From Gorillibacterium timonense (lineage in GTDB: Bacteria; Bacillota; Bacilli; Paenibacillales; NBRC-103111): a DNA stretch of 64,000 bases. The notes under the pieces were generated by a model. That model ran no database searches. It saw only the letters and a program-made list of their open reading frames with translations, and was not told where the DNA came from. Both the position numbers and the translations under genes were made by a program. Location: the NCBI RefSeq assembly GCF_001457415.1, contig NZ_LN881723.1:777246-841245 (forward strand). Reading direction: 5' to 3'. Within the stretch, counting starts at the first letter, position 1. Each line of letters opens with the position of its first letter. Positions 1 through 64,000 of this stretch are shown here, piece after piece.

Positions 1-312
1 ATAAGCATCAAGTACAGGAACAACATCGGATTCCGCCGCGTGGAGCAGGTGTTCATGGCTGAACTGAGCGGAATAGGCAGCTCGCACCAGCACATTCAGC
101 TGAGCCGTCTCCGATGCATCTTGGCTGTCAGCAAGAGCGCCGATCAGCATCTTCTGCTGAAAAGTAGCAACCTGCAGCAGATCGACTACCGCCTTCGTCT
201 CGCGGCTCCCCATCCCCGACCATTCATAAATGCGCAGAACCGTCCACACCGCCAGCACCAGAAGCAGCAGCCATGCCAATACCCAGCTCTTCCTTGCCCG
301 TCTTGGATACAA
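1..312 (-). CDS. Unknown membrane-anchored protein (5' part only)
   Basis: An open frame of 104 codons runs off the left edge. The start is a TTG at 312 preceded by a strong AGGAGGGG ribosome-binding site. Residues 1-8 are basic (YPRRARKS), and residues 9-23 form one hydrophobic segment (WVLAWLLLLVLAVW), which suggests a signal anchor with the rest outside the cytoplasm. The visible remainder is helical, with no motif I recognise. The product is unknown because the C-terminal part is outside the window. It is divergent from the metallo-hydrolase/TetR pair. Confidence 0.6.
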   Translation of the reverse strand, partial: MYPRRARKSWVLAWLLLLVLAVWTVLRIYEWSGMGSRETKAVVDLLQVATFQQKMLIGALADSQDASETAQLNVLVRAAYSAQFSHEHLLHAAESDVVPVLDAY

Positions 313-433
313 TGAAACCCCTCCTGTCCTGCGTTCTCTATCTCCATATGTTGAAGAAGAAAGCGCTAGTACGCTGTCTTTATAAAAGGGGGGCAAGACA
401 AGCAACCAGAAGAGATTCGGGCAAATGGGTCGC

Positions 434-482
434 TTTACAAAACTAATGGCGTTAGTTATAATAAAACTAATATCATTAGTTT
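434..482 (+). promoter_or_regulatory. Promoter with two overlapping palindromic operators (probable TetR sites)
   Basis: A near-consensus sigma-A promoter is visible: TTTACA (434-439), a 17-base spacer, TATAAT (457-462). The spacer is filled by a dyad (441-457, AACTAA/TTAGTT arms), and a second perfect dyad (464-482, AAACTAAT/ATTAGTTT arms with a 3-base spacer) covers the expected start point. Both contain the half-site ACTAAT or ACTAA, and their centres are 24 bp apart. Inference: the TetR protein encoded two genes downstream binds here and represses its own operon. Confidence 0.8.
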
Positions 483-503
483 ATGAAAAGAGGAGGCTTC
501 CTG

Positions 504-1241
504 ATGAGAATTCGGCACAAGCATTCCCTGTATCAACTGACGTTTCTTCCCCGCTTCTTTCCCGTCAATTCCTATTTCGTGGAAGAAGCGGATGGGCTAA
601 CGTTGATCGACGCCGCTTTGCCTTACAGCGCCAAGGGCATCCTGAGAGCTGCCGAACACATAGGCAAGCCGATCAGCCGGATCGTTCTGACCCATGCTCA
701 CGGCGATCACCTCGGAGCGCTTGACGCCCTTAAGCTCCAGCTTCCCCATGTCCCCGTTTATTTGTCAGCTAGGGACGTGCGGCTGCTGGACGGCGATCTT
801 TCACTTGACGCTGACGAGCCCGGAACCCCCATCCGCGGGGATATCCCGAAGAAGCTGCAGACACGCCCTGATGTTCTGCTGCATGATGGAGACCGGCTCG
901 GATCGCTGCTCACCGTGTCCGCTCCGGGACACACCCCCGGCTCCATGGCGTTTCTGGACACACGGAACCAAACGCTGATTGCCGGGGACGCCTTCCAACT
1001 GCGGGGCGGGATCGCGGTCAGCGGGCAATTGCGCATCACGTTCCCTTTTCCCGCCATGGCTACCTGGAATGCGGATCGCGCTCTCGCCACCGCGCGCAAG
1101 CTAGCCGATCTACAGCCAACCCTGCTCGCGGTCGGGCATGGCTCGCTGCTTGAACAGCCGACAGCGGCAATGGAGCAAGCCATTCGGACCGCTCAGGCGG
1201 CAATAGGAGGGAAAGAACATGTCACCTCGAATCGGTCTTGA
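504..1241 (+). CDS. MBL-fold metallo-hydrolase
   Basis: This is a 245-residue metallo-beta-lactamase-fold hydrolase, predicted cytoplasmic. The metal-binding motif HAHGDH is at residues 64-69. It is followed by a GHTPGS motif, a GDAF motif and a late GHG motif, which together supply the usual two-metal ligands. The ATG at 504 is chosen because GAGGAGG lies 8-10 bases before it; an upstream in-frame ATG at 483 lies inside the operator region. The gene overlaps the start of the TetR gene by 23 bases, so the two are translated together. The substrate cannot be told from sequence; this fold includes lactonases, glyoxalase II-like thioesterases and others. It is probably induced when the TetR ligand is present. 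Confidence 0.85.
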   Translation: MRIRHKHSLYQLTFLPRFFPVNSYFVEEADGLTLIDAALPYSAKGILRAAEHIGKPISRIVLTHAHGDHLGALDALKLQLPHVPVYLSARDVRLLDGDLSLDADEPGTPIRGDIPKKLQTRPDVLLHDGDRLGSLLTVSAPGHTPGSMAFLDTRNQTLIAGDAFQLRGGIAVSGQLRITFPFPAMATWNADRALATARKLADLQPTLLAVGHGSLLEQPTAAMEQAIRTAQAAIGGKEHVTSNRS

Positions 1242-1785
1242 TCAAAAAGCGGTGCTCTCATCGGCTGCCGAGCTGGCCGACACGCAAGGCTTCGATGCGG
1301 TTACTCTCGCTTCTCTCGCGCAGAAGCTGAACATCCGTACGCCTTCGCTATACAACCATGTAGCCGGCCTGCCAGAACTGAAGCGGCTGCTCGCTTTGGA
1401 CGGCTTGAAGCAGTTGACCGAGCTGCTATCGAGCGCGCTGAACGATGGGACCGACTCGGATGCCGCCACCACCTTTTGCCTGTCCTATGTTCGGTTCGCC
1501 AGACAGCATCCCGGTTTGTACGAAGCGGTCCAACGGGCCCCCGAGCCACAGGATGAGCTCTTGGCCGAGGCAGGCGGGCAAGTCGTTCACTTCGCCCTTA
1601 CCGCTCTCTCCGGCTACGGGCTTACGGAAGAAGAAGCCATTCACGCCGTACGCGGTCTGCGCAGCCTGCTGCACGGTTTTGTGTACCTGGAGAGCATAGG
1701 CGGATTCGGGTTGCCCTATGAAACCGATCGTACCCTCCATTTTATCGTGGAGACCTATTTGAGCGGCCTGCGAAAGCAATCGTAA
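1219..1785 (+). CDS. TetR/AcrR family transcriptional regulator
   Basis: This 188-residue protein has an N-terminal TetR helix-turn-helix at about residues 8-50 (KAVLSSAAELAD...ASLAQKLNIRTPSLYNHV) and a helical C-terminal ligand domain. The C-terminal half contains LLHGFVYLE and a G-rich end typical of the WHG-type subgroup of this family. The start at 1219 has GGAGGG upstream, inside the hydrolase gene. It very likely controls its own operon through the two dyads at 441-482. The inducer is unknown and may be the hydrolase substrate or product. A strong bidirectional terminator follows directly. Confidence 0.9.
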   Translation: MSPRIGLDQKAVLSSAAELADTQGFDAVTLASLAQKLNIRTPSLYNHVAGLPELKRLLALDGLKQLTELLSSALNDGTDSDAATTFCLSYVRFARQHPGLYEAVQRAPEPQDELLAEAGGQVVHFALTALSGYGLTEEEAIHAVRGLRSLLHGFVYLESIGGFGLPYETDRTLHFIVETYLSGLRKQS

Positions 1786-1820
1786 TTGAACTCTCTACAG
1801 CAATTTATACTCTTGTACAG

Positions 1821-1867
1821 AGAGAGCAAAAAAACGAACCCTCGCTGGGTTCGTTTTTTTGCTCTCT
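1821..1867. terminator. Bidirectional rho-independent terminator
   Basis: A perfect 21-bp stem (1821-1841 with 1847-1867) has a 5-base loop TCGCT, and A/T runs inside and after the stem on both strands. It ends the tetR operon on plus and the convergent minus-strand gene. Confidence 0.93.
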
Positions 1868-1910
1868 TTTCATTTTCAAAGGATGGACATACAAGATAAC
1901 TGACCTGCCG

Positions 1911-2498
1911 CTATCCGTCCAGTACACTCAAACGGATCGATAAACTGCGCAGCTCGCTATCGATCGATGCTACCCGATCCGCTTCCTCCGATGTATTGCG
2001 CTCATCGAGCAAGCGGTCGATCTCCGCCTTCAAACCGGAAATTTCCTGCTCGACGGAATCTTTTTGGAAAAGCTCCTCCAGTTCTCGCAGGATCGCATGA
2101 TACTGATAGAGAACAGTGGTTTCCCCGTCCTTGATCTCCGTGATCTTCACAACGGTCCCTTTGCGGTATTCGTACGCCATGATGAAACCGTCTCCATACC
2201 GGTGAAAGATCGCGTTTCCCTTGTACCTCGCCACTGCCAGCCGCAGCGCTCCGGCAAGCCGCGAGTTTACGATCCGGCACGAGGCCTGGCACACATACCG
2301 ATTATCCTGCTTGGTAAATTCGAGGACAGGCGCTTCATTCGATTCGTGCGGAAAGGCGATCTCCTGGCTGCCGTTCTCCAGCACCCGAACTTCCGGGAAG
2401 GTTCTCCGTTCCCGAAAAAGCTTGATCAAACCCGATAATTCCGCCTCTGTCACTTCAAGTCGGGTGCGAACGTATACCGCGGTGATTCCTTCCGCCAT
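1911..2498 (-). CDS. Conserved-looking protein of unknown function
   Basis: The protein has 195 residues from the ATG at 2498, which has GAGAGGG upstream; the open frame extends 15 codons further without a better site. The first two thirds are mixed alpha/beta. The last 60 residues are charged and likely form a coiled coil (QEISGLKAEIDRLLDERN...). I recall similar Paenibacillus proteins next to ysxC being labelled a non-ribosomal peptide synthetase module, but no adenylation, condensation or carrier motif is present, so I do not adopt that name. It follows ysxC on the same strand and ends at the shared terminator. Confidence 0.75.
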   Translation of the reverse strand: MAEGITAVYVRTRLEVTEAELSGLIKLFRERRTFPEVRVLENGSQEIAFPHESNEAPVLEFTKQDNRYVCQASCRIVNSRLAGALRLAVARYKGNAIFHRYGDGFIMAYEYRKGTVVKITEIKDGETTVLYQYHAILRELEELFQKDSVEQEISGLKAEIDRLLDERNTSEEADRVASIDSELRSLSIRLSVLDG

Positions 2499-2601
2499 AC
2501 CGATCCCTCTCTCGTGAGTCATTGGCTTTATTATACCGCACACCGACAGCGGTTGCAGGACCGTGAGGAGCGGGAACCAGCCGTTTTCATGACGGAATGG
2601 C

Positions 2602-3222
2602 TTATTCCTGCGGAATCTCTGGCTTTTCTTCCCCTATCCATTCTACGGTTTCATCCAGCAGCTGCCATAACTCGTCCAACCCCTGGCCCGTCTCCGCAGA
2701 GAAGAGGATGACTGGGTCACCTTTGGGCATTCCCAAGGTTTCGCGGACGATCTTGATGTTCTTCTGCCACTGGCTGCGCGGGATCTTGTCCGCTTTGGTG
2801 GCGATGACCGCAATGGGGAGGCCGTTGTGACGAAGCCAATCGTACATCGCTTGATCGTCCTTGGACGGGGGATGCCGAACGTCGATGATGAGCATCACCT
2901 TGCGAAGCGGCTCCCGGTCTGTGAGATACCGTTCGATGAAGCGCCCCCAAGCCGCTCTCTCCGTGCGCGATACTTTGGCATATCCGTATCCAGGTACATC
3001 GACAAAATAAAAGAAATCATTAATCCGGTAATAATTGAGCGTCTGCGTCTTTCCGGGCTGAGAGCTCGTCCTCGCCAGATTCTTCCGGCTGATGAGCCGG
3101 TTGATCAGCGAAGACTTGCCTACGTTCGAACGCCCCGCCAGGGCGATCTCCGGCAGGGCATCCTCAGGATATTGGCCCGGTCCAACGGCGCTGATGATGA
3201 ATTCCGCCTGTTTGACCTTCAT
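2602..3222 (-). CDS. ysxC: Ribosome biogenesis GTP-binding protein YsxC/EngB
   Basis: This 206-residue GTPase of the EngB/YihA family is needed for late assembly of the 50S ribosomal subunit. All G motifs are visible: G1 GRSNVGKSS at 30-38, a G2 threonine near 60, G3 DVPGYG at 75-80, G4 TKAD at 142-145 and G5 FSAETG near 174-179. The length is normal for the family. It lies 61 bases after lonA on the same strand, the conserved Bacillales order lonB-lonA-ysxC, and is probably cotranscribed with lonA. Confidence 0.97.
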
Positions 3223-3283
3223 GCAAGTCCCTCTTTCACAACTTCGGTTTGTTTTTCACTTCTTTGAGCGCATACTCCATGCC

Positions 3284-5620
3284 CTAATGGACGCGAACCT
3301 TATGAACAAGGGCATGCTCCAGCACTTGACTCAATTGGCTGACCGGAATGAAGGTGATCTCTTCCCTTACGCTCTCCGGAATTTCCTCCAGATCCTTCTC
3401 GTTGTCTTTCGGAAACAGGATCGTTTTGATTCCAGCCCGGTGGGCGGCAAGCGATTTTTCCTTCAAGCCTCCGATCGGGAGCACCCGGCCGCGCAAGGTA
3501 ATCTCTCCGGTCATGGCGACCTCCCTCGATACGGGAACCTGCGTCAAGGCCGAGATAAGCGCCGTCGCCATCGTAATCCCGGCGGAAGGTCCATCCTTCG
3601 GAATCGCTCCCTCTGGAACGTGAATGTGCACATCGTTCTTCTCATGGAAGTCAGCAGACAAATGCAGATCCGCCGCATGGGAGCGCGTATAGGTGAAAGC
3701 CGCCTGCGCCGACTCCTTCATGACATCGCCGAGCTGTCCCGTCAGCGTCAGTTTCCCGGCACCTGGCATGACACTGACTTCAATCACCATCGTATCGCCG
3801 CCCACTTCCGTCCAAGCGAGGCCGGTGACGGCTCCCACCTGATCCTCGGCTTCCGCCATGCCGTAGCGGAATTTGGACGCTCCGAGATACTTCTTGAGAT
3901 CCGCAGGCTTGATCGCGATAGACACGCCGCCGTTTGATACAATTTCTTTGGCCGTCTTGCGGCAAAGGCTTGCGAGCTGCTGCTCCAGGTTGCGCACGCC
4001 CGCTTCCCGCGTGTAGCTGCGAATGACAGTAAGCAGCGTATCCTCGCCGATATCGAGCTGCTCTGGCTCGAGACCGTGAGCCTTCTTCTGTTTCGGCAAC
4101 AGGTAACGGCTCGCGATGTGCAGCTTCTCCACCTCGGTGTAACCGGGGATGTATAACATCTCCATCCGGTCGAGCAGAGGGCGCGGAATGTTATGCACCG
4201 CATTCGCCGTCGTCACGAACATGACATTCGACAGGTCGAACGGCAGCTCGATGTAGTGGTCGCTGAACGTATTGTTCTGCTCCGGATCGAGCACCTCCAG
4301 GAGAGCGGCCGCGGGATCACCGCGGAAATCCATCGCCATCTTGTCGATCTCATCGAGCAAGAAAACCGGATTGGATGCGCCAGCATTCTTCATCCCTTGG
4401 AGGATGCGCCCTGGCATCGCCCCGACATAGGTGCGCCGGTGTCCACGAATTTCGGCTTCATCCCGGACACCGCCGAGCGATACGCGGATGAAAGGCCGCC
4501 CGAGCGACCGGGCGATGGAACGGGCGATCGACGTCTTGCCGACGCCAGGTGGTCCGACGAGGCACAGAATCGGGCCCTTCAGCTTCTTGACCAGCTTCTG
4601 CACGGCGAGATATTCCAGCACGCGCTCCTTCGGCTTCTCAAGTCCGTAGTGATCCTCGTTCAGGATCTCTTCCGCTCTCGCAAGATCGAGATCATCCTCG
4701 GTCGCCTTCGACCAGGGTAAAGCCAGCAGCCAGTCGATATAGCTGCGGATCACCCCGCCTTCAGCAGATGCGGCGGGCATTTTCTCCAGGCGGTCGATTT
4801 CCTTCTCGATCTTCTCGCGGACCTTATCCGGAAGATCAGCGCTCTCCAATTGGCTGCGCAGCTCTTCCACCTCGCCCGCGCGGCCTTCCTTTTCGCCCAA
4901 TTCCTTCTGAATGGCCTTCATCTGCTCGCGCAGGTAATATTCCTTCTGGGTCTTCTCCATCTGCTTCTTGACGCGTTGGCCGATCTTGCGTTCCAGCTCC
5001 AGAACCTCGCGCTCGTTGCCGAGTATATCGAGTAGCTTGCCGAGGCGCTCTTTGGCGTCCACGGTTTCGAGGATTTCCTGCTTGTCTTTAATCTTCAAAG
5101 ACAGATGGCTGGTGATAACATCCGCTAGCCGCCCTGGCTCATCGATGTCGGACACAGCTGCCAGCGTCTCGGGGGTAACCTTTTTGGACAAATTGATATA
5201 GTGCTCAAACTGAGTAAGAACGGTCCGCATGAGAGCGTCAATCTCGGAATCGACCGTCGTCTCCTCCGGCAGCTCCTTCAGCAGAACCTCATAATAGTCC
5301 TCGTTGTCCAGATATTCCAGCACTTCCGCGCGGACAAGCCCCTCGACCAGCACGCGGATCGTGCCGTTCGGCAGCTTGAGCATCTGGCGCACCTTCGAAA
5401 CGGTCCCGATGCGGTAAATATCCTCCTGGGTAGGATCCTCGATGTTGATCTCCGACTGGGAGGACAAGAGGATCAGGCTCTCTTCCACCATCGCCTGTTC
5501 CAGCGCCTTCACCGACTTTTCCCGCCCGACGTCCAAATGCAGGACCATGCTCGGGTATACCAAGAGCCCCCGCAAAGGCAGCAAAGGCATTCGTTTCTCT
5601 TTCGACTTGTTCTGCCCCAT
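3284..5620 (-). CDS. lonA: ATP-dependent protease LonA
   Basis: This is full-length Lon (778 residues), a cytoplasmic AAA+ serine protease that removes damaged and regulatory proteins. It has an N-terminal substrate domain (about 10-200), a coiled coil (200-300), Walker A GPPGVGKT at 356-363, Walker B FLLDEID, and the C-terminal protease domain with catalytic Ser679 (in KDGPSAG) and Lys722 (in LKEKS). These fall at the same numbers as in E. coli Lon. The start ATG at 5620 follows GGAGGTGTAGC. It sits after lonB with a 347-bp gap that may hold its own promoter. Confidence 0.98.
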
Positions 5621-5787
5621 GCTACACCTCCAGTGGTCTAAGGCGTGTCATTCCATTAAATGATCAGTCCCATCCACCGAACATCTCGCGTATCGGTAGA
5701 TCAGAGAGGACCAGATTCGGCGCTCCACCCCACTGCTTAAGTCTGCTCGAGTGGGCTGAGAGACGCGCATGGCCTCAATGTAGGATT

Positions 5788-5817
5788 ATTTTATCAGATG
5801 TCCCGGTAAAACACCAA
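5788..5817 (-). promoter_or_regulatory. Possible lonA promoter
   Basis: On the minus strand TTGGTG (5817-5812) is followed after 18 bases by TGATAAAAT containing TAAAAT (5793-5788). It lies about 170 bases before the lonA start. The match is moderate only. The rest of the 5621-5967 gap shows no CtsR or CIRCE box and no gene. Confidence 0.35.
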
Positions 5818-5893
5818 TTCACACCTGTCCGGAATACTTGCAACGCCGCGCGGCGTGACCGAAGGAAAAGCCAGGTGAAAGGTACACTCTTCG

Positions 5894-5932
5894 GTTCTTG
5901 TTCCTGTTCCTGTTCCCGTTCCTGTCCGTTCC
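5894..5932. repeat. Hexanucleotide microsatellite after lonB
   Basis: Five imperfect GTTCCT units occur in tandem (GTTCTT, GTTCCT, GTTCCT, GTTCCC, GTTCCT), then a broken unit. They lie in the untranslated gap 36 bases beyond the lonB stop. This could be a slippage-prone site; no function is evident. Confidence 0.7.
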
Positions 5933-5967
5933 GTGCTCCGCCTTGAACAGTTTGAGATGAATCTCCT

Positions 5968-7707
5968 TCACCCGGACGGGCTGTCGATCCCACGGCTGCG
6001 GCCGTTCAAGCGTTCCACCTGCAGGAAGGGCAAAGCTGCCGGAACGACTTGCTCTGGAAACAGGGAGTACCCGGCTGTCTTTTCCGTATGAACGGTGAGC
6101 CCAAGCGCGTACTCCAATACCTCCTGGATGGAGTCGACCGCGATCACGCGCACGCCTTCCAGTCCGCTGAACAGCTCCTGCCAATTCTCCTTCGGGATGA
6201 TCACCTTGTCAGCCCCCGCCTGAAAGGCCGCTTCAACCTTGGGCACAACGCCCCCAATCGGCTTCACCTTGCCGTGAATGCTCATCTCCCCGGTCATCGC
6301 CAGGCGATTGTCGACCGGAATGTCCAGCATCGCAGAGACGATCGCCGTCGCCATCGAGATACCGGCGGACGGTCCGTCAATCGGCGTTCCGCCCGGGAAA
6401 TTGATATGCAGGTCGTAATCCTGCGGCCGGAATTCCAGGCTGCGCAGAACGGTCAGCACGTTATCCACCGATCCGCGGGCCATGCTCTTGCGCCGCAAGG
6501 TACGGGAACCGCCGCCCAACTCTTCTTCATCGACCACGCCGGTCACGTTCCAGGTTCCCGTGCCGGAAGCGGATGCCTTCACCGCCGTGACCTCGATCTC
6601 AAGCAATGTACCGAGGTTAGGCCCGTAGACAGCCAAGCCGTTCACGAATCCCACCCGGGGAGAACCGGGAACCTTCCGCTCGGGCCGGGGCGGAATCTGG
6701 CAGCTATTCACGACCCATTCGACATCAGCTGATGTGATCTCGGTGCGCTTGTCGGTGAGAGCGAGCCCGGCGGACAATTGAATCACATTGACCGCTTCCC
6801 GCCCGTTCGTAGCATAACGCTTCACCACTTCGACCGCATCCGGCCGGTCGGGAAAGCCGATCTTGCGGATGGCATTTTCGGCGATTACCCCAATTTCATC
6901 CGGCAGGAGCGGACGGAAGAAGATCTCCATGCACCGCGAGCGGATCGCCGGAGGAATATCCTGTGGAGTCCGGGTGGTGGCACCAACGAGCCGAAAATCA
7001 GCTGGAAGTCCATTTTGAAAGATATCATGGATATGCCCTGGAATATTCGGGTCCTCCGAATTGTAATAGGCGCTCTCGAGGAAGACCTTGCGGTCTTCCA
7101 GCACCTTGAGCAGTTTATTCATCTGCACGGGATGCAGTTCGCCGATTTCGTCGATAAACAGAATTCCGCCATGTGCCTTGGAGACGGCTCCCGGCTTCGG
7201 CTGCGGAATTCCCGCCACGCCCATCGCTCCCGCCCCTTGGTAGATCGGATCATGAACGGAGCCGATCAACGGATCGGCAATCCCGCGCTCGTCGAAGCGT
7301 GCTACCGTTGCGTCCGTTTCGATGAACTTGGCATCTTGGCGGAAGGGAGAAAAAGCATTTTTCTTCGCTTCCTCCAGGATGACCCGCGCTGCAGCCGTCT
7401 TGCCGACGCCGGGAGGGCCATAGATGAGCACATGCTGAGGATTCGGTCCGCATAATGCCGCTTTTAACGCGCGCAATCCTTCTTTTTGCCCGATGATTTC
7501 ATCCAGAGAGCTTGGCCGCGTCTTCTCCGAGAGCGGTTTGGAGAGCGAGATCGACCTCAGCTTACGCAGCTTCTCCAGCTCCTTCTTGGACTCTCGGTCC
7601 ACTGCCGTTCGGTTCGACTGCTGACCCCGCAGCAAATTCCAGAAATACAAGCCGATAACAACGGCAAAAAACACCTGAATAATCATAAGCGCCACACTGA
7701 GTCCCAT
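5968..7707 (-). CDS. lonB: Forespore-type ATP-dependent protease LonB
   Basis: This 579-residue membrane-anchored Lon protease is the second Lon of spore formers; in Bacillus subtilis LonB acts in the forespore. Residues 1-25 are one transmembrane helix ([17 protein letters not shown]). Walker A GPPGVGKT is at 97-104 and Walker [11 protein letters not shown] follows. The C-terminal protease domain has catalytic Ser447 (DGPSAG) and Lys490 (VVPKVEAA). The large N-terminal domain of LonA is absent, as expected. The start ATG at 7707 follows GAAGGAGGAAGC. A sigma-F-like promoter is visible upstream. Confidence 0.96.
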
Positions 7708-7764
7708 CGAGCTTCCTCCTTCGATTGCCTGTTCCCTGCCTGTACACGTCAGGGCTTATAGGGC

Positions 7765-7794
7765 TAGTATTTCCCGGTACTTTCCCGGATAACC
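7765..7794 (-). promoter_or_regulatory. Sigma-F-like promoter of lonB
   Basis: On the minus strand GGAAATACTA (7774-7765) matches the sigma-F -10 pattern GGnnAnAnTR fully. GGTTA (7794-7790) lies 15 bases upstream, in the -35 position (3 of 5 against GYATA). It is 58 bases before the lonB start, and B. subtilis lonB is known to be forespore-expressed. Confidence 0.5.
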
Positions 7795-7904
7795 CTCAAA
7801 TGGAGAGAACCGGAGTAACCCATGCAGAATCGGACAAACTAAGAATCCCCGACCAGCCGACCGAGGGGGTTGGCCGTTCTTGATTCCAGTAAGGAGGAAC
7901 CCAT

Positions 7905-8666
7905 ATGCTCTTTAGGTCTGTGCTCTGTTCATTCGTACTTGCATTTGCCTCGTTATTCGCGGGTAACGCCACACATGCTCTCCTATCCCCTACCCAGACG
8001 GAGACTCTTCCTTCAACAGGAGATCCGCATCTGCCTTCCGCGGATGTGCTTCTCGATGCGGGCCACGGGGGAATCGACGGCGGGACGTTTGAGGGGGATA
8101 TTCTGGAGAAGGACATCAATCTGAAGGTAGCTCTCCTGCTCCGCAAGGAATTGATCGCTCGGAAAGTCGACTGCGTTCTGAATCGCAGCGGAGACTATGC
8201 GCTAAGTGAAGAAAACCGTTGGCAGGGAGCCCGTTCCCGCCATCTACGCGACTTGGGTCAGCGATATGGCTTAACGACGGTTTTGGAGCCATCTGCCGTT
8301 GTGAGCCTCCACGTGAATTGGACGCGGAACCCGAAGCGCCTCGGTCCCATCGTCCTCTACCAGCCGAACAATCCGAAGAGTCACCTGCTAGCCCGCGTTC
8401 TGCAAGACGCTCTAAACCGCAATGCGGGGACTAGCAATACCCCCTTCCCCGGAAAAACGTATTATTTGCTCAGGCGAATCGATGCGCCAACCGTCATCGT
8501 GGAAATGGGCTTCCTTTCAAATGCTTCGGATCGCCGCAAGCTGACCGATCCCGCCGAACAAAAAAAAATCGCAGAAGCGTTAGCTTCCGCGATAGCCGAC
8601 TATTTGATGCTTGAGCGCTGTTTGCCCGATTCCATGCCTAAGGAGTCGCCGGCGCCCTCTCCTTAA
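7905..8666 (+). CDS. N-acetylmuramoyl-L-alanine amidase (Amidase_3, CwlD-like)
   Basis: This 253-residue secreted zinc amidase cleaves the bond between N-acetylmuramic acid and the stem peptide in peptidoglycan. A signal peptide covers residues 1-25 (LCSFVLAFASLFAGNATHA). The zinc and catalytic residues of the family are visible: His54 (DAGHGG), Glu68 (ILEKD), His136 (SLHVN) and Glu200 (VEMGFLSN). The start ATG at 7905 has AAGGAGG 7 bases upstream. Size and layout fit CwlD, which makes muramic delta-lactam in the spore cortex. That role is inference, since other germination or cell-separation amidases look alike. It stands alone on plus between lonB and ispG. Confidence 0.88.
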   Translation: MLFRSVLCSFVLAFASLFAGNATHALLSPTQTETLPSTGDPHLPSADVLLDAGHGGIDGGTFEGDILEKDINLKVALLLRKELIARKVDCVLNRSGDYALSEENRWQGARSRHLRDLGQRYGLTTVLEPSAVVSLHVNWTRNPKRLGPIVLYQPNNPKSHLLARVLQDALNRNAGTSNTPFPGKTYYLLRRIDAPTVIVEMGFLSNASDRRKLTDPAEQKKIAEALASAIADYLMLERCLPDSMPKESPAPSP

Positions 8667-8699
8667 AAGATCACAAAGAACGCTCTCGGGTTCTGTGAT
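8665..8699 (-). terminator. Terminator of ispG
   Basis: A hairpin with ATCACA-AAGAAC/GTTCTGTGAT arms (8670-8681 with 8690-8699) is followed on the minus strand by a short T-run (8668-8665). It lies just after the ispG stop and also between the convergent amidase gene and ispG. Confidence 0.75.
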
Positions 8700-8702
8700 T
8701 AA

Positions 8703-9830
8703 TTACGATTGAGCAGATGCGGCGGCTTCTTTGCCGTGCCGCCTGCCGGAGATTTCTCCGGTCTCTTCGTATTCCTTCACGATCTTGTCAATCTCGCGTT
8801 TGAGCTCCGTTACCAGCTCCGCTTCCGGAACCTTGCGAATCATTTCACCATATCGGAACAGCATGCCTTCTCCACGCGCTCCGGCGATGCCGATATCCGC
8901 TTCGCGGGCTTCTCCCGGACCATTGACCGCGCAGCCAAGCACCGACACCTTGATCGGCACCCGGATGTTGGCGAGGTACGCCTCCACCTCGTTAGCAATG
9001 GCGAACAGGTCGATATCGAGCCTCCCGCAGGTTGGGCAGGAGATGAGCGTTGGCGCGTCGGAGACGAGGCCGAACACCTTCAGCAGCTCTCTCGCAACCT
9101 TGACCTCTTCTACCGGATCGGCACTTAATGAGACGCGAACTGTCGAACCGATTCCAAGCGAGAGCAGAGCGCCAAGACCGGCAGAGCTCTTGATGGTTCC
9201 CGAGAAGAGCGTTCCCGACTCTGTAATGCCGAGGTGAAGCGGATAACGAAAGGCAGACGCCGCTTTGGTGTAGGCTTCGATGGCCATCGGAACGTCGGAG
9301 GCTTTAAGAGAGACGATGATATCGTGAAAATCCAGCTCCTCCAAAATCCCGATGTGAAACAAAGCGCTTTCGACCATGGCATCCGCCGTGGGATACCCAT
9401 ACTTGTCCAGGAGATGCTTCTCCAAGGAACCGGCATTGACTCCGATCCGGATCGGAATCCCGCGTTCCTTGCACGCTTTCACCACCGCCTCGACCTTTTC
9501 CCGCTTGCCAATATTCCCCGGATTGATCCTCACCTTGTCGATTCCGTTCTCAATGGCTTTCAGGGCCAGCCGATAATCAAAATGGATATCCGAAACGAGC
9601 GGAATGTGGATCCGCTTCTTGATCTCCTTGATCGCTTCCGCCGCTTCTTCGTTGTTCACGGTCACGCGAACCAGCTGGCAGCCCGCTTCTTCCAGCCGAA
9701 GAATCTCGGCGACCGTCGCTTCGACATCCGCCGTCTTGGTTGTGCACATGCTTTGAATCACAACTTGGTCGCTGCCGCCGATCGTGAGTCCTCCGACCTT
9801 GACAGGCAACGTATCCTTGCGATGAAACAT
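8703..9830 (-). CDS. ispG: 4-hydroxy-3-methylbut-2-en-1-yl diphosphate synthase IspG
   Basis: The protein is 375 residues from the ATG at 9830, chosen because AGGGGAG lies 7-8 bases before it; an ATG 27 bases further upstream has a poorly spaced site. IspG (GcpE) is the iron-sulfur enzyme of the penultimate step of the methylerythritol phosphate isoprenoid pathway. The N-terminal TIM-barrel starts with [11 protein letters not shown], and the C-terminal 4Fe-4S ligands are in SCPTCGR and [10 protein letters not shown]. It sits inside the clp/lon quality-control cluster, on the same strand as clpX but after a gap of about 107 bases. Confidence 0.97.
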
Positions 9831-9937
9831 GGGTCCATCTCCCCTTATGCCAAACATCCTCCGCTCCGGAGGCCCGTGTGAAGGGTCTGAACCGAAACGG
9901 AGGGTGCGAATGGCTTGTTATGGTGAGGAAAGCGCCG

Positions 9938-11191
9938 TTACGCGCTCTCTTCCTTTTTCTTCGTATCCTTGGTGGTGATGAGCGGAGAAACCTTCTCCTG
10001 CACCGTTTCTTTCGTCACGACGCATTTGGAGACGTCGGTGCGGGACGGCACATCGAACATCACGTCGAGCATGATGCTCTCGATGATGGCACGAAGACCG
10101 CGAGCGCCGGTGTTCCGCTTGATCGCTTCCTTGGCAATGCAGTCGAGCGCTTCCGCCGTGAACTCCAGGCTCACGTTATCCATCTCCAGCAGCTTTTGAT
10201 ACTGCTTCACGAGCGCGTTCTTCGGCTCGGTCAGGATGCGAACAAGCGCCGTTTCATCGAGCGGCTCCAGGGTGGAGATGACCGGAATCCGTCCGACGAA
10301 TTCGGGAATCAGCCCGAATTTGAGCAAGTCCTCCGGAAGAACCATCGAGAGGTATTCCCCCGGCTTTAGATCGGCTTTGTGACCGTCCGTGCCGAAGCCG
10401 ATTACCTTCTTGCCAATCCGGCGCTTGATGATCGATTCGAGTCCGTCAAATGCACCGCCGACGATGAACAGAATATTCGTCGTGTCGATCTGAATGAACT
10501 CCTGATGCGGATGCTTCCGTCCGCCTTGCGGGGGAACCGAAGCGACCGTACCTTCCAGAATCTTCAGCAAAGCCTGCTGCACGCCTTCGCCGGAAACATC
10601 GCGCGTAATCGACGGGTTCTCCGACTTGCGGGCAACCTTATCGATTTCGTCGATGTAGATGATGCCGCGTTCGGCCTTCTCTACATCGTAATCGGCGGCT
10701 TGAATCAGCTTGAGCAGAATGTTCTCAACATCCTCCCCGACATAGCCAGCTTCCGTAAGGGAAGTGGCGTCAGCAATCGCGAAGGGAACGTTGAGGATCT
10801 TTGCAAGCGTCTGGGCAAGGAGCGTCTTTCCGCTGCCCGTAGGGCCTAGCAGAAGAATATTGCTCTTCGCAAGCTCCACTTCATCCTTGTTGCCCTGAGT
10901 ATTGATGCGCTTGTAGTGATTGTATACAGCAACGGACAGGGACTTCTTGGCGGTATCCTGCCCGATTACATACTGATCGAGTATGTTTCGGATATCCTTC
11001 GGTTTCGGAACATCCTTCAAATCGAGCTCTTCGTCGTGACCAAGCTCTTCCTCTACGATTTCGGTGCAGAGCTCAATGCACTCGTCGCAGATGTAGACGC
11101 CAGGTCCTGCTACCAGCTTGCGCACTTGATCTTGGGACTTGCCGCAGAACGAGCACTTCAGCTGGCCTTTCTCTTCGTTAAACTTAAACAT
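9938..11191 (-). CDS. clpX: ATP-dependent Clp protease ATP-binding subunit ClpX
   Basis: This 417-residue AAA+ unfoldase feeds substrates to ClpP. The N-terminal zinc-binding domain has Cys13, Cys16, Cys35 and Cys38. Walker A GPTGSGKT is at 116-123, Walker [10 protein letters not shown] follows, and the IGF loop that docks on ClpP is present (KKVIGFGT). The start at 11191 follows GGGGTGATCCA. It begins 14 bases after the clpP stop, so the two form one operon. Confidence 0.98.
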
Positions 11192-11205
11192 TGGATCACC
11201 CCTTG

Positions 11206-11796
11206 TTAAACTGACTCTGTTCGGGTGATGACCTCATCGATCAACCCGTAAGCCTTGGCATCCTCAGCAGACATGAAGTTGTCGCGATCGGTATCCCGAT
11301 CAATCTTCTCATAGGGCTGACCCGTATGTGTGACATAGATCTGGTTGAGCTTCTGTTTCGTCTTGATGATCCAGTCCGCGTGAATCTTGATATCGGTTGC
11401 CTGGCCGCGCACGCCGCCGAGAGGCTGGTGAATCATCACTTCGCTGTTCGGGAGTGCATAGCGCTTGCCTTTCGCACCGGCCGTGAGGAGCAGAGACGCC
11501 ATACTGGCGGCCATTCCCACACAAATCGTCGATACGTCCGGCTTAATAAATTGCATGGTGTCATAAATCCCCATGCCGGCCGTTACCGAGCCGCCCGGGG
11601 AATTAATGTACAGGCTGATATCCTTCTCGGGATCGGAGGCTTGCAAGAACAGCAGCTGCGCGATGACCAAATTGGCGACATTGTCGTCAATGGCGTCCCC
11701 GATAAAGATAATCCGGTCTTTCAAGAGACGTGAATAAATGTCGTAGGACCGCTCGCCGCGGGCCTCTTGTTCCACAACCATAGGAATCAGACTCAT
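11206..11796 (-). CDS. clpP: ATP-dependent Clp protease proteolytic subunit ClpP
   Basis: The protein is 196 residues from the ATG at 11796. The frame opens seven codons earlier at 11817, but the family starts with the sequence SLIPMVVEQ, and AAGGGGTT lies before this ATG. The serine protease forms the tetradecameric barrel partnered by ClpX. The catalytic triad is Ser98 (GMAAS), His123 (MIHQP) and Asp172. It is the first gene of a clpP-clpX pair placed after tig. No CtsR box was found upstream, unlike clpB in this window. Confidence 0.97.
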
Positions 11797-11934
11797 ATCC
11801 GACAGCAACCCCTTCATACCAGGATAACGTCATTCGGCATCTTGCTTCGCCGAGCGAATGCCCACGGAATATCGAGGTGACAGGAGATCTCTCTCCCTCT
11901 CTGATATTCCGAATTTTGGCGACTTCACACCTTC

Positions 11935-11963
11935 ATCTTACCATGTTTAGATGCCTCTGTCAT
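11935..11963 (-). promoter_or_regulatory. Possible clpP-clpX promoter
   Basis: On the minus strand ATGACA (11963-11958), a 17-base spacer and TAAGAT (11940-11935) lie about 140 bases before the clpP start. The sequence match is reasonable and nothing else supports it. Confidence 0.4.
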
Positions 11964-12022
11964 TCTTACCCGATGTCCCTCCAAATAAACAAAGGACCGG
12001 GTGAAAACCTCTCTCTTTGAAA

Positions 12023-12049
12023 GAAAGGCGCCGATTAGCGACGCCTTTC
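12023..12049 (-). terminator. Terminator of tig
   Basis: A GAAAGGCG/CGCCTTTC stem (12023-12030 with 12042-12049) is followed on the minus strand by TTTCAAAG. It lies 57 bases after the tig stop. Confidence 0.65.
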
Positions 12050-12105
12050 CCGTAAGGGCCTCAACCGAAACCCCGAAAGTGATTCAATTGAGTAAGGATT
12101 CCTCC

Positions 12106-13404
12106 TTAGGCTACAACCGACTTGCTGTTTTCCACCAGGAAGTCAACCGTCTTGCGGATCGCCAAATCCGTCTTGATGCTGTCCAGCATTCCGTTTGCCG
12201 TGAAGATCGAACGAATTTCTTCGATGCTGCGTTGGTACATGTCCGCCATGCGGCTCAGTTCCGCTTCCAGATCTTCGTCGCTCGCTTCGATCGCTTCGAC
12301 TTTTGCTACGGCTTCCAGAACCAGGTTGCTGCGGACGCGACGCTCAGCCTCTTCACGCATTTGGCCCTTCAGGACTTCTTCCGTTTGACCGGTGAATTGG
12401 GTGTACAGCTCCATGTTCATGCCTTGGCTTTGCAGGCGGTTGGCAAATTCCTTGAACATGTTATCCACTTCGTTCTCCACCATGATCTCCGGAATTTCCA
12501 CTTGGGCGTTCTCGGCTACCTTGGCGACAACGGCGTTTTCTTTGTCACTCTTATTGTTTTGTTCCTTCTGTTCCTTCAGGTTCTTCTCGATGTCGGCTTT
12601 GTACTCGTCAAGCGTATCGAACTCGCTGACGTCCTTGGCGAACTCGTCGTCAAGCTCCGGCAGGTTCTTGCGCTTGAGGTCATGAAGCAGAACCTTGAAG
12701 ATGGCTGCTTTGCCTTTGAGGTCTTCGGAGTGGTATTCTTCCGGGAACGTTACGTTGACGTCCTTCTCTTCGTTCTTCTTCATGCCGACGACTTGTTCTT
12801 CGAAGCCCGGGATGAAGCTTCCGGATCCAAGCTCCAGGGAATGCTTTTCGGCTTTGCCGCCTTCGAAAGCGACTCCGTCGACAAACCCTTCGAAATCGAG
12901 GATGGCGATATCGCCATTCTTCGCTTCTTCGCCTTCTTCTGCAACGACCAGCTCAGCATGGCGTTCTTGCAGGCGCTTCAGTTCGGCTTCGACTTCTTCT
13001 GCCGTTACGTCCGCAGCCCTTTCTTCCACTTCGATGCCTTTGTACTCGCCGAGTTCAACTTCCGGCTTCACCGTAACTTTGGCGGTGAACTTAAGGGCTT
13101 GTCCCTTCGCCATCTCTTGAACGTCGATCTCCGGACGGTCGACCGGGTCGATCTTCGTTTCTTCAATCGCTTCCACGTATACTTCCGGAAGCAGAATGTC
13201 GAGAGCGTCTTGGTACAGGCTTTCTACTCCGTAGCGAGATTCGAACATCGCCCGCGGAACCTTGCCTTTGCGGAAGCCTGGAATGGATACTTTCGGAGCA
13301 ACTTTCTTAAATGCTTTGTCTAAAGCTACGGCAACGCGATCCGCTTCGACTTCAACGGTCAGTACGCCTTGATTCTTCTCTATTTTTTCCCAGCTTGCTT
13401 TCAT
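12106..13404 (-). CDS. tig: Trigger factor (ribosome-associated peptidyl-prolyl isomerase)
   Basis: This 432-residue trigger factor chaperones chains leaving the ribosome. The N-terminal ribosome-binding domain carries the signature GFRKGKVPR near residues 43-51. A central FKBP-type isomerase domain (about 150-245) is followed by a long helical C-terminal domain. The ATG at 13404 is chosen because GGAGGGG precedes it and the protein then starts [12 protein letters not shown], as in the family; 31 codons of open frame upstream are not used. It is the first gene of the tig/clpP/clpX group. Confidence 0.97.
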
Positions 13405-13510
13405 TTTATGCTTTCCCCTCCAAAAAATGTACCTGCGTTCGGTATTCACTTTGGTCTTTAACCATTCCATTATAAACATATCCCTCTGCCATTTCAAGAC
13501 AGGAGAAATT

Positions 13511-13538
13511 CAAAAAGCGGGAGAACCCGCATTTTTTT
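13511..13538. terminator. Terminator of the helical-repeat protein gene
   Basis: A GCGGG/CCCGC stem (13517-13521 with 13526-13530) is flanked by an A-run on one side and a T-run on the other, so it can work in both directions. It ends the minus-strand gene at 13547. Confidence 0.8.
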
Positions 13539-13546
13539 GCCAACCG

Positions 13547-14545
13547 CTAGGCCAAAGGCCGACTTTGCAGCCGCATAAACGCATCCAGCGCCTGTCCGGC
13601 CTGCTTGTATTCCATGTTCTGTGCTTCCGTCACGGCGTAGAGGACTAGCATGTCCCGATCCTCCGCTCCGTTCTCCATGGCTTTCCGAAGCGACCCGTGA
13701 AGCGCGGCTGACCACGCGTCTCTGCTTCGCTCCTCCAGCTCGGCCAAGCGGTTGAAGAGCGGCGATGCATAGACAAATGCGAGAAACTCCGCCCAAGTCT
13801 CCTCTGCAAAAAAGCCGAGCGCCGGCTCGCTGATCTCGCACTGCTCTTGCACCCGTCGAAGAATCATGGTGATCGCCTCCGGGAAATCCCAGATCCCAAG
13901 CGGCGTGTCCTCAATCTCCAATTGGCGCGTCTCCCCTTGATAAGGGATGGAAACGGGGCCGGACGCTCCGCGCCTTTTCAGGGTCTGCAAAGCCTTAAAC
14001 AGCAGATAAGGGTGGAGCCGTGTGCTCTCCAGCCACCGAACCATCGCGGGTTCGATATCCGGATGCTGTACATAGGTAAGCTGTCCGAGTGAGAGCAGAA
14101 TTTGATCGGGAGAGCTCGCAGAGGTCAGCGCTTCAAGAAGGCGCGATACATAGCCTTCATCCGCTGCCTTTTTGCGTTCGGTCTCCTTGCGCAGCAACTC
14201 TTCCTCCGTGACGTCCCCCTCGTCTTCTTGGCTGATGACTCCGGCTCCGTCGTCCGCTTCGTTCATAATGGTGGTAATCCAGTCAAGCAAGGTTTCCCAT
14301 TCCTCATGATTGCGGGGATCGCCGCTGTCGACCTTTAGAAGAAATCGAAGAAGCTCGGCAGCCTCCTGGTAGCGTTCCGTCTCCAAGAGCTTCGTCAGCT
14401 CGATTTGATAATAATCCACGGTCCGAGGAAACAGGATGACATTATCCAGCTTGCCTTGGGACGGGGCCGTATCCCCGCCTTCTTTCCTTCCGTCTGCGAT
14501 AGTCCTCACCTCATTTCTTGCCGGAAGCCTAATGCCAGCAAGCAT
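13547..14545 (-). CDS. Helical (TPR-like) protein of unknown function
   Basis: The open frame has 332 codons. The start at 14545 is uncertain: no good ribosome-binding site precedes it, and a GTG at 14509 is another option. The sequence is almost all helical, with paired short helices of tetratricopeptide type (YYQIELTKLLETERYQEAAELLRFLL), an acidic central linker (about 95-125) and a helical C-terminal half. No signal peptide, membrane segment or catalytic motif is seen. It lies between tRNA-Gly and tig on the minus strand. Inference: a protein-binding scaffold; function unknown. Confidence 0.75.
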   Translation of the reverse strand: MLAGIRLPARNEVRTIADGRKEGGDTAPSQGKLDNVILFPRTVDYYQIELTKLLETERYQEAAELLRFLLKVDSGDPRNHEEWETLLDWITTIMNEADDGAGVISQEDEGDVTEEELLRKETERKKAADEGYVSRLLEALTSASSPDQILLSLGQLTYVQHPDIEPAMVRWLESTRLHPYLLFKALQTLKRRGASGPVSIPYQGETRQLEIEDTPLGIWDFPEAITMILRRVQEQCEISEPALGFFAEETWAEFLAFVYASPLFNRLAELEERSRDAWSAALHGSLRKAMENGAEDRDMLVLYAVTEAQNMEYKQAGQALDAFMRLQSRPLA

Positions 14546-14622
14546 ATCCTAGAAAGATGGTAGCGGTTTGTGCGGCAAAATGCAAAGATTCCTAAAGATC
14601 TATACACCGTAAAAATTTCTGG

Positions 14623-14652
14623 TTGATTATGTGCAGGGGATTGTGCTATGAT
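14623..14652 (+). promoter_or_regulatory. Promoter of tRNA-Gly
   Basis: TTGATT (14623-14628), an 18-base spacer and TATGAT (14647-14652) lie 24 bases before the mature 5' end of the tRNA, which is a typical distance. Confidence 0.65.
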
Positions 14653-14675
14653 ATTCCTGTTTCGCTTAGAAATTC

Positions 14676-14749
14676 GCGGGTGTAGTTCAATGGTAGAACG
14701 CCAGCTTCCCAAGCTTGAGGCGTGGGTTCGATTCCCATCACCCGCTCCA
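14676..14749 (+). tRNA. tRNA-Gly(CCC)
   Basis: The 74-base gene folds as a standard cloverleaf with acceptor GCGGGTG/CACCCGC, discriminator T and an encoded CCA end. The D stem is GTTC/GAAC and the T arm GTGGG-TTCGATT-CCCAT. The anticodon loop TTCCCAA gives anticodon CCC, which reads GGG. The anticodon stem CCAGC/GCTTG has one C-U mismatch (28/42), which is unusual. Confidence 0.92.
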
Positions 14750-14763
14750 GACTTATACAGCTC

Positions 14764-14790
14764 AAAGCCTTGTGAAATCAGGGCTTTTTT
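14764..14790 (+). terminator. Terminator of tRNA-Gly
   Basis: An AAAGCC/GGCTTT stem (14764-14769 with 14782-14787) runs directly into a T-run, 15 bases after the tRNA. Confidence 0.85.
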
Positions 14791-14905
14791 CTATTTATTC
14801 CGGAAGATGGAATCCAATACCTCACTGCAGACTCAACTTGGTTCGTCACTACATGGTTATAACAATAAGCATGATGCCATGAGGTCTATCCTATGTATCG
14901 CCGCT

Positions 14906-14938
14906 AAAAAAAATCCCCATCACCTGAAGGCGTGGGGG
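14906..14938 (-). terminator. Terminator downstream of the YjcZ-like gene
   Basis: On the minus strand a GC-rich hairpin (14938-14915, CCCC...GGGG with inner CC/GG pairs around a TTCA loop) is followed by an eight-base T-run (14913-14906, one T lying in the AAAT junction). It is about 105 bases after the small gene's stop. Confidence 0.7.
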
Positions 14939-15043
14939 AGAATCTTGCGTTCTGCCGAACTAGTAAGGATGCTCCATTCCCAACTTCTTGGGCTGAACTT
15001 CAACGCAACTTTATCTGTCTGCTATTCAAGGCCTCTTACCCAA

Positions 15044-15142
15044 TTAGCAAACAGGGATCAGCAGAATAATCACTAACAAAATGAATAAAACCAGTACAAA
15101 CGCGGACATCTTTCCAAAAGAACCGCCTGCAACATACCCCAT
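15044..15142 (-). CDS. YjcZ-family-like sporulation microprotein (32 residues)
   Basis: The short frame starts at an ATG at 15142 with GGGGAGATGGG upstream. The protein begins MGYVAGGSFGKMSAFVLVLF and ends in a very hydrophobic run (LLVIILLIPVC). A glycine-rich head with one C-terminal transmembrane helix is the hallmark of YjcZ/YtzD-type small proteins that are often found in Bacillales spores. A -10 box resembling mother-cell sporulation promoters lies upstream. It is isolated between two tRNA genes. The family assignment rests on layout and composition only. Confidence 0.75.
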   Translation of the reverse strand: MGYVAGGSFGKMSAFVLVLFILLVIILLIPVC

Positions 15143-15173
15143 GTCATCCCATCTCCCCACACAAATGATGATA

Positions 15174-15182
15174 TAGGGTATG
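15174..15182 (-). promoter_or_regulatory. Sigma-K/sigma-E-like -10 element
   Basis: On the minus strand CATACCCTA matches the sigma-K -10 pattern CATAnnnTA and most of the sigma-E pattern CATACAnT. It lies 31 bases before the microprotein start. A convincing -35 at the right spacing was not found, so this is suggestive only. Confidence 0.35.
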
Positions 15183-15289
15183 CACAAGGACGGCACTGTA
15201 CTGGGTGTTTACACCGGGGCAATCATCTATTTTCCGTTCAGCAGCGGATCGCTGAGTGAAAGCCGATTCCTTGGTCGGAGAGTTGGTCA

Positions 15290-15332
15290 GCAAACAAACA
15301 GGGAGCCTACGAAAGGCTCCCTGTTTGTTTGC
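15290..15332. terminator. Strong hairpin after tRNA-Arg
   Basis: A perfect 18-bp stem (15290-15307 with 15315-15332) has a 7-base loop. The T-rich 3' arm (TTTGTTTGC) and the position 41 bases beyond the tRNA-Arg 3' end suggest a terminator for it, possibly acting in both directions. Confidence 0.75.
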
Positions 15333-15373
15333 AAACTATATGTAGAGTTCAAGCATGATCCGTTTTATGGAAA

Positions 15374-15450
15374 TGGCGTCCCAGGAGGGATTCGAACCCC
15401 CGACAACACGCTTAGAAGGCGTGTGCTCTATCCAACTGAGCTACTGGGAC
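15374..15450 (-). tRNA. tRNA-Arg(UCU)
   Basis: The 77-base cloverleaf includes an encoded CCA. On the minus strand it begins GTCCCAGTAGCTCAG. The anticodon stem CACGC/GCGTG encloses loop CTTCTAA, giving anticodon TCT (reads AGA/AGG). The T arm GGGGG-TTCGAAT-CCCTC is standard. Confidence 0.96.
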
Positions 15451-15608
15451 AATTTGATAATGGCTAATAAGTTGCGACGGGTGAAGCGTCTCAAACCCGT
15501 GCCTCAAGCTTAGGCATTTTGCTTCACTTGCCCGAACTAGACTTATACTAATGGAAACAGCCTAATGTGTCAAGCTTCCGTTTCGTTAAGCATTACTTCA
15601 CCGATAAT

Positions 15609-15653
15609 AAAAAACAAGTGGCTTGCGAGCCCAAAATCGACTCACAAGCCACT
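15609..15653 (-). terminator. Terminator of the stalk-domain protein gene
   Basis: An AGTGGCTTG/CAAGCCACT stem (15617-15625 with 15645-15653) with inner GAG/CTC pairs is followed on the minus strand by TTGTTTTTTATT. It lies 31 bases after the stop. Confidence 0.88.
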
Positions 15654-15683
15654 CACGAAAAATGATATTTCTATCGCATCATT

Positions 15684-16691
15684 TTAATTGCTTGAACCGA
15701 TGCCGATCGTGTTCGTTTTCGAATCAAAGGTGATCGTAAAGCCAAGCTCTTGCGCGAGATCGCGAAGCTTGAAGTAGTTGTTTCCGCCAATGGTATAGGC
15801 GGTCAGTTTAATTTCCTCATCATCCAGGTAAACTTTAGCAGTCGATAAGGTTGCCTTCTTCGCTTTGAGATTGGCAGATACCGCCAACTCTCCTCCTACA
15901 GCGGTATAAGCTTCCCCCGATGTCAGACTAATGGCATTATGCTCGCCGTCCCAGCCCACTTCAAAGTTCTTATCGGTCCCGTTTACGGCCTTAGCAATGT
16001 CCCGAAGCTTAAAATAGGTGCTATTGTTAATGCTATAGGCTTCAAAAGAAACTTGCTTGCCGTTCACGAGAACCTTCGATACGGAAGGAGTGGCCGTTGC
16101 CGTTTCTAGCGGTTTTACAACAGGCGTCGTAGCCGGCTCAGTGGGCTTACTAGGCTCTGTGGGCGTAGTAGGTTCAGCGGGTTCTGAAGTCGATGCGCCT
16201 GTGCCAGCGGAAACGGTGTAAATGATTTTCGTGGTATTGTCCCCATTGCCAAAGCTAAATACGTAATAAAGGTCACAAGTATAGCCGCCGTATCTCTTGT
16301 TAAGCTTTACGGTTGCGGTTTTATTCGCCTCAAGTTCGCTTCCCATATATTCGGAACCATCGATTGTCCAAGTCAGAGCGCCGCCGTAGCTCCCATCAAC
16401 CGTATAGTAGCTTACGACCGCACGCATTTTTTCCTTGGGAGTAAATTTGATTTCAGCGCCATCTTTTACGAGAACAATTTTATAGTTCTGTTCGGCAAGA
16501 ATATCTCGAAACGTTTGGTTATCATCATAGTCTTCAAGTTCGATTTTTTTCGTCTGATTACCGGTTTCACCAGACAAGGAGTAGGTGTACTTCTCCGTGG
16601 GAACCGCTGAAGCAAATGCAGGAATTGCCGTGAATACTACCATGAAGACTGAAAGCATCAGAGCCAAGGAAACCGTAGTCCTTCTTTTCAT
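15684..16691 (-). CDS. Secreted protein with two copper-amine-oxidase-type stalk domains
   Basis: This 335-residue exported protein starts at the ATG at 16691 (GGAGGTAGTAAT upstream). A signal peptide covers residues 1-28 (MKRRTTVSLAL...AFASA). A beta-rich N-terminal domain of unknown type (about 30-160) is followed by a Thr/Pro/Glu-rich linker (about 165-190). Two C-terminal copies of the stalk unit follow, each with YFKLRDIA or YFKLRDLA and a closing strand that ends in I-S-L or I-G-I. In Firmicutes such stalk units are common in secreted proteins and may bind the cell surface. The function is unknown. Confidence 0.85.
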   Translation of the reverse strand: MKRRTTVSLALMLSVFMVVFTAIPAFASAVPTEKYTYSLSGETGNQTKKIELEDYDDNQTFRDILAEQNYKIVLVKDGAEIKFTPKEKMRAVVSYYTVDGSYGGALTWTIDGSEYMGSELEANKTATVKLNKRYGGYTCDLYYVFSFGNGDNTTKIIYTVSAGTGASTSEPAEPTTPTEPSKPTEPATTPVVKPLETATATPSVSKVLVNGKQVSFEAYSINNSTYFKLRDIAKAVNGTDKNFEVGWDGEHNAISLTSGEAYTAVGGELAVSANLKAKKATLSTAKVYLDDEEIKLTAYTIGGNNYFKLRDLAQELGFTITFDSKTNTIGIGSSN

Positions 16692-16734
16692 ATTACTACC
16701 TCCGACTGAATTAGTATGTAGTTCACACCCCCTC

Positions 16735-16763
16735 ATAATAGGTTTGTCTCTTCCCCCAGTCTA
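16735..16763 (-). promoter_or_regulatory. Possible promoter of the stalk-domain protein gene
   Basis: On the minus strand TAGACT (16763-16758), a 17-base spacer and TATTAT (16740-16735) lie 44 bases before the start. The rest of the gap to 17025 shows no RNA structure that I recognise. Confidence 0.4.
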
Positions 16764-17025
16764 TGACATTTATCATCAAATCCCTCCAAAAGCCCTCCAT
16801 CATTGGTCGTAATTTGTCGTAGTGAATACCTAAATCGTCCCAACCAACAATGGTTTTCTAGCATCGCTGGTAGTTCTTTCGCAACGGTAAGGCAGCATTG
16901 TTATTTACTGCACAACCCTCTAGGACCGAACAAGACGAATTGATTTCAGCGAGACCCTGTTAAAAAAAAACTCGTACTTGTCGAAATATAGGGTGTCACT
17001 CTAATTTCTGAAGGAGGTATTCTTG

Positions 17026-17199
17026 ATGAACAAAGAACAAATTCAAGCGCTCATTGCCGAAGCAACGGAAGAAGTTTTTGAACAGAACGAGAAACGGTTT
17101 CAGAATCGAGAGTTAGTAACCGAAACGCTCAAGCTCTCCATAGAATTGTCGGCGCTGACGACGATCAAAATCTTAGAGAAGTTGGAAATCATCGAGTAA
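17026..17199 (+). CDS. Small helical protein of unknown function (57 residues)
   Basis: The ATG at 17026 has an AAGGAGGT ribosome-binding site 9 bases upstream. The product starts MNKEQIQALIAEATEEVFEQ and is entirely helical, rich in Glu, Lys and Leu with heptad-like spacing, so it may form a small coiled coil or bind a partner protein. No cysteine or catalytic motif is seen. A weak hairpin ending in GGCTTTTTT near 17221-17245 may end the transcript. A possible promoter, TTGTCG-16-TCTAAT, begins near 16979. Confidence 0.7.
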   Translation: MNKEQIQALIAEATEEVFEQNEKRFQNRELVTETLKLSIELSALTTIKILEKLEIIE

Positions 17200-17371
17200 T
17201 TGAAAGTACAATCACTTCCGGCTGCTCCTCGCGAGTGGCTTTTTTCATTTCACCCCGAATGATGTTCTCCTGCAAGCCTCTCCTCCAATTCCTACGGTCT
17301 ATTAACGCCGTTCCTCCCTTTCATGTGCCGCACCTGGTTTATACGTGTTATTGGCTGAATAGTGGATTCAC

Positions 17372-17390
17372 TCGGCACTGGGTAGCCCCA
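17372..17390 (+). repeat. Direct repeat, copy 1
   Basis: TCGGCACTGGGTAG followed by CCCCA. It matches copy 2 at 17782 apart from one extra T there. The pair flanks the small gene at 17396-17743 in the same orientation. Confidence 0.8.
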
Positions 17391-17395
17391 ACGAA

Positions 17396-17743
17396 TTAGA
17401 CATCATCACCATTCATGAAATCATCTATCCTTTCATTTTGCTGTTGGATTTCACTGAACCTGTCAAACCTATTCATTAAATAATCGATGGTGACTTCATG
17501 ATTTTGATCTATTTCTCCATCAAACAGTTTTACCCTTGCCGCTAATTTCGTCAGTCCATTTATTAGTTCCTTTAGTCTTTCATCCCCATCTTCATCTTTA
17601 AACAAAACCGTCTCTAAAATTGGGATATCGTGATCAATTCTATTTTTAATTTCAGAAAGTCCTAGGTTGGTTGTTTTTTTAATGATTGGCAAGTACTTGT
17701 TATGATTACTGTCCCGTTCCACTAACACAAGTATTTTTGTCAT
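17396..17743 (-). CDS. Small acidic protein with an L7/L12 C-terminal-like domain
   Basis: This 115-residue protein starts at an ATG with GAGGTGTAAAT upstream. Residues 1-75 (MTKILVLVERDS..., TTNLGLSEIKNRID, then LKELINGLTKLAARVKLFDG) follow the order of the ribosomal L7/L12 C-terminal domain: beta strand, helix, the LGLKEAK-type turn, helix, helix, strand. The last 40 residues are an acidic helical tail. This is a fold-level resemblance judged by eye. The gene is more AT-rich than its neighbours and is bracketed by direct repeats, so it may have been acquired. An immunity or other small acidic partner protein is an alternative. Confidence 0.65.
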   Translation of the reverse strand: MTKILVLVERDSNHNKYLPIIKKTTNLGLSEIKNRIDHDIPILETVLFKDEDGDERLKELINGLTKLAARVKLFDGEIDQNHEVTIDYLMNRFDRFSEIQQQNERIDDFMNGDDV

Positions 17744-17781
17744 ATTTACACCTCGCTAAAATTCATGATCAATTGCATATT

Positions 17782-17801
17782 TCGGCACTGGGTAGTCCCC
17801 A
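17782..17801 (+). repeat. Direct repeat, copy 2
   Basis: TCGGCACTGGGTAG followed by TCCCCA, 410 bases after copy 1 and in the same orientation. It lies just upstream of the small minus-strand gene. Confidence 0.8.
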
Positions 17802-17895
17802 CTATCTAACCTGGATATCTCATCATGCAAACTCGCAGGTAATTCTACCTACGCGCTTACATATATCTTTCGTCTACCCACCTGTTATAAGCAAA

Positions 17896-17947
17896 AGTCC
17901 CGCTAAATTCTCATGGTTTGATTATTCTACGAGAAGATAGCGAGACT
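17896..17947. other. Regular imperfect hairpin in the gap before clpB
   Basis: Three paired blocks AGTC/GACT, GCTA/TAGC and TTCTC/GAGAA are separated by symmetric 2-by-2 internal loops, around an 18-base loop. On the minus strand it is followed by TTTTGC, so a terminator or the end of a mobile element is possible. The rest of 17802-18153 holds no gene. Confidence 0.55.
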
Positions 17948-18153
17948 CCCTTATTTTACTATTCGCTTCAATAATAATCCGTGTCAAATTTCGATCATTT
18001 TCAACACACCGAAGACACCGGCAATTGGTTGTTCATTGATCGCATCGACAGAAGCTTTGTTTGCCTCCAAAGGCTATCCTGCGGAAACGTAAACGCCCGG
18101 AGTCTGGACCGCTCTGCTCATCGCGCTTCCTTATTCGACATTACCGACTCGGC

Positions 18154-20769
18154 TTAGCTCTTCTCGATGTCCACGGTGAGTGCGCCGTCTTTCACTCCGA
18201 CCAGCAAAGTCGAACCCTCTGCGGCTTCACCGGCAATCAACGCGCGGGCGACTCGGGTTTCTAAATGCCGCTGAATAAACCGTTTGAGCGGCCGTGCTCC
18301 ATAGACCGGATCAAAGCCCTCTTCCGCGATAAAGCGGCGCGCGCTGTCTTCGAGGATGAGCCGGATCTGCCGGTCCGCAAGGCGGGCATCCAGCTGCTCC
18401 ACAAGCTTGCCGACGATCTGTTCGATCTCATTCAAGCTAAGCGGCTTGAACATCACGATGTCATCGATGCGATTGAGCAATTCCGGCCGGAACCGCGCCT
18501 GAAGCTCGCGCATGACCAGCTCCCGCGATTCCTCCGGAATCTGCCCGGATGCATCGGCTCCTTGGATCAGGAAAGCGGAGCCGATGTTCGACGTCATGAT
18601 GATGATCGTATTCTTGAAGTTGACGACGCGCCCTTGGGAATCGGTCAAACGACCGTCATCGAGCAGCTGCAGCAGGATGTTGAACACATCGGGATGAGCC
18701 TTCTCCACCTCATCCAGCAAGACAACCGAATAAGGCTGGCGGCGGACCGCCTCGGTCAATTGACCGCCTTCCTCGTACCCGATATATCCGGGAGGCGCAC
18801 CGACCAGCCGGGATACACTGTGCTTCTCCATATACTCGGACATGTCGATGCGGATCATGTTCTCTTCGCGGTCGAAGAGGGCGGCGGACAGCGCTTTGGC
18901 CAGCTCCGTCTTGCCGACTCCGGTCGGTCCGAGGAACAGGAAGGACCCGATCGGTCGGTTCGGGTCTTTGATGCCTGCCCGAGCCCGGAGCACCGCATCC
19001 GCCACGAGGCTCACTGCCTCATCCTGGCCGATCACGCGCTCGTGAAGATGCTCATCCAGCTTCAGCAGCTTATCGCGTTCGCCTTCGACAAGGCGGCTGA
19101 CCGGGATTCCCGTCCATTTGGAGACGATATCGGCAATCTCCTCCTCCGTCACGGCCTCGCGCAACAGCCGATTGTCCTGTTCCTGCTGGACGGCTTCCTC
19201 AGCTTGCTTCAGCTCCTTTTCCAGTCCGGGAATGATGCCATAACTCAGCTCTGCAGACTTTTCCAGATCATAACGATCTTCCGCGTCGGCCAGATTCTTG
19301 CGGGCCTGCTCCAGCCTTTGCTTGATGCCGCGAACACCCTGGATGGCGGATTTCTCCTTCTCCCAGCGGGCCTTCATGCCGAGATGCTTCTCCTTCAAGT
19401 CCGCCAGCTCCCGCTGCAGCGCCTCGAGGCGGCGCTTGCTCGCTTCGTCGGTCTCCTTCTTCAGCGCGGCCTCCTCGATCTCCATCTGCATCATCCGCCG
19501 CGTCACTTCATCCATCTCAGCCGGCATCGAGTCGATCTCCGTGCGGATCATCGCGCAGGCTTCGTCCACGAGATCGATCGCTTTATCCGGCAAGAAGCGG
19601 TCGGTGATGTAGCGGTTGGACAGTACGCCTGCGGCGACCAAGGCGTTGTCGTGAATCTTGACGCCGTGATGAACCTCGAAGCGTTCTTTCAGGCCGCGAA
19701 GAATGGAGATGGTATCCTCCACATCCGGCTCGACGACCAGCACCTGCTGGAACCGGCGCTCAAGAGCAGGGTCCTTCTCGATATAGGTGCGGTATTCATC
19801 GAGTGTCGTCGCCCCAATGCAGTGCAGTTCCCCACGAGCGAGCATCGGCTTCAGCATATTCCCGGCGTCCATCGCGCCTTCGGTTTTCCCGGCTCCGACG
19901 ATGGTGTGAAGTTCGTCGATGAACAGGATGATGCGGCCGTCGCTCTCCCGTATCTCTTTCAATACGGCCTGCAGCCGTTCCTCAAACTCCCCGCGATACT
20001 TCGCCCCTGCCACAAGCGCGGACAGATCAAGCGAGAAGATCGTTTTGTCCTTCAAGCCCTCGGGCACGTCTCTCCTCACGATTCGGTGAGCCAGCCCTTC
20101 CACGATGGCGGTTTTCCCGACTCCAGGCTCACCAATCAGAACCGGATTGTTCTTCGTCTTGCGGGAGAGGATGCGGATGACGCGGCGAATTTCACTGTCG
20201 CGCCCGATGACCGGGTCCACCTTGCCGGCCCGAACCTCCGCGACCAGATCGCGCCCGTACTTTTCCAGCACCTCGTAGGTGGCTTCGGGCTCCCGGCTGG
20301 TCACTCGCTGATGGCCGCGAATGTCACCGAGTGCGGTCAACAGCTTGCGGCGAGTGATGCCTTGCTCAGCAAACAGATCATGCAGCTCCCGGTTGTCGAC
20401 GGCCGACTCGCCAAGCATGGCGAGCACGGCATGCTCGACGGCGACGTACTCGTCGTTCATGTCCGCCGCTTCCTTCTCCGCCCGTTCAAGAACGCGGATC
20501 AGCGAAGCGGAGGCGTACCGGCGGACCGATTCCGCTCCGGAGCCATTCACTTGCGGCTTGCGACCGAGCAGTATATCGGTCTTACGAGCGGTTTCAGCCG
20601 GCGATACCTCCAACTTTTGCAGCAAGCGGGGAAGCAGCCCATCATTCTGAACGAGGAGAGCCTTGAGCAGATGAAGGCTGTCAATCTCCGGGTGTCCGCC
20701 CGATGCGGCGGCAGACTGAGCGGCAGCGACGGCTTCCTGAAGCTTTTGGGTGTATTTGTTGAAGTCCAT
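18154..20769 (-). CDS. clpB: ATP-dependent disaggregase ClpB
   Basis: This 871-residue Hsp100 chaperone pulls apart protein aggregates with DnaK. It has an N-terminal Clp repeat domain (1-145), a first AAA+ module with Walker [10 protein letters not shown], a middle coiled-coil domain (about 405-525) that marks ClpB rather than ClpC, and a second AAA+ module with Walker [10 protein letters not shown]. The start is placed at the second ATG (20769) because GGAGGG is then 7 bases away; the first ATG lies 2 bases from it. A promoter and two CtsR boxes lie upstream, so it is heat-shock controlled. Confidence 0.98.
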
Positions 20770-20890
20770 ATCCATTCCCTCCTGGGGTTTGCTCGTAATC
20801 GAGCTACCTTCTCATTCCTGCTCTTGCGGGAGTTCCGATCGATATCATTTGGGTATCAGCAAGCAGGATTATCCATCAGCCTCCCGATCA

Positions 20891-20907
20891 TTTGACCTTG
20901 ACTGACC
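20891..20907 (-). promoter_or_regulatory. CtsR operator (proximal) of clpB
   Basis: On the minus strand GGTCAGTCAAGGTCAAA fits the CtsR heptad-repeat pattern (RGTCAAA-NAN-RGTCAAA) with two mismatches in the first heptad. It sits just after the -10 box, over the expected start point. Confidence 0.8.
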
Positions 20908-20917
20908 TTTCGTATCC

Positions 20918-20946
20918 ATTATAGAAGAATCATCCAGCTGAAACAA
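20918..20946 (-). promoter_or_regulatory. Promoter of clpB
   Basis: On the minus strand TTGTTT (20946-20941), a 17-base spacer and a perfect TATAAT (20923-20918) lie about 150 bases before the clpB start. Confidence 0.82.
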
Positions 20947-21024
20947 AGCCGCTTACAGGCGATTTCCAGCTTATTGTTGGCCAATTCGGCACAATCTTCT
21001 CGTCGAAGTTGGCTGGACAAGCCG

Positions 21025-21041
21025 TTTGACCTTTTTTGACT
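21025..21041 (-). promoter_or_regulatory. CtsR operator (distal, perfect match)
   Basis: On the minus strand AGTCAAAAAAGGTCAAA matches the CtsR consensus at every defined position. It lies 79 bases upstream of the clpB -35 box. A TATAAA motif (21047-21042) abuts it, which may mark a second promoter without a clear -35. Confidence 0.82.
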
Positions 21042-21102
21042 TTTATACGCATGCTTTTAGAATCGGTTCCGGCGACTTCGCGGAAAACAGGAACGCAATA
21101 AA

Positions 21103-21118
21103 GCCGAAGCCCTTCGGC
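21103..21118 (-). terminator. Terminator of the DsbA-like gene
   Basis: A GCCGAA/TTCGGC stem-loop with a 4-base loop is followed on the minus strand by TTTATTGC. It is 52 bases after the stop and separates this gene from the clpB promoters. Confidence 0.7.
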
Positions 21119-21169
21119 TCCGGCCTGAATCCATTCGCTCTATCTATACATACTCCTACAGCTTCTCGA

Positions 21170-21928
21170 TCACTTAGCCAATTCGGCCTCAACGGCTTCC
21201 GTAAGCCGTTCATAGGTTGTTCGGGTTTCCCCTTTTTGAGGCGCAGCCTGATGAACGCCATTTATGAAAAACTGCGGGGTTCCGTTAACTCCGAGGCTGC
21301 CGCCGACTTTGTAATCCAATTTCACGTCGAGCATGTACGTATCGTTCTTGAAATCCTCCGCGAACTTGTCATAATCGATCCCCGTCACATTCTTCTTGAC
21401 GAAGTCGCTCAGGAAATCGCGGGTCGCCCAAATCGTCTCCTCGTCTCCTTGCTGCTCATACAGCTTGTCCGCGAATTGCCAGAAGGCCTCGTTGCTTTGA
21501 TGGAAGAGCGCTTCGCCGGCGCTCGCTGCGAGGATGGAATCCCGGTCGATGAACGGATAATTCATGAAAAAGAACTGAACCTTGCCCGTATCGATGTACT
21601 TCTCCTTAAACAGCTTCATATCTCCGGTCGACCATTTCATGCAGGCCGGACACTTGAAATCCGCCACTTCCACAACCTTCACCTTCGCATCGGGACTGCC
21701 GAGAGAGGGTTGCTTGTCGTATTCGATCCCTTTCGAAGTGTCGATGTCTCCCCGAATCTGCGTCCAGTTGGGCATGTCCTTGAGGAGATCCGCTTGAGCC
21801 TGTTTGTCCTGCGATTCCGTATATCGGTTTAAAAAGATCAGCACCCCCAGAAGAACCACCAGTCCTCCCAGAAACAGCGGGATAAACCATTTTCCGTTCG
21901 TCGATGTCCGTTTTTGATTGCGGGCCAC
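21170..21928 (-). CDS. Membrane-anchored DsbA-like thiol oxidoreductase (BdbD type)
   Basis: This 252-residue protein has an N-terminal transmembrane anchor (about 13-33) and an external thioredoxin/DsbA fold. The active site CPAC is at residues 93-96 (ADFKCPACMKW), a long helical insertion follows, and the cis-proline loop is NGTPQFFING. It is expected to form or shuffle disulfides in exported proteins, as BdbD does. No BdbC partner gene is adjacent. The start ATG at 21928 is preceded by GGGGAGTGGGCG. It is a single-gene unit with its own terminator. Confidence 0.92.
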   Translation of the reverse strand: MARNQKRTSTNGKWFIPLFLGGLVVLLGVLIFLNRYTESQDKQAQADLLKDMPNWTQIRGDIDTSKGIEYDKQPSLGSPDAKVKVVEVADFKCPACMKWSTGDMKLFKEKYIDTGKVQFFFMNYPFIDRDSILAASAGEALFHQSNEAFWQFADKLYEQQGDEETIWATRDFLSDFVKKNVTGIDYDKFAEDFKNDTYMLDVKLDYKVGGSLGVNGTPQFFINGVHQAAPQKGETRTTYERLTEAVEAELAK

Positions 21929-22130
21929 CCGCCCACTCCCCTTCCCATTCTTTTTCCATGTCCGATCATATCACGATTTGCTCCCGCCTAGCTAGCGATT
22001 CCGGTCCCGGTATCCCGTGAAATATTCCGACAGCTCGTCTCTAATTTGTGAATAATTCACCAAAATGGTTCTTTTTTTGTTTCGACTCCGCTAGAATAGG
22101 GTAAAACAAAGGTTATTTTGGAGGTCCGTC

Positions 22131-22331
22131 ATGCATTCTTCTCCTCATCTGCTCGTAACCGATTCCGAGCTTTTTGCCGCCGCCCTTCTGGATTGGAAGG
22201 TTCTCGTCCTTCAGCACCGCAATCAGGTCACTCTCGTCTATCCCGGTATGGTAGAACGATTTGACCCGGATTGGGTGAGAGTAAACGGGATCGATTATTC
22301 TCGCAGAGACTGCGAATTTCATATTCTTTGA
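22131..22331 (+). CDS. Small protein of unknown function (66 residues)
   Basis: The ATG at 22131 has GGAGGT 6-7 bases upstream, and a weak promoter (TTCTTT-17-TAGAAT, -10 at 22092-22097) precedes it. The product is mixed, with a hydrophobic middle (ELFAAALLDWKVLVLQ), a beta-hairpin-like part and several charged residues. It has one cysteine and no recognisable motif. A similar-length frame on the opposite strand has no ribosome-binding site and is rejected. Confidence 0.65.
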   Translation: MHSSPHLLVTDSELFAAALLDWKVLVLQHRNQVTLVYPGMVERFDPDWVRVNGIDYSRRDCEFHIL

Positions 22332-22379
22332 TCCTGAATGGTAGATCTCCTTTCAGGCGAATCAGGCGAAAACAAGAAA

Positions 22380-22438
22380 ACACCTCTTCTGTGAAGGGGA
22401 GTGAAGCTCAACCCTTCACTTTCCCCACGAAGAGGTGT
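22380..22438. terminator. Long bidirectional terminator
   Basis: Outer stem ACACCTCTTC/GAAGAGGTGT (22380-22389 with 22429-22438) and inner stem GGGGAGTGAAG/CTTCACTTTCCCC enclose a short loop. T-rich sequence follows on both strands. It separates the small plus gene from the end of the ABC operon. Confidence 0.88.
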
Positions 22439-22460
22439 CTTTCTATTTATTCGGAACGGC

Positions 22461-24704
22461 TCATCGGTTCATGACCGGGTGATTCTCCAACCCCAGCGGC
22501 TCAGCAAACTTCACATTCCGAAAGATCTGATCAGCCTTCATTTGCTGTTCGACACGCAAGGACACTTGGGCTGCAATCATCTCTTTGATAATGCTGCCCG
22601 TTTTATCGCTCAACGTAGCTATCACTACCTGTTCTGTCCGGGTGATCCGCAATTCGGAGTCCGATTCCACTTCCACTTGCAGGACCTCAAAAGGAGCCAT
22701 ATCAATCGTTACTGTAAGTTCCATCCCTTTAAAGCTGTATAGATACGTTTGTTCGGTTTCGGCTGCTTGATAGGTTACGTCGATCGTCCCATTTCCAACC
22801 TTCACACGAGCTTGTAAGTCCTCGATCTCCGCGGGAATTCGAGGAGCCAGCACGAGCGAACGATTGATCAAATCCGGGCGGATGCCGATAAAATATTGAT
22901 ACCACACGCGCAGCTGCTCGGCATTAGACCAGGCTTGCAGGTAAGCTCCCGTCAGCTTGGCCCAGGATTGGCCTTCCTGCGGGTAAGCATCCATATTCTC
23001 GCTCAGTCCGCCGACTACTCCCCGATTCAAGGCTTGCTCGTTCATATTCTTGAAAAGGGTATATGCCGTTTCTTCCTGTCCGGCTTCGATCATCCGCTGC
23101 ATGGCGATCCCATTTAACCAAAGCCAAACCGCGCCATTGTGGTAGGCTTCATCCTTATGATACTGGCTGGTCAAGTGATAGGGATGGAAAAACGGATGCT
23201 TCCGATCCAAGGAAGCGACTCCCCAAGGATAAACGAGTTCTTCCCATGCCGTTCGAGTAGCCTTCCATTTAAAGAACTCATCATCGATCATATCCAAGGC
23301 AAACAGCTGATTCGGTCGTAGGGAGAATTCCGGCTCATCCTTCGCGTTCAGCCGGTCCGCTAGATAGGTATGCGCTTGATCCCGATAATCCTCATCGAAG
23401 TTCCGTTTGAGTTTGTCAGCAATATGGCTCCATTTCATCACGCTGTTCGTGTCGTTCATGTACTCGGCAAAGTAAACGCCGGCCCGGAGCTGATGGTACC
23501 ACAGAGCTTGAATGTCATTCGCTCGGGTATCTCTGGGAGAGTAGGACTTGTGATTGGCATCGCGCGCGTCCATCCAGGTTTCGTTATCATCATGCATCAG
23601 GTAGCCCTTCTCATCCACCCAATGCTTAATAGAGCCTTCGATGCTGGCTTGCACCGCCGGATAAAGCTCGGTAATGATAGCCGTATCACCCGAATACTTG
23701 ACGTAATCCTGCAATTGGATAATAAAGCGCGGGGTGCCGTCGGTTGTGTGATAGTCCACATTCTCCATAGCAAGAATATTGGGTACCCTGCCGAAGAATT
23801 TGGATGTTTCATCGGTATTCTGAAATTTGGCAAAGGACAGCAGGATCTGTTTAGCTGTTTCGAATTGCCCAGTGACCAATACGGCCCCTGGAAGAGCAAT
23901 AAATTGGTCTCGTCCCCAATACTCATTGAACCAAGGCAGGCCGGCATAAATCCCGTCTCCCTGCTGTCTCGTTACCAATTGGTCCATGGTAAGGTTCAGC
24001 CAATTCAAAGCCAAGGGGAGTGAGTCGCTACTGCTGGTAATCGGTACATTCTCCTGCAAGAAACTCTCCATTCGCTTCACTCGCTCATTTTTCAGCGAGG
24101 TGATGTCTCGTCTCGAATCCCGAATCCATTGTCCCGCTTCAGCGGCCGTTTTGGCTACCGCAATATAAAAGCCGCCGGCAGCAGCATCGGCATATACAAT
24201 GCGGTCCTTGCACTCTACCGGCTGATGGCTTGCCGCCCCTACAGCAATCACCCAATCGCCTTCGATTGAGCGAAAAAAAGCAATGCTTTCATGTAGGCTT
24301 AATGAGCGGAGCGCTTCTCCCTTCAGCTCGATCCCGATTGTTTCCTGAGCGCCCGAAAGACCAATCGCCAGCACATTTTTATAGTCAAGCATCCACAGCT
24401 CTTCCGTCATGCTTCCATGCACGCGCACCATTTTATAAGGATACACGCACACTTCAGCCTCTTGATTATCCAGCTTCCGATGATCTGCAAATAAAGTGTA
24501 GCCGCTAAAAATCCGATTTTTCGAGATGTTCAGCCCTTCAAAAAAGGCATGCTCCACATGATCGTTCAGATGGGATTGCGTATAGTAATACGCGGCTTCC
24601 TTATTCGTGAAGGAGATTGCCCGATTGTCCTCGCGCGGCACGAATACCTTCATTTCATCCAAAATCTCGGATTGCAGCTTGGCATAATGAGTGGATTGAT
24701 TCAC
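22461..24704 (-). CDS. Amylo-alpha-1,6-glucosidase-like glycosidase (GDE_C type)
   Basis: This 747-residue cytoplasmic protein has no signal peptide. An N-terminal beta domain (about 1-200) precedes an (alpha/alpha)6-barrel of the glycogen-debranching C-terminal type. Family features include EYWGRDQFIALPGAVLVTG, ENVDYHTTDGTPRF, ETWMDARD and an AVWLWLNG block. The start is a GTG at 24704 with GGGAGGA upstream. It is the last gene of the ABC transporter operon, 111 bases after the second permease. Inference: it cleaves the imported oligosaccharide inside the cell. The exact linkage is not readable from sequence. Confidence 0.85.
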   Translation of the reverse strand: MNQSTHYAKLQSEILDEMKVFVPREDNRAISFTNKEAAYYYTQSHLNDHVEHAFFEGLNISKNRIFSGYTLFADHRKLDNQEAEVCVYPYKMVRVHGSMTEELWMLDYKNVLAIGLSGAQETIGIELKGEALRSLSLHESIAFFRSIEGDWVIAVGAASHQPVECKDRIVYADAAAGGFYIAVAKTAAEAGQWIRDSRRDITSLKNERVKRMESFLQENVPITSSSDSLPLALNWLNLTMDQLVTRQQGDGIYAGLPWFNEYWGRDQFIALPGAVLVTGQFETAKQILLSFAKFQNTDETSKFFGRVPNILAMENVDYHTTDGTPRFIIQLQDYVKYSGDTAIITELYPAVQASIEGSIKHWVDEKGYLMHDDNETWMDARDANHKSYSPRDTRANDIQALWYHQLRAGVYFAEYMNDTNSVMKWSHIADKLKRNFDEDYRDQAHTYLADRLNAKDEPEFSLRPNQLFALDMIDDEFFKWKATRTAWEELVYPWGVASLDRKHPFFHPYHLTSQYHKDEAYHNGAVWLWLNGIAMQRMIEAGQEETAYTLFKNMNEQALNRGVVGGLSENMDAYPQEGQSWAKLTGAYLQAWSNAEQLRVWYQYFIGIRPDLINRSLVLAPRIPAEIEDLQARVKVGNGTIDVTYQAAETEQTYLYSFKGMELTVTIDMAPFEVLQVEVESDSELRITRTEQVVIATLSDKTGSIIKEMIAAQVSLRVEQQMKADQIFRNVKFAEPLGLENHPVMNR

Positions 24705-24752
24705 GATTGTATTCCTCCCAAAGCATCATTCATTATCCTCATTTAAGCATAA

Positions 24753-24784
24753 GGGGCTGCACAAAACGAGCATCGCGCAGCCCC
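24753..24784 (-). terminator. Intergenic hairpin between permease and glycosidase genes
   Basis: A GGGGCTGC/GCAGCCCC stem (24753-24760 with 24777-24784) has only a short T-rich tail on the minus strand. It lies after the second permease gene and upstream of the glycosidase gene's 5' flank boundary, so it is more likely an RNA-stability or partial-termination element than a full stop. Confidence 0.5.
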
Positions 24785-24815
24785 CAAGCCGATAGATTTG
24801 GTTATCTCCTATCCA

Positions 24816-25703
24816 TTACTCTTTCACAGAACCTACGACTATTCCTGTAACGAAATACTTTTGCATGAACGGGTAAATGAGGAGCAGCGGCAGCGTGGAG
24901 ACAACAATTTTGGCTGCGTTCAGCGTCCGGTTCGAGATCTTGGAATATTCGATAAGCTTCTGAGGATCCGTAATATTCTGCAAATCTACGCTAAGCTGCT
25001 GGATATATGTCTGCAAAGGATAATTTGAAGCTTTGTTGATATAGACCAAAGCGCCGAAGTAGTCATTCCAATGTCCGACAATCGTGAACAGCATGACCGT
25101 AGCAAGGGTGGGCAGTACGACCGGCACGAAGATGGTGGAGAGGATTCTCCATTGCGAAGCGCCATCAATCGTCGCGGCTTCCTCTAACGATTTCGGTACG
25201 CCACGGAATGCATTCATCAATAAGATGACATTGCCGATCGGTACGGCTCCCGGAAGAATCAAGGCCCAGATGGAATCCAGAAGGTTAAGCTCTTTGACGA
25301 CCATGAAGGTTGGGATGAGCCCGCCGGAGAACAGCATCGCGAATATCACGAGATTCATGTATACCTTCTGCGCCCGGAACTGCTTCGAGCTCTTGGACAA
25401 CGGATAGGCGGCGAGAATCATCAGCGCCATGTTGACGAACAAGCCAAGAACAACCCGTTCCACCGAGATCAGGAAGGAGCGCCAAAACTGGCTATCCGAT
25501 AACAGTTTGTCATAAGAGCTTAACGTAAAATGAACGGGATAAATGCTTACCATGTTCGCGGAAGCCGCTGCGTTGTCACTGAACGAAATCGCAACCAGAT
25601 TCATCAAAGGAATGAGACAGGACAACGTGAGGGTGAGTACCAACACCCAGATGATGATGTCCGCAATTCGGCTCTTAATGGAATGATCGTGAATGGAAAA
25701 CAC
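24816..25703 (-). CDS. Carbohydrate ABC transporter permease (MalG/LplC type)
   Basis: This 295-residue inner-membrane protein has six predicted helices and the permease EAA loop (about 190-210, EEAATIDGASQWRILSTIFVP) that contacts the ATPase. The C-terminal half includes GHWNDYFGALVYI, typical of LplC/YtcP proteins. The annotated start is a GTG at 25703 whose ribosome-binding site is too close, so the true start may be slightly upstream. It begins 8 bases after the other permease ends. No ATPase gene is in the operon; a shared MsmX-type ATPase is expected elsewhere. Confidence 0.93.
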   Translation of the reverse strand: MFSIHDHSIKSRIADIIIWVLVLTLTLSCLIPLMNLVAISFSDNAAASANMVSIYPVHFTLSSYDKLLSDSQFWRSFLISVERVVLGLFVNMALMILAAYPLSKSSKQFRAQKVYMNLVIFAMLFSGGLIPTFMVVKELNLLDSIWALILPGAVPIGNVILLMNAFRGVPKSLEEAATIDGASQWRILSTIFVPVVLPTLATVMLFTIVGHWNDYFGALVYINKASNYPLQTYIQQLSVDLQNITDPQKLIEYSKISNRTLNAAKIVVSTLPLLLIYPFMQKYFVTGIVVGSVKE

Positions 25704-25711
25704 CTTCTTTT

Positions 25712-26602
25712 TCAGAAAATCCGATAATCTGTCAATTTTTGAGCCAACTTATTGGCGGACAGAATGAGAACGATTCCGACAACCGACCGCAGGAGTCCTA
25801 CTGCCGTTCCCAAGCTGTATTGCCTCTCGACCAGGCCCACTCGGTATACATAGGTGTCGATAATATCGGATGTTGCGTAAACCAAAGGATTATAAAGATT
25901 GAAAATCTGGTCAAACCCAGCGTTGAGCACATTGGGCAGATTTAAGGTTGTCACCAGCAGGATGGTTGGCATTAAGCCAGGGAGCGTGATATACCACAGC
26001 TGTTTGAATCGATTGGCCCCGTCGATGGAGGACGCCTCATAAAGCCCGGGATCAATTGACGTTAGTGAGGCCAAATAGATGATCGAGCCGTAGCCAAAGC
26101 CTTTCCATACATCGGTTAGTACCAGCATGGGTCTGAACCAGTCATTGCTGGCCATAAATAAAATCGGATCGAAGCCAAGCCATCCCAAAAAGGTGTTCAC
26201 GGGACCTTCGAAAGAGAAGATGTTCATGACGACGGTAGCGAGTACGGCCCAGGACAGAAAATTCGGCAGGTAAACGACGGTCTGCATAAACTTCTTGGCC
26301 ATGCGAACGCGAATTTCATTCAGCAGTAAAGCGAACACAATGGATACAAACGTCCCTACAATAATTTTCCAGACGGCAATAACCACCGTGTTGATTAAGA
26401 TCTGCTTGCTGTCGGGAATTTGAAACATGAATTTGAAATTGTCTAATCCCACCCATGGCGATCCGCTGATGCCTTTAGCCGGAATGTATTTTTGGAACGC
26501 CATCGCAATGCCGAACATGGGGATGAACGTGAAGATAATCAAAAAGAGTAGGCTCGGCGCGAGCATGAGGTGGAAGGCAACCTGATCCTTCTTATTGTTC
26601 AT
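25712..26602 (-). CDS. Carbohydrate ABC transporter permease (LplB type)
   Basis: This 296-residue membrane protein has six helices. The first follows the charged N-terminus (MNNKKDQVAFHLMLAPSLLFL), and the EAA loop is at about 190-210 (YEASSIDGANRFKQLWYITLP). The ATG at 26602 is chosen over the TTG three bases before it. It lies 21 bases after the solute-binding lipoprotein gene and pairs with the LplC-type permease to form the pore. Confidence 0.94.
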   Translation of the reverse strand: MNNKKDQVAFHLMLAPSLLFLIIFTFIPMFGIAMAFQKYIPAKGISGSPWVGLDNFKFMFQIPDSKQILINTVVIAVWKIIVGTFVSIVFALLLNEIRVRMAKKFMQTVVYLPNFLSWAVLATVVMNIFSFEGPVNTFLGWLGFDPILFMASNDWFRPMLVLTDVWKGFGYGSIIYLASLTSIDPGLYEASSIDGANRFKQLWYITLPGLMPTILLVTTLNLPNVLNAGFDQIFNLYNPLVYATSDIIDTYVYRVGLVERQYSLGTAVGLLRSVVGIVLILSANKLAQKLTDYRIF

Positions 26603-26623
26603 CAAGAACCATCTCTTTCAGCA

Positions 26624-28333
26624 TCATTTGGATGCGATTGCTTCGTTGACTTCCTTCGTGATTTCATCGCCGCCGGCTTTCTTCCAGCTGCTCACGAAGC
26701 TATCAAATGCATCCGGGGATTGCTCTCCCGTAATGATCTTCAAGTACATTTCCAGCTCCATCTTCGTCAAGGTCGGCCACTTCAACGCCATGGAGGGAGT
26801 CGTTCCGAAAAAGACAGGATTCACTTCCTTGATCTTGGAATTCTTGACCAAGTTGGCGGTCGTAATGCTTGAGGTATACCCAGCCCAGGAGAGCGAATCG
26901 GGCTTTTCTCCGTTCTTTAGGCTATCCAGGTATTTCTTGTACGAGACATAGGAATTTTTCTCGAAGCTGCTGAGCAGCTTGCTGCTGTCTCCGGTTTGGA
27001 GGGCTTCCTCCATAATCCCGACATTGCGATAGAAGGCGTCATAATAATCGATATTAATCGCAAGCGGGGTTCCCCCAACGCCTTTGCTGCTGTAGTCCTC
27101 GAATACCTTCAAGACGTCTGCGTCCTTTTCTTCATACCGCTGATAATCGAACTGAAGGCTAGCGATCTTGATTGCCGCTTCCGGATGCTCATACCCTTTT
27201 CGAACGACAAGGTAGCTGCTAGCCGGATTGCCGGTAAACATGGTGACGGAGCCGTCCTCCGATTGCGGAGCCACATAAGAAACCCACTTGGCATCCGGAT
27301 TCAGTTTAAGCGTATCGGCCACCGTCCAGCTTCCCCACCAGTTGTCCATGAACGAGCCGCTCTTTCCGCTGGTAAGCAGAGCTTTTCGGTCGTCGGCGGT
27401 ACGGACGGCAAACTGCCGGTCGATCAACCCTTTCTTGTACATATCCGCGATCTTAGTAAGAGCTGGCTTCATTTCGGGCTGCACCGACCCGTACACCGCC
27501 TTGCCTTTTTCATCCTTCATCCACTGCTTCGGGAATGCGTTATACAGAGCGAAGATATTGTTCACTTCATATTGACCGCCCGAGACACCGGCAATGTTCT
27601 CATTGTCGACAACCAGACCGACCGTTTTTCCGGCTCCGTTGCCACCGGGATCCTGTTTAATAAACTGGGTGATGATGTTCTCCACATCATCCATCGTTTT
27701 GGGCTCGGCGAGTCCCAATTTATCCATCCAGTCTTTTCGCAGCCACAGCACGCCGGGGCCATGAGAGATTTCGGTCGTCGGCAGCGCCATCAGCTTTCCG
27801 TCAAAAGTTGCGGCATCCAAAACCTGCCCGTTATAGGAGTCGTAGATCTCCTTGATTCGGTCGCTGGCACAATTCTTATAAACGTCTGTCAGATCCGCAA
27901 TGAGATCATTCTCGTAGAGCTGCTGCAGAGTCGCTTTGTCGGGGACCACCATAATATCCGGAATCGTGCCGCCTACAATGGCCATCGAAACCTTCTGGTT
28001 ATAGTCCGTGCCGTCATTCGCATCAAACGCCGCTTTTGCTTCCACGTTGAGCTTGTTTTTCAAATATCTCGTCCACACGTTATCGCTCGCATTGTCCTTC
28101 TCATACGGTGTTCCCGCAAGCTGAGAGAAGTTGGAGGCAATCTGTCCAACCGTGTAGGTAACGGTTTCAGGATACGCCACATAGGGCTTTGCCATGGCTT
28201 CCTTCCATGACGAATCATTTAAATTAGGACCGTCATCCTTGGCGCTTTCTTTGGAACTCGTACAGCCTGTAATGGAAACGGCTAAAGCTGCCATCAATAG
28301 AATGGAGCAGGACTTTGCTAGCTTAGAAGACAT
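26624..28333 (-). CDS. Extracellular solute-binding lipoprotein (carbohydrate ABC transporter)
   Basis: The protein has 569 residues from the ATG at 28333, which has AAGGGGG upstream. It has a lipoprotein signal with lipobox VSITGC (Cys near residue 25), then a charged linker and a large two-lobed binding protein of the LplA/YtcQ family typical of Paenibacillus. It is the first gene of the operon, preceded by a promoter and a perfect cre site. The ligand is probably a complex-carbohydrate fragment; the linked glycosidase suggests an alpha-glucan or a related oligosaccharide. Confidence 0.93.
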   Translation of the reverse strand: MSSKLAKSCSILLMAALAVSITGCTSSKESAKDDGPNLNDSSWKEAMAKPYVAYPETVTYTVGQIASNFSQLAGTPYEKDNASDNVWTRYLKNKLNVEAKAAFDANDGTDYNQKVSMAIVGGTIPDIMVVPDKATLQQLYENDLIADLTDVYKNCASDRIKEIYDSYNGQVLDAATFDGKLMALPTTEISHGPGVLWLRKDWMDKLGLAEPKTMDDVENIITQFIKQDPGGNGAGKTVGLVVDNENIAGVSGGQYEVNNIFALYNAFPKQWMKDEKGKAVYGSVQPEMKPALTKIADMYKKGLIDRQFAVRTADDRKALLTSGKSGSFMDNWWGSWTVADTLKLNPDAKWVSYVAPQSEDGSVTMFTGNPASSYLVVRKGYEHPEAAIKIASLQFDYQRYEEKDADVLKVFEDYSSKGVGGTPLAINIDYYDAFYRNVGIMEEALQTGDSSKLLSSFEKNSYVSYKKYLDSLKNGEKPDSLSWAGYTSSITTANLVKNSKIKEVNPVFFGTTPSMALKWPTLTKMELEMYLKIITGEQSPDAFDSFVSSWKKAGGDEITKEVNEAIASK

Positions 28334-28404
28334 CCAAATTTCCCCCTTAACATGTAGGTAAGGCCCATGGTTCAGATTTACGGTTCCAAAGCGCCGGCTT
28401 GCTT

Positions 28405-28418
28405 TGAAAGCGCAATCA
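28405..28418. promoter_or_regulatory. cre site (CcpA operator)
   Basis: TGAAAGCGCAATCA matches the catabolite-response consensus TGnAARCGnWWnCA at every position. It lies downstream of the ABC operon promoter, between the expected start point and the coding region, a position that blocks elongation. This implies repression by preferred sugars. Confidence 0.8.
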
Positions 28419-28430
28419 GTATGCTTCTCT

Positions 28431-28460
28431 ATTGTAGGACTCTCTTCTTTTGATCGTAAA
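28431..28460 (-). promoter_or_regulatory. Promoter of the first ABC operon
   Basis: On the minus strand TTTACG (28460-28455), an 18-base spacer and TACAAT (28436-28431) lie about 100 bases before the lipoprotein gene. Confidence 0.6.
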
Positions 28461-28598
28461 TGCAAATATATTAAGCTTTGCACAAATATTTACCTCATTT
28501 GCGCAAAAACGTCCAGCTTGCACAATGAGCTCAGCGAAAACATGGTACAATAAAAAACTGTCAGGAATGGATTCTCATGCAAGGAGAGGGCGACTGTT

Positions 28599-30119
28599 GT
28601 GTTGACCATATTAATCGCAGATGACCAAAGAGAAGAGCGAGAAGGCATTGAATTTCTCATTCACGAATTAGGCTTTTCCCTCCAGATCGAGACCGCAGAA
28701 AACGGCCGTAAAGCTCTCGAGGTACTGGAACGGCAGTCTATTGACATCCTCTTCACGGATGTTCGAATGCCGATCATGGATGGCTTGCAGCTGACGATGA
28801 AGGCATTGGCCCTTCAGCCCGAATTGAAGGTCATTCTGTTTAGCGGCTTCGCCGAATTCGAATATGCAAAAAGAGCCATCTCTCTCGGCGTGTCTGATTA
28901 TCTTCTAAAGCCGATCAATGTGGAAGCTTTTCAAACCATCATGCAAAAAGTAATGCTCCAACTCACCGAACAAAAACAGGAAACGATCGCATCACGGATT
29001 ATACAAGGATATGTGAGAAAGCATGTGCTATTTCAACTGGTGAACGGCTTGGGGATCCCGACTTCTATGAAGGATGCCTCCTTGGAGCTTCCCGATCATT
29101 ATCAAGGAATGATTTTACTAGAATTTGAGAAGAACTTTTTTGAAAATGCCGAACCGGAATTTGAGGATTTTATCTTGTCCATCGTAAAAGGCCCCGTTGA
29201 TTATTTAAACTTAAACGGTTGTCAAAGCCTGCTGTTGTTCCCCAACCTTCAAACAAGCGCTTCTTGTTCGTCTCGGGAGCTAGGCATGATTATACACGAC
29301 AAGATACTTGAAAAATATAGAGTAAATGGCTATCTCGCTGTCCATGAAGAGCCAACAAAGCCACAGGAGCTAAATGCCGCGGTGGTCCAATTGGATCAAC
29401 TGATGGAATACCGATTTTTCACGCCGGATCATTACCTGTTTGATAAGACCACGGTCGGTTATGGTTCCGATGAGCTGCTGCCCGATTTATCGGATAACGA
29501 TCTTATCCAGCAAATCAAGCTCAATTTGAAGGAACGGGACCTGTTCAGTCTTCGAGCAAATTCGGATCTGTTGTATCAAAAATACTCGAAGCAAGTTCAG
29601 TTCTCTCAATTGTACGTCAAGCATATGTTTGCCACCTTGTATCAGGAAATCTCATCGCATGCCGCCCCCCTATCCGAAAGCGAATGGCGCCGAGGAATCG
29701 AAACCATCTACCTGTCCGAAGAGCTGAAGGAAATCCACGAAATCATGATCACAGGGATTGCTCGTCTTGAACAGGAGCATAGCAATTCGGAATTCCTAAG
29801 TCGCGATATCGCCGCCGTAAAGCAATACATAGAGGATCATTATGGAGAGGATTTGAGTTTGGAGCTGCTTGCCGCCAAGGTGCATTTGTCCCCTCATTAT
29901 TTGAGCTCCATTTTCAAGAAAAACACGGGTTGCGGCTTGAATAAGTACATTAAAAACGTTCGCATGAACAAAGCGAGAGACATGCTGGAGCAAACCCATC
30001 TTAAGGTTTCGGATATCTGCTATCAGGTCGGGTTTCAAAATGTATCTTATTTTTGCCAGAATTACCGAGATTTCTTCGGACAAACTCCTGAGAAATTCCG
30101 ACAATTCCATCCGAAATAA
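28599..30119 (+). CDS. AraC-type response regulator (YesN family)
   Basis: This 506-residue regulator has an N-terminal receiver domain with acidic pocket Asp8/Asp9, phospho-acceptor Asp54 (LFTDVRMP) and Lys104 (LLKPIN). A central unassigned region follows. The C-terminal AraC double helix-turn-helix (about 405-505) contains LAAKVHLSPHYLSSIFKK and the second helix pair SDICYQVGFQNVSYF. The start is a GTG at 28599 with AAGGAGAGGG upstream; a TTG directly follows. It is divergent from the lipoprotein-permease operon and 21 bases before its kinase gene, so it most likely activates the ABC operon. Confidence 0.95.
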   Translation: MLTILIADDQREEREGIEFLIHELGFSLQIETAENGRKALEVLERQSIDILFTDVRMPIMDGLQLTMKALALQPELKVILFSGFAEFEYAKRAISLGVSDYLLKPINVEAFQTIMQKVMLQLTEQKQETIASRIIQGYVRKHVLFQLVNGLGIPTSMKDASLELPDHYQGMILLEFEKNFFENAEPEFEDFILSIVKGPVDYLNLNGCQSLLLFPNLQTSASCSSRELGMIIHDKILEKYRVNGYLAVHEEPTKPQELNAAVVQLDQLMEYRFFTPDHYLFDKTTVGYGSDELLPDLSDNDLIQQIKLNLKERDLFSLRANSDLLYQKYSKQVQFSQLYVKHMFATLYQEISSHAAPLSESEWRRGIETIYLSEELKEIHEIMITGIARLEQEHSNSEFLSRDIAAVKQYIEDHYGEDLSLELLAAKVHLSPHYLSSIFKKNTGCGLNKYIKNVRMNKARDMLEQTHLKVSDICYQVGFQNVSYFCQNYRDFFGQTPEKFRQFHPK

Positions 30120-30140
30120 TCGCAGCCTGGGAGGAACAGC

Positions 30141-31841
30141 ATGCAAGCGTGGCGGGCTTATCAACAGAAGATCGGCGACCTTCGATTTCAAACCAAAATC
30201 AAGCTTTCGTTTTTGCTGGTCAGTATGATTCCGGTTCTTGTTCTCGGGAGCTTTTGCTTCTTCGAAACCCGCTCCCTGTTAATGCAGCAGTCAAAAGCCG
30301 ATTTAAAGGCCGCATTAAATCAAAGCGTGCAGACGGTGAACAACCAACTGGACGTTTATAATAAATTGATTAACTTTCTAAGCTTCAACCAGGAGATCGT
30401 GTATGCGTCCAACACCACGTATACCAGCGCTTATGATATGTACGATCAGTTAAATAACGTCATCGACCCGAGTTTTTTTACGGCTCGCTATTTCAATCCG
30501 GGTGTGGAACAAATCATTTTGTACACGGGAACCAATTTGCCGCAGCATGGAACCACCGTGATTCCGATCTCGGACGTAAAGGGAACCTCTTGGTACCCCC
30601 TTATCATGAAGTCGGTCGATATCCTATGGTTTACCGAAGATACCAGCCTTTTCAGTGTCCGTCGAATCCTCAGCACGAAACAAAGTGAACCCAAGGATAA
30701 TATTTTATTGATGCATGTGGACTACCCTGGACTGTTCAAGACGTTTGAATCCCTTCACGCTCAGGGAGCGGAGATCGTTATCACCGACACAACCGGACAT
30801 TTCATTTATACTTCGGAAGCCATGGAGAAAAAACGGACTCCTCCGGTTGGGGAGAAGACCTTCGATGATCTGCATGGAAAGGGAAAGAAATACACCGTGC
30901 TGGAATCGGCTATCCCGATTACGGGATGGAAGGTCTATTTGTTTAAGCCGACAAGATTGATCACGAATTCCGCATGGTGGATTGCTTTGACCGTCCTGCT
31001 GATGATTGCAGCCTGCATGATCGCCGTAGCTATCGCGGGCACCCTTTTTTCTCGTAAAATCATGCTGCCTATTCACCGCCTGCACAAAAACATGAAGGTC
31101 GTCGGAGAAGGAAATTTGGAAATCAAGGTTTTCAGCGAATCCAAGGATGAGATTGGAGACCTGATCAGAGGGTTTGGCTATATGGTGGAAAACACCAAGA
31201 ATCTCATTGATACCATCTATGTGGGGGAGATTGCTCGCAAGGAAGCGGAGATGAAGGCTTTGCAGGCCCAGATTAATCCTCATTTTCTATACAACTCTCT
31301 CTCCCTCATCAATTGGAGAGCCATTCGAATTCATGCGACGGATATTAGCGAAATGGCGCAGCTCTTATCGACCTTCTACCGAACGACTCTCAATAAGAGC
31401 GAGAATCTGATTCTCGTTTCGGACGAAATCCTTAATGTGCAATCCTATACGACGATCCAGCTGATCATGCATAGCAACAGCTTCAAGGTGGACTACGAGA
31501 TTGAAGAGTCCATTCTATCTTGCCGTATGCCCAATTTAATGCTTCAGCCCTTGATCGAGAATGCGATTATTCACGGAATCGAAAACCGGGAAGACGGTGG
31601 CGGATGCATCCAGCTCTCCGGCAAGAAAGAAGACAGATGCCTCGTTTTTCAGGTAACGGACAATGGAGTGGGGATCGAGCAAGAACGACTTGCCCTCCTG
31701 CTGAAATCTCAATCCAAAGGGTATGGACTGAAAAATGTGAATGATCGAGCTGTCTTAATGTACGGCGAGCCATACGGACTGACGATCATCAGCAGGATCG
31801 GACACGGAACACAGGTTCTGCTTACCATTCCCTATGAATAA
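30141..31841 (+). CDS. Sensor histidine kinase (YesM family)
   Basis: This 566-residue membrane kinase has transmembrane helices at about 24-42 and 279-302, flanking an external sensor domain of about 235 residues. A HAMP segment (303-355) leads to the His_kinase motif with phospho-acceptor His381 (QINPHFLYNSL). The C-terminal ATPase domain has N and G boxes (LIENAIIHGIE, DNGVGIEQE, KGYGLKNVNDR). The ribosome-binding site is GGGAGGAACAGC. It is cotranscribed with the response regulator just before it. The external domain may sense the substrate directly or through the binding lipoprotein. Confidence 0.95.
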   Translation: MQAWRAYQQKIGDLRFQTKIKLSFLLVSMIPVLVLGSFCFFETRSLLMQQSKADLKAALNQSVQTVNNQLDVYNKLINFLSFNQEIVYASNTTYTSAYDMYDQLNNVIDPSFFTARYFNPGVEQIILYTGTNLPQHGTTVIPISDVKGTSWYPLIMKSVDILWFTEDTSLFSVRRILSTKQSEPKDNILLMHVDYPGLFKTFESLHAQGAEIVITDTTGHFIYTSEAMEKKRTPPVGEKTFDDLHGKGKKYTVLESAIPITGWKVYLFKPTRLITNSAWWIALTVLLMIAACMIAVAIAGTLFSRKIMLPIHRLHKNMKVVGEGNLEIKVFSESKDEIGDLIRGFGYMVENTKNLIDTIYVGEIARKEAEMKALQAQINPHFLYNSLSLINWRAIRIHATDISEMAQLLSTFYRTTLNKSENLILVSDEILNVQSYTTIQLIMHSNSFKVDYEIEESILSCRMPNLMLQPLIENAIIHGIENREDGGGCIQLSGKKEDRCLVFQVTDNGVGIEQERLALLLKSQSKGYGLKNVNDRAVLMYGEPYGLTIISRIGHGTQVLLTIPYE

Positions 31842-31984
31842 GAATCGTGCCTCACGCCCGATGGGACAGACAAGTTTCGCCCAATTTCCGCATACGTTAA
31901 AGAGCAGAACCGCCGAGACGCCCGATTCGGAGGTTTACGGCTGTTTTCATGGAAAAATCAGCTTGGCGGAAAGGAATGAAGCTC

Positions 31985-33829
31985 ATGTGCGGAATCACGG
32001 GATGGGTGGATTGGCAGCGCGATTTGACCCGGTTCCCTGACATCATGGCCGCGATGACGGAGACGCTGGCACCACGCGGTCCGGATGCCGACGGCGTTTG
32101 GATCAGTCCCCATTGCGCCTTCGGCCACCGGAGGCTCAGCGTCATGGACCCGGAGAACGGCGCGCAGCCGATGATCCGGCCGAAGGGCGACAAGGACTGC
32201 ATCGTGGTTTATAACGGAGAGCTGTACAATGCGCCGGAGCTTAAGAGAGAGCTGGAGTCCCGGGGCCACCGCTTCCGCACCAATTGCGACACCGAAGTGC
32301 TGCTCCTCGCGTTCGTCGAATGGGGCAAAGCGTGCGTGGACCGATTCAACGGGATCTTCGCGTTTGCGATCTGGGATGAGGAGAACGAGGAGCTGTTTCT
32401 CGTTCGCGACCGGCTCGGCGTGAAGCCGCTTTTCTATGCGGATCGAGGCGACTTCTTCCTCTTTGGGTCCGAGCCGAAGGCCATCCTCGCTCACCCGGAC
32501 TTTCCGGCGGAAGTCGACACGGAGGGCTTGGCGGAGGTATTCGCCATCGGACCGGCGCGAACGCCCGGCCACGGCGTCTATCGCGGGATGAATGAGCTGA
32601 AGCCGGGCCACTGCATGACGGTGAACCGGAACGGAATCACCCGCTCGGCCTACTGGAAGCTGGAGAGCCGCCCGCATGAGGATGACGTAGACGCGACAGC
32701 CGCCCGCATCCGCGAGCTTCTAAAGGATACCCTCGAGAGGCAGCTGCTCTCCGATGTGCCGGTCTGCACCCTCTTGTCCGGCGGGCTCGACTCCAGCGCC
32801 CTCACCTCCCTCGCCGTCTCTTATTACGAGAGTACAGGGCAGGGCATCGTGCCGACCTTCTCCGTCGATTATGTCGACAACGACAAGCACTTTCAGGCGA
32901 GTGCCTTCCAGCCGAACCCGGACGCTCCCTGGATCAAGCGAATTAGCGCGCATCTCGGCACCGATCATCACAATGTCGAATTCGATACTCCGGAGCTGGT
33001 GGAAGCTCTGAAGGCGGGTGTCTTCGCTCGCGACCTACCCGGCATGGCGGATGTGGACGGCTCACTCTTGCTCTTCTGCCGCGAGATCAAGAAACACGCC
33101 ACGGTGGCCGTCTCCGGGGAAGCCGCCGACGAAATCTTCGGCGGCTATCCTTGGTTTCACCGGGAGGAAGCACTGAACGCGGGAACCTTTCCGTGGTCGC
33201 TCCAAATGGATACCCGCGTCTTCGTGTTGAACCCCGAGCTGGCAGCGGCCATCAACCCCCGCGAGTATGTGCTCGAGCGCTACCGGCAGGCGATCGAAGA
33301 AGTTCCCCGCCTCGCGGGAGAGGATGACAAGCAGAACCGGATGAGGGAAATGTCGTACCTGAACATCACCCGGTTCATGCCGACTCTGCTCGACCGCAAA
33401 GACCGAATGAGCATGGCGGCCGGCCTGGAGGTGCGGGTTCCGTACTGCGACCACCGCCTGGTCGACTATGTGTTCAACATCCCGTGGGAGATCAAGACGG
33501 CCGGCGAACGCGAGAAGGGCATCCTGCGCAAAGCCCTCACCGGCGTGCTGCCGGACGATGTGCTGTACCGCAAGAAGAGCCCTTATCCCAAGACCCACAA
33601 CCCTTCGTACACAGCCGCCGTGAAAAAGTGGGTGCTGGAGATCCTGAGCGATGCTTCCTCGCCCCTCCTGCCCCTGATCGACGTGAAGCATGTGCGCTCC
33701 CTCGCCGAATCGTCCGACACGGCGATCCATATTCCCTGGTTCGGCCAGCTGATGAGCGGCCCGCAGCTCTTCGCCTATCTCGGCCAGATGGACACCTGGC
33801 TGCGCACCTACAAGGTCCGGATCGTCTGA
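31985..33829 (+). CDS. asnB: Glutamine-hydrolysing asparagine synthase (AsnB type)
   Basis: This 614-residue enzyme makes asparagine from aspartate, glutamine and ATP. The ATG at 31985 is chosen because it gives MCGITGWVDW, placing the glutaminase nucleophile at Cys2; GGAATGAAGC precedes it. The N-terminal glutaminase domain (2-205) has RLSVMD and YNGELYN. The synthase domain has the ATP pyrophosphatase loop SGGLDSS and a GEAADEIFGGYPW motif. It lies 143 bases after the kinase gene and ends at its own terminator. GC content rises sharply compared with the kinase gene, so it is probably a separate unit. Confidence 0.95.
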   Translation: MCGITGWVDWQRDLTRFPDIMAAMTETLAPRGPDADGVWISPHCAFGHRRLSVMDPENGAQPMIRPKGDKDCIVVYNGELYNAPELKRELESRGHRFRTNCDTEVLLLAFVEWGKACVDRFNGIFAFAIWDEENEELFLVRDRLGVKPLFYADRGDFFLFGSEPKAILAHPDFPAEVDTEGLAEVFAIGPARTPGHGVYRGMNELKPGHCMTVNRNGITRSAYWKLESRPHEDDVDATAARIRELLKDTLERQLLSDVPVCTLLSGGLDSSALTSLAVSYYESTGQGIVPTFSVDYVDNDKHFQASAFQPNPDAPWIKRISAHLGTDHHNVEFDTPELVEALKAGVFARDLPGMADVDGSLLLFCREIKKHATVAVSGEAADEIFGGYPWFHREEALNAGTFPWSLQMDTRVFVLNPELAAAINPREYVLERYRQAIEEVPRLAGEDDKQNRMREMSYLNITRFMPTLLDRKDRMSMAAGLEVRVPYCDHRLVDYVFNIPWEIKTAGEREKGILRKALTGVLPDDVLYRKKSPYPKTHNPSYTAAVKKWVLEILSDASSPLLPLIDVKHVRSLAESSDTAIHIPWFGQLMSGPQLFAYLGQMDTWLRTYKVRIV

Positions 33830-33877
33830 GTACGGATTGGATTGCACCCAGAACTTCATAACTTGTCCGTCATCAAC

Positions 33878-33912
33878 AAACGCCTGTGCAGACTGTTCCT
33901 GCACAGGCGTTT
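33878..33912. terminator. Terminator of asnB
   Basis: A perfect 14-bp stem AAACGCCTGTGCAG/CTGCACAGGCGTTT (33878-33891 with 33899-33912) has a 7-base loop. It lies between asnB and the convergent ABC-2 permease gene. Confidence 0.85.
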
Positions 33913-33980
33913 ATCTCGTTCTGAGAGAAGGTCGCACCTATCCGACGACTGATGCGCGGCCCTTAATGATACCGTACCAT

Positions 33981-34724
33981 TCACTCCCACTTGAAGAACT
34001 TGAGAGAAACGCCCGTGCAGATGGCAGCCAGAACCGCCATTCCAACGAGGGGCAGCAGGACGCCGTCTACCGGTAACCCGAGTGACGCTGCTTTTAAAAG
34101 CTTGATCCCCTGTGTCAGCGGCAGAACATCAACGCCTGTTTGAAGTGCCGGGGGCATGACCTCATAAGGCAGCGTTGCACCTGAAAAAATCAACATCGGA
34201 AAGTACAAGAGGCTCGCAATCACGCTTGCGATTTTGGTGTTCGGAGCAATTCCTCCCACCATGATCCCTATGCTGAACATGGACAGCATGACCAACAGGT
34301 AGCCGCCCAGGAAGTACAGCAGCGATCCGTGCAGGTGAAATCCAAAGAAAATCGTTGCAGTGAGAGTAAGCAGCAGTAAAGAGACTCCTGCATACAGCGC
34401 ATAGATGACTACTTGCACCGATAAAATCATGACCGGGCGAACGGGCGTAACCTTGAAGCGCTTCAAGATTTTTTTGCTGCGATAGTCGGATACGACCAAC
34501 GGCAGTCCCATAACCCCCCCGGCACAAATCGAAATGGTGGCAAGCGCGCCAAAGGATTGCTCCAAAAAGGTATAGCTTGCACCTTCGAATGCCGGCTTGT
34601 TTCCATAGATGATGCCGAGAAGGATCAAAACAACGAGGGGCATACCGATTGCAAATATGAGCATATCCATCCCCCTCAAGGATAGTTTCAGCTCGGTTTT
34701 AAGCATGGTGCGAAAAGGTTTCAT
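33981..34724 (-). CDS. ABC-2 type exporter permease
   Basis: This 247-residue membrane protein has six predicted helices (for example LIFAIGMPLVVLILLGIIYG and VSLLLLTLTATIFFGF) and the ABC-2 signature region with SLLYFPMLIFSGATLPYEVM. The ATG at 34724 is chosen because GGAGGAACAAGGTG precedes it. It overlaps the ATPase gene by 26 bases. With the ATPase it forms a half-size exporter of drug, peptide or lipid type; the substrate is unknown. Confidence 0.92.
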   Translation of the reverse strand: MKPFRTMLKTELKLSLRGMDMLIFAIGMPLVVLILLGIIYGNKPAFEGASYTFLEQSFGALATISICAGGVMGLPLVVSDYRSKKILKRFKVTPVRPVMILSVQVVIYALYAGVSLLLLTLTATIFFGFHLHGSLLYFLGGYLLVMLSMFSIGIMVGGIAPNTKIASVIASLLYFPMLIFSGATLPYEVMPPALQTGVDVLPLTQGIKLLKAASLGLPVDGVLLPLVGMAVLAAICTGVSLKFFKWE

Positions 34725-35439
34725 CACCTTGTTCCTCCTCCGTGTACCAAAGGTAAGCCTCCTCAAAGGTTTCATAAGGACTTGCAGCGATGGCCTCGGC
34801 GACGGTTCCATAGAAAGCCGTCCGCCCGTGCTTCAAGATGCAGATGCCGTCGCACAGAGCCTCCACCTCGTCCATAAAGTGCGAGGTCAGCAGGATGGTC
34901 AGTCCCTTTGCTTTGAGATCGGAAAGGATTTTCCACACGTCCCGTCTCGCCTTTGCATCGAGCCCTGTAGTCAATTCATCCAAAAGCACTACCTCTGGAC
35001 TCGGGATAAGAGCAAGCACGATAAACAGCCGTTGCCGTTGACCACCGGAAAGGTGCTTGACTGGGCTTTTGATCCTGTCAGCAATCCCAAATTGCTTTAA
35101 CAGGTCAAGACCATTTGCCGGCTCTTGATAAAGCGACGCTGTAACCTCGCAAAGCTCGCCCACGGTAATGTTGTCTTGATAATTCGCTTCTTGAAATTGA
35201 ACGCCTACCTTTTCGAACAGCCTCTTTCGCTCGGCTTGCGGATCCATTCCCAGAAGGGTTACAGTTCCGCCATCCGGCTTCTTCGTGCCTAACAAGCATT
35301 CCATCGTTGTGCTTTTCCCCGCGCCGTTTGCGCCGAGCAAACCGAACACCATCCCTCGCTCTACGTAGAGGGTTACGTTTTCTACGGCACGCAGCTCCCC
35401 GTAGCATTTGACAAGCCCCTCGACTCGAATTTCATTCAT
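34699..35439 (-). CDS. ABC exporter ATP-binding protein
   Basis: This 246-residue ATPase has Walker A GANGAGKST (about 36-44), a Q loop (VQFQEANY), signature LSGGQRQR, Walker B VVLLDELTTGLD and switch histidine (LLTSHFMDE). It is the partner of the overlapping ABC-2 permease. AAGGAGG precedes the start at 35439 by 11 bases. There is no room for a separate promoter after the MerR gene's terminator, so readthrough from the regulator gene is likely. Confidence 0.95.
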   Translation of the reverse strand: MNEIRVEGLVKCYGELRAVENVTLYVERGMVFGLLGANGAGKSTTMECLLGTKKPDGGTVTLLGMDPQAERKRLFEKVGVQFQEANYQDNITVGELCEVTASLYQEPANGLDLLKQFGIADRIKSPVKHLSGGQRQRLFIVLALIPSPEVVLLDELTTGLDAKARRDVWKILSDLKAKGLTILLTSHFMDEVEALCDGICILKHGRTAFYGTVAEAIAASPYETFEEAYLWYTEEEQGDETFSHHA

Positions 35440-35465
35440 CCCAGATCTAACCTCCTTTTCCTCTG

Positions 35466-35498
35466 AAATAAAAAATACACCAGCAAGAAGGGCTGGTG
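35466..35498 (-). terminator. Terminator or attenuator between merR-type gene and ABC exporter
   Basis: On the minus strand a CACCAGC/GCTGGTG stem (35498-35492 with 35484-35478) is followed by TATTTTTTATTT. It stands between the regulator stop and the ATPase gene, so some readthrough must occur for exporter expression. Confidence 0.82.
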
Positions 35499-35512
35499 GT
35501 AAAGTGGAGCGT

Positions 35513-36259
35513 TTAGGTAAATCTGATTTTCATAGCTTGCAGCATGAGGATCATCGTCTTTGCGTTGCTTTCAGCCGCTTGTAAGGAGCCGATCAGCCTG
35601 TCACACACGGATAGGATGTCTTGGTCCGGCTTTGGTGTATTTAATGCCTTTTCAATATTCGTGTTTGGATTTGAGGATAATTCCTTTAGCATGCGCAAAA
35701 TCGCTTCAAGCGAGTAGTTTGCGCAACGCAGCGATCGAATGATTTTTAATCGCCGGATGTCCTCCTCGGTATAGACACGATACCCGTTTTCTCTCCGCTT
35801 GACCGATAACAACCCGTTCATTTCCCAATTTCTAAGGGCGTCCATCGAAACATCCAGAGCTTCGGATATCTCTTTCCTTTTCAGCGTCAACGTATTTTCT
35901 TGCGGACCGCTGCTGGACAAAAGCTGATGAACCATTTCTATCGCTTCTTCCGCATGGTTCTGTTCCTGTTGGACTTGCGCTAAATACTCGTTGGCGAGTA
36001 ATAGCGCTTCATCAAAATCACCAGCCGCTGCCGTTTTGACCATGTCCACGGTCTTTTTCCGCAAGCCGTTTTGCAGCACTTCGATTTGAAAAGCAAGCCG
36101 GGCTAGCTTGAATTGCTCGATATGAAAATCCGTAAAAACCCGATAGCCATTCGCCTGACGGATCGGTTTCGGAATTAATCTCCATTCCTCATACAGTCGC
36201 ACCGTGTTTGGATGGATTCCGATGAGTCTTGCAACTTCTGAAGTTTTATAGGTACTCAT
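35513..36259 (-). CDS. Regulator with two MerR-type DNA-binding domains
   Basis: This 248-residue protein starts with a MerR winged helix (residues 4-70: TSEVARLIGIHPNTVRLYEEWRLI... then YRVFTDFHI). After a helical linker (75-120) comes a second MerR-like domain (about 125-195: KEISEALDVSMDALRNWEMNGLL... YRVYTEEDIRRL). A C-terminal helix completes it. Most MerR proteins carry one such domain and dimerise. The gene directly precedes the ABC exporter and probably controls it. No cysteine metal site typical of metal-responsive MerR is seen, so an organic ligand is more likely. Confidence 0.88.
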   Translation of the reverse strand: MSTYKTSEVARLIGIHPNTVRLYEEWRLIPKPIRQANGYRVFTDFHIEQFKLARLAFQIEVLQNGLRKKTVDMVKTAAAGDFDEALLLANEYLAQVQQEQNHAEEAIEMVHQLLSSSGPQENTLTLKRKEISEALDVSMDALRNWEMNGLLSVKRRENGYRVYTEEDIRRLKIIRSLRCANYSLEAILRMLKELSSNPNTNIEKALNTPKPDQDILSVCDRLIGSLQAAESNAKTMILMLQAMKIRFT

Positions 36260-36700
36260 TCTGACCTGCCTCCAATCACTCTCAGAATACCATACGAGCC
36301 AAGTCTGGTGTTTTAATGGAGGGTTGGATGAAAAACAGGACTGGATCAGGATGCCGCCCTCATCATCGGTGACGCGACAGACAAGGCAGCGGACAGCGCT
36401 GACACGAGGAGTTAATCGATTGGGACTTCATCGACAAGGGGACGAACAAGGGGGTGGGGCACCCAACAACAGACAAGCGACAGAGCGGCAGAGATCAACC
36501 AATCGTGCATAACATGGGATTTCCTCTTTCATGCGACAGCTTATGGAGCTGCCCCTGGCATGGAAAGCTGCTCCTATTGGGATTGACCAAAGCGATGGGG
36601 GTCTTCAGCAGATGGGGATTGACCATAGGCGTTGGGGAGTACGCGCGGGGAACGGTTTTGATTACTTACCTTAGCGAGCTGCATTGACGAATTACACAGT
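36260..36700. other. Gap without a supported gene
   Basis: No frame here has a ribosome-binding site with a family-like product. Two overlapping plus-strand frames give low-complexity, Arg/Gln-rich or Trp-rich translations that look non-coding or decayed. A frame from about 36411 to 36687 stays open but has no start signal. Confidence 0.5.
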
Positions 36701-36709
36701 GGATTTTTT

Positions 36710-36893
36710 CTAACGGAACCAGCAGCACTTACTTAGCCCAAAATAGCACCTTTATTAATGTAACGGAAATGGACGCAGTTATTTGATAATTTCGGAGCAA
36801 ATAGTCGCGATTGCCCCCAAATAGCTGCGTGGAGCTCCGTTAGATTTTCAAACCCTACCTATCGATGAAAATAGCGTCCGTGGCAACCGTTAG
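36710..36893. repeat. Nested palindromic intergenic repeat
   Basis: Two TAACGG ends on the left (36711 and 36761) mirror two CCGTTA ends on the right (36837 and 36887). The inner pair forms a long imperfect dyad: TAACGGA...CGCAG[T]TATTTG at 36761-36784 against CAAATAGCTGCG...TCCGTTA at 36819-36842. The outer units also contain AAAATAGC motifs. I recall similar TAACGG-bounded repeats between genes in Paenibacillus genomes. No open frame is involved. Confidence 0.7.
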
Positions 36894-37002
36894 ACTTTCT
36901 CTCGCCTACCCTACCACGTGTTCGAAAAGGCTGCGGTCGATCACATAAGAGAGCGAATCAAGCTGTTCAACCTCCCCCCGCTTGAATCGCTTCTCATTTT
37001 AC

Positions 37003-37063
37003 ACCGAAAAATTATCAAGGGCCGTACCCAGCAGGTTTTCACCTCCTTGGAGTACGGCCCTTG
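37003..37063 (-). terminator. Large hairpin, probable terminator of the second ABC operon
   Basis: A perfect 12-bp stem CAAGGGCCGTAC/GTACGGCCCTTG (37016-37027 with 37052-37063) has inner pairs AGGT/ACCT around GAAA. On the minus strand it is followed by ATAATTTTT. It lies 166 bases after the FAD oxidoreductase stop. The inner arm contains AAGGAGGTG, a ribosome-binding-site-like sequence held in the stem. Confidence 0.7.
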
Positions 37064-37150
37064 TGGATAAAGCGGAACAACCCAGCTGCTTGGTTCTGCC
37101 TCATATGGTTGTTCCAGATAGTTACCCTCACGGATGAGCTCAAACGCAAG

Positions 37151-37187
37151 AGCCAAGGATAGCCAAGAATAGCCAAGGATAGCCAAG
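37151..37187. repeat. 10-bp tandem repeat
   Basis: Nearly four copies of AGCCAAGRAT lie between the FAD oxidoreductase stop and the hairpin terminator. The function is unknown. Confidence 0.8.
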
Positions 37188-37228
37188 CTTCACCTGTTCG
37201 GGCTGACTATGGCCCGAGACGCCGTCCG

Positions 37229-38593
37229 CTACCGGCCAGCCGGCTCCGCTGCTTGCACATCGGGCAGATAGGCGCCCTCTTCTTGCAGACGGCTGCGCAG
37301 CTGCTGCACGTCGACGGCGTGGACATCATGGTCCGGCAGCTTCGCCGCCAGCGCCGCCGCAAGGCCTGCCGCTTCGCCCATCGCCAGGCAGACCGGCATC
37401 ACCCGCACGCTGCCGAGAACTCTCCGCTCGCACGAAACGGAGCGCCCGGCCACAAGCACGTTACGCAGCGAGCGCGGGGTGAGGCAGCGGTACGGAATGC
37501 CATGGGATTCGCCCGGGCCATAGTGCCGGATATGCAGCGTAGCCCGGTCGGAATGCTTCTCCATCTCCTCCGTACCGTGGACGTCGATGAAATAGCTGTT
37601 GCGGCAGATTTCATCGGCAAAGCTGCGGCGCTCGACGTAGTCCTCCACCGTCAAAACATAATCGCCGATGATCCGTCGCGACTCTCGCGTTCCCATCAGC
37701 GTCCCCGTGCTGGCCACATAGGAAGCCCCAAAGGACGCCGGCTGAGTTTCAGCCAGCGCGTCGCGGTACTGTTCGGCCATCCTTCTGCCTTGGATCAAGG
37801 CCTGCGATACCGAATGAGGATCGGTATTATTGATCTTCCACAGATGGCCGGCATTGAAGCCGACCGCTCGCGGCGCGATCAGATTATTGCATAGATGCGA
37901 ATCCGGGATCAGCGGGAACTTGCCCGAACGCAGAATCTCATAGATCGGGCTCTGCGGGTTATCGCCGTGCAGAACCGGGCCATTCAAATACGAATACTCA
38001 TCAACGTTGCCGAGCACGAAGCAGTGGGTGGCCGGCTGCAAATCACCAGTTACTTCGTCGCCCATCTGGTACTCCGCACCGGCCCAAGATGCCACATCGC
38101 CATCGCCTGTGCAGTCCACATAGACATCGGCCCGATAAGCCTGCAGACCGCCCTTGTTCAGAACGATCAGCGCTTCTACACTCCCGCTTCCATCCGTGTC
38201 TACACCCGCCAGAGACGTTTGGAAGAGAACGTCCGAACCCGCGTCCGTGACCAAGTCGTCGTAGATCCGCTTCAGCTTCTCCGGATCGATCGGCACCCAA
38301 TCGACATCCTCTTTCTTGACATGGGGCATGACCGCCTTCAACGAATCGAATACCCGAAGGGCAAGCCCCTGATAGATGACTCTCTCCTTGTCCGAAAAAG
38401 GACACCAAGCTGGAATGAGGCCATTCGTCCCCATTCCTCCGAGGCTGCCGGTGGCTTCGATCAGAAGCGTCCGCGCCCCTTCCCGAGCCGCTGCGGCAGC
38501 GGCCGTGCAGCCGGCAGGTCCTCCCCCGACGACGATGACTTCATAGGAATCGTGAAGCGGGATCTCTTTGGTTTTCATGGCGTAGCTGCTCAT
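37229..38593 (-). CDS. FAD-dependent oxidoreductase (FAD_oxidored type)
   Basis: The protein has 454 residues from the ATG at 38593, which has GGAAGGAAC upstream. The N-terminal Rossmann dinucleotide fold has GGGPAGCTAA near 24-33. The mid-region has YVDCTGDGDVASWAG, and the C-terminal part GRSVSCERRVLGSVRVMP with GEAAGLAAAL, all typical of the PF12831 group. It is the last gene of the second ABC operon, 104 bases after the lipoprotein gene. Inference: it oxidises the imported sugar, cyclitol or glycoside in the cytoplasm. It has no signal peptide. Confidence 0.88.
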   Translation of the reverse strand: MSSYAMKTKEIPLHDSYEVIVVGGGPAGCTAAAAAAREGARTLLIEATGSLGGMGTNGLIPAWCPFSDKERVIYQGLALRVFDSLKAVMPHVKKEDVDWVPIDPEKLKRIYDDLVTDAGSDVLFQTSLAGVDTDGSGSVEALIVLNKGGLQAYRADVYVDCTGDGDVASWAGAEYQMGDEVTGDLQPATHCFVLGNVDEYSYLNGPVLHGDNPQSPIYEILRSGKFPLIPDSHLCNNLIAPRAVGFNAGHLWKINNTDPHSVSQALIQGRRMAEQYRDALAETQPASFGASYVASTGTLMGTRESRRIIGDYVLTVEDYVERRSFADEICRNSYFIDVHGTEEMEKHSDRATLHIRHYGPGESHGIPYRCLTPRSLRNVLVAGRSVSCERRVLGSVRVMPVCLAMGEAAGLAAALAAKLPDHDVHAVDVQQLRSRLQEEGAYLPDVQAAEPAGR

Positions 38594-38696
38594 GGGCAAC
38601 CGTTCCTTCCTCTTGCCGAGTGTAGACTTCCAAGGCATGCGACGGCAGCCGTCCATGCCTTGGAAGCTCGTTATTCGCATTCCTGTCCTGATGTCG

Positions 38697-40250
38697 TTAT
38701 TTCTTTAAGGTCGTATACCAAGCGTTCATTTCGTCGTAGTTGTCCTGACCGCCTTCGGCGTTAAACTTCTTCACGAAATTCGGCAGACTTGAAACCGGCT
38801 CCTCGCCTACGAAGACCTTGACCAAATAATCGTTTAGCAATTGCCCAATCGCTGCGCTGTTCTTTGAGTTGATCGGCATGGAAGGAGCGAGTGCGACGGG
38901 ATCGACCAGCCGAGCTTCGGCAGGAAGCACATTGTTCAAGTAGTTAAAGCCTTCGAACAACCTCATGTCTTTCTGCACCCGAGCTTGCCAGTAGGTCGGG
39001 TAGTTCTTCTCGTCGATGCCGGTCAAATAGTTGTTGGCTTGATTGCGCTCATCGGTAAACGTCGGGAGAATCGGGCTGTATACCCCATCCTTGTACGTAT
39101 AATGCTTGCCTTCTTCGCCGATGGCGATCTCCTTGAACAAATTGTCCTCCAGCTTGGCGTTGATCCACTTGATCGTATCTTCCGGATTCTTCGAGGATTT
39201 CGGGATGAAGGAGATGCGGTCGAACCCTCCGCCCATGCCTAACCCGAGCTTGCCGTCCGGACCCTTCAGAGCTGGCAGGAAGGCGATTTTGGCGTCCGGG
39301 AAGTTCTTTTGCAGGGCGTCCGTCACCGTCGGAATATCCCACCATGCGAGAGGAGCAACACCGATTCGTCCACTCGTAAACTTCTCTTTCATGGTGGCAT
39401 CCTTGTTGACAGCGAACTCCTTATCCAGCAAGCCATCCTTATACAGACTGGACATGTAGGTCAAGTATCCCTCAAACCCGGGATTCAGCGGCGGTTGAAC
39501 CAGCTTGCCGTCCACATCCGTCCAGTAATTGGCCAGATTGAAGGCGCCCATCAGGTCCGCCACCATCGGGCTCTCGCCGGTAATGGTAAAGGGGTAGCCC
39601 TTGTCTCCGTTGCCACCGGGATCCTTCTCTTTAAACGCTTTCAAAACGGCGGTGAACTCGTCGATCGTGGTGGGAGCGGACAAGCCGACCTTTTCCAACC
39701 AGTCGGTGCGGATCATCAGCCCATAGCTGGCGAATGCCGAGGAGCGATTGCCGATTCCGTAGATTTTGCCGTCAATTTTCAGAGCATCCAACGATTCCTG
39801 CGACATCTTGGCTTTGATGTTCGGCCCATATTGGTCGATGAGCGGCCCAAGATCCACAAGCGCGCCTTTCTTGGCATAATCGCCATAGAGAGAGCGGTCA
39901 CCAGCGATGGTTACGAGGTCATAAGGTTCGCCCGAGGATATCAGAAGATTGAGCTTGTCATTCACCTTGTCTTGGGGCAGCATGTCGTATTTGACTTTAT
40001 ACCCGGTTTTCTCTTCGATCAGCTTCGCGACCGGGTACGTATTATAATCGTCGTTCATCCAAATGTTGAGGACGTGAAGCTGCGGTTTCGCTTCGCTTCC
40101 AGATGCCGTTGCAGATGAGGTAGCCGTTCCCGTTGATGCCGACGGATCTGCGGATGAACCTTTTTCCTTGGACGATCCGCATGCGCTTACGGATACGGCC
40201 AAGCCCAAACACAAGAGCGAGGTCAGCCACTTCTTGTTTGCGATTGCCAT
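38697..40250 (-). CDS. Extracellular solute-binding lipoprotein (carbohydrate ABC transporter)
   Basis: The protein has 517 residues from the ATG at 40250, which has GGGAGGGG upstream. The lipoprotein signal ends in lipobox VSVSAC. A Ser/Thr/Ala-rich linker follows, then a two-lobed binding protein of the LplA/YtcQ type. It is downstream of two permeases with a 264-bp gap that may contain its own promoter and a near-perfect cre site. Ligand unknown. Confidence 0.92.
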   Translation of the reverse strand: MAIANKKWLTSLLCLGLAVSVSACGSSKEKGSSADPSASTGTATSSATASGSEAKPQLHVLNIWMNDDYNTYPVAKLIEEKTGYKVKYDMLPQDKVNDKLNLLISSGEPYDLVTIAGDRSLYGDYAKKGALVDLGPLIDQYGPNIKAKMSQESLDALKIDGKIYGIGNRSSAFASYGLMIRTDWLEKVGLSAPTTIDEFTAVLKAFKEKDPGGNGDKGYPFTITGESPMVADLMGAFNLANYWTDVDGKLVQPPLNPGFEGYLTYMSSLYKDGLLDKEFAVNKDATMKEKFTSGRIGVAPLAWWDIPTVTDALQKNFPDAKIAFLPALKGPDGKLGLGMGGGFDRISFIPKSSKNPEDTIKWINAKLEDNLFKEIAIGEEGKHYTYKDGVYSPILPTFTDERNQANNYLTGIDEKNYPTYWQARVQKDMRLFEGFNYLNNVLPAEARLVDPVALAPSMPINSKNSAAIGQLLNDYLVKVFVGEEPVSSLPNFVKKFNAEGGQDNYDEMNAWYTTLKK

Positions 40251-40336
40251 TCTTTTTACCCCTCCCATATCATTCCATAGGTATCGTTACCATTGTAAAA
40301 TCTTTTTGCCAAATCGCTTATCTATGAAACGCCCCG

Positions 40337-40350
40337 CGGAAGCGATTTCA
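40337..40350. promoter_or_regulatory. Near-consensus cre site
   Basis: CGGAAGCGATTTCA matches the cre consensus at every defined base but the first. It is 87 bases upstream of the solute-binding protein gene. CcpA control is plausible. Confidence 0.5.
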
Positions 40351-40428
40351 TCATTTGGATGAACAAGCAGACTTTTAAGGAACTTCTGATGCGCCGAAGA
40401 TAAACCATAGACGAGCCTTGAATGGATC

Positions 40429-40464
40429 TTGGATGGATCTTAGACAAGCATTGGATGGATCTTA
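40429..40464. repeat. 14-bp direct repeat upstream of the lipoprotein gene
   Basis: TTGGATGGATCTTA occurs at 40429-40442 and 40451-40464, with further related fragments (AATGGATCTT, AACCTTCGG, AACCTTAGG) around it. It lies in the permease-lipoprotein gap. Confidence 0.7.
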
Positions 40465-40514
40465 ATCGAACCTTCGGTAAACCTTAGGCGAAGCTTTGGC
40501 GGTCTCATAAGCGT

Positions 40515-41387
40515 TCAGCCTTTAACCGAACCGATCAATACGCCTTTGATAAAGTACTTTTGCAAGAAAGGATACACGACCAGAATCGGTACGGTGGAGG
40601 CGATGACAGTAGCGGAGCGGATGCCTTCCGGCGACATGTTCATCATATCTTCTACGCTCTTGTTGAGCGCCGTCGAAGTATTGGCTTCCATGACCACGCT
40701 CTGCAGATAAAGCTGAAGGGTCTGCTTGGCGGTGTCGTTGATGTAGATCATCGGGCCAAAATAATCGTTCCAATAGCCGACCGCATAGAACAGGGCGATG
40801 GTCGCGATCACCGGCATGGAGAGCGGAAGAATGATGCGGAACAGGATGGTATAGGTCTTCGCGCCGTCGATCCGGGCGGATTCCTCCAACGCTTCGGGCA
40901 AGCTCTCGTAATAGCTCTTGATGACGAGAAGATTGAAGACGCCGATGAGGCCGGGCAGGATGAGCACCCACAGGTTATTGATCAGATGCAGCTCGCGCAT
41001 CAGCAGGTAATTCGGAATCAGACCGCCGCTGAACAGCATGGTGAAAACGAACAGCACCATCACGAAGGAGATTCCGGGCAGGAACCGTTTGGACAGCGGA
41101 TAAGCGGTCACCGCGGTAAAAAGAATCGAGAGAATCGTGCCGACGAAGGTGATGCCCACCGACAGGAGGAAGGCATGGCTGAAGGTGGTCGAGGTGACGA
41201 CCTCCCGCAGCGTATCTAATTGAAAGCCCACCGGAAAAATCCCGACTTTGCCGGATATGATCGCCCATTCCTCGCTCACCGCTTTTGAGAAGACGTTCAG
41301 AATCGGCAACAGCATCATCAAGCTCATGACCAAGAGGAAGATATAAGCAAATGAATCCAGCAGCCAATCTCCAGCCGTACGTTTCAT
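40515..41387 (-). CDS. Carbohydrate ABC transporter permease (LplC type)
   Basis: This 290-residue six-helix membrane protein has an EAA loop near 185-205 (LEESARIDGAKTYTILFRIILP) and GYWNDYFGPMIYIND in the C-terminal half, as in LplC proteins. The start at 41387 has GGGAGGG upstream. It is 15 bases after the LplB-type permease gene and is cotranscribed with it. Confidence 0.94.
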   Translation of the reverse strand: MKRTAGDWLLDSFAYIFLLVMSLMMLLPILNVFSKAVSEEWAIISGKVGIFPVGFQLDTLREVVTSTTFSHAFLLSVGITFVGTILSILFTAVTAYPLSKRFLPGISFVMVLFVFTMLFSGGLIPNYLLMRELHLINNLWVLILPGLIGVFNLLVIKSYYESLPEALEESARIDGAKTYTILFRIILPLSMPVIATIALFYAVGYWNDYFGPMIYINDTAKQTLQLYLQSVVMEANTSTALNKSVEDMMNMSPEGIRSATVIASTVPILVVYPFLQKYFIKGVLIGSVKG

Positions 41388-41402
41388 GATGTCGATCCCT
41401 CC

Positions 41403-42377
41403 CTACCAGATGCTGCGGTTCAGCAGCTTGCGGCTTATGAAATTCCCCGAGATGACGAGGATGAATCCGACCACCGAATTGAACAGGCCGACGGCGGTGC
41501 TGAAGCTGTAATCCATCTTGCCGAGCCCGATTCGGTAGACGTACGTTCCGATGACATCGCCTGTCTTATAGACGACCGGGTTGTACATGGTGAGAATCTG
41601 CTCGGTTCCTGCATCCAGAACGGAGCCGAGTCGCAGGATGAACATCAGGGCGATGGTAGGCAGAATACCCGGCAGCGTGATATGGAACATCCGGCGGATT
41701 CTTCCCGCTCCGTCGATGGCCGCAGCCTCGTACTGCTCCTGCTCGATGCCGGCGATGGCGGCGATGAACACGATCGCGTTCCAGCCTACCTCTTTCCAGC
41801 CGGCTGTGAAGACGACCAGGCTGCGGAAATAATCATTACTCATGAAGAAGTTGATCGACTTACCGCCGAGACCTTCGATCAAGTGGTTGACGAGTCCGCC
41901 GGAGGGAGACAAGATCGTGACGAACAAGCCGGATATGATGACCCACGAGAGAAAGTGAGGGAGATAGATGATCGTCTGTATCGTCCTCTTGAAGATCATC
42001 ATTCGGACCTCGTTCAGGATGAGGGCGATGAAGATCGGGATCGGGAAGAGAATGACGATTTTGTAGACGCTGATCAAGAGCGTATTGGTGAAAACAGCAG
42101 CAAATTCCTCCGAGTGCAGCAGCCTCTGAAAATGCTGAAGTCCCACCCAGTCGCTACCGCGCACTCCGTCGAAAATATTGAAATCCTGAAAGGCGATCAC
42201 AATGCCGTACATCGGAGCATATTTGAACAGGAGCAGGAAGACGAGTCCGGGGATCAATAACAGGTAGTAGTCGCGATTTCGCCAAGCAAATCTCCACCTG
42301 CTCTCTCGCTTGCCCGCGCGTTTGCGGCCTAGCTCTCTGACACCGCTTTCTGTTATGGGTTGCACTTCCGCATTCAT
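41403..42377 (-). CDS. Carbohydrate ABC transporter permease (LplB type)
   Basis: This 324-residue membrane protein has a long charged N-terminus (1-33), then YYLLLIPGLVFLLLFKYAPM as the first helix. The EAA loop is near 215-235 (YEAAAIDGAGRIRRMFHITLP). The start has GGAGGTGTGACC upstream. It comes 72 bases after the kinase gene in the same operon. As in the first ABC operon, no ATPase gene is present. Confidence 0.94.
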   Translation of the reverse strand: MNAEVQPITESGVRELGRKRAGKRESRWRFAWRNRDYYLLLIPGLVFLLLFKYAPMYGIVIAFQDFNIFDGVRGSDWVGLQHFQRLLHSEEFAAVFTNTLLISVYKIVILFPIPIFIALILNEVRMMIFKRTIQTIIYLPHFLSWVIISGLFVTILSPSGGLVNHLIEGLGGKSINFFMSNDYFRSLVVFTAGWKEVGWNAIVFIAAIAGIEQEQYEAAAIDGAGRIRRMFHITLPGILPTIALMFILRLGSVLDAGTEQILTMYNPVVYKTGDVIGTYVYRIGLGKMDYSFSTAVGLFNSVVGFILVISGNFISRKLLNRSIW

Positions 42378-42449
42378 CGGGTCACACCTCCGCTTGCTTA
42401 TGGCCTCATTATACGAAAGCCGTCTAAGCGCCTGTAGAGGGTAAACCTA

Positions 42450-44393
42450 CTATTTCTGGTCTCTGGCTACTGCTTCTTCATTGAAGAAAGAGATCGCTTT
42501 CATTCGAACCGAAACCGTCGTTCCTGCACCCGGACCGGTCTCGATGGACAAGCCGTATCCTTCGCCGCAGAAGAAGCGAATCCGCTCGTTCACATTGAAC
42601 AGGCCATATGAGATTCCCGTGCCGTCCGCGCGCTTTTCGGGACGCGGCTCCATCAGGAGCCTGCGGGCGAATTCCGGCTCCATCCCCATTCCGTCGTCCG
42701 AGACGGCGAGCCGGATCTCCTCCTCTTCAAGCCAGGCTCGGATTCGAATCGCTCCTTGCCTCTCGGATGATTTACGGATGCCGTGCAGAAGTGCGTTCTC
42801 GACCAGAGGTTGAAGTGTCAGCTTCGGAATGCGATAACCTTCAAGACCCGCCCCCTCTTCAATCTCATAGGTAAAGGTAGACGGAAACCGATTCTGTTGG
42901 ATATCCAAATAGACCTGCGCGAGTTCAAGCTCGTCTGCAATGCTGACGGTATCCTGTCCCTTGTTCAGACTGAGCCGGAAATAGCGGGCGAGCGCTTCGA
43001 TCATCTGGCTCGTATCCTCCGCGTCGTGAGCGATCGCCGACCAATTGATCATATCGAGCGCATTGTAGAGGAAATGCGGATTGATCTGGGCTTGAAGCGC
43101 CTTCAGCTGCGCCTCCCGTTCGTGGACCTTGGCCTTATAGGATTCTTCCATCAGCCCGTTGACGCGCCGGACCAATCGGTCTACGCTCCGCTCCAACAGA
43201 CGGAAATCTCCGGGAGGCAGGCTGCGCCGCTCTTCTAGCCACTCTACCCCTTCCAGTCGAATGGTGCCGATGATCGTCTGCACTCGCTTCTTCATCCCCT
43301 GAACGGTGAACATGAGCAGGAGAAAAGCGAGCAGCAAGTATAAGACCGTCATGCCGATGATCGTAACGATCCCCATCGCCTGCCCTTGCGAGGCCGATCG
43401 GTGGGACAGCTCCGCCTTTGTGACCGGAGCGACAAGCTTCCAGTTCGTCGTTCCCACCGTGGAGAAGATCAGATACCCGCGGTTCTCGTCTTGTCCGAAC
43501 GGAACGATGCCTTCCTGCATGCCCCGGATGGTCTGGAGGGCATCGGCCGGCAGCTCATCTACGGTTTGCTTGGTCTGTTCGGCATTTCCCGCTTCCCCAA
43601 CTGCACCGGATTCAGCAGGCTTCGCGGATTGTTTCTCCGACCGATTCTCTTCCAAGGAGGATGACCGGTAGACGACACGGTTATCCGCATCCAGCAGGAA
43701 GGGAGAATAGCGAGCAGAGAAACGCATCTCGTCCAGAATGGAGCCGAGCACCGATTCCGGAACATCGACGGAGAGCACCCCGACCTGTTCGTCAAACTGC
43801 TGCGGATTGCGCAGGAGGCGAACAGCGGAGAAGACGCTCTGTTCCCCGCTATCGGTATAAGCCTGGCGGTAGACCCCCGTCCATACGATCGTTCCATTTG
43901 CTTCCTTCACGGCTGGATACCACTTGTAGCTGTCGAGCGTATCGAACGGAAACACGTTGATATTATCCCGCGCATAGAGCCGCGAGGGGTCGACGAAGAA
44001 CCTCAGCCGGTAAATATCCGTGTTCGCTTTGGCCGTATCGGCGAGATTGCGCAGGTTCTCCAATTGATCGAGCTGGGCTACGATCTGGTCCTGCTTCATC
44101 AGATTCTTATAGAGAGTTTGGTTCATGAACACGGAGTTCGAGGTATCCCGGATGTGCTCCAGCTTGTAGGTAAGATTGAGAGAGGCCTGCTTGAGGGTCT
44201 GCTGCATCGATTGGGTGACCTCCTCCTCGAGAATGTCCGAGGAACGCTGATAGAAGGAGAAGAGAATGACGGAAGAGGGCAAGAAGATCAGCAGCAGATA
44301 AGCGATAATCCACTTTTTTGCGGCGAAAAGCCCTTGGGCCAGCTCCTTTAAAAAGGTCTTCAGACGGTGGAGTGTATGCGACAAGGTAAACAT
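42450..44393 (-). CDS. Sensor histidine kinase (YesM family)
   Basis: This 647-residue kinase has transmembrane helices at about 28-47 and near 330-355, with a large external sensor domain between them. The sensor carries an unusual low-complexity Glu/Ala/Gln stretch near residues 240-265. A HAMP-like segment leads to phospho-acceptor His in AQINPHFLYNALDMINW, then an ATPase domain (LVENALLHGIR, DDGMGMEPE, YGLFNVNERI). GGAGGATGAAGGG precedes the start. It lies 12 bases after the response regulator gene and upstream of the two permease genes. Confidence 0.95.
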   Translation of the reverse strand: MFTLSHTLHRLKTFLKELAQGLFAAKKWIIAYLLLIFLPSSVILFSFYQRSSDILEEEVTQSMQQTLKQASLNLTYKLEHIRDTSNSVFMNQTLYKNLMKQDQIVAQLDQLENLRNLADTAKANTDIYRLRFFVDPSRLYARDNINVFPFDTLDSYKWYPAVKEANGTIVWTGVYRQAYTDSGEQSVFSAVRLLRNPQQFDEQVGVLSVDVPESVLGSILDEMRFSARYSPFLLDADNRVVYRSSSLEENRSEKQSAKPAESGAVGEAGNAEQTKQTVDELPADALQTIRGMQEGIVPFGQDENRGYLIFSTVGTTNWKLVAPVTKAELSHRSASQGQAMGIVTIIGMTVLYLLLAFLLLMFTVQGMKKRVQTIIGTIRLEGVEWLEERRSLPPGDFRLLERSVDRLVRRVNGLMEESYKAKVHEREAQLKALQAQINPHFLYNALDMINWSAIAHDAEDTSQMIEALARYFRLSLNKGQDTVSIADELELAQVYLDIQQNRFPSTFTYEIEEGAGLEGYRIPKLTLQPLVENALLHGIRKSSERQGAIRIRAWLEEEEIRLAVSDDGMGMEPEFARRLLMEPRPEKRADGTGISYGLFNVNERIRFFCGEGYGLSIETGPGAGTTVSVRMKAISFFNEEAVARDQK

Positions 44394-44405
44394 CCCTTCA
44401 TCCTC

Positions 44406-46040
44406 CTAGATTTGGCGGTCCCGATAAGCGCTTGGCGTGAGTCCGGTCATCTTCTTGAATACCTTGCTGAAATGGCTCGGGTCCGAATAGCCCACCGCTT
44501 CGCATATCTCATAAAACTTGATCTGCGGATCCTTCAGCAGTTCTTTCGCCTGCTCGACCCTCACCTTCGTCAAGTATTCGAAGAGGGTCTCCCCTGTCTC
44601 CTGCTTGAACAGCAGGCTGACGTAAGTCGGGCTCAGATAGACCCCCGCCGCAATGTCGGCCGCGGTGAGATTTTCCTTGAATCGTTCGTCGATCAAGCGC
44701 TCGATCCGTTCGATCACGCTTCCGGTTCTTCCCCGCCGTTTCAACTGAACGGCCGAGCACAAATCCAGAAGATAAGCTTCAATCAAGGCTTTTAATTCCT
44801 GAAGCGTCTCCAGCTTCAGCGCCCGTTCCCATACCTGCAGCTCTTTGTTTTCCCATTCGGATGATAGCAGGTTCCCTTCAAGGAGTACCCGGCTCGACAG
44901 CAGCACCAGGTGAATGCCGACATTCCGTTCATAGGAAAAGCCCGGGGAGCGGTTATGAGCCAAGCGACTGAAGATATCGTCCAAGAGGGTTTGCAGCCCT
45001 TCGGAATCGCCGGCCTTGAGCAAGGAGAGCACATCTTCCTCTGAATGCGCTCCCAAACGATACCGACCGCTATCGGACACCTCCATGCTGTCGACCGTTA
45101 GAATGCGATTCTTCCCGAGGTACCATTTCTGATTGGCAGCCTCGCGTGCCTGCTTGTAGGACTGTGGCAGATCGACCAGCCGATTCGTTTCCTCACCGAC
45201 TCCAATGGTGACGCTCAGCTTCAGCCATCGTCCGAGATTCTCCCGAATCGCCTCCGCCAAACTAAACAGCCTGTTTTCGGTCGAAGGAGAGTCCTCTGCG
45301 GTCTCGTCCTCTTCCTTGATCGTCAAGATGGCCGTATATTCGCCGAGCGTCTTCTCAAAGGCGATTCCTCCCGTTTCCTGATGAATCAGCTCCTGAATGA
45401 TGTTCAGAACCGCATAAGAGAGCAGCTGTTTGTCCCGCTCCGAGCGGGTTTCCATCGTATCCGCGAGATCGTCCAGCAGCACAACCAGAACGAGATAGCG
45501 TTCCGCTTGCAGAAAGGACAGCTCCAGGAAGGACAGCTTTTCCTCCGGATGAGCCATGTGGATGCCGTCGCTGATCGCCGACAGCAGAAACTTCTCGCGC
45601 AGAAGAGGCATGCTCTGGGTCAGCTTTACCTGCATAACGTTAACCAGCTCCCGCTCCCGGAATTCGGCGTCGAGCTCAGCCACGACCTTGCCCAACACCT
45701 CCGATAGCTCCTTGCGGCTGATCGGCTTGAAGATATAATCGACAGCCTGTACCTGCAAAGCCGATTTCAAATAATCGGTATCGTTGTGCCCGCTGATGAA
45801 GACAATCTTGGCAGCGGGCAATAAGCTCCTCAGCCGAATCGCCATCTCCGTTCCATCCAGCTTCGGCATCTTCACATCGGTCAGGACGATGTCCGGCTTG
45901 CGCTCCAGAATGAGTGCAAGGCCCGAATCCCCGTCATCAGCCGTTCCGATCAGCTCAATGCCGAGCGTCGGCCAATCCACGTAACGGGTGAGACCGTTTA
46001 TTACCGACGGCTCGTCATCGATGATCACTAGAGTCTTCAT
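44406..46040 (-). CDS. AraC-type response regulator (YesN family)
   Basis: This 544-residue regulator has a receiver domain with Asp8/Asp9, phospho-acceptor Asp55 (VLTDVKMP) and Lys105 (IFKPIS). A GGDEF-like or unassigned middle region (about 150-420) contains SVTIGVGEE. The C-terminal AraC domain (about 440-544) has AADIAAGVYLSPTYVSLLFKQ and YEICEAVGYSDPSHFSKVFKK. It is the first gene of the six-gene operon, so the system probably regulates its own transcription as well as transport. Confidence 0.94.
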   Translation of the reverse strand: MKTLVIIDDEPSVINGLTRYVDWPTLGIELIGTADDGDSGLALILERKPDIVLTDVKMPKLDGTEMAIRLRSLLPAAKIVFISGHNDTDYLKSALQVQAVDYIFKPISRKELSEVLGKVVAELDAEFRERELVNVMQVKLTQSMPLLREKFLLSAISDGIHMAHPEEKLSFLELSFLQAERYLVLVVLLDDLADTMETRSERDKQLLSYAVLNIIQELIHQETGGIAFEKTLGEYTAILTIKEEDETAEDSPSTENRLFSLAEAIRENLGRWLKLSVTIGVGEETNRLVDLPQSYKQAREAANQKWYLGKNRILTVDSMEVSDSGRYRLGAHSEEDVLSLLKAGDSEGLQTLLDDIFSRLAHNRSPGFSYERNVGIHLVLLSSRVLLEGNLLSSEWENKELQVWERALKLETLQELKALIEAYLLDLCSAVQLKRRGRTGSVIERIERLIDERFKENLTAADIAAGVYLSPTYVSLLFKQETGETLFEYLTKVRVEQAKELLKDPQIKFYEICEAVGYSDPSHFSKVFKKMTGLTPSAYRDRQI

Positions 46041-46102
46041 GGATGATGAATCTCCCTTCCATTGCGGGTTGCATATGTGCGGGCACAGAGGCAGGAAACG
46101 TC

Positions 46103-46179
46103 AAAAAAGTCTTGAACCTCCTATCTCTCCGTTCAATTCCATTATGGAACGAGCGGATGAAGGCGTCCAAGACTTTTTT
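46103..46179 (-). terminator. Terminator between rdgB and the second ABC operon
   Basis: A 12-bp AAAAAAGTCTTG/CAAGACTTTTTT stem (46103-46114 with 46168-46179) with an inner TTCCAT/ATGGAA hairpin is followed on the minus strand by a T-run. Confidence 0.75.
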
Positions 46180-46228
46180 TAGATGACCTGCTCATGGGCA
46201 TCCATGATGTATGGCATGGGCAGGGGGA

Positions 46229-46915
46229 TTAGTTCTCTTTCAATTGCCCGATCAGCTTTGCAAGGGCGTTCGCCCGGTGGCTGACGCGGTTCTTCTCGGC
46301 CATCGTCATCTCGGCCAGCGTCTTGCCGAACTCCGGCATGTAGAAGAGCGGATCATAGCCGAAGCCGCCTTCGCCGCGCCGCTCGGCGAGGATGTATCCC
46401 GAGCAGGTTCCTTCGGCGTGAATCCAGGTGCCGTTCGCCGGATCGTAGAGAACGAGCACCGAGACAAACCGCGCTTGGCTGTAGACGGAGACGGACGTAT
46501 GGGGAGTATTCTCGACATCCAGTGGCGTCGCGTCAGCCCTCTTCGCCAATTCGCGGAGCAGCTTATCGTTATTCGCCCCATCGTCACACGGCTCGCCCGC
46601 ATACCGCGCGGAATAGACGCCAGGCTCTCCGTCCAGCGCATCGACCTCTAGGCCTGAGTCATCCGCCAATACGGAAATGCGCAATCGTTCCGCGATTTCT
46701 CGAGCCTTCTTCAACGCGTTGCCAAGGAAGGTATCTTGATCCTCCACCACATCCGGCAGCTCTTCATAGTCGAGGAGGCTTCGGACTGTATAGCCCAATT
46801 CGCCGAATAGGGCGGTGAATTCGCCTACCTTGCCTTTGTTGCGCGTGGCGACGAGGATGATCTTCTGCGGATGATCTCCACCTGCTACTTTCGGATGCTC
46901 CAACACGCGAATCAA
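46229..46915 (-). CDS. rdgB: XTP/dITP diphosphatase (RdgB/HAM1)
   Basis: This 228-residue house-cleaning enzyme hydrolyses non-canonical purine nucleoside triphosphates to monophosphates. Family motifs are [13 protein letters not shown] near 20-33, [32 protein letters not shown] and the C-terminal SHRANAL. The N-terminus is about 17 residues longer than usual before the core starts. The start overlaps the rph stop by 4 bases (ATGA), so the two are coupled. Confidence 0.96.
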
Positions 46916-47649
46916 CCTCCGATCAGATCCGCCAGAGCTCCCAGCGCCTTCTTCTGTTCTTCAATCACCGACAGAATTCCATGCTCGGCGAGCTTCAGCA
47001 GCTCTTCCAGCTCCTGTCGGCTGAATGGCGACTCCTCGCCGGTTCCCTGAACTTCGACGAATTTGCCGCTGCCGGTCATGACGACGTTCATATCGACCTT
47101 GGCCTTGGAATCCTCCTCGTAGTTCAAATCAAGCAGCGGGGTTTCGCTGACGATGCCCACGCTGATGGATGCGAGGAAATCCGTCACTGGGAACTTGGCG
47201 AACGGCTTCACCTCGTGCAATTTATGAATGGCCTGGACCATCGCGACGAACGCTCCCGTGATCGAGGTCGTCCGCGTACCGCCATCGGCTTGAATGACAT
47301 CGCAATCAAGTGTCAGTGTCCGCTCGCCGAGTTTCTCCAAATCGACGACCGAGCGAAGCGCGCGGCCGATCAGCCGTTGAATTTCCATTGTGCGGCCGCC
47401 CAGCTTGCCTTTGGCCGCTTCCCGCTGGTTGCGGGTCTGAGTGGCGCGGGGCAGCATCGAATATTCCGCTGTCACCCAGCCCTTGCCCTGTCCCTTCATA
47501 AAGGGGGGCACCCGCTCTTCGACCGTTGCGGTGCAGATGACCTTCGTGTCTCCGACTTCAATCAGTACCGAGCCTTCTGCATGTTTGTTGAAGTTCGGCG
47601 TAAGGCTCACCGGCCGGACTTGATTCTGCTCTCTTCCGTCATGTCTCAT
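46912..47649 (-). CDS. rph: Ribonuclease PH
   Basis: The protein has 245 residues from the ATG at 47649, which has GGAGGATTAAGC upstream; an upstream frame of 29 codons is rejected. The phosphorolytic exoribonuclease trims the 3' end of tRNA precursors. Visible motifs include GDTKVICTA, the RNA-binding arginine region [32 protein letters not shown] and [18 protein letters not shown]. The gene order gerM-rph-rdgB is conserved in Bacillales. Confidence 0.97.
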
Positions 47650-47887
47650 GCTTAATCCTCCATCTTTCCTGGCACGTCGTAAGGAGACGCGCCGCGCTTC
47701 ATTCGCTATTTTACCAAAGCAAGGGAGGAAAAGCATCCCCGGATGGGAATCCGCCTCTCCTCCCGATCGAAAGCCCGTTCCCGACAGGCTGTACCAACTA
47801 GTTTACAGCCAAGGCCGCCAATTATTCAGCAGTACTCAACAACTCTTAACCGAAGGGATCTGCATCCGGCTCCCCTGCTGATCAATT

Positions 47888-47912
47888 CCGTTTCGTATCC
47901 ACACGATCAAGG
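47888..47912 (+). repeat. Dispersed 25-bp repeat, copy 1
   Basis: CCGTTTCGTATCCACACGAT plus CAAGG matches 23 of 25 bases of the copy at 53625. It lies in the rph-gerM gap (47650-47952), which otherwise shows no gene. Confidence 0.75.
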
Positions 47913-47952
47913 TGTAAGACTAACGCTTTGTCAGCGCCCTCGCTCTTCAAGC

Positions 47953-48999
47953 TCAGCTCTTGTAGGGATTAATCGTCTCCGGCCGTTCGACCGGTTCCGT
48001 ATACGCCTTGTTATCTGCTGCGCTCACCGCCGGCTTCCCGTTTACGGACAGCTGAACCTGCTTGGCCTTCGTGTTCTCCGTGAGCGAAAGCACGACCGCC
48101 TCCACCGCCTCCGGCGACGCCTTCTGATCCTTGTCAAGGAAGGCGCTCCCGAGGTCAGCGCTGATGACAGACCGGTCATCGGCCTCATTCACGCCAAGAA
48201 CCTTCGTATCCGCGGATAGTGCGGTCATGAGTCCGGTTGCAACATCCGGCCCCTTAACCAACTCCTCCAGCGTCGCTTTGGCGATATCGTTCGTTCGGTT
48301 TGTGAGCCTCGTCACCGGAACATAATAGCCGAATTGGTCCTCTGTCCGGTTGGTAAAATACAGCACCACCGCCGAGGATCTCCCCGGGTTCACACCTGGC
48401 GCGATTTCCAGGTTGATACCCATACTGCGGTCAAGAGGCTGGTCGAGCGGAGTAGCCTGCTCGGGCATCTCCGGCATGGGTTGGCCTTCCACCAGCAGCT
48501 TGACCTTCTCGATGCCGGGAAAGCCGGTCAACGTCCAGGTTAACGCCTCCAGGATTCTGCGTTCATCGACGGCGTTGTAATGGGTGAATTCCGCCGACAG
48601 GTTGACCGTCGCTGTACTCTTTTTGTCCACGGACAAGCCGAGCACCTTCGTTCCCTTCGGAAGGAGGGAGGTAAATCCCTTCGGGAGTAGAGCCGTTCCC
48701 GGCCCGCCATCGATCAGGTATTGAACCGCAGTGAGCGGACGATTGCCCGTGTCCGGAAGCGGTACGCTGACCGGAATGACGAAGCCTCCGGAATCCTTCA
48801 CATACAGCTCGGCGGCCGTTCCGGCAGCGAGGGCTTGTCCCCCTGACGTGGCATTCTCCGTTTGGTTCATCATGACGGCCGCCTCATTCGGAGGCGGATC
48901 GATGGCTTGGGACTCATCGGTGCGGAACGAGCAGCCGCTTGCGGCCAAGCTGAGCGCGAATGCGGCGGAGAGGATGCAGACGGGTTTGCCGAATTTCAT
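47953..48999 (-). CDS. gerM: GerM-like sporulation lipoprotein with two GerMN domains
   Basis: The protein has 348 residues from the ATG at 48999, with GGAGGAATTATCC upstream. The lipoprotein signal ends in ASGC. Two GerMN domains follow (about 75-180 and 215-325), each with PLTAVQYLIDG or LEELVKGP style helices and a strand-rich core. In B. subtilis GerM is needed for sporulation and germination and lies before rph, as here. Upstream, a sigma-E-like TATACATA is visible about 40 bases before the start, without strong support. Confidence 0.92.
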   Translation of the reverse strand: MKFGKPVCILSAAFALSLAASGCSFRTDESQAIDPPPNEAAVMMNQTENATSGGQALAAGTAAELYVKDSGGFVIPVSVPLPDTGNRPLTAVQYLIDGGPGTALLPKGFTSLLPKGTKVLGLSVDKKSTATVNLSAEFTHYNAVDERRILEALTWTLTGFPGIEKVKLLVEGQPMPEMPEQATPLDQPLDRSMGINLEIAPGVNPGRSSAVVLYFTNRTEDQFGYYVPVTRLTNRTNDIAKATLEELVKGPDVATGLMTALSADTKVLGVNEADDRSVISADLGSAFLDKDQKASPEAVEAVVLSLTENTKAKQVQLSVNGKPAVSAADNKAYTEPVERPETINPYKS

Positions 49000-49142
49000 C
49001 GGATAATTCCTCCTTGGATCCATGATATCGTGCTTGTTTCCCTTCTATGTATACGAGCCCCGGCGCATTTTATAACCGGATTTGGCTCACAATGTAAGGG
49101 GGATTGCACGCACGAAGAACGTCCGCACAAGGAGGAATCGGA

Positions 49143-49703
49143 ATGGCGGTCAAATACAATCTGGACAGTGCGAAGGTGGAGAAAGCGGCGAGAGAATGGC
49201 TTTCGGAACGGGGGGTCAAGCTGGAACAGATCGCAAAGCTCGTGCTGGACGCACAGAGGGAATACTACCCGCAGCTCACGGAGGAGGAATGCTTGGCTGC
49301 CGTGAATAGAGTCCTCTCCAAGCGCGAGGTGCAGAACGCCGTTCTTCTCGGCATTCAGCTGGATCGGCTTGCCGAAGCGGGAACGCTCGAATCGCCGCTT
49401 CAGGAGCTCATCGAGAACGACGAGAAGCTGTTCGGCTGCGACGAGGTGCTGGCCTTGTCCATCGTCAACGTATATGGCAGCATCGGGTTTACCAATTACG
49501 GTTACCTGGATAAGCTGAAGCCGGGTATTCTCGCCAAGCTGAACGACAAGACGGATAACGAATGCCACACCTTCCTCGACGATCTCGTCGGCGCCATCGC
49601 CGCATCGGCCTGCAGCTACATCGCTCACCGGCAGCAGGCGAAGGCGGAACAAGAGCGCAGCGGAGATGCAGCTGTCCCCACTCTCACGGCTTCTACGGAT
49701 TGA
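49143..49703 (+). CDS. Phosphatidylglycerophosphatase A-related protein (YutG-like)
   Basis: The protein has 186 residues from the ATG at 49143 (AAGGAGGAATCGG upstream). Family features are LSKREVQNAVLLGIQLD, DEVLALSIVNVYGSIG, TNYGYLDKLKPGIL and HTFLDDLVGAIAASACS. YutG-type proteins belong to the PgpA family, which removes phosphate from phosphatidylglycerophosphate in lipid synthesis. This soluble-looking version lacks clear transmembrane helices, and its enzyme activity is less certain. It is a single-gene unit. Confidence 0.88.
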   Translation: MAVKYNLDSAKVEKAAREWLSERGVKLEQIAKLVLDAQREYYPQLTEEECLAAVNRVLSKREVQNAVLLGIQLDRLAEAGTLESPLQELIENDEKLFGCDEVLALSIVNVYGSIGFTNYGYLDKLKPGILAKLNDKTDNECHTFLDDLVGAIAASACSYIAHRQQAKAEQERSGDAAVPTLTASTD

Positions 49704-49750
49704 CCGGACAAGAAGACCGTTCCGGATTCCACCGTGTGACACGCTAATAG

Positions 49751-49780
49751 GCAAAAGCCCGGTTAAGTCCGGGCTTTTGC
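49751..49780. terminator. Bidirectional terminator overlapping a coding end
   Basis: A perfect 12-bp stem GCAAAAGCCCGG/CCGGGCTTTTGC has a 6-base loop. It serves the plus gene ending at 49703 and lies across the last codons and stop of the minus-strand metallo-hydrolase gene. Confidence 0.85.
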
Positions 49781-50764
49781 CGCATGGTAAATCAGCTTTC
49801 CTGCTCGCTCTTCCTTTCGGACGTTCCCTTGAGCTTCCAGGTAGTTCAAGTGAGCGATCGTCTCCGAAAGGGCAAACCGGAGCGTATGGATCGTCAGTTC
49901 GCGGCCGAAGTAAGCTTCGCTCAGCTCATAAGCTGTTTTCGGTTCATCCATCATCGCAGTCATCTTCCGAAGTCGCTCTTCATGATGGAGGATCAATTCG
50001 CCTGCCCGCTCCGCCAAATTCGCAAACGGATCGCGATGGCCCGGGTAGACGAGCCGCACTGGCCGCTCGGCAATATCCTGCAGCGCCTTCAAGTAGGAGT
50101 CCAGCGGATTCGCGTCCTCACCGGGGATATAGCTGATATTAGGCGATATACGCGGCAGCACATGATCTCCTGCGAACAGCAATTGTTCCTCCACCTGATA
50201 GAAACACAGATGCCCGAATGCATGACCGGGAGTATGGATCGCCTCCCACTCCCAGCCGCCCATGCGGATCATCTCCCCCGCGCCAAGCTCCGTAATCGTC
50301 GGCTGCGGGGAAACCTGCGGGATGAAGCTATCCAGGTGATCCCGAAGCTCCGGGAGCTTCGCCTTCGCAAGCCCGTGCCTCTCGAAGAGTCGAAGCGTCT
50401 CTTCCGTCAGCGGAGCATCGCCTCTCCAGAGCCGCTCGGTCTGCCTTCGCCCTTCCGGCGATAAGAAGACCGGCGCGCCGCTCTTCTCTTGAAACCACCC
50501 GGCCAGCCCGTAATGATCCGGGTGATGATGGGTCAGCACCACCTGCGAGAGACGATCCACAGCTAAGCCCAGCTCACTCAAGATTTGATCCCATAAGCTG
50601 CGCGCTTCCGGAGTGTTTAAACCGGGATCGATCAACGACCAGCCGGTCCCGGCCGCATCCGGCAGCACATAGCTGTTGACCCAGCGCAGCGGAAACGGCA
50701 GCGGGATGCGGACGCGGATAATCGATTCGTCGCCGGGGCGATCATAGAGGGCTCTCCCCGCCAT
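49763..50764 (-). CDS. MBL-fold metallo-hydrolase
   Basis: This 333-residue enzyme has metal motif HHHPDH at 79-84, later ligands in HTPGHAFGH, FAGDHVLP and a final YPGHRDP. A C-terminal winged-helix-like extension (from about 255: HHEERLRKM...FALSETIAHLNYLEAQGNV) resembles the LACTB2-type C-terminal domain. It is expected to hydrolyse a thioester or lactone; the substrate is unknown. It starts directly after the stop of the methyltransferase gene (no gap), so the two are coupled. Confidence 0.9.
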   Translation of the reverse strand: MAGRALYDRPGDESIIRVRIPLPFPLRWVNSYVLPDAAGTGWSLIDPGLNTPEARSLWDQILSELGLAVDRLSQVVLTHHHPDHYGLAGWFQEKSGAPVFLSPEGRRQTERLWRGDAPLTEETLRLFERHGLAKAKLPELRDHLDSFIPQVSPQPTITELGAGEMIRMGGWEWEAIHTPGHAFGHLCFYQVEEQLLFAGDHVLPRISPNISYIPGEDANPLDSYLKALQDIAERPVRLVYPGHRDPFANLAERAGELILHHEERLRKMTAMMDEPKTAYELSEAYFGRELTIHTLRFALSETIAHLNYLEAQGNVRKEERAGKLIYHAAKART

Positions 50765-51508
50765 CTACTTGTCCTCCCGCGTTCCGACCAGAATCAGCCG
50801 CTTGGAGTCCTCTTCGGAGTAAGCTCCGCTCTCATAATCGCCGTGGACTTGATCGAGGATGAGACCCGTTCCGGCCAGCAGCCGCTCAAAGTCATCCTTT
50901 CCATAGAGCCTCACCCGTTCCAGATAGTTCCGCTCCGGTTTCCCCGGTTCGGACAAGACGATCCGCTTGAAGACGAATCCGCTCTCGATCGAGCGGCTTT
51001 CCCGGATGGTGACCGCTCCGTCCTGCCGCTCCGAGTAGGGAACCAGATTCCGTTCTACATATCGCGCGTTCATGAAGTCGAGCAGAAATCGACCTCCTGG
51101 ACGCAAGAGGCGTCCGATTTCTCGCAGAACGGCTCCGTTCTCCGCATCGGTCTCAAAGTAACCGAATGAAGTGAACAGGTTCACCACCGCATCGAACGGG
51201 CCTTCCAGTGGAACCGCGCGCATGTCGCCCTTTACCCATTCAACCTGATGACGGACATCCAAACGCCGCGCTTCCTCAAGCAGCACGTCCGACAGATCCA
51301 TCCCGGTTACCCGGTAGCCTTCCTCGGCTAAGGCAAGCGAATGCCTGCCCATGCCGCAGCACAGATCGAATACATGAGACCCAGGGTCTAAATGCAGCCA
51401 GCCCGTCATCCGGCTCGCCTCTGCTTGAGCGCCCATCATATCACGATGCTTATAAACGAGCAGGTAATCCTGTCCAAAGCTTTTCTCATACCATGCTTCC
51501 GCCATCAT
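50765..51508 (-). CDS. Class I SAM-dependent methyltransferase
   Basis: The protein has 247 residues from the ATG at 51508, with GAGGAG upstream; 31 codons of frame before it are not used. The Rossmann-type SAM site VFDLCCGMGRHSLALAEEGY is near residues 47-66, motif II TGMDLSDVLLEEAR follows, and DAVVNLFTSFGYF is the post-motif. The target molecule is unknown. It is translationally coupled to the MBL hydrolase. Confidence 0.93.
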   Translation of the reverse strand: MMAEAWYEKSFGQDYLLVYKHRDMMGAQAEASRMTGWLHLDPGSHVFDLCCGMGRHSLALAEEGYRVTGMDLSDVLLEEARRLDVRHQVEWVKGDMRAVPLEGPFDAVVNLFTSFGYFETDAENGAVLREIGRLLRPGGRFLLDFMNARYVERNLVPYSERQDGAVTIRESRSIESGFVFKRIVLSEPGKPERNYLERVRLYGKDDFERLLAGTGLILDQVHGDYESGAYSEEDSKRLILVGTREDK

Positions 51509-51788
51509 CCATTTCTCCTCTTCGTCCACCTGATTCTTTTTCCTATTGTACGTTTGTCGCTGTTTCTGTGCAATCCGACCGCTGATTCTGAACTTGTCCA
51601 ATGCGGGTATAGGTACTTAAGAGACAGCCCAATCTGCGAGCGAAGTCCTTCCTACATACGCCGCGTGTCCGATTCCGAAATTGCACTTATCCGCATGATT
51701 CGGGCTGATTCGTACTTGCACGACACGATGATCAAGGCCGCCAACTCACCCATCCGCTCAGCATACCTGTTCGAGGAGATGACCCATT

Positions 51789-53549
51789 ATGCACTTAGAG
51801 GCTTTTTATCACGGCACCAAAAACAACTGGGCTTACGCCTACGATAGCCGCACCATTCACCTGCGATTCCGAACGAAACGGAATGATGTGGAGCAGGTCT
51901 ATGCCATCACCGGCGACAAATACGCATGGGGCCGAACGGTGAAGACGGAGCCCCTGCAAAAAACAGCCTCGGATGCCCTGTTCGATTATTGGGAAGGTCG
52001 ATTCCGTCCCCTGTTCAAACGGATGAACTATGGCTTCAAAATCACCGCCGGAAACGAAACCGTCTGGATGATCGAGAACGGCATCACCCACAATGAGCCG
52101 ACTCCGCCGGGGGGGTATTTCGAATACTCCTACATCCACGAGGTGGATGTCTTTACTCCGCCGGAATGGGCCAAGGATGCGATCTTCTATCAAATCTTCC
52201 CCGACCGCTTCTGCAATGGAGACCCGTCGAACGATCCCAAGGAAGTGCAGCCATGGGGAACGGCACCCGATTACGGCAACCGCATGGGCGGAGACCTGCA
52301 GGGTGTCCTGAACAAGCTCGACTACTTGCTCGACCTCGGCGTCAACGCCATCTATTTCACTCCGCTCTTCGAAGCGCCATCCAACCATAAATATGACACG
52401 GTGGATTATAAGAACGTCGATCCGCATTTTGGTACTAATGAGCTGCTCAAAAAGCTGGTGGAAGAATGCCACAAACGGGGAATCCGCGTCGTTCTGGATG
52501 CCGTGTTCAATCACTGCGGCGAAAACTTCTTCGCCTTCAAGGATGTCCGGGAGAAGGGCAAGGACTCCAAATTCGCGGACTGGTTCTACGTACGGGAATT
52601 TCCCATCGCGGTCAAGGAGGGCATTCCCAGTTATGATACCTTCGGCTTTTATGGCAATATGCCTAAATTCAACACGGCGAATCGCGAGGTGAAGGAATAC
52701 CTGCTCGATGTCGCTCGTTTTTGGATCGAGGAGATCAAGCTGGACGGCTGGCGGCTCGATGTCGCCAACGAAATCGATCACCATTTCTGGCGCTCGTTCC
52801 GCCGAGTGGTGAAGGAGGCCAATCCGGAAGCCTATATCATCGGAGAAGTCTGGAATGATTCCATCAACTGGCTGCTCGGCGATCAATTCGATTCGGTCAT
52901 GAACTACCCGTTCTCCAACCGGGTGCTGGAGTTCTTTGTCTCCGGCCAGGTCGACGGCTTCACGTTTGCGAACAACATGGGCTGTCTTCTGATGCGCTAC
53001 CCGCAGCAAGCCAATGAAGTCATCTTCAATCTCCTGTGCAGCCATGATACGCCGAGGGCGCTTACGATCTGCAACGAGGACAAGCGCAAGCTGAAGCTGG
53101 CTATCGTATTCCTGATGACGTACATCGGCACGCCCTGCATTTTCTATGGAGATGAAGTCGGCCTGAAGGGCGGCGCGGACCCCGCCTGCCGCGTCTGTAT
53201 GGAATGGGACCCGAAGAAGCAGGACAACGAGCTGTACGACTTCTACAAGCTGTTGATCAACCTCCGCAAGGGGAACAAGGTGCTGCGCGACGGACGCTTC
53301 CGCTTTCTGAAGGCGGACATGAACGACATGCGGATCGTATATGAGCGGATCGACGAGGAGAGCCATTTTCTGATCTGGATGAACAACACGATCGGGCCGA
53401 CCACCCTCGACCATCCCATTGAGACCAACGATTGGGTGGACGCCCTCTCCGGCGAGAAGGTTACCACCTATCAAGGCAAGCTTTCCATTCCGCTCGACCC
53501 GCTTGGATACCGCATCCTCCGCCGCAGCCTGGCCAAGAACAAGAAATGA
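51789..53549 (+). CDS. GH13 alpha-glycosidase (neopullulanase/cyclomaltodextrinase type)
   Basis: This 586-residue intracellular enzyme has an N-terminal CBM34-like domain (1-120) and a GH13 barrel. Catalytic residues are Asp324 (DGWRLDVANE), Glu353 (IGEVW) and Asp420 (CSHDTPR), with DAVFNH at 237-242. The N-terminal domain and motifs fit the neopullulanase/cyclomaltodextrinase subgroup, which breaks cyclodextrins and maltooligosaccharides. GGAGATG precedes the start. There is no signal peptide. It is not linked to a transporter here. It ends before the bidirectional terminator at 53676. Confidence 0.95.
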   Translation: MHLEAFYHGTKNNWAYAYDSRTIHLRFRTKRNDVEQVYAITGDKYAWGRTVKTEPLQKTASDALFDYWEGRFRPLFKRMNYGFKITAGNETVWMIENGITHNEPTPPGGYFEYSYIHEVDVFTPPEWAKDAIFYQIFPDRFCNGDPSNDPKEVQPWGTAPDYGNRMGGDLQGVLNKLDYLLDLGVNAIYFTPLFEAPSNHKYDTVDYKNVDPHFGTNELLKKLVEECHKRGIRVVLDAVFNHCGENFFAFKDVREKGKDSKFADWFYVREFPIAVKEGIPSYDTFGFYGNMPKFNTANREVKEYLLDVARFWIEEIKLDGWRLDVANEIDHHFWRSFRRVVKEANPEAYIIGEVWNDSINWLLGDQFDSVMNYPFSNRVLEFFVSGQVDGFTFANNMGCLLMRYPQQANEVIFNLLCSHDTPRALTICNEDKRKLKLAIVFLMTYIGTPCIFYGDEVGLKGGADPACRVCMEWDPKKQDNELYDFYKLLINLRKGNKVLRDGRFRFLKADMNDMRIVYERIDEESHFLIWMNNTIGPTTLDHPIETNDWVDALSGEKVTTYQGKLSIPLDPLGYRILRRSLAKNKK

Positions 53550-53624
53550 CCTTACCCTTTCCTAACCAGTCCGTTGTGAACTCAAAAGCCGTGGCTTTCG
53601 CTCCCCTTCCCATTCCGATTAGCG

Positions 53625-53649
53625 CCGCTTCGTATCCACACGATTAAGG
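53625..53649 (+). repeat. Dispersed 25-bp repeat, copy 2
   Basis: CCGCTTCGTATCCACACGAT plus TAAGG, the second copy of the repeat at 47888, 5.7 kb away and in the same orientation. Both are followed by the 3' end of a minus-strand gene. Confidence 0.75.
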
Positions 53650-53675
53650 CCGACAGAGTACTCGATACGCATAAT

Positions 53676-53715
53676 AAAATGCAGCCGCTCCATCATCAGA
53701 AGCGGACTGCATTTT
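53676..53715. terminator. Bidirectional terminator
   Basis: An AAAATGCAG/CTGCATTTT stem (53676-53684 with 53707-53715) with inner CCGCT/AGCGG pairs. It separates the convergent glycosidase and leucine-rich-repeat genes. Confidence 0.88.
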
Positions 53716-53764
53716 GGTTGTTTATGAGCCTTAGCCTAAACGAATCTACTGCTAGGCTCCTCCT

Positions 53765-56587
53765 TTACTCTGCGCTGCGGCGAAGGGACTTGAGATCGGC
53801 CACAATGATTTTGCCCGCGTCGCCGAAGACGTAGACCTTACCCTGGAACTCGGCTGCATAGAACCACCTTTCATTCGTCATAACCGTCTGCTTCGTCCAA
53901 TGCTCGGCATCATCCGACAGGAAGATGGACCCTTCGCTTCCGACCGCAACAAACAGGTTGTCGATAAAAGATACCCCGAACTGCGCGCTGCCTGCTCCGC
54001 GATAGCGATAGCCATCGATAAACGAAACGGCTTTCCATTTCTTTCCGTCCGTGGAATAGAGAGCGACCGAATAATCGACATTCACGTAGAGGCTGGAGGT
54101 CGAAATGACGAATTTGCCATTCCCCCATACCACGTCATAATTGTCTCCCTTATGCACGGCCTTGACCTGGCTCCACTTCACCCCATCGTCCGAGGTGAGG
54201 ATAAGCCCCTCTTTTCCGACCGCAACGAACGTTTTTCCGTTTGTTTCGATCGAGTTGATCGTCTTGGTTACACCCGTTTTGAGCACGGTCCATTTTTTGC
54301 GATCCTTGGAGGTCATGATCAGCCCCTCCTCGCCGGTTACGTAATACGTACCATTACTCGTTAGCAAAGCCTTGGTCAAGTCAACCTTGGTCGGGGAGAC
54401 CAGGGCGGTCCAGTTCAGCCCGTCCGTGGAAGTCATCATTTTACCGGAATCACCGACTGCGAAAAAGTCCTTCCCCGTCCAAACGACATTGTTGAGCGGG
54501 AACGTCTTCTTGACGCTAGCCGACGTCCATTTGCCGGAAGCATTCAGTTGAACAGACGCCTGGTTGCTGGCATTCACATAGCCAAGAGTATCGTGGTACC
54601 CTCCCACCATGACCAGCTTGCCGTTTCCGACCGCACTGTCCATCAAAGCGCTGGGCATCTCGAAGGGATATTTCAACGTTTGCTTCCAGTTCATGCCGTC
54701 CGTGGAAGCTTGAATGCCCTTCGCGGTCACGGTGATATACTGCTTGCCGTTGTGCAGGGTGACGAACGGAGTCTGCACAGGGGAATTCATGAACCCGGCT
54801 GCGCTCCAGGTTTTCCCGTCCTTGGAGGTGCTGTTGATCAGCTTGGTTTCATCGGTGGCATAGTTGATGTATTCAAAGCCATAGGCGTAGAAGCGGTCTT
54901 TCGCCCAGAAGATTTTGTTCCAAAACGTCTTCGTCGGAACGCTGGTCCACTTCACCCCATCCTTCGAGATCATGATGGTGGCTTCCCCTACTGCTACGAA
55001 ATTGCCGCCGCCATAGGCCATCGACCACATCTGCTCGTAGTTGGGCTGGTTGGTCTTCACCTTTTTCCAGGTGATGCCGTCCTTGGATACCGCAGCTAGC
55101 CCTCCTTCATAGGCTTGAGCCACAAACGTGCCATTTCCCCACGCGACCGCCTTCAAATCCATGTCCACATTCGATTTGCGCTCGGTCCAGGTTAATCCAT
55201 CTTCCGAGCTGACGATAATTCCTCTGGACATTGTCCCGCCGGTCATGACATACCTCTTGCCGTTCCAAACCGCGCTGTGGAGGAAGCGTGCCGGAATATC
55301 CTTCTCATTCTTTGTCCAGGTGACTCCGTCCTTGGAAGTCCACACACTTGTGCTGAGTCCCGCTTCGCGGAAGCCCATGAACATGTTGTTTCCCCAAATG
55401 ATCGTGATAAACGAATCATTGATCCCGGTGTACGTTTGCTTCCAATTGAGCCCATCCTTGGATGTCTTCACGTACCCGCCGGAGACCGGCATGACGTAGA
55501 TGCCGTTCCCATAAGCAAACGTGTTGATATACCGTTCATACAGGTTATCGAGCGAGGACCAGTCCAGACGGAGAGCATGCTGATTGGCGGGGTTGGTCAT
55601 GTCCTCTTTTTGCTTGGAGGAAACCTCCGAGACATCGACGCCCCGTTTGCGCAGGGAATCCAGGACCGCCTTCGTTTCCTTGGCGTTCAAATCCAGGTAG
55701 TTGTTGCTCGCCGCGACATAGGTAAGCTGCGGAAGATCAACGATTGGTGAAAGGTCCCGGATTTCGTTGCCATCCATACGGACTTCTTTCAACGATACAA
55801 GGGAACGCAAGGGCTCTATGCTTTGGATGAGGTTCGTGGAAAGCGACAGCCATTCCAGCTTGCCAAGGCTGCCGAGCGGCGACACATCCTTAATCTTGCT
55901 GTTATACAGGTTCAGTTTCTTGAGTGCTGTCAACGAGGACAACGGCGTCAGATCAGAAATCTCGCTGCCTCCCAGGACAAGCGTCTCCAGCTTCACCAAC
56001 CCTCCAAGAGGAGCGATCGTCTTGTAGGGATTGCTGTATAGTTCCAGGCTCGTCAATTCGGTTAGCGAAGCCAGAGGAGACAGATCCGAGACCTGATTCA
56101 GGCTGAGCGAAAGGCTCTTTAGCTTCACGAGTCCCTTCAGTGGAGTGAGATCCTTGACCTTATTCTCATAGAGATCAATGTGCTTCAAATCCGTTAGCGA
56201 AGCCAGCGGAGACAAATTCGTGACTTGATTGCTGTGCAAGGAGATGCGGACCAGCTTCTTCATTCCGGACAGGGGGCTGAGATCCGATATCTCGCCGTTG
56301 TCCAGATCCAGAGATTGGATGTTTACGGCTCCCTCCAGCCCTTTCAGCGACTTCACCTTGTGGTCCGTGGTCGGAATGGTCAAATAGTCCAGCTGCCGAA
56401 GATCGGCTTCGGTGATCGGACCTTCTTCCTTAGCTAAATTCTGGCGTACCACCTGCTCCACGAGTGAATCTCCAAAGATCACTCCTTCCGCGTGAACACG
56501 GCTTGGAGGCAGGAGTTGGCCCAGCAGAGCGCTAATGATCAGGATGGTCATGAATCGAGTAATCGACAAAATAGGACGACGGCGCAT
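53765..56587 (-). CDS. Large secreted protein: leucine-rich repeats plus Asp-box-like beta-propeller repeats
   Basis: This 940-residue exported protein has a signal peptide at 1-33 (cleavage near VHAEG). A cap domain (35-83) with PITEADLRQLDYL leads to ten leucine-rich repeats of exactly 22 residues (about 84-303), internalin style (LxxLxxLxxLxLxxNxIxDLxP). After a linker (305-345) come about twelve copies of an S-x-D-G-x-x-W motif (SKDGLNW, SEDGLTW, STDGKKW) at spacing of about 45-50 residues, each after a GNGxFV or GKxYV strand. This layout suggests one or two beta-propellers of BNR/YCF48 kind. No LPXTG or S-layer anchor is seen. It may bind surface or environmental polymers; function unknown. 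Confidence 0.85.
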   Translation of the reverse strand: MRRRPILSITRFMTILIISALLGQLLPPSRVHAEGVIFGDSLVEQVVRQNLAKEEGPITEADLRQLDYLTIPTTDHKVKSLKGLEGAVNIQSLDLDNGEISDLSPLSGMKKLVRISLHSNQVTNLSPLASLTDLKHIDLYENKVKDLTPLKGLVKLKSLSLSLNQVSDLSPLASLTELTSLELYSNPYKTIAPLGGLVKLETLVLGGSEISDLTPLSSLTALKKLNLYNSKIKDVSPLGSLGKLEWLSLSTNLIQSIEPLRSLVSLKEVRMDGNEIRDLSPIVDLPQLTYVAASNNYLDLNAKETKAVLDSLRKRGVDVSEVSSKQKEDMTNPANQHALRLDWSSLDNLYERYINTFAYGNGIYVMPVSGGYVKTSKDGLNWKQTYTGINDSFITIIWGNNMFMGFREAGLSTSVWTSKDGVTWTKNEKDIPARFLHSAVWNGKRYVMTGGTMSRGIIVSSEDGLTWTERKSNVDMDLKAVAWGNGTFVAQAYEGGLAAVSKDGITWKKVKTNQPNYEQMWSMAYGGGNFVAVGEATIMISKDGVKWTSVPTKTFWNKIFWAKDRFYAYGFEYINYATDETKLINSTSKDGKTWSAAGFMNSPVQTPFVTLHNGKQYITVTAKGIQASTDGMNWKQTLKYPFEMPSALMDSAVGNGKLVMVGGYHDTLGYVNASNQASVQLNASGKWTSASVKKTFPLNNVVWTGKDFFAVGDSGKMMTSTDGLNWTALVSPTKVDLTKALLTSNGTYYVTGEEGLIMTSKDRKKWTVLKTGVTKTINSIETNGKTFVAVGKEGLILTSDDGVKWSQVKAVHKGDNYDVVWGNGKFVISTSSLYVNVDYSVALYSTDGKKWKAVSFIDGYRYRGAGSAQFGVSFIDNLFVAVGSEGSIFLSDDAEHWTKQTVMTNERWFYAAEFQGKVYVFGDAGKIIVADLKSLRRSAE

Positions 56588-56681
56588 AATCTTCTCCTTA
56601 GTTTCGTGGTTCTCTCAAGTCTAGCAAAATATGGTCGACGGGAATAGATCAGAATCTTGTCGAATTTTCGTCTAACAAAAA

Positions 56682-56738
56682 GGGCCTTCTGTCCGGCTTA
56701 TGTCGCGTCTCCACGACGTTAAGCGGTTCAGAAGGCCC
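56682..56738 (-). terminator. Terminator of lacZ-type gene
   Basis: A long hairpin with outer GGGCCTTCTG/CAGAAGGCCC (56682-56691 with 56729-56738) and inner CTTA/TAAG and GTCG/CGAC pairs is followed on the minus strand by TTTTTG. Confidence 0.9.
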
Positions 56739-56830
56739 GATGCTCTTAACCCGAGGCATGTCTGCAACCGGATTTTCGGCCGATTCAGCTCGGTTGTCTC
56801 GATGGCTAGAGGGCTGTAAACCCGCGCTAG

Positions 56831-60338
<3,508 letters not shown>

Positions 60339-60707
60339 ATGAAAGGTTCCCTTCGATTGGCCCTGAAACAGAGCACCACCACCATCCGTCAGCTGATCAC
60401 ATTTCTATTCGTTACGATTTTCCCAGGGACTTCGGTCGTTACCCGATCCTTCCGGTTAACACGACTCGTAAACACAGGTGAAGTGATCGTATCCCAAAGC
60501 CGGGCGGCCGGCAGTACCGCCACTCCTGTCGTCCGGTATCAATTCGTCAATGCGGTGACCGGCTTGCCAGTGACGAACAGCATTACCGTGACGGGGACCC
60601 GCATCGTCGTCCTGCCATTCGTTCTTCCTGCCGGGTCCTTCCGGCTCAGAATCTCCAATATTGGAACGGGAGGAGTTCGGGTAGAAGGCGTTATCCTCGT
60701 TTTTTAA
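60339..60707 (+). CDS. Small beta-rich protein of unknown function
   Basis: This 122-residue protein starts at an ATG with GGAGGTGAAACC upstream. Its basic N-terminus (MKGSLRLALKQ) is followed by a hydrophobic stretch (LITFLFVTIFPG) that is a weak membrane or signal segment. The remainder is rich in Thr, Val and Gly with alternating strands (VVRYQFVNAVTGLPVTNS, ITVTGTRIVVLPFVLP), like a single beta-sandwich. It has no cysteine and no known motif. A terminator follows at once. A spore-surface or envelope role is possible but unproven. Confidence 0.7.
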   Translation: MKGSLRLALKQSTTTIRQLITFLFVTIFPGTSVVTRSFRLTRLVNTGEVIVSQSRAAGSTATPVVRYQFVNAVTGLPVTNSITVTGTRIVVLPFVLPAGSFRLRISNIGTGGVRVEGVILVF

Positions 60708-60722
60708 AAGGTTTACGGAAAA

Positions 60723-60758
60723 AATCCCCACCATGTTCCTTCACACAAGGTGGGGATT
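60723..60758. terminator. Terminator of the small beta-rich protein gene
   Basis: An AATCCCCACC/GGTGGGGATT stem (60723-60732 with 60749-60758) followed by TCTTCC. On the minus strand a T-run follows the hairpin, so it may also end the FabH-like gene's transcript. Confidence 0.85.
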
Positions 60759-60818
60759 CTTCCTGTTTGTCTTTATAGAAGGTTCATCGAACTAACAGAC
60801 GTTCCACTCCGGTTCCGA

Positions 60819-61829
60819 TTACAAGGGGCTGGGCGCTCCTACCATGGGGTCCAGATCCAGCTTGAGCAGTTGGCTGGCATGCGTCAGCCCGCTGCCGAAG
60901 CCATAGAGAAGCGCCGTGTCTCCGTTCCGAACTTTCCCCGCGCGAATGCCGAGATCGAGTGCCAATGGAATGCTCGCGGCGGAGGTGTTGCCAAACTCGA
61001 CGAGGCTGTACAGCGCCCTCTCCAGCGGATAGTTCAGACGCTCGCAGATGGGTTCGATCATCCGCAGATTGGCGCTGTGCGGAATGAACCAGTCCACCTG
61101 CTCCATAGAGACATTCGCCTTTCGCAAAAGCTCCTGAACCCCTTGCGGCACCGTTCGAACCGCCCAGCGGAACACCTCGCGACCGTTCTGCACCAACCGA
61201 CCGCTGTTCGACAGCTCAATTTCATTTACCTTCGCGGCCAAACCGGCGCGGTACACATGATGGGCTCCGCCGCCGTCGCTGCCCAGATGATGGGCCAGAA
61301 AATGATCGGTCTCGTCGCTCTCTACCAGCACCGCCCCCGCTCCGTCGCCGAACAGAATGCAGGTGCTGCGGTCCTGATAATCCGTGATCTTGGACAGAGC
61401 GTCCGCTCCCACGACCAGCACTTTACGATGCAGGCCGGACGCCACCTGCGCATGAGCCATGTGCAGGGCATAGACGAAGCCGGCGCAGGCCGCACTGAGA
61501 TCGATTGCTCCGGCCGCAGGCGATATCTCCAGCCGATGCTGGAGAATGGCCGCCGTCGACGGGAAGGGAAAGTCCGCCGTGCTCGTGGCTACAAGCACGA
61601 GGTCGACATCGCGGATCTCCTTTCCGTACCGCCGCATGAGATCCTGCACGGCGACCACGCCCATATCACTCGTGAATTCGTCCGGCCGACTGATTCGCCG
61701 CTCCCGGATTCCCGTCCGCTGGACGATCCATTCGTCGTTCGTCTCCACCAGCTGTTCCAAGTCAAAGTTGCTCAGCACCCGCTTGGGCACGTAGGTGCCG
61801 ATCGCGGTTACTCTGGCGCCGTCCCCCAT
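60819..61829 (-). CDS. 3-oxoacyl-ACP synthase III (FabH-like)
   Basis: This 336-residue enzyme starts at the ATG at 61829; a GTG at 61838 is another option, but AAAGGCGG fits the ATG. FabH-type enzymes start fatty acid chains by joining an acyl-CoA to malonyl-ACP. The catalytic triad is visible: Cys115 (LSAACAGF), His251 (IPHSAN) and Asn281 (EFGNTSAA). It stands outside the usual fab cluster, so it is probably a second FabH (FabHB-like) for special primers. A FapR-type operator at the promoter ties it to malonyl-CoA-controlled lipid synthesis. Confidence 0.93.
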   Translation of the reverse strand: MGDGARVTAIGTYVPKRVLSNFDLEQLVETNDEWIVQRTGIRERRISRPDEFTSDMGVVAVQDLMRRYGKEIRDVDLVLVATSTADFPFPSTAAILQHRLEISPAAGAIDLSAACAGFVYALHMAHAQVASGLHRKVLVVGADALSKITDYQDRSTCILFGDGAGAVLVESDETDHFLAHHLGSDGGGAHHVYRAGLAAKVNEIELSNSGRLVQNGREVFRWAVRTVPQGVQELLRKANVSMEQVDWFIPHSANLRMIEPICERLNYPLERALYSLVEFGNTSAASIPLALDLGIRAGKVRNGDTALLYGFGSGLTHASQLLKLDLDPMVGAPSPL

Positions 61830-61857
61830 CTCTGCCACCGCCTTTTTAGTAGTTGGT

Positions 61858-61876
61858 ATTAGTATCTGGTACTAAT
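61858..61876 (-). promoter_or_regulatory. FapR-type operator
   Basis: ATTAGTA-TCTGG-TACTAAT is a perfect 7-bp inverted repeat very close to the FapR site (TTAGTACCTGATACTAA) known from Bacillus lipid genes. It lies directly after the promoter of the FabH-like gene. FapR itself is not in the window. Confidence 0.8.
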
Positions 61877-61886
61877 TATGAGTTTG

Positions 61887-61916
61887 ATTATACCTCCTTT
61901 TCACTCTTCATGTAAA
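61887..61916 (-). promoter_or_regulatory. Promoter of the FabH-like gene
   Basis: On the minus strand TTTACA (61916-61911), an 18-base spacer and TATAAT (61892-61887). The expected start falls at the edge of the FapR operator. Confidence 0.8.
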
Positions 61917-61937
61917 GGAGGTCGCAACCGGCTTTCG

Positions 61938-62300
61938 TTACTTCTGAATCTGCTTAGAATAATCGGTTATTCCCAGTCGATTTCCAAATGGGTCTTCAAA
62001 TTCCACGGCCATTCCAGTCATGATGCTAAAGGGCTCTGATAAAAATTCTACGCCCCTATCCGCTAATTTTTTGCATTCGGTATGTACATCTTCAACGACA
62101 AACCAAATGGTGGGCTTTACATCCTTATAAACGCTTTTTTCCTTTAGAATGATCGCGGGTTCTTCTTCTCCCACATTGAAAGCTGCCATTCTTTTTTCAG
62201 CAAAATTAAATTTCAGCTCCAAACCTAAAACCTGTCCATAGAATTCCTGTGCTTCTCCGAGGTTATCAACACCCAGAAAAAAATTGTCGTACCGTTTCAT
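61938..62300 (-). CDS. VOC-family (glyoxalase/dioxygenase-like) protein
   Basis: This 120-residue protein has two beta-alpha-beta-beta-beta modules of the vicinal oxygen chelate fold (YDNFFLGVDNLGEAQEFYGQVLGLEL and IWFVVEDVHTECKKLADRGVEFL), ending DPFGNRLGI. GGAGGATAAACC precedes the start. Such proteins can be metal enzymes or antibiotic-binding proteins; the usual metal ligands are not all evident here. It is divergent from the PadR regulator, which may control it. Confidence 0.9.
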   Translation of the reverse strand: MKRYDNFFLGVDNLGEAQEFYGQVLGLELKFNFAEKRMAAFNVGEEEPAIILKEKSVYKDVKPTIWFVVEDVHTECKKLADRGVEFLSEPFSIMTGMAVEFEDPFGNRLGITDYSKQIQK

Positions 62301-62353
62301 GGTTTATCCTCCTTGTGGTTCCAAGCTTCATGTGAAGAATGGAGAATTTCACA

Positions 62354-62382
62354 TTGATTTTTGCTATATTTTACACTAGTAT
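62354..62382 (+). promoter_or_regulatory. Possible promoter of the padR-type gene
   Basis: TTGATT (62354-62359), a 17-base spacer and TAGTAT (62377-62382) lie 77 bases before the start, in a very AT-rich divergent region. A TATAA-T-TTATA palindrome next to it (62380-62390) may be an operator. Confidence 0.35.
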
Positions 62383-62459
62383 AATTTATAGTATTTTGTC
62401 AATGACACGAATACCTTTTATACTAATTTTAATGATAGCAATGCTCGGAGGGGTACATC

Positions 62460-62978
62460 ATGTCAGCCATTGATTTGGTCGTTTTAGGTCTCGTTAAACA
62501 GCAACCACAGGGGGCTTATGATATCCAAAAGGAATTAGCCCATCGAAACCTTTCCAGCTTCATCAAAGTCAGCACTCCTTCCATTTACAAGAAGGTTATT
62601 CAATTGGAGGATAAGGGATACATCGAAGGTGATGTGATGAAAGCGGGAAAAATGCCGGAAAAGGCCGTTTACAGCATCACGGCGAAAGGAGAAGAATACT
62701 TCCTGAATCTAATGAGGAAGATGTCGGAGCAACCCGTAAATCTTTTTTTGGATTTTAATTCCGTCATCATGAATCTTGATTTAGTCCCTGAGGAAACGAA
62801 GGATCACTACCTATCCCAAATCAAAGACAAGATTACGATTTTAAAAGAGCAAATCGTTGAAAACATCGCTTTGAAACCTCATATTCCTCAAACGGGAAAA
62901 AGCATCTTATCTCAACAGCTGGCGTTAGCTGAAACCCTTGAACTGTGGATAAATGAAGGATCAAACAAAGAGGAATAA
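62460..62978 (+). CDS. PadR-family transcriptional regulator
   Basis: This 172-residue regulator has an N-terminal winged helix (1-85: IDLVVLGLVKQQPQGAYDIQKEL, TPSIYKKVIQLEDKGYIEG, KAVYSITAKGEEYF) and a C-terminal helical dimer domain (Vir_act_alpha_C style). GGAGGGG precedes the start. It is divergent from the VOC gene, the typical PadR arrangement, and probably represses it and itself. The ligand is unknown. Confidence 0.92.
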   Translation: MSAIDLVVLGLVKQQPQGAYDIQKELAHRNLSSFIKVSTPSIYKKVIQLEDKGYIEGDVMKAGKMPEKAVYSITAKGEEYFLNLMRKMSEQPVNLFLDFNSVIMNLDLVPEETKDHYLSQIKDKITILKEQIVENIALKPHIPQTGKSILSQQLALAETLELWINEGSNKEE

Positions 62979-62986
62979 TCCAAAAA

Positions 62987-63019
62987 AAGCGCCTTCCCGA
63001 TCGATTCGGGAAGGCGCTT
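62987..63019. terminator. Bidirectional terminator between padR-type gene and nspC
   Basis: A perfect 14-bp stem AAGCGCCTTCCCGA/TCGGGAAGGCGCTT (62987-63000 with 63006-63019) has a 5-base loop and an A-run on the left that becomes a T-run on the minus strand. Confidence 0.92.
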
Positions 63020-63039
63020 CGTTATGTTCGACCACCTGT

Positions 63040-64000
63040 TCAGGACAGCCGGTTACGGTAATCTTCGTACTGGAAGCTGCGGACGACCTTGATGCCCTTC
63101 CCCTCTTGATAGAGGGCGATGGACGGCAGGTTCACGCCGTTGAACATGTGATTCTTGACCATCGTGTAATGCGCCATATCCGTGAAGACGAGCTTGTCAC
63201 CGGCTTTCAGCGGCTCCGGGAACGAATAGTCGCCGATCACGTCGCCGGCCAGGCAGGTCAGCCCGCCGAGGCGGTACGTATGGGCGAATTCGCCGGCCGC
63301 GCCCGCACCGATGATGGTCGGGCGATACGGCATCTCCAGCACATCCGGCATGTGGCAGGTGGCGGAGGTGTCGAGAATGGCCAGGTTCATGCCGTTGTCG
63401 ATCGTATCCAGCACCGTCGTCACCAGGTACCCGGTGTTCAGCGCGATCGCCTCTCCCGGCTCCAGATAGACATGTACGCCGTACTTATCCTGGATATGCG
63501 TGATGCAGCGGATGAGCCGCTCGATATCGTAATCCGGGCGGGTGATGTGATGCCCGCCGCCGAAGTTCAGCCATTTCATGCCGGGTAGGAACTCCCCGAA
63601 CTTCTCCTCCACCGCGGCAAGCGTCCGCTCCAGCGTATCGGAGTTCTGCTCGCAGAGGGCATGGAAGTGAAGGCCGTCGAGCCCCTCCAGCTCCTCCGGA
63701 CGGAAATTGGCCCGCGTGACGCCGAGCCGGGAAAAGGCATAGCACGGATCATACAGCGGCGTCGCCACCTCCGAATATTCCGGATTGACGCGGATGCCGC
63801 AGGAGATCTTCTTCGGATGCGCTTGTACCTTATCCTTGAACCGATTCCATTGGTCAAACGAATTGAAGACGATGTGATCGGAATACGTCAGGATCTCGTC
63901 GAATTCACTGTCCACATATGCGGGAGCGTAGACGTGAACCTCCTTGCTCATCTCCTCGTAGCCGAGGCGAGCTTCGAACAGGGAGCTGGACGTGACGCCC
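63040..64000 (-). CDS. nspC: Carboxynorspermidine decarboxylase NspC (5' end outside window)
   Basis: About 319 codons are visible; the frame continues past 63951 to the window edge (VTSSSLFEARLGYEE...), so the start and the PLP-binding lysine are outside. NspC is a PLP enzyme of the alanine racemase-like fold that decarboxylates carboxynorspermidine or carboxyspermidine to the polyamine. Visible family motifs are GLHFHALCEQNSD, WLNFGGGHHITRPDYD, YLEPGEAI, LDTSATCHMPDVLE and YRLGGLTCLAGDVIGDY. The next gene upstream is expected to be the carboxynorspermidine dehydrogenase partner, but it is not in view. It ends before the strong terminator. Confidence 0.94.
   Translation of the reverse strand, partial: GVTSSSLFEARLGYEEMSKEVHVYAPAYVDSEFDEILTYSDHIVFNSFDQWNRFKDKVQAHPKKISCGIRVNPEYSEVATPLYDPCYAFSRLGVTRANFRPEELEGLDGLHFHALCEQNSDTLERTLAAVEEKFGEFLPGMKWLNFGGGHHITRPDYDIERLIRCITHIQDKYGVHVYLEPGEAIALNTGYLVTTVLDTIDNGMNLAILDTSATCHMPDVLEMPYRPTIIGAGAAGEFAHTYRLGGLTCLAGDVIGDYSFPEPLKAGDKLVFTDMAHYTMVKNHMFNGVNLPSIALYQEGKGIKVVRSFQYEDYRNRLS

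Follow-up and report, generated by a model that had tools for sequence, protein, structure and literature searches.

The window analysed here is the whole stretch of 64,000 nucleotides of Gorillibacterium timonense DNA. It contains a small gene on the minus strand (17396-17743) encoding a 115-aa protein (P0001) that is predicted to resemble ribosomal protein L7/L12; the gene was recognized from its open frame, the predicted fold, and homologues that adjoin Tox-GHH toxins. The motif GAGGTG (17749-17754, minus strand), read in the sequence, is probably its ribosome-binding site. As originally noticed, the gene is AT-rich: its GC content is 33.6% vs. 53.5% for the window, and one of 1274 sliding 348-bp windows has a GC content at or below that of the gene. 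The next gene upstream (18154-20775, minus strand) is one that we take to resemble clpB. A 57-aa frame without a Pfam match faces the P0001 gene from the other side (17026-17199, plus strand) and is followed by a terminator-like hairpin at 17220-17240. Profile search identified no toxin remnant in the flanks; one 24-aa flank stretch weakly matches a toxin-type frame of a locus in another genome (L115, E=0.05).

Direct repeats flanking the gene

The gene is bracketed by two repeat copies, placed as the original prediction had them. The downstream copy (17372-17392, minus strand, TCGGCACTGGGTAGCCCCAAC) was identified by a repeat search of the window, and the upstream copy (17782-17802, minus strand, TCGGCACTGGGTAGTCCCCAC) consists of about 20 bp that are 95% identical to the left edge of the element described below. 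Both have the same orientation, with 410 bp from start to start. The genome (G000; 5,263,775 bases in 7 contigs, 99.97% complete) contains the 14-base repeat core in exactly two places by exact-pattern search, and the reversed control pattern in none. An 18-base pattern with three mismatches allowed finds 5 places, including both window copies, vs. 3 for its control, and no further copies in this genome stand out over the control in that search. Chance was ruled out as the source of the repeat, given that the 5.26 Mb contain the core exactly twice, at a spacing of 410 bp, and that one copy extends into a conserved element. A repeat family of this genome was ruled out by the core, mismatch and element searches of the genome.

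The downstream copy is longer than first seen: positions 17332-17389 (minus strand) match 58 bp of a family-wide element (84%, E=2.3e-11). This match corresponds to element positions 2-59 of 197, contains the downstream repeat and is separated by 6 bp from the stop codon of the P0001 gene. The terminator half of the element is missing from both window copies, and the upstream copy retains about 20 bp. Judging from these alignments, each repeat represents the left edge of the ~200-bp element, so that the gene between them would be a unit without its toxin. Absence of the repeat elsewhere had originally been named among the conditions that would count against the cassette idea. The repeat is indeed absent from the rest of its own genome, but it belongs to an element that is common in other genomes.

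Short direct repeats around an AT-rich gene could also be the ends or the target duplication of a transposon or MITE, in which case the link to toxin arrays would be incidental; insertion-sequence-like and recombinase genes are indeed present in those arrays. We consider this improbable, given that the downstream repeat lies within the 58-bp match to a conserved element that stands elsewhere behind immunity genes. Transposon ends were ruled out, as terminal inverted repeats were not found in 17000-18200 (0 inverted repeat pairs).

The element in other genomes

The 14-base core occurs in 12 of 104 genomes of the family, and similarity continues beyond the core in several of them. A 197-base consensus of the element matches 35 of the 104 family genomes (11 of 22 genera) and 38 of 99 genomes of the order (13 of 33 genera), the two samples overlapping. 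Plasmid and phage records gave no match. In the alignment of 28 nearly complete copies, the left edge is sharp and coincides with the repeat core, and the right end carries a 14-pair terminator hairpin. A structured RNA beyond the terminator was rejected, as the consensus fold consists of this single 14-pair hairpin, with double changes at 2 pairs. Membership of a known RNA family was rejected too, none of six loci matching Rfam at the gathering score.

The left end of the element (defined as a match from position 10 or before) is present in 24 of the 30 listed loci, window included. In 19 of these 24, the stop of a same-strand frame (at least 60 aa) lies no more than 130 bp before it, and in 14 of the 19 the distance is 41-74 bp; the remaining five have no such frame ending within 130 bp before the element. 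Nine of the 28 genes scanned directly before the element score above the cut-off of an immunity-type family (SUFU three times, SUKH three times, Imm50, ankyrin repeats and CdiI_3), one belongs to DUF6630, and 18 have no Pfam match above cut-off. Some of these immunity genes are immediately preceded by a toxin (GH-E, Tox-HNH-EHHH, TreTu, Ntox50 and EndoU). Complete copies of the element often stand after pairs of toxin tip and immunity gene, and four loci (L038, L139, L140 and L141) have several co-oriented units of tip, immunity gene and element in a row. The arrays also contain insertion-sequence-like genes. Serine recombinase genes were seen inside two element-bearing arrays (L030, 12000-12776; L141, 9648-10478).

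A replication-initiation-like gene follows the element within 1.2 kb on the same strand for 11 of 40 distinct copies with a 3' end, two of the 11 being self-matches, since two query pieces come from these loci (L057, L030, L072, L065, L058, L066, L138, L135, L134 and L137). Five of the 11 are of HTH_36 type, and the two of these that were scanned are above the Pfam cut-off and match replication initiation in PHROGs (E 2.5e-10 and 8.5e-12). The other six are relatives of a protein whose weak similarity to Rep_trans stays below cut-off and which has no PHROGs match. The same test upstream of 41 left ends gave one match, and that one is the neighbour within a tandem pair. A replicon-like vehicle, now decayed, may have the element as its edge.

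A protein family linked to Tox-GHH toxins

Homologues of P0001 were identified in 7 of the 104 family genomes, its own included, and by profile search in 14 of 392 genomes of the order and 11 of 398 of the class (23 distinct genomes, with G000 and G157 in both samples). One homologue comes from a Jeotgalibacillus genome (39% identity) and one from a Niallia megaplasmid (52% identity); overall, P0001 is 21-55% identical to aligned family members. We examined 25 loci (6 from the family, 17 from the order and class, plus L008 and L028), of which 24 hold a homologue ORF; L114 (G157) has none and was left out of the 24.

A Tox-GHH gene was identified by profile directly upstream of the homologue, on the same strand, in 7 of the 24 loci, and PF15636 (Tox-GHH) is above the Pfam cut-off in all 5 toxins scanned. 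The gene is a VgrG-like carrier toxin in L108 and L109 (gap to the homologue 35 bp in each), a 182-aa toxin tip in L115 (33 bp), an LXG carrier toxin in L118 and L119 (14 and 15 bp) and a toxin fragment in L120 (8-bp overlap with the homologue). The toxin frame is cut by a stop in L111, where the homologue lies 154 bp from the open part. The seven represent about five independent linkages, as L108 and L109 are near copies and L118 and L120 share one genome (G696). The stop in L111 falls within the Tox-GHH domain of the frame at 4685-5731, and the immunity gene behind it (5886-6233) stays open.

No Tox-GHH toxin adjoins the homologue in the other 17 of the 24 loci, and P0001 itself is among the genes without a toxin beside them. 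The homologue in L117 stands among Tdi1-type, SUKH and YezG-like immunity genes. Three family members stand in tandem in L121 (5157-6342), from a 2.1-Mb genome of the same class. In L008 an LXG toxin of a different type (WHH) precedes the homologue at a distance of 2.7 kb, with several small genes in between, one of them SUKH-like by eye. The gene ahead of the L121 tandem resembles, by eye, the Tdi1-type immunity gene of L117.

The 17 loci without a neighbouring Tox-GHH gene, like the 21-55% identities, would fit an immunity or antitoxin-like protein for a different toxin, in a family with several partners whose diverged orphan is non-cognate or inactive. We regard this as unlikely, although less so than a transposon insertion: the closest toxin-linked homologue of P0001 (L118, 55%) sits 14 bp behind a Tox-GHH toxin, and no other toxin type stands directly before a homologue in the loci read, the neighbours of which were scanned in part.

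The carrier genome has no match to the toxin-subfamily profile at E<=1e-6 and none to PF15636 at E<=0.1; the latter search gives below-cut-off matches in 2 of 14 control genomes. At E<=1e-6 the subfamily profile matches 4 of 392 order genomes and 4 of 398 class genomes, and these matches are the toxin-linked loci above (from which the profile was built, so that they match by construction) apart from a weak one in G149. The latter (L128, E 5.5e-7) was not counted as the same toxin, as its 404-aa frame runs into a stretch that looks hydrophobic by eye. By these searches the cognate toxin is absent from the carrier genome, as expected of an orphan immunity gene. The best reading is that P0001 belongs to a Tox-GHH nuclease immunity family covered above cut-off by neither Pfam nor NCBIfam and is an orphan here; we infer that it binds and neutralizes the toxin. 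The original suggestion of an immunity-like partner is supported by the linkage of the family to Tox-GHH toxins.

The sole Rhs/WapA-like locus of the genome (L083, G000:C7:162000-181000) has a 2285-aa frame with RHS repeats followed by a 219-aa gene, and a separate 316-aa RHS fragment. Presence of the element there was rejected, with matches only at E of 6.5.

Predicted fold and resemblance to L7/L12

P0001 has no Pfam or NCBIfam match above cut-off, and nothing above cut-off or relevant in PHROGs. No match to PF00542 (L7/L12 C-terminal domain) was found at E<=1, and TIGR00855 (L7/L12) is likewise not listed. The toxin-linked homologue in L118 scores 17.6 bits against PF00542 (E=0.005), where the cut-off is 25.9 bits, and TIGR00855 gives a homologue 14.5 bits of its 84.4-bit cut-off; neither P0001 nor any homologue scanned reaches the cut-off of either curated model. 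Searched against the PDB, the family profile matches an L7/L12 chain best (E=0.012), and L7/L12 accounts for 9 of the 26 matches up to E=10.

An AlphaFold2 model of P0001 (20 homologues, mean pLDDT 79.5) runs strand-helix-helix-strand-helix-strand, followed by a short strand and, at the C-terminus, a long helix in which confidence falls to 50-57. Foldseek places L7/L12 at ranks 1-3 (E 3.0e-3 to 5.2e-3), followed by ClpS and more L7/L12, with no match at E<=0.001. VIA-align gave the P0001 model Z values of 6.3 (ClpS), 6.2 and 6.1 (L7/L12), 6.1 (AcrIIC3) and 5.7 (penicillin-binding-protein domain), and gave a second family member, modelled separately (pLDDT 77.1), values of 6.8 (L7/L12), 6.6 (ClpS), 6.6 (a malarial protein), 6.5 (penicillin-binding protein) and 6.4 (AcrIIC3), all of them tied and under 8, such that a shared arrangement alone may explain them. 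The alignment of P0001 to L7/L12 takes in residues 1-77 and covers the C-terminal domain only; the N-terminal dimerisation domain and the hinge are missing. A resemblance confined to the C-terminal domain is likely, because the predicted fold and the sequence point the same way, and the originally proposed L7/L12-like fold thus stands as a prediction (from the AlphaFold2 model, Foldseek, VIA-align and the family profile against the PDB). As for the acidic tail also claimed for the protein, the last 25 residues include 7 acidic and 3 basic ones, and the bias is modest. Distant members of about 200 aa in L112, L113 and L034 have the L7/L12-like domain and a second region, possibly duplicated.

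The predicted fold and the weak sequence similarity could point to a translation-related derivative of L7/L12 that binds elongation factors and has nothing to do with toxins. This we think very improbable, and nothing was found for the interaction with translation factors that had been proposed. No L7/L12 model reaches its cut-off, the match begins at residue 1 with the N-terminal part missing, the spread is patchy (14 of 392 order genomes), the family is linked to toxins, and ClpS and other folds score equally. Gene neighbourhoods indicate that P0001 is no ribosomal protein, because 7 of the 24 homologue loci have a Tox-GHH gene directly upstream.

Origin of the locus and proposed mechanism

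We consider it likely that the locus is a stripped unit of a polymorphic-toxin array, in which an orphan Tox-GHH immunity gene with an L7/L12-like core lies between left-edge remnants of a terminator-bearing element. The window seems to hold one cassette without its toxin. That the gene is part of an inserted cassette, as first proposed, is supported by the occurrence of the element in other genomes, the low GC content and the differing neighbourhoods of the homologues; apart from that of G. timonense, the 104 family genomes include none of the genus.

We predict that the immunity protein, the core of which would be the L7/L12-like domain followed by the C-terminal helix, binds and blocks a Tox-GHH (HNH/EndoVII) nuclease made by other bacteria. 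In a carrier without such a toxin, the orphan gene would protect against the non-self toxin. The element, being common to unrelated immunity genes, would offer shared homology for recombination, and units could therefore be exchanged or lost. Recombination between the element before and the element after the immunity gene may have placed the unit here, leaving out the toxin tip. The insertion-sequence-like genes and serine recombinases of the arrays may also move units. The shortness of the element copies in the window speaks against the recombination model.

A broader scheme, to which we give limited credence, is that the ~200-bp element serves an order-wide Gram-positive cassette system as its exchange site, possibly with a replicon-like edge, and that the window holds a toxin-less end product encoding an inhibitor of HNH nucleases that is perhaps AcrIIC3-like. 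If so, units of toxin tip and immunity gene, or immunity genes alone, would be swapped, stored and dispersed via a common 3' element, and the unit in the window would be a toxin-less immunity gene far from any array.

The likely reading, that of a stripped array unit, puts forward a candidate for a new family of immunity proteins against Tox-GHH nucleases. It also supplies a concrete DNA element on which to test how Gram-positive bacteria exchange toxin and immunity cassettes. Should the fold be confirmed, a housekeeping-type fold would serve as a nuclease inhibitor.

Comparison with known systems

The likeness to the L7/L12 C-terminal domain (PF00542) consists of the predicted fold and weak sequence similarity. 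Unlike L7/L12, the P0001 family is below all cut-offs, lacks the N-terminal part and is toxin-linked, and the P0001 model has an extra C-terminal strand and helix. L12/ClpS domains have been described as inserted in another kind of conflict system, in the accessible part of PMC7159879.

Entry 6j9n shows the anti-CRISPR protein AcrIIC3 in complex with the NmeCas9 HNH domain, and both AcrIIC3 and the P0001 family would, if the models are right, be binders of an HNH nuclease. AcrIIC3 aligns with the two family models over 81-82 residues (Z 6.1 and 6.4), and the alignments of its entries (6j9n, 6je4, 6jhw and 6jhv) with both models are longer than those of L7/L12. At 7-8% identity, and with Z values tied with those of L7/L12, ClpS and penicillin-binding-protein domains, this is a lead only. 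By sequence, the search of the PDB with the family profile did not find AcrIIC3.

Orphan immunity genes and cassette exchange are already known. No prior description of the element or of the immunity family was found in the literature searched, most subscription journals lying outside it; as far as that literature reaches, the L7/L12-like partner of Tox-GHH and a single 3' element shared order-wide by unrelated immunity genes are new. The systems share with the polymorphic toxins bearing Tox-GHH (PF15636), as set out in the accessible part of PMC3482391 (Zhang et al., 2012), carriers (LXG and VgrG-like) that end in Tox-GHH and are followed immediately by a small gene, and standalone cassettes. 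The partner there is Imm-SUKH, the only Tox-GHH immunity partner named in the table within that part, whereas the partner here is L7/L12-like; 'L12' does not occur in the text available from that source. The Tox-GHH domain is also the C-terminal end of animal teneurins, according to the accessible part of PMC13018210.

The rAID arrays of Bacteroidales, in the portion available of PMC12247911, contain orphan immunity genes with conserved intergenic motifs. The likeness lies in co-oriented short immunity genes separated by such motifs, an arrangement that we met in other genomes, whereas the window has one gene between two remnants. Unlike what that portion describes, our arrays include toxin tips, belong to another order and have a ~200-bp element with a terminator. 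In the esaG clusters of Staphylococcus, the blocks at which recombination takes place take in the end of the gene as well as the spacer behind it (PMC9484751, as far as accessible), and the esaG and tipC clusters treated there share with our loci a conserved block at the gene end and in the 3' spacer that serves, or here may serve, recombination. Their genes are paralogues of one family, whereas here one element stands behind unrelated immunity genes.
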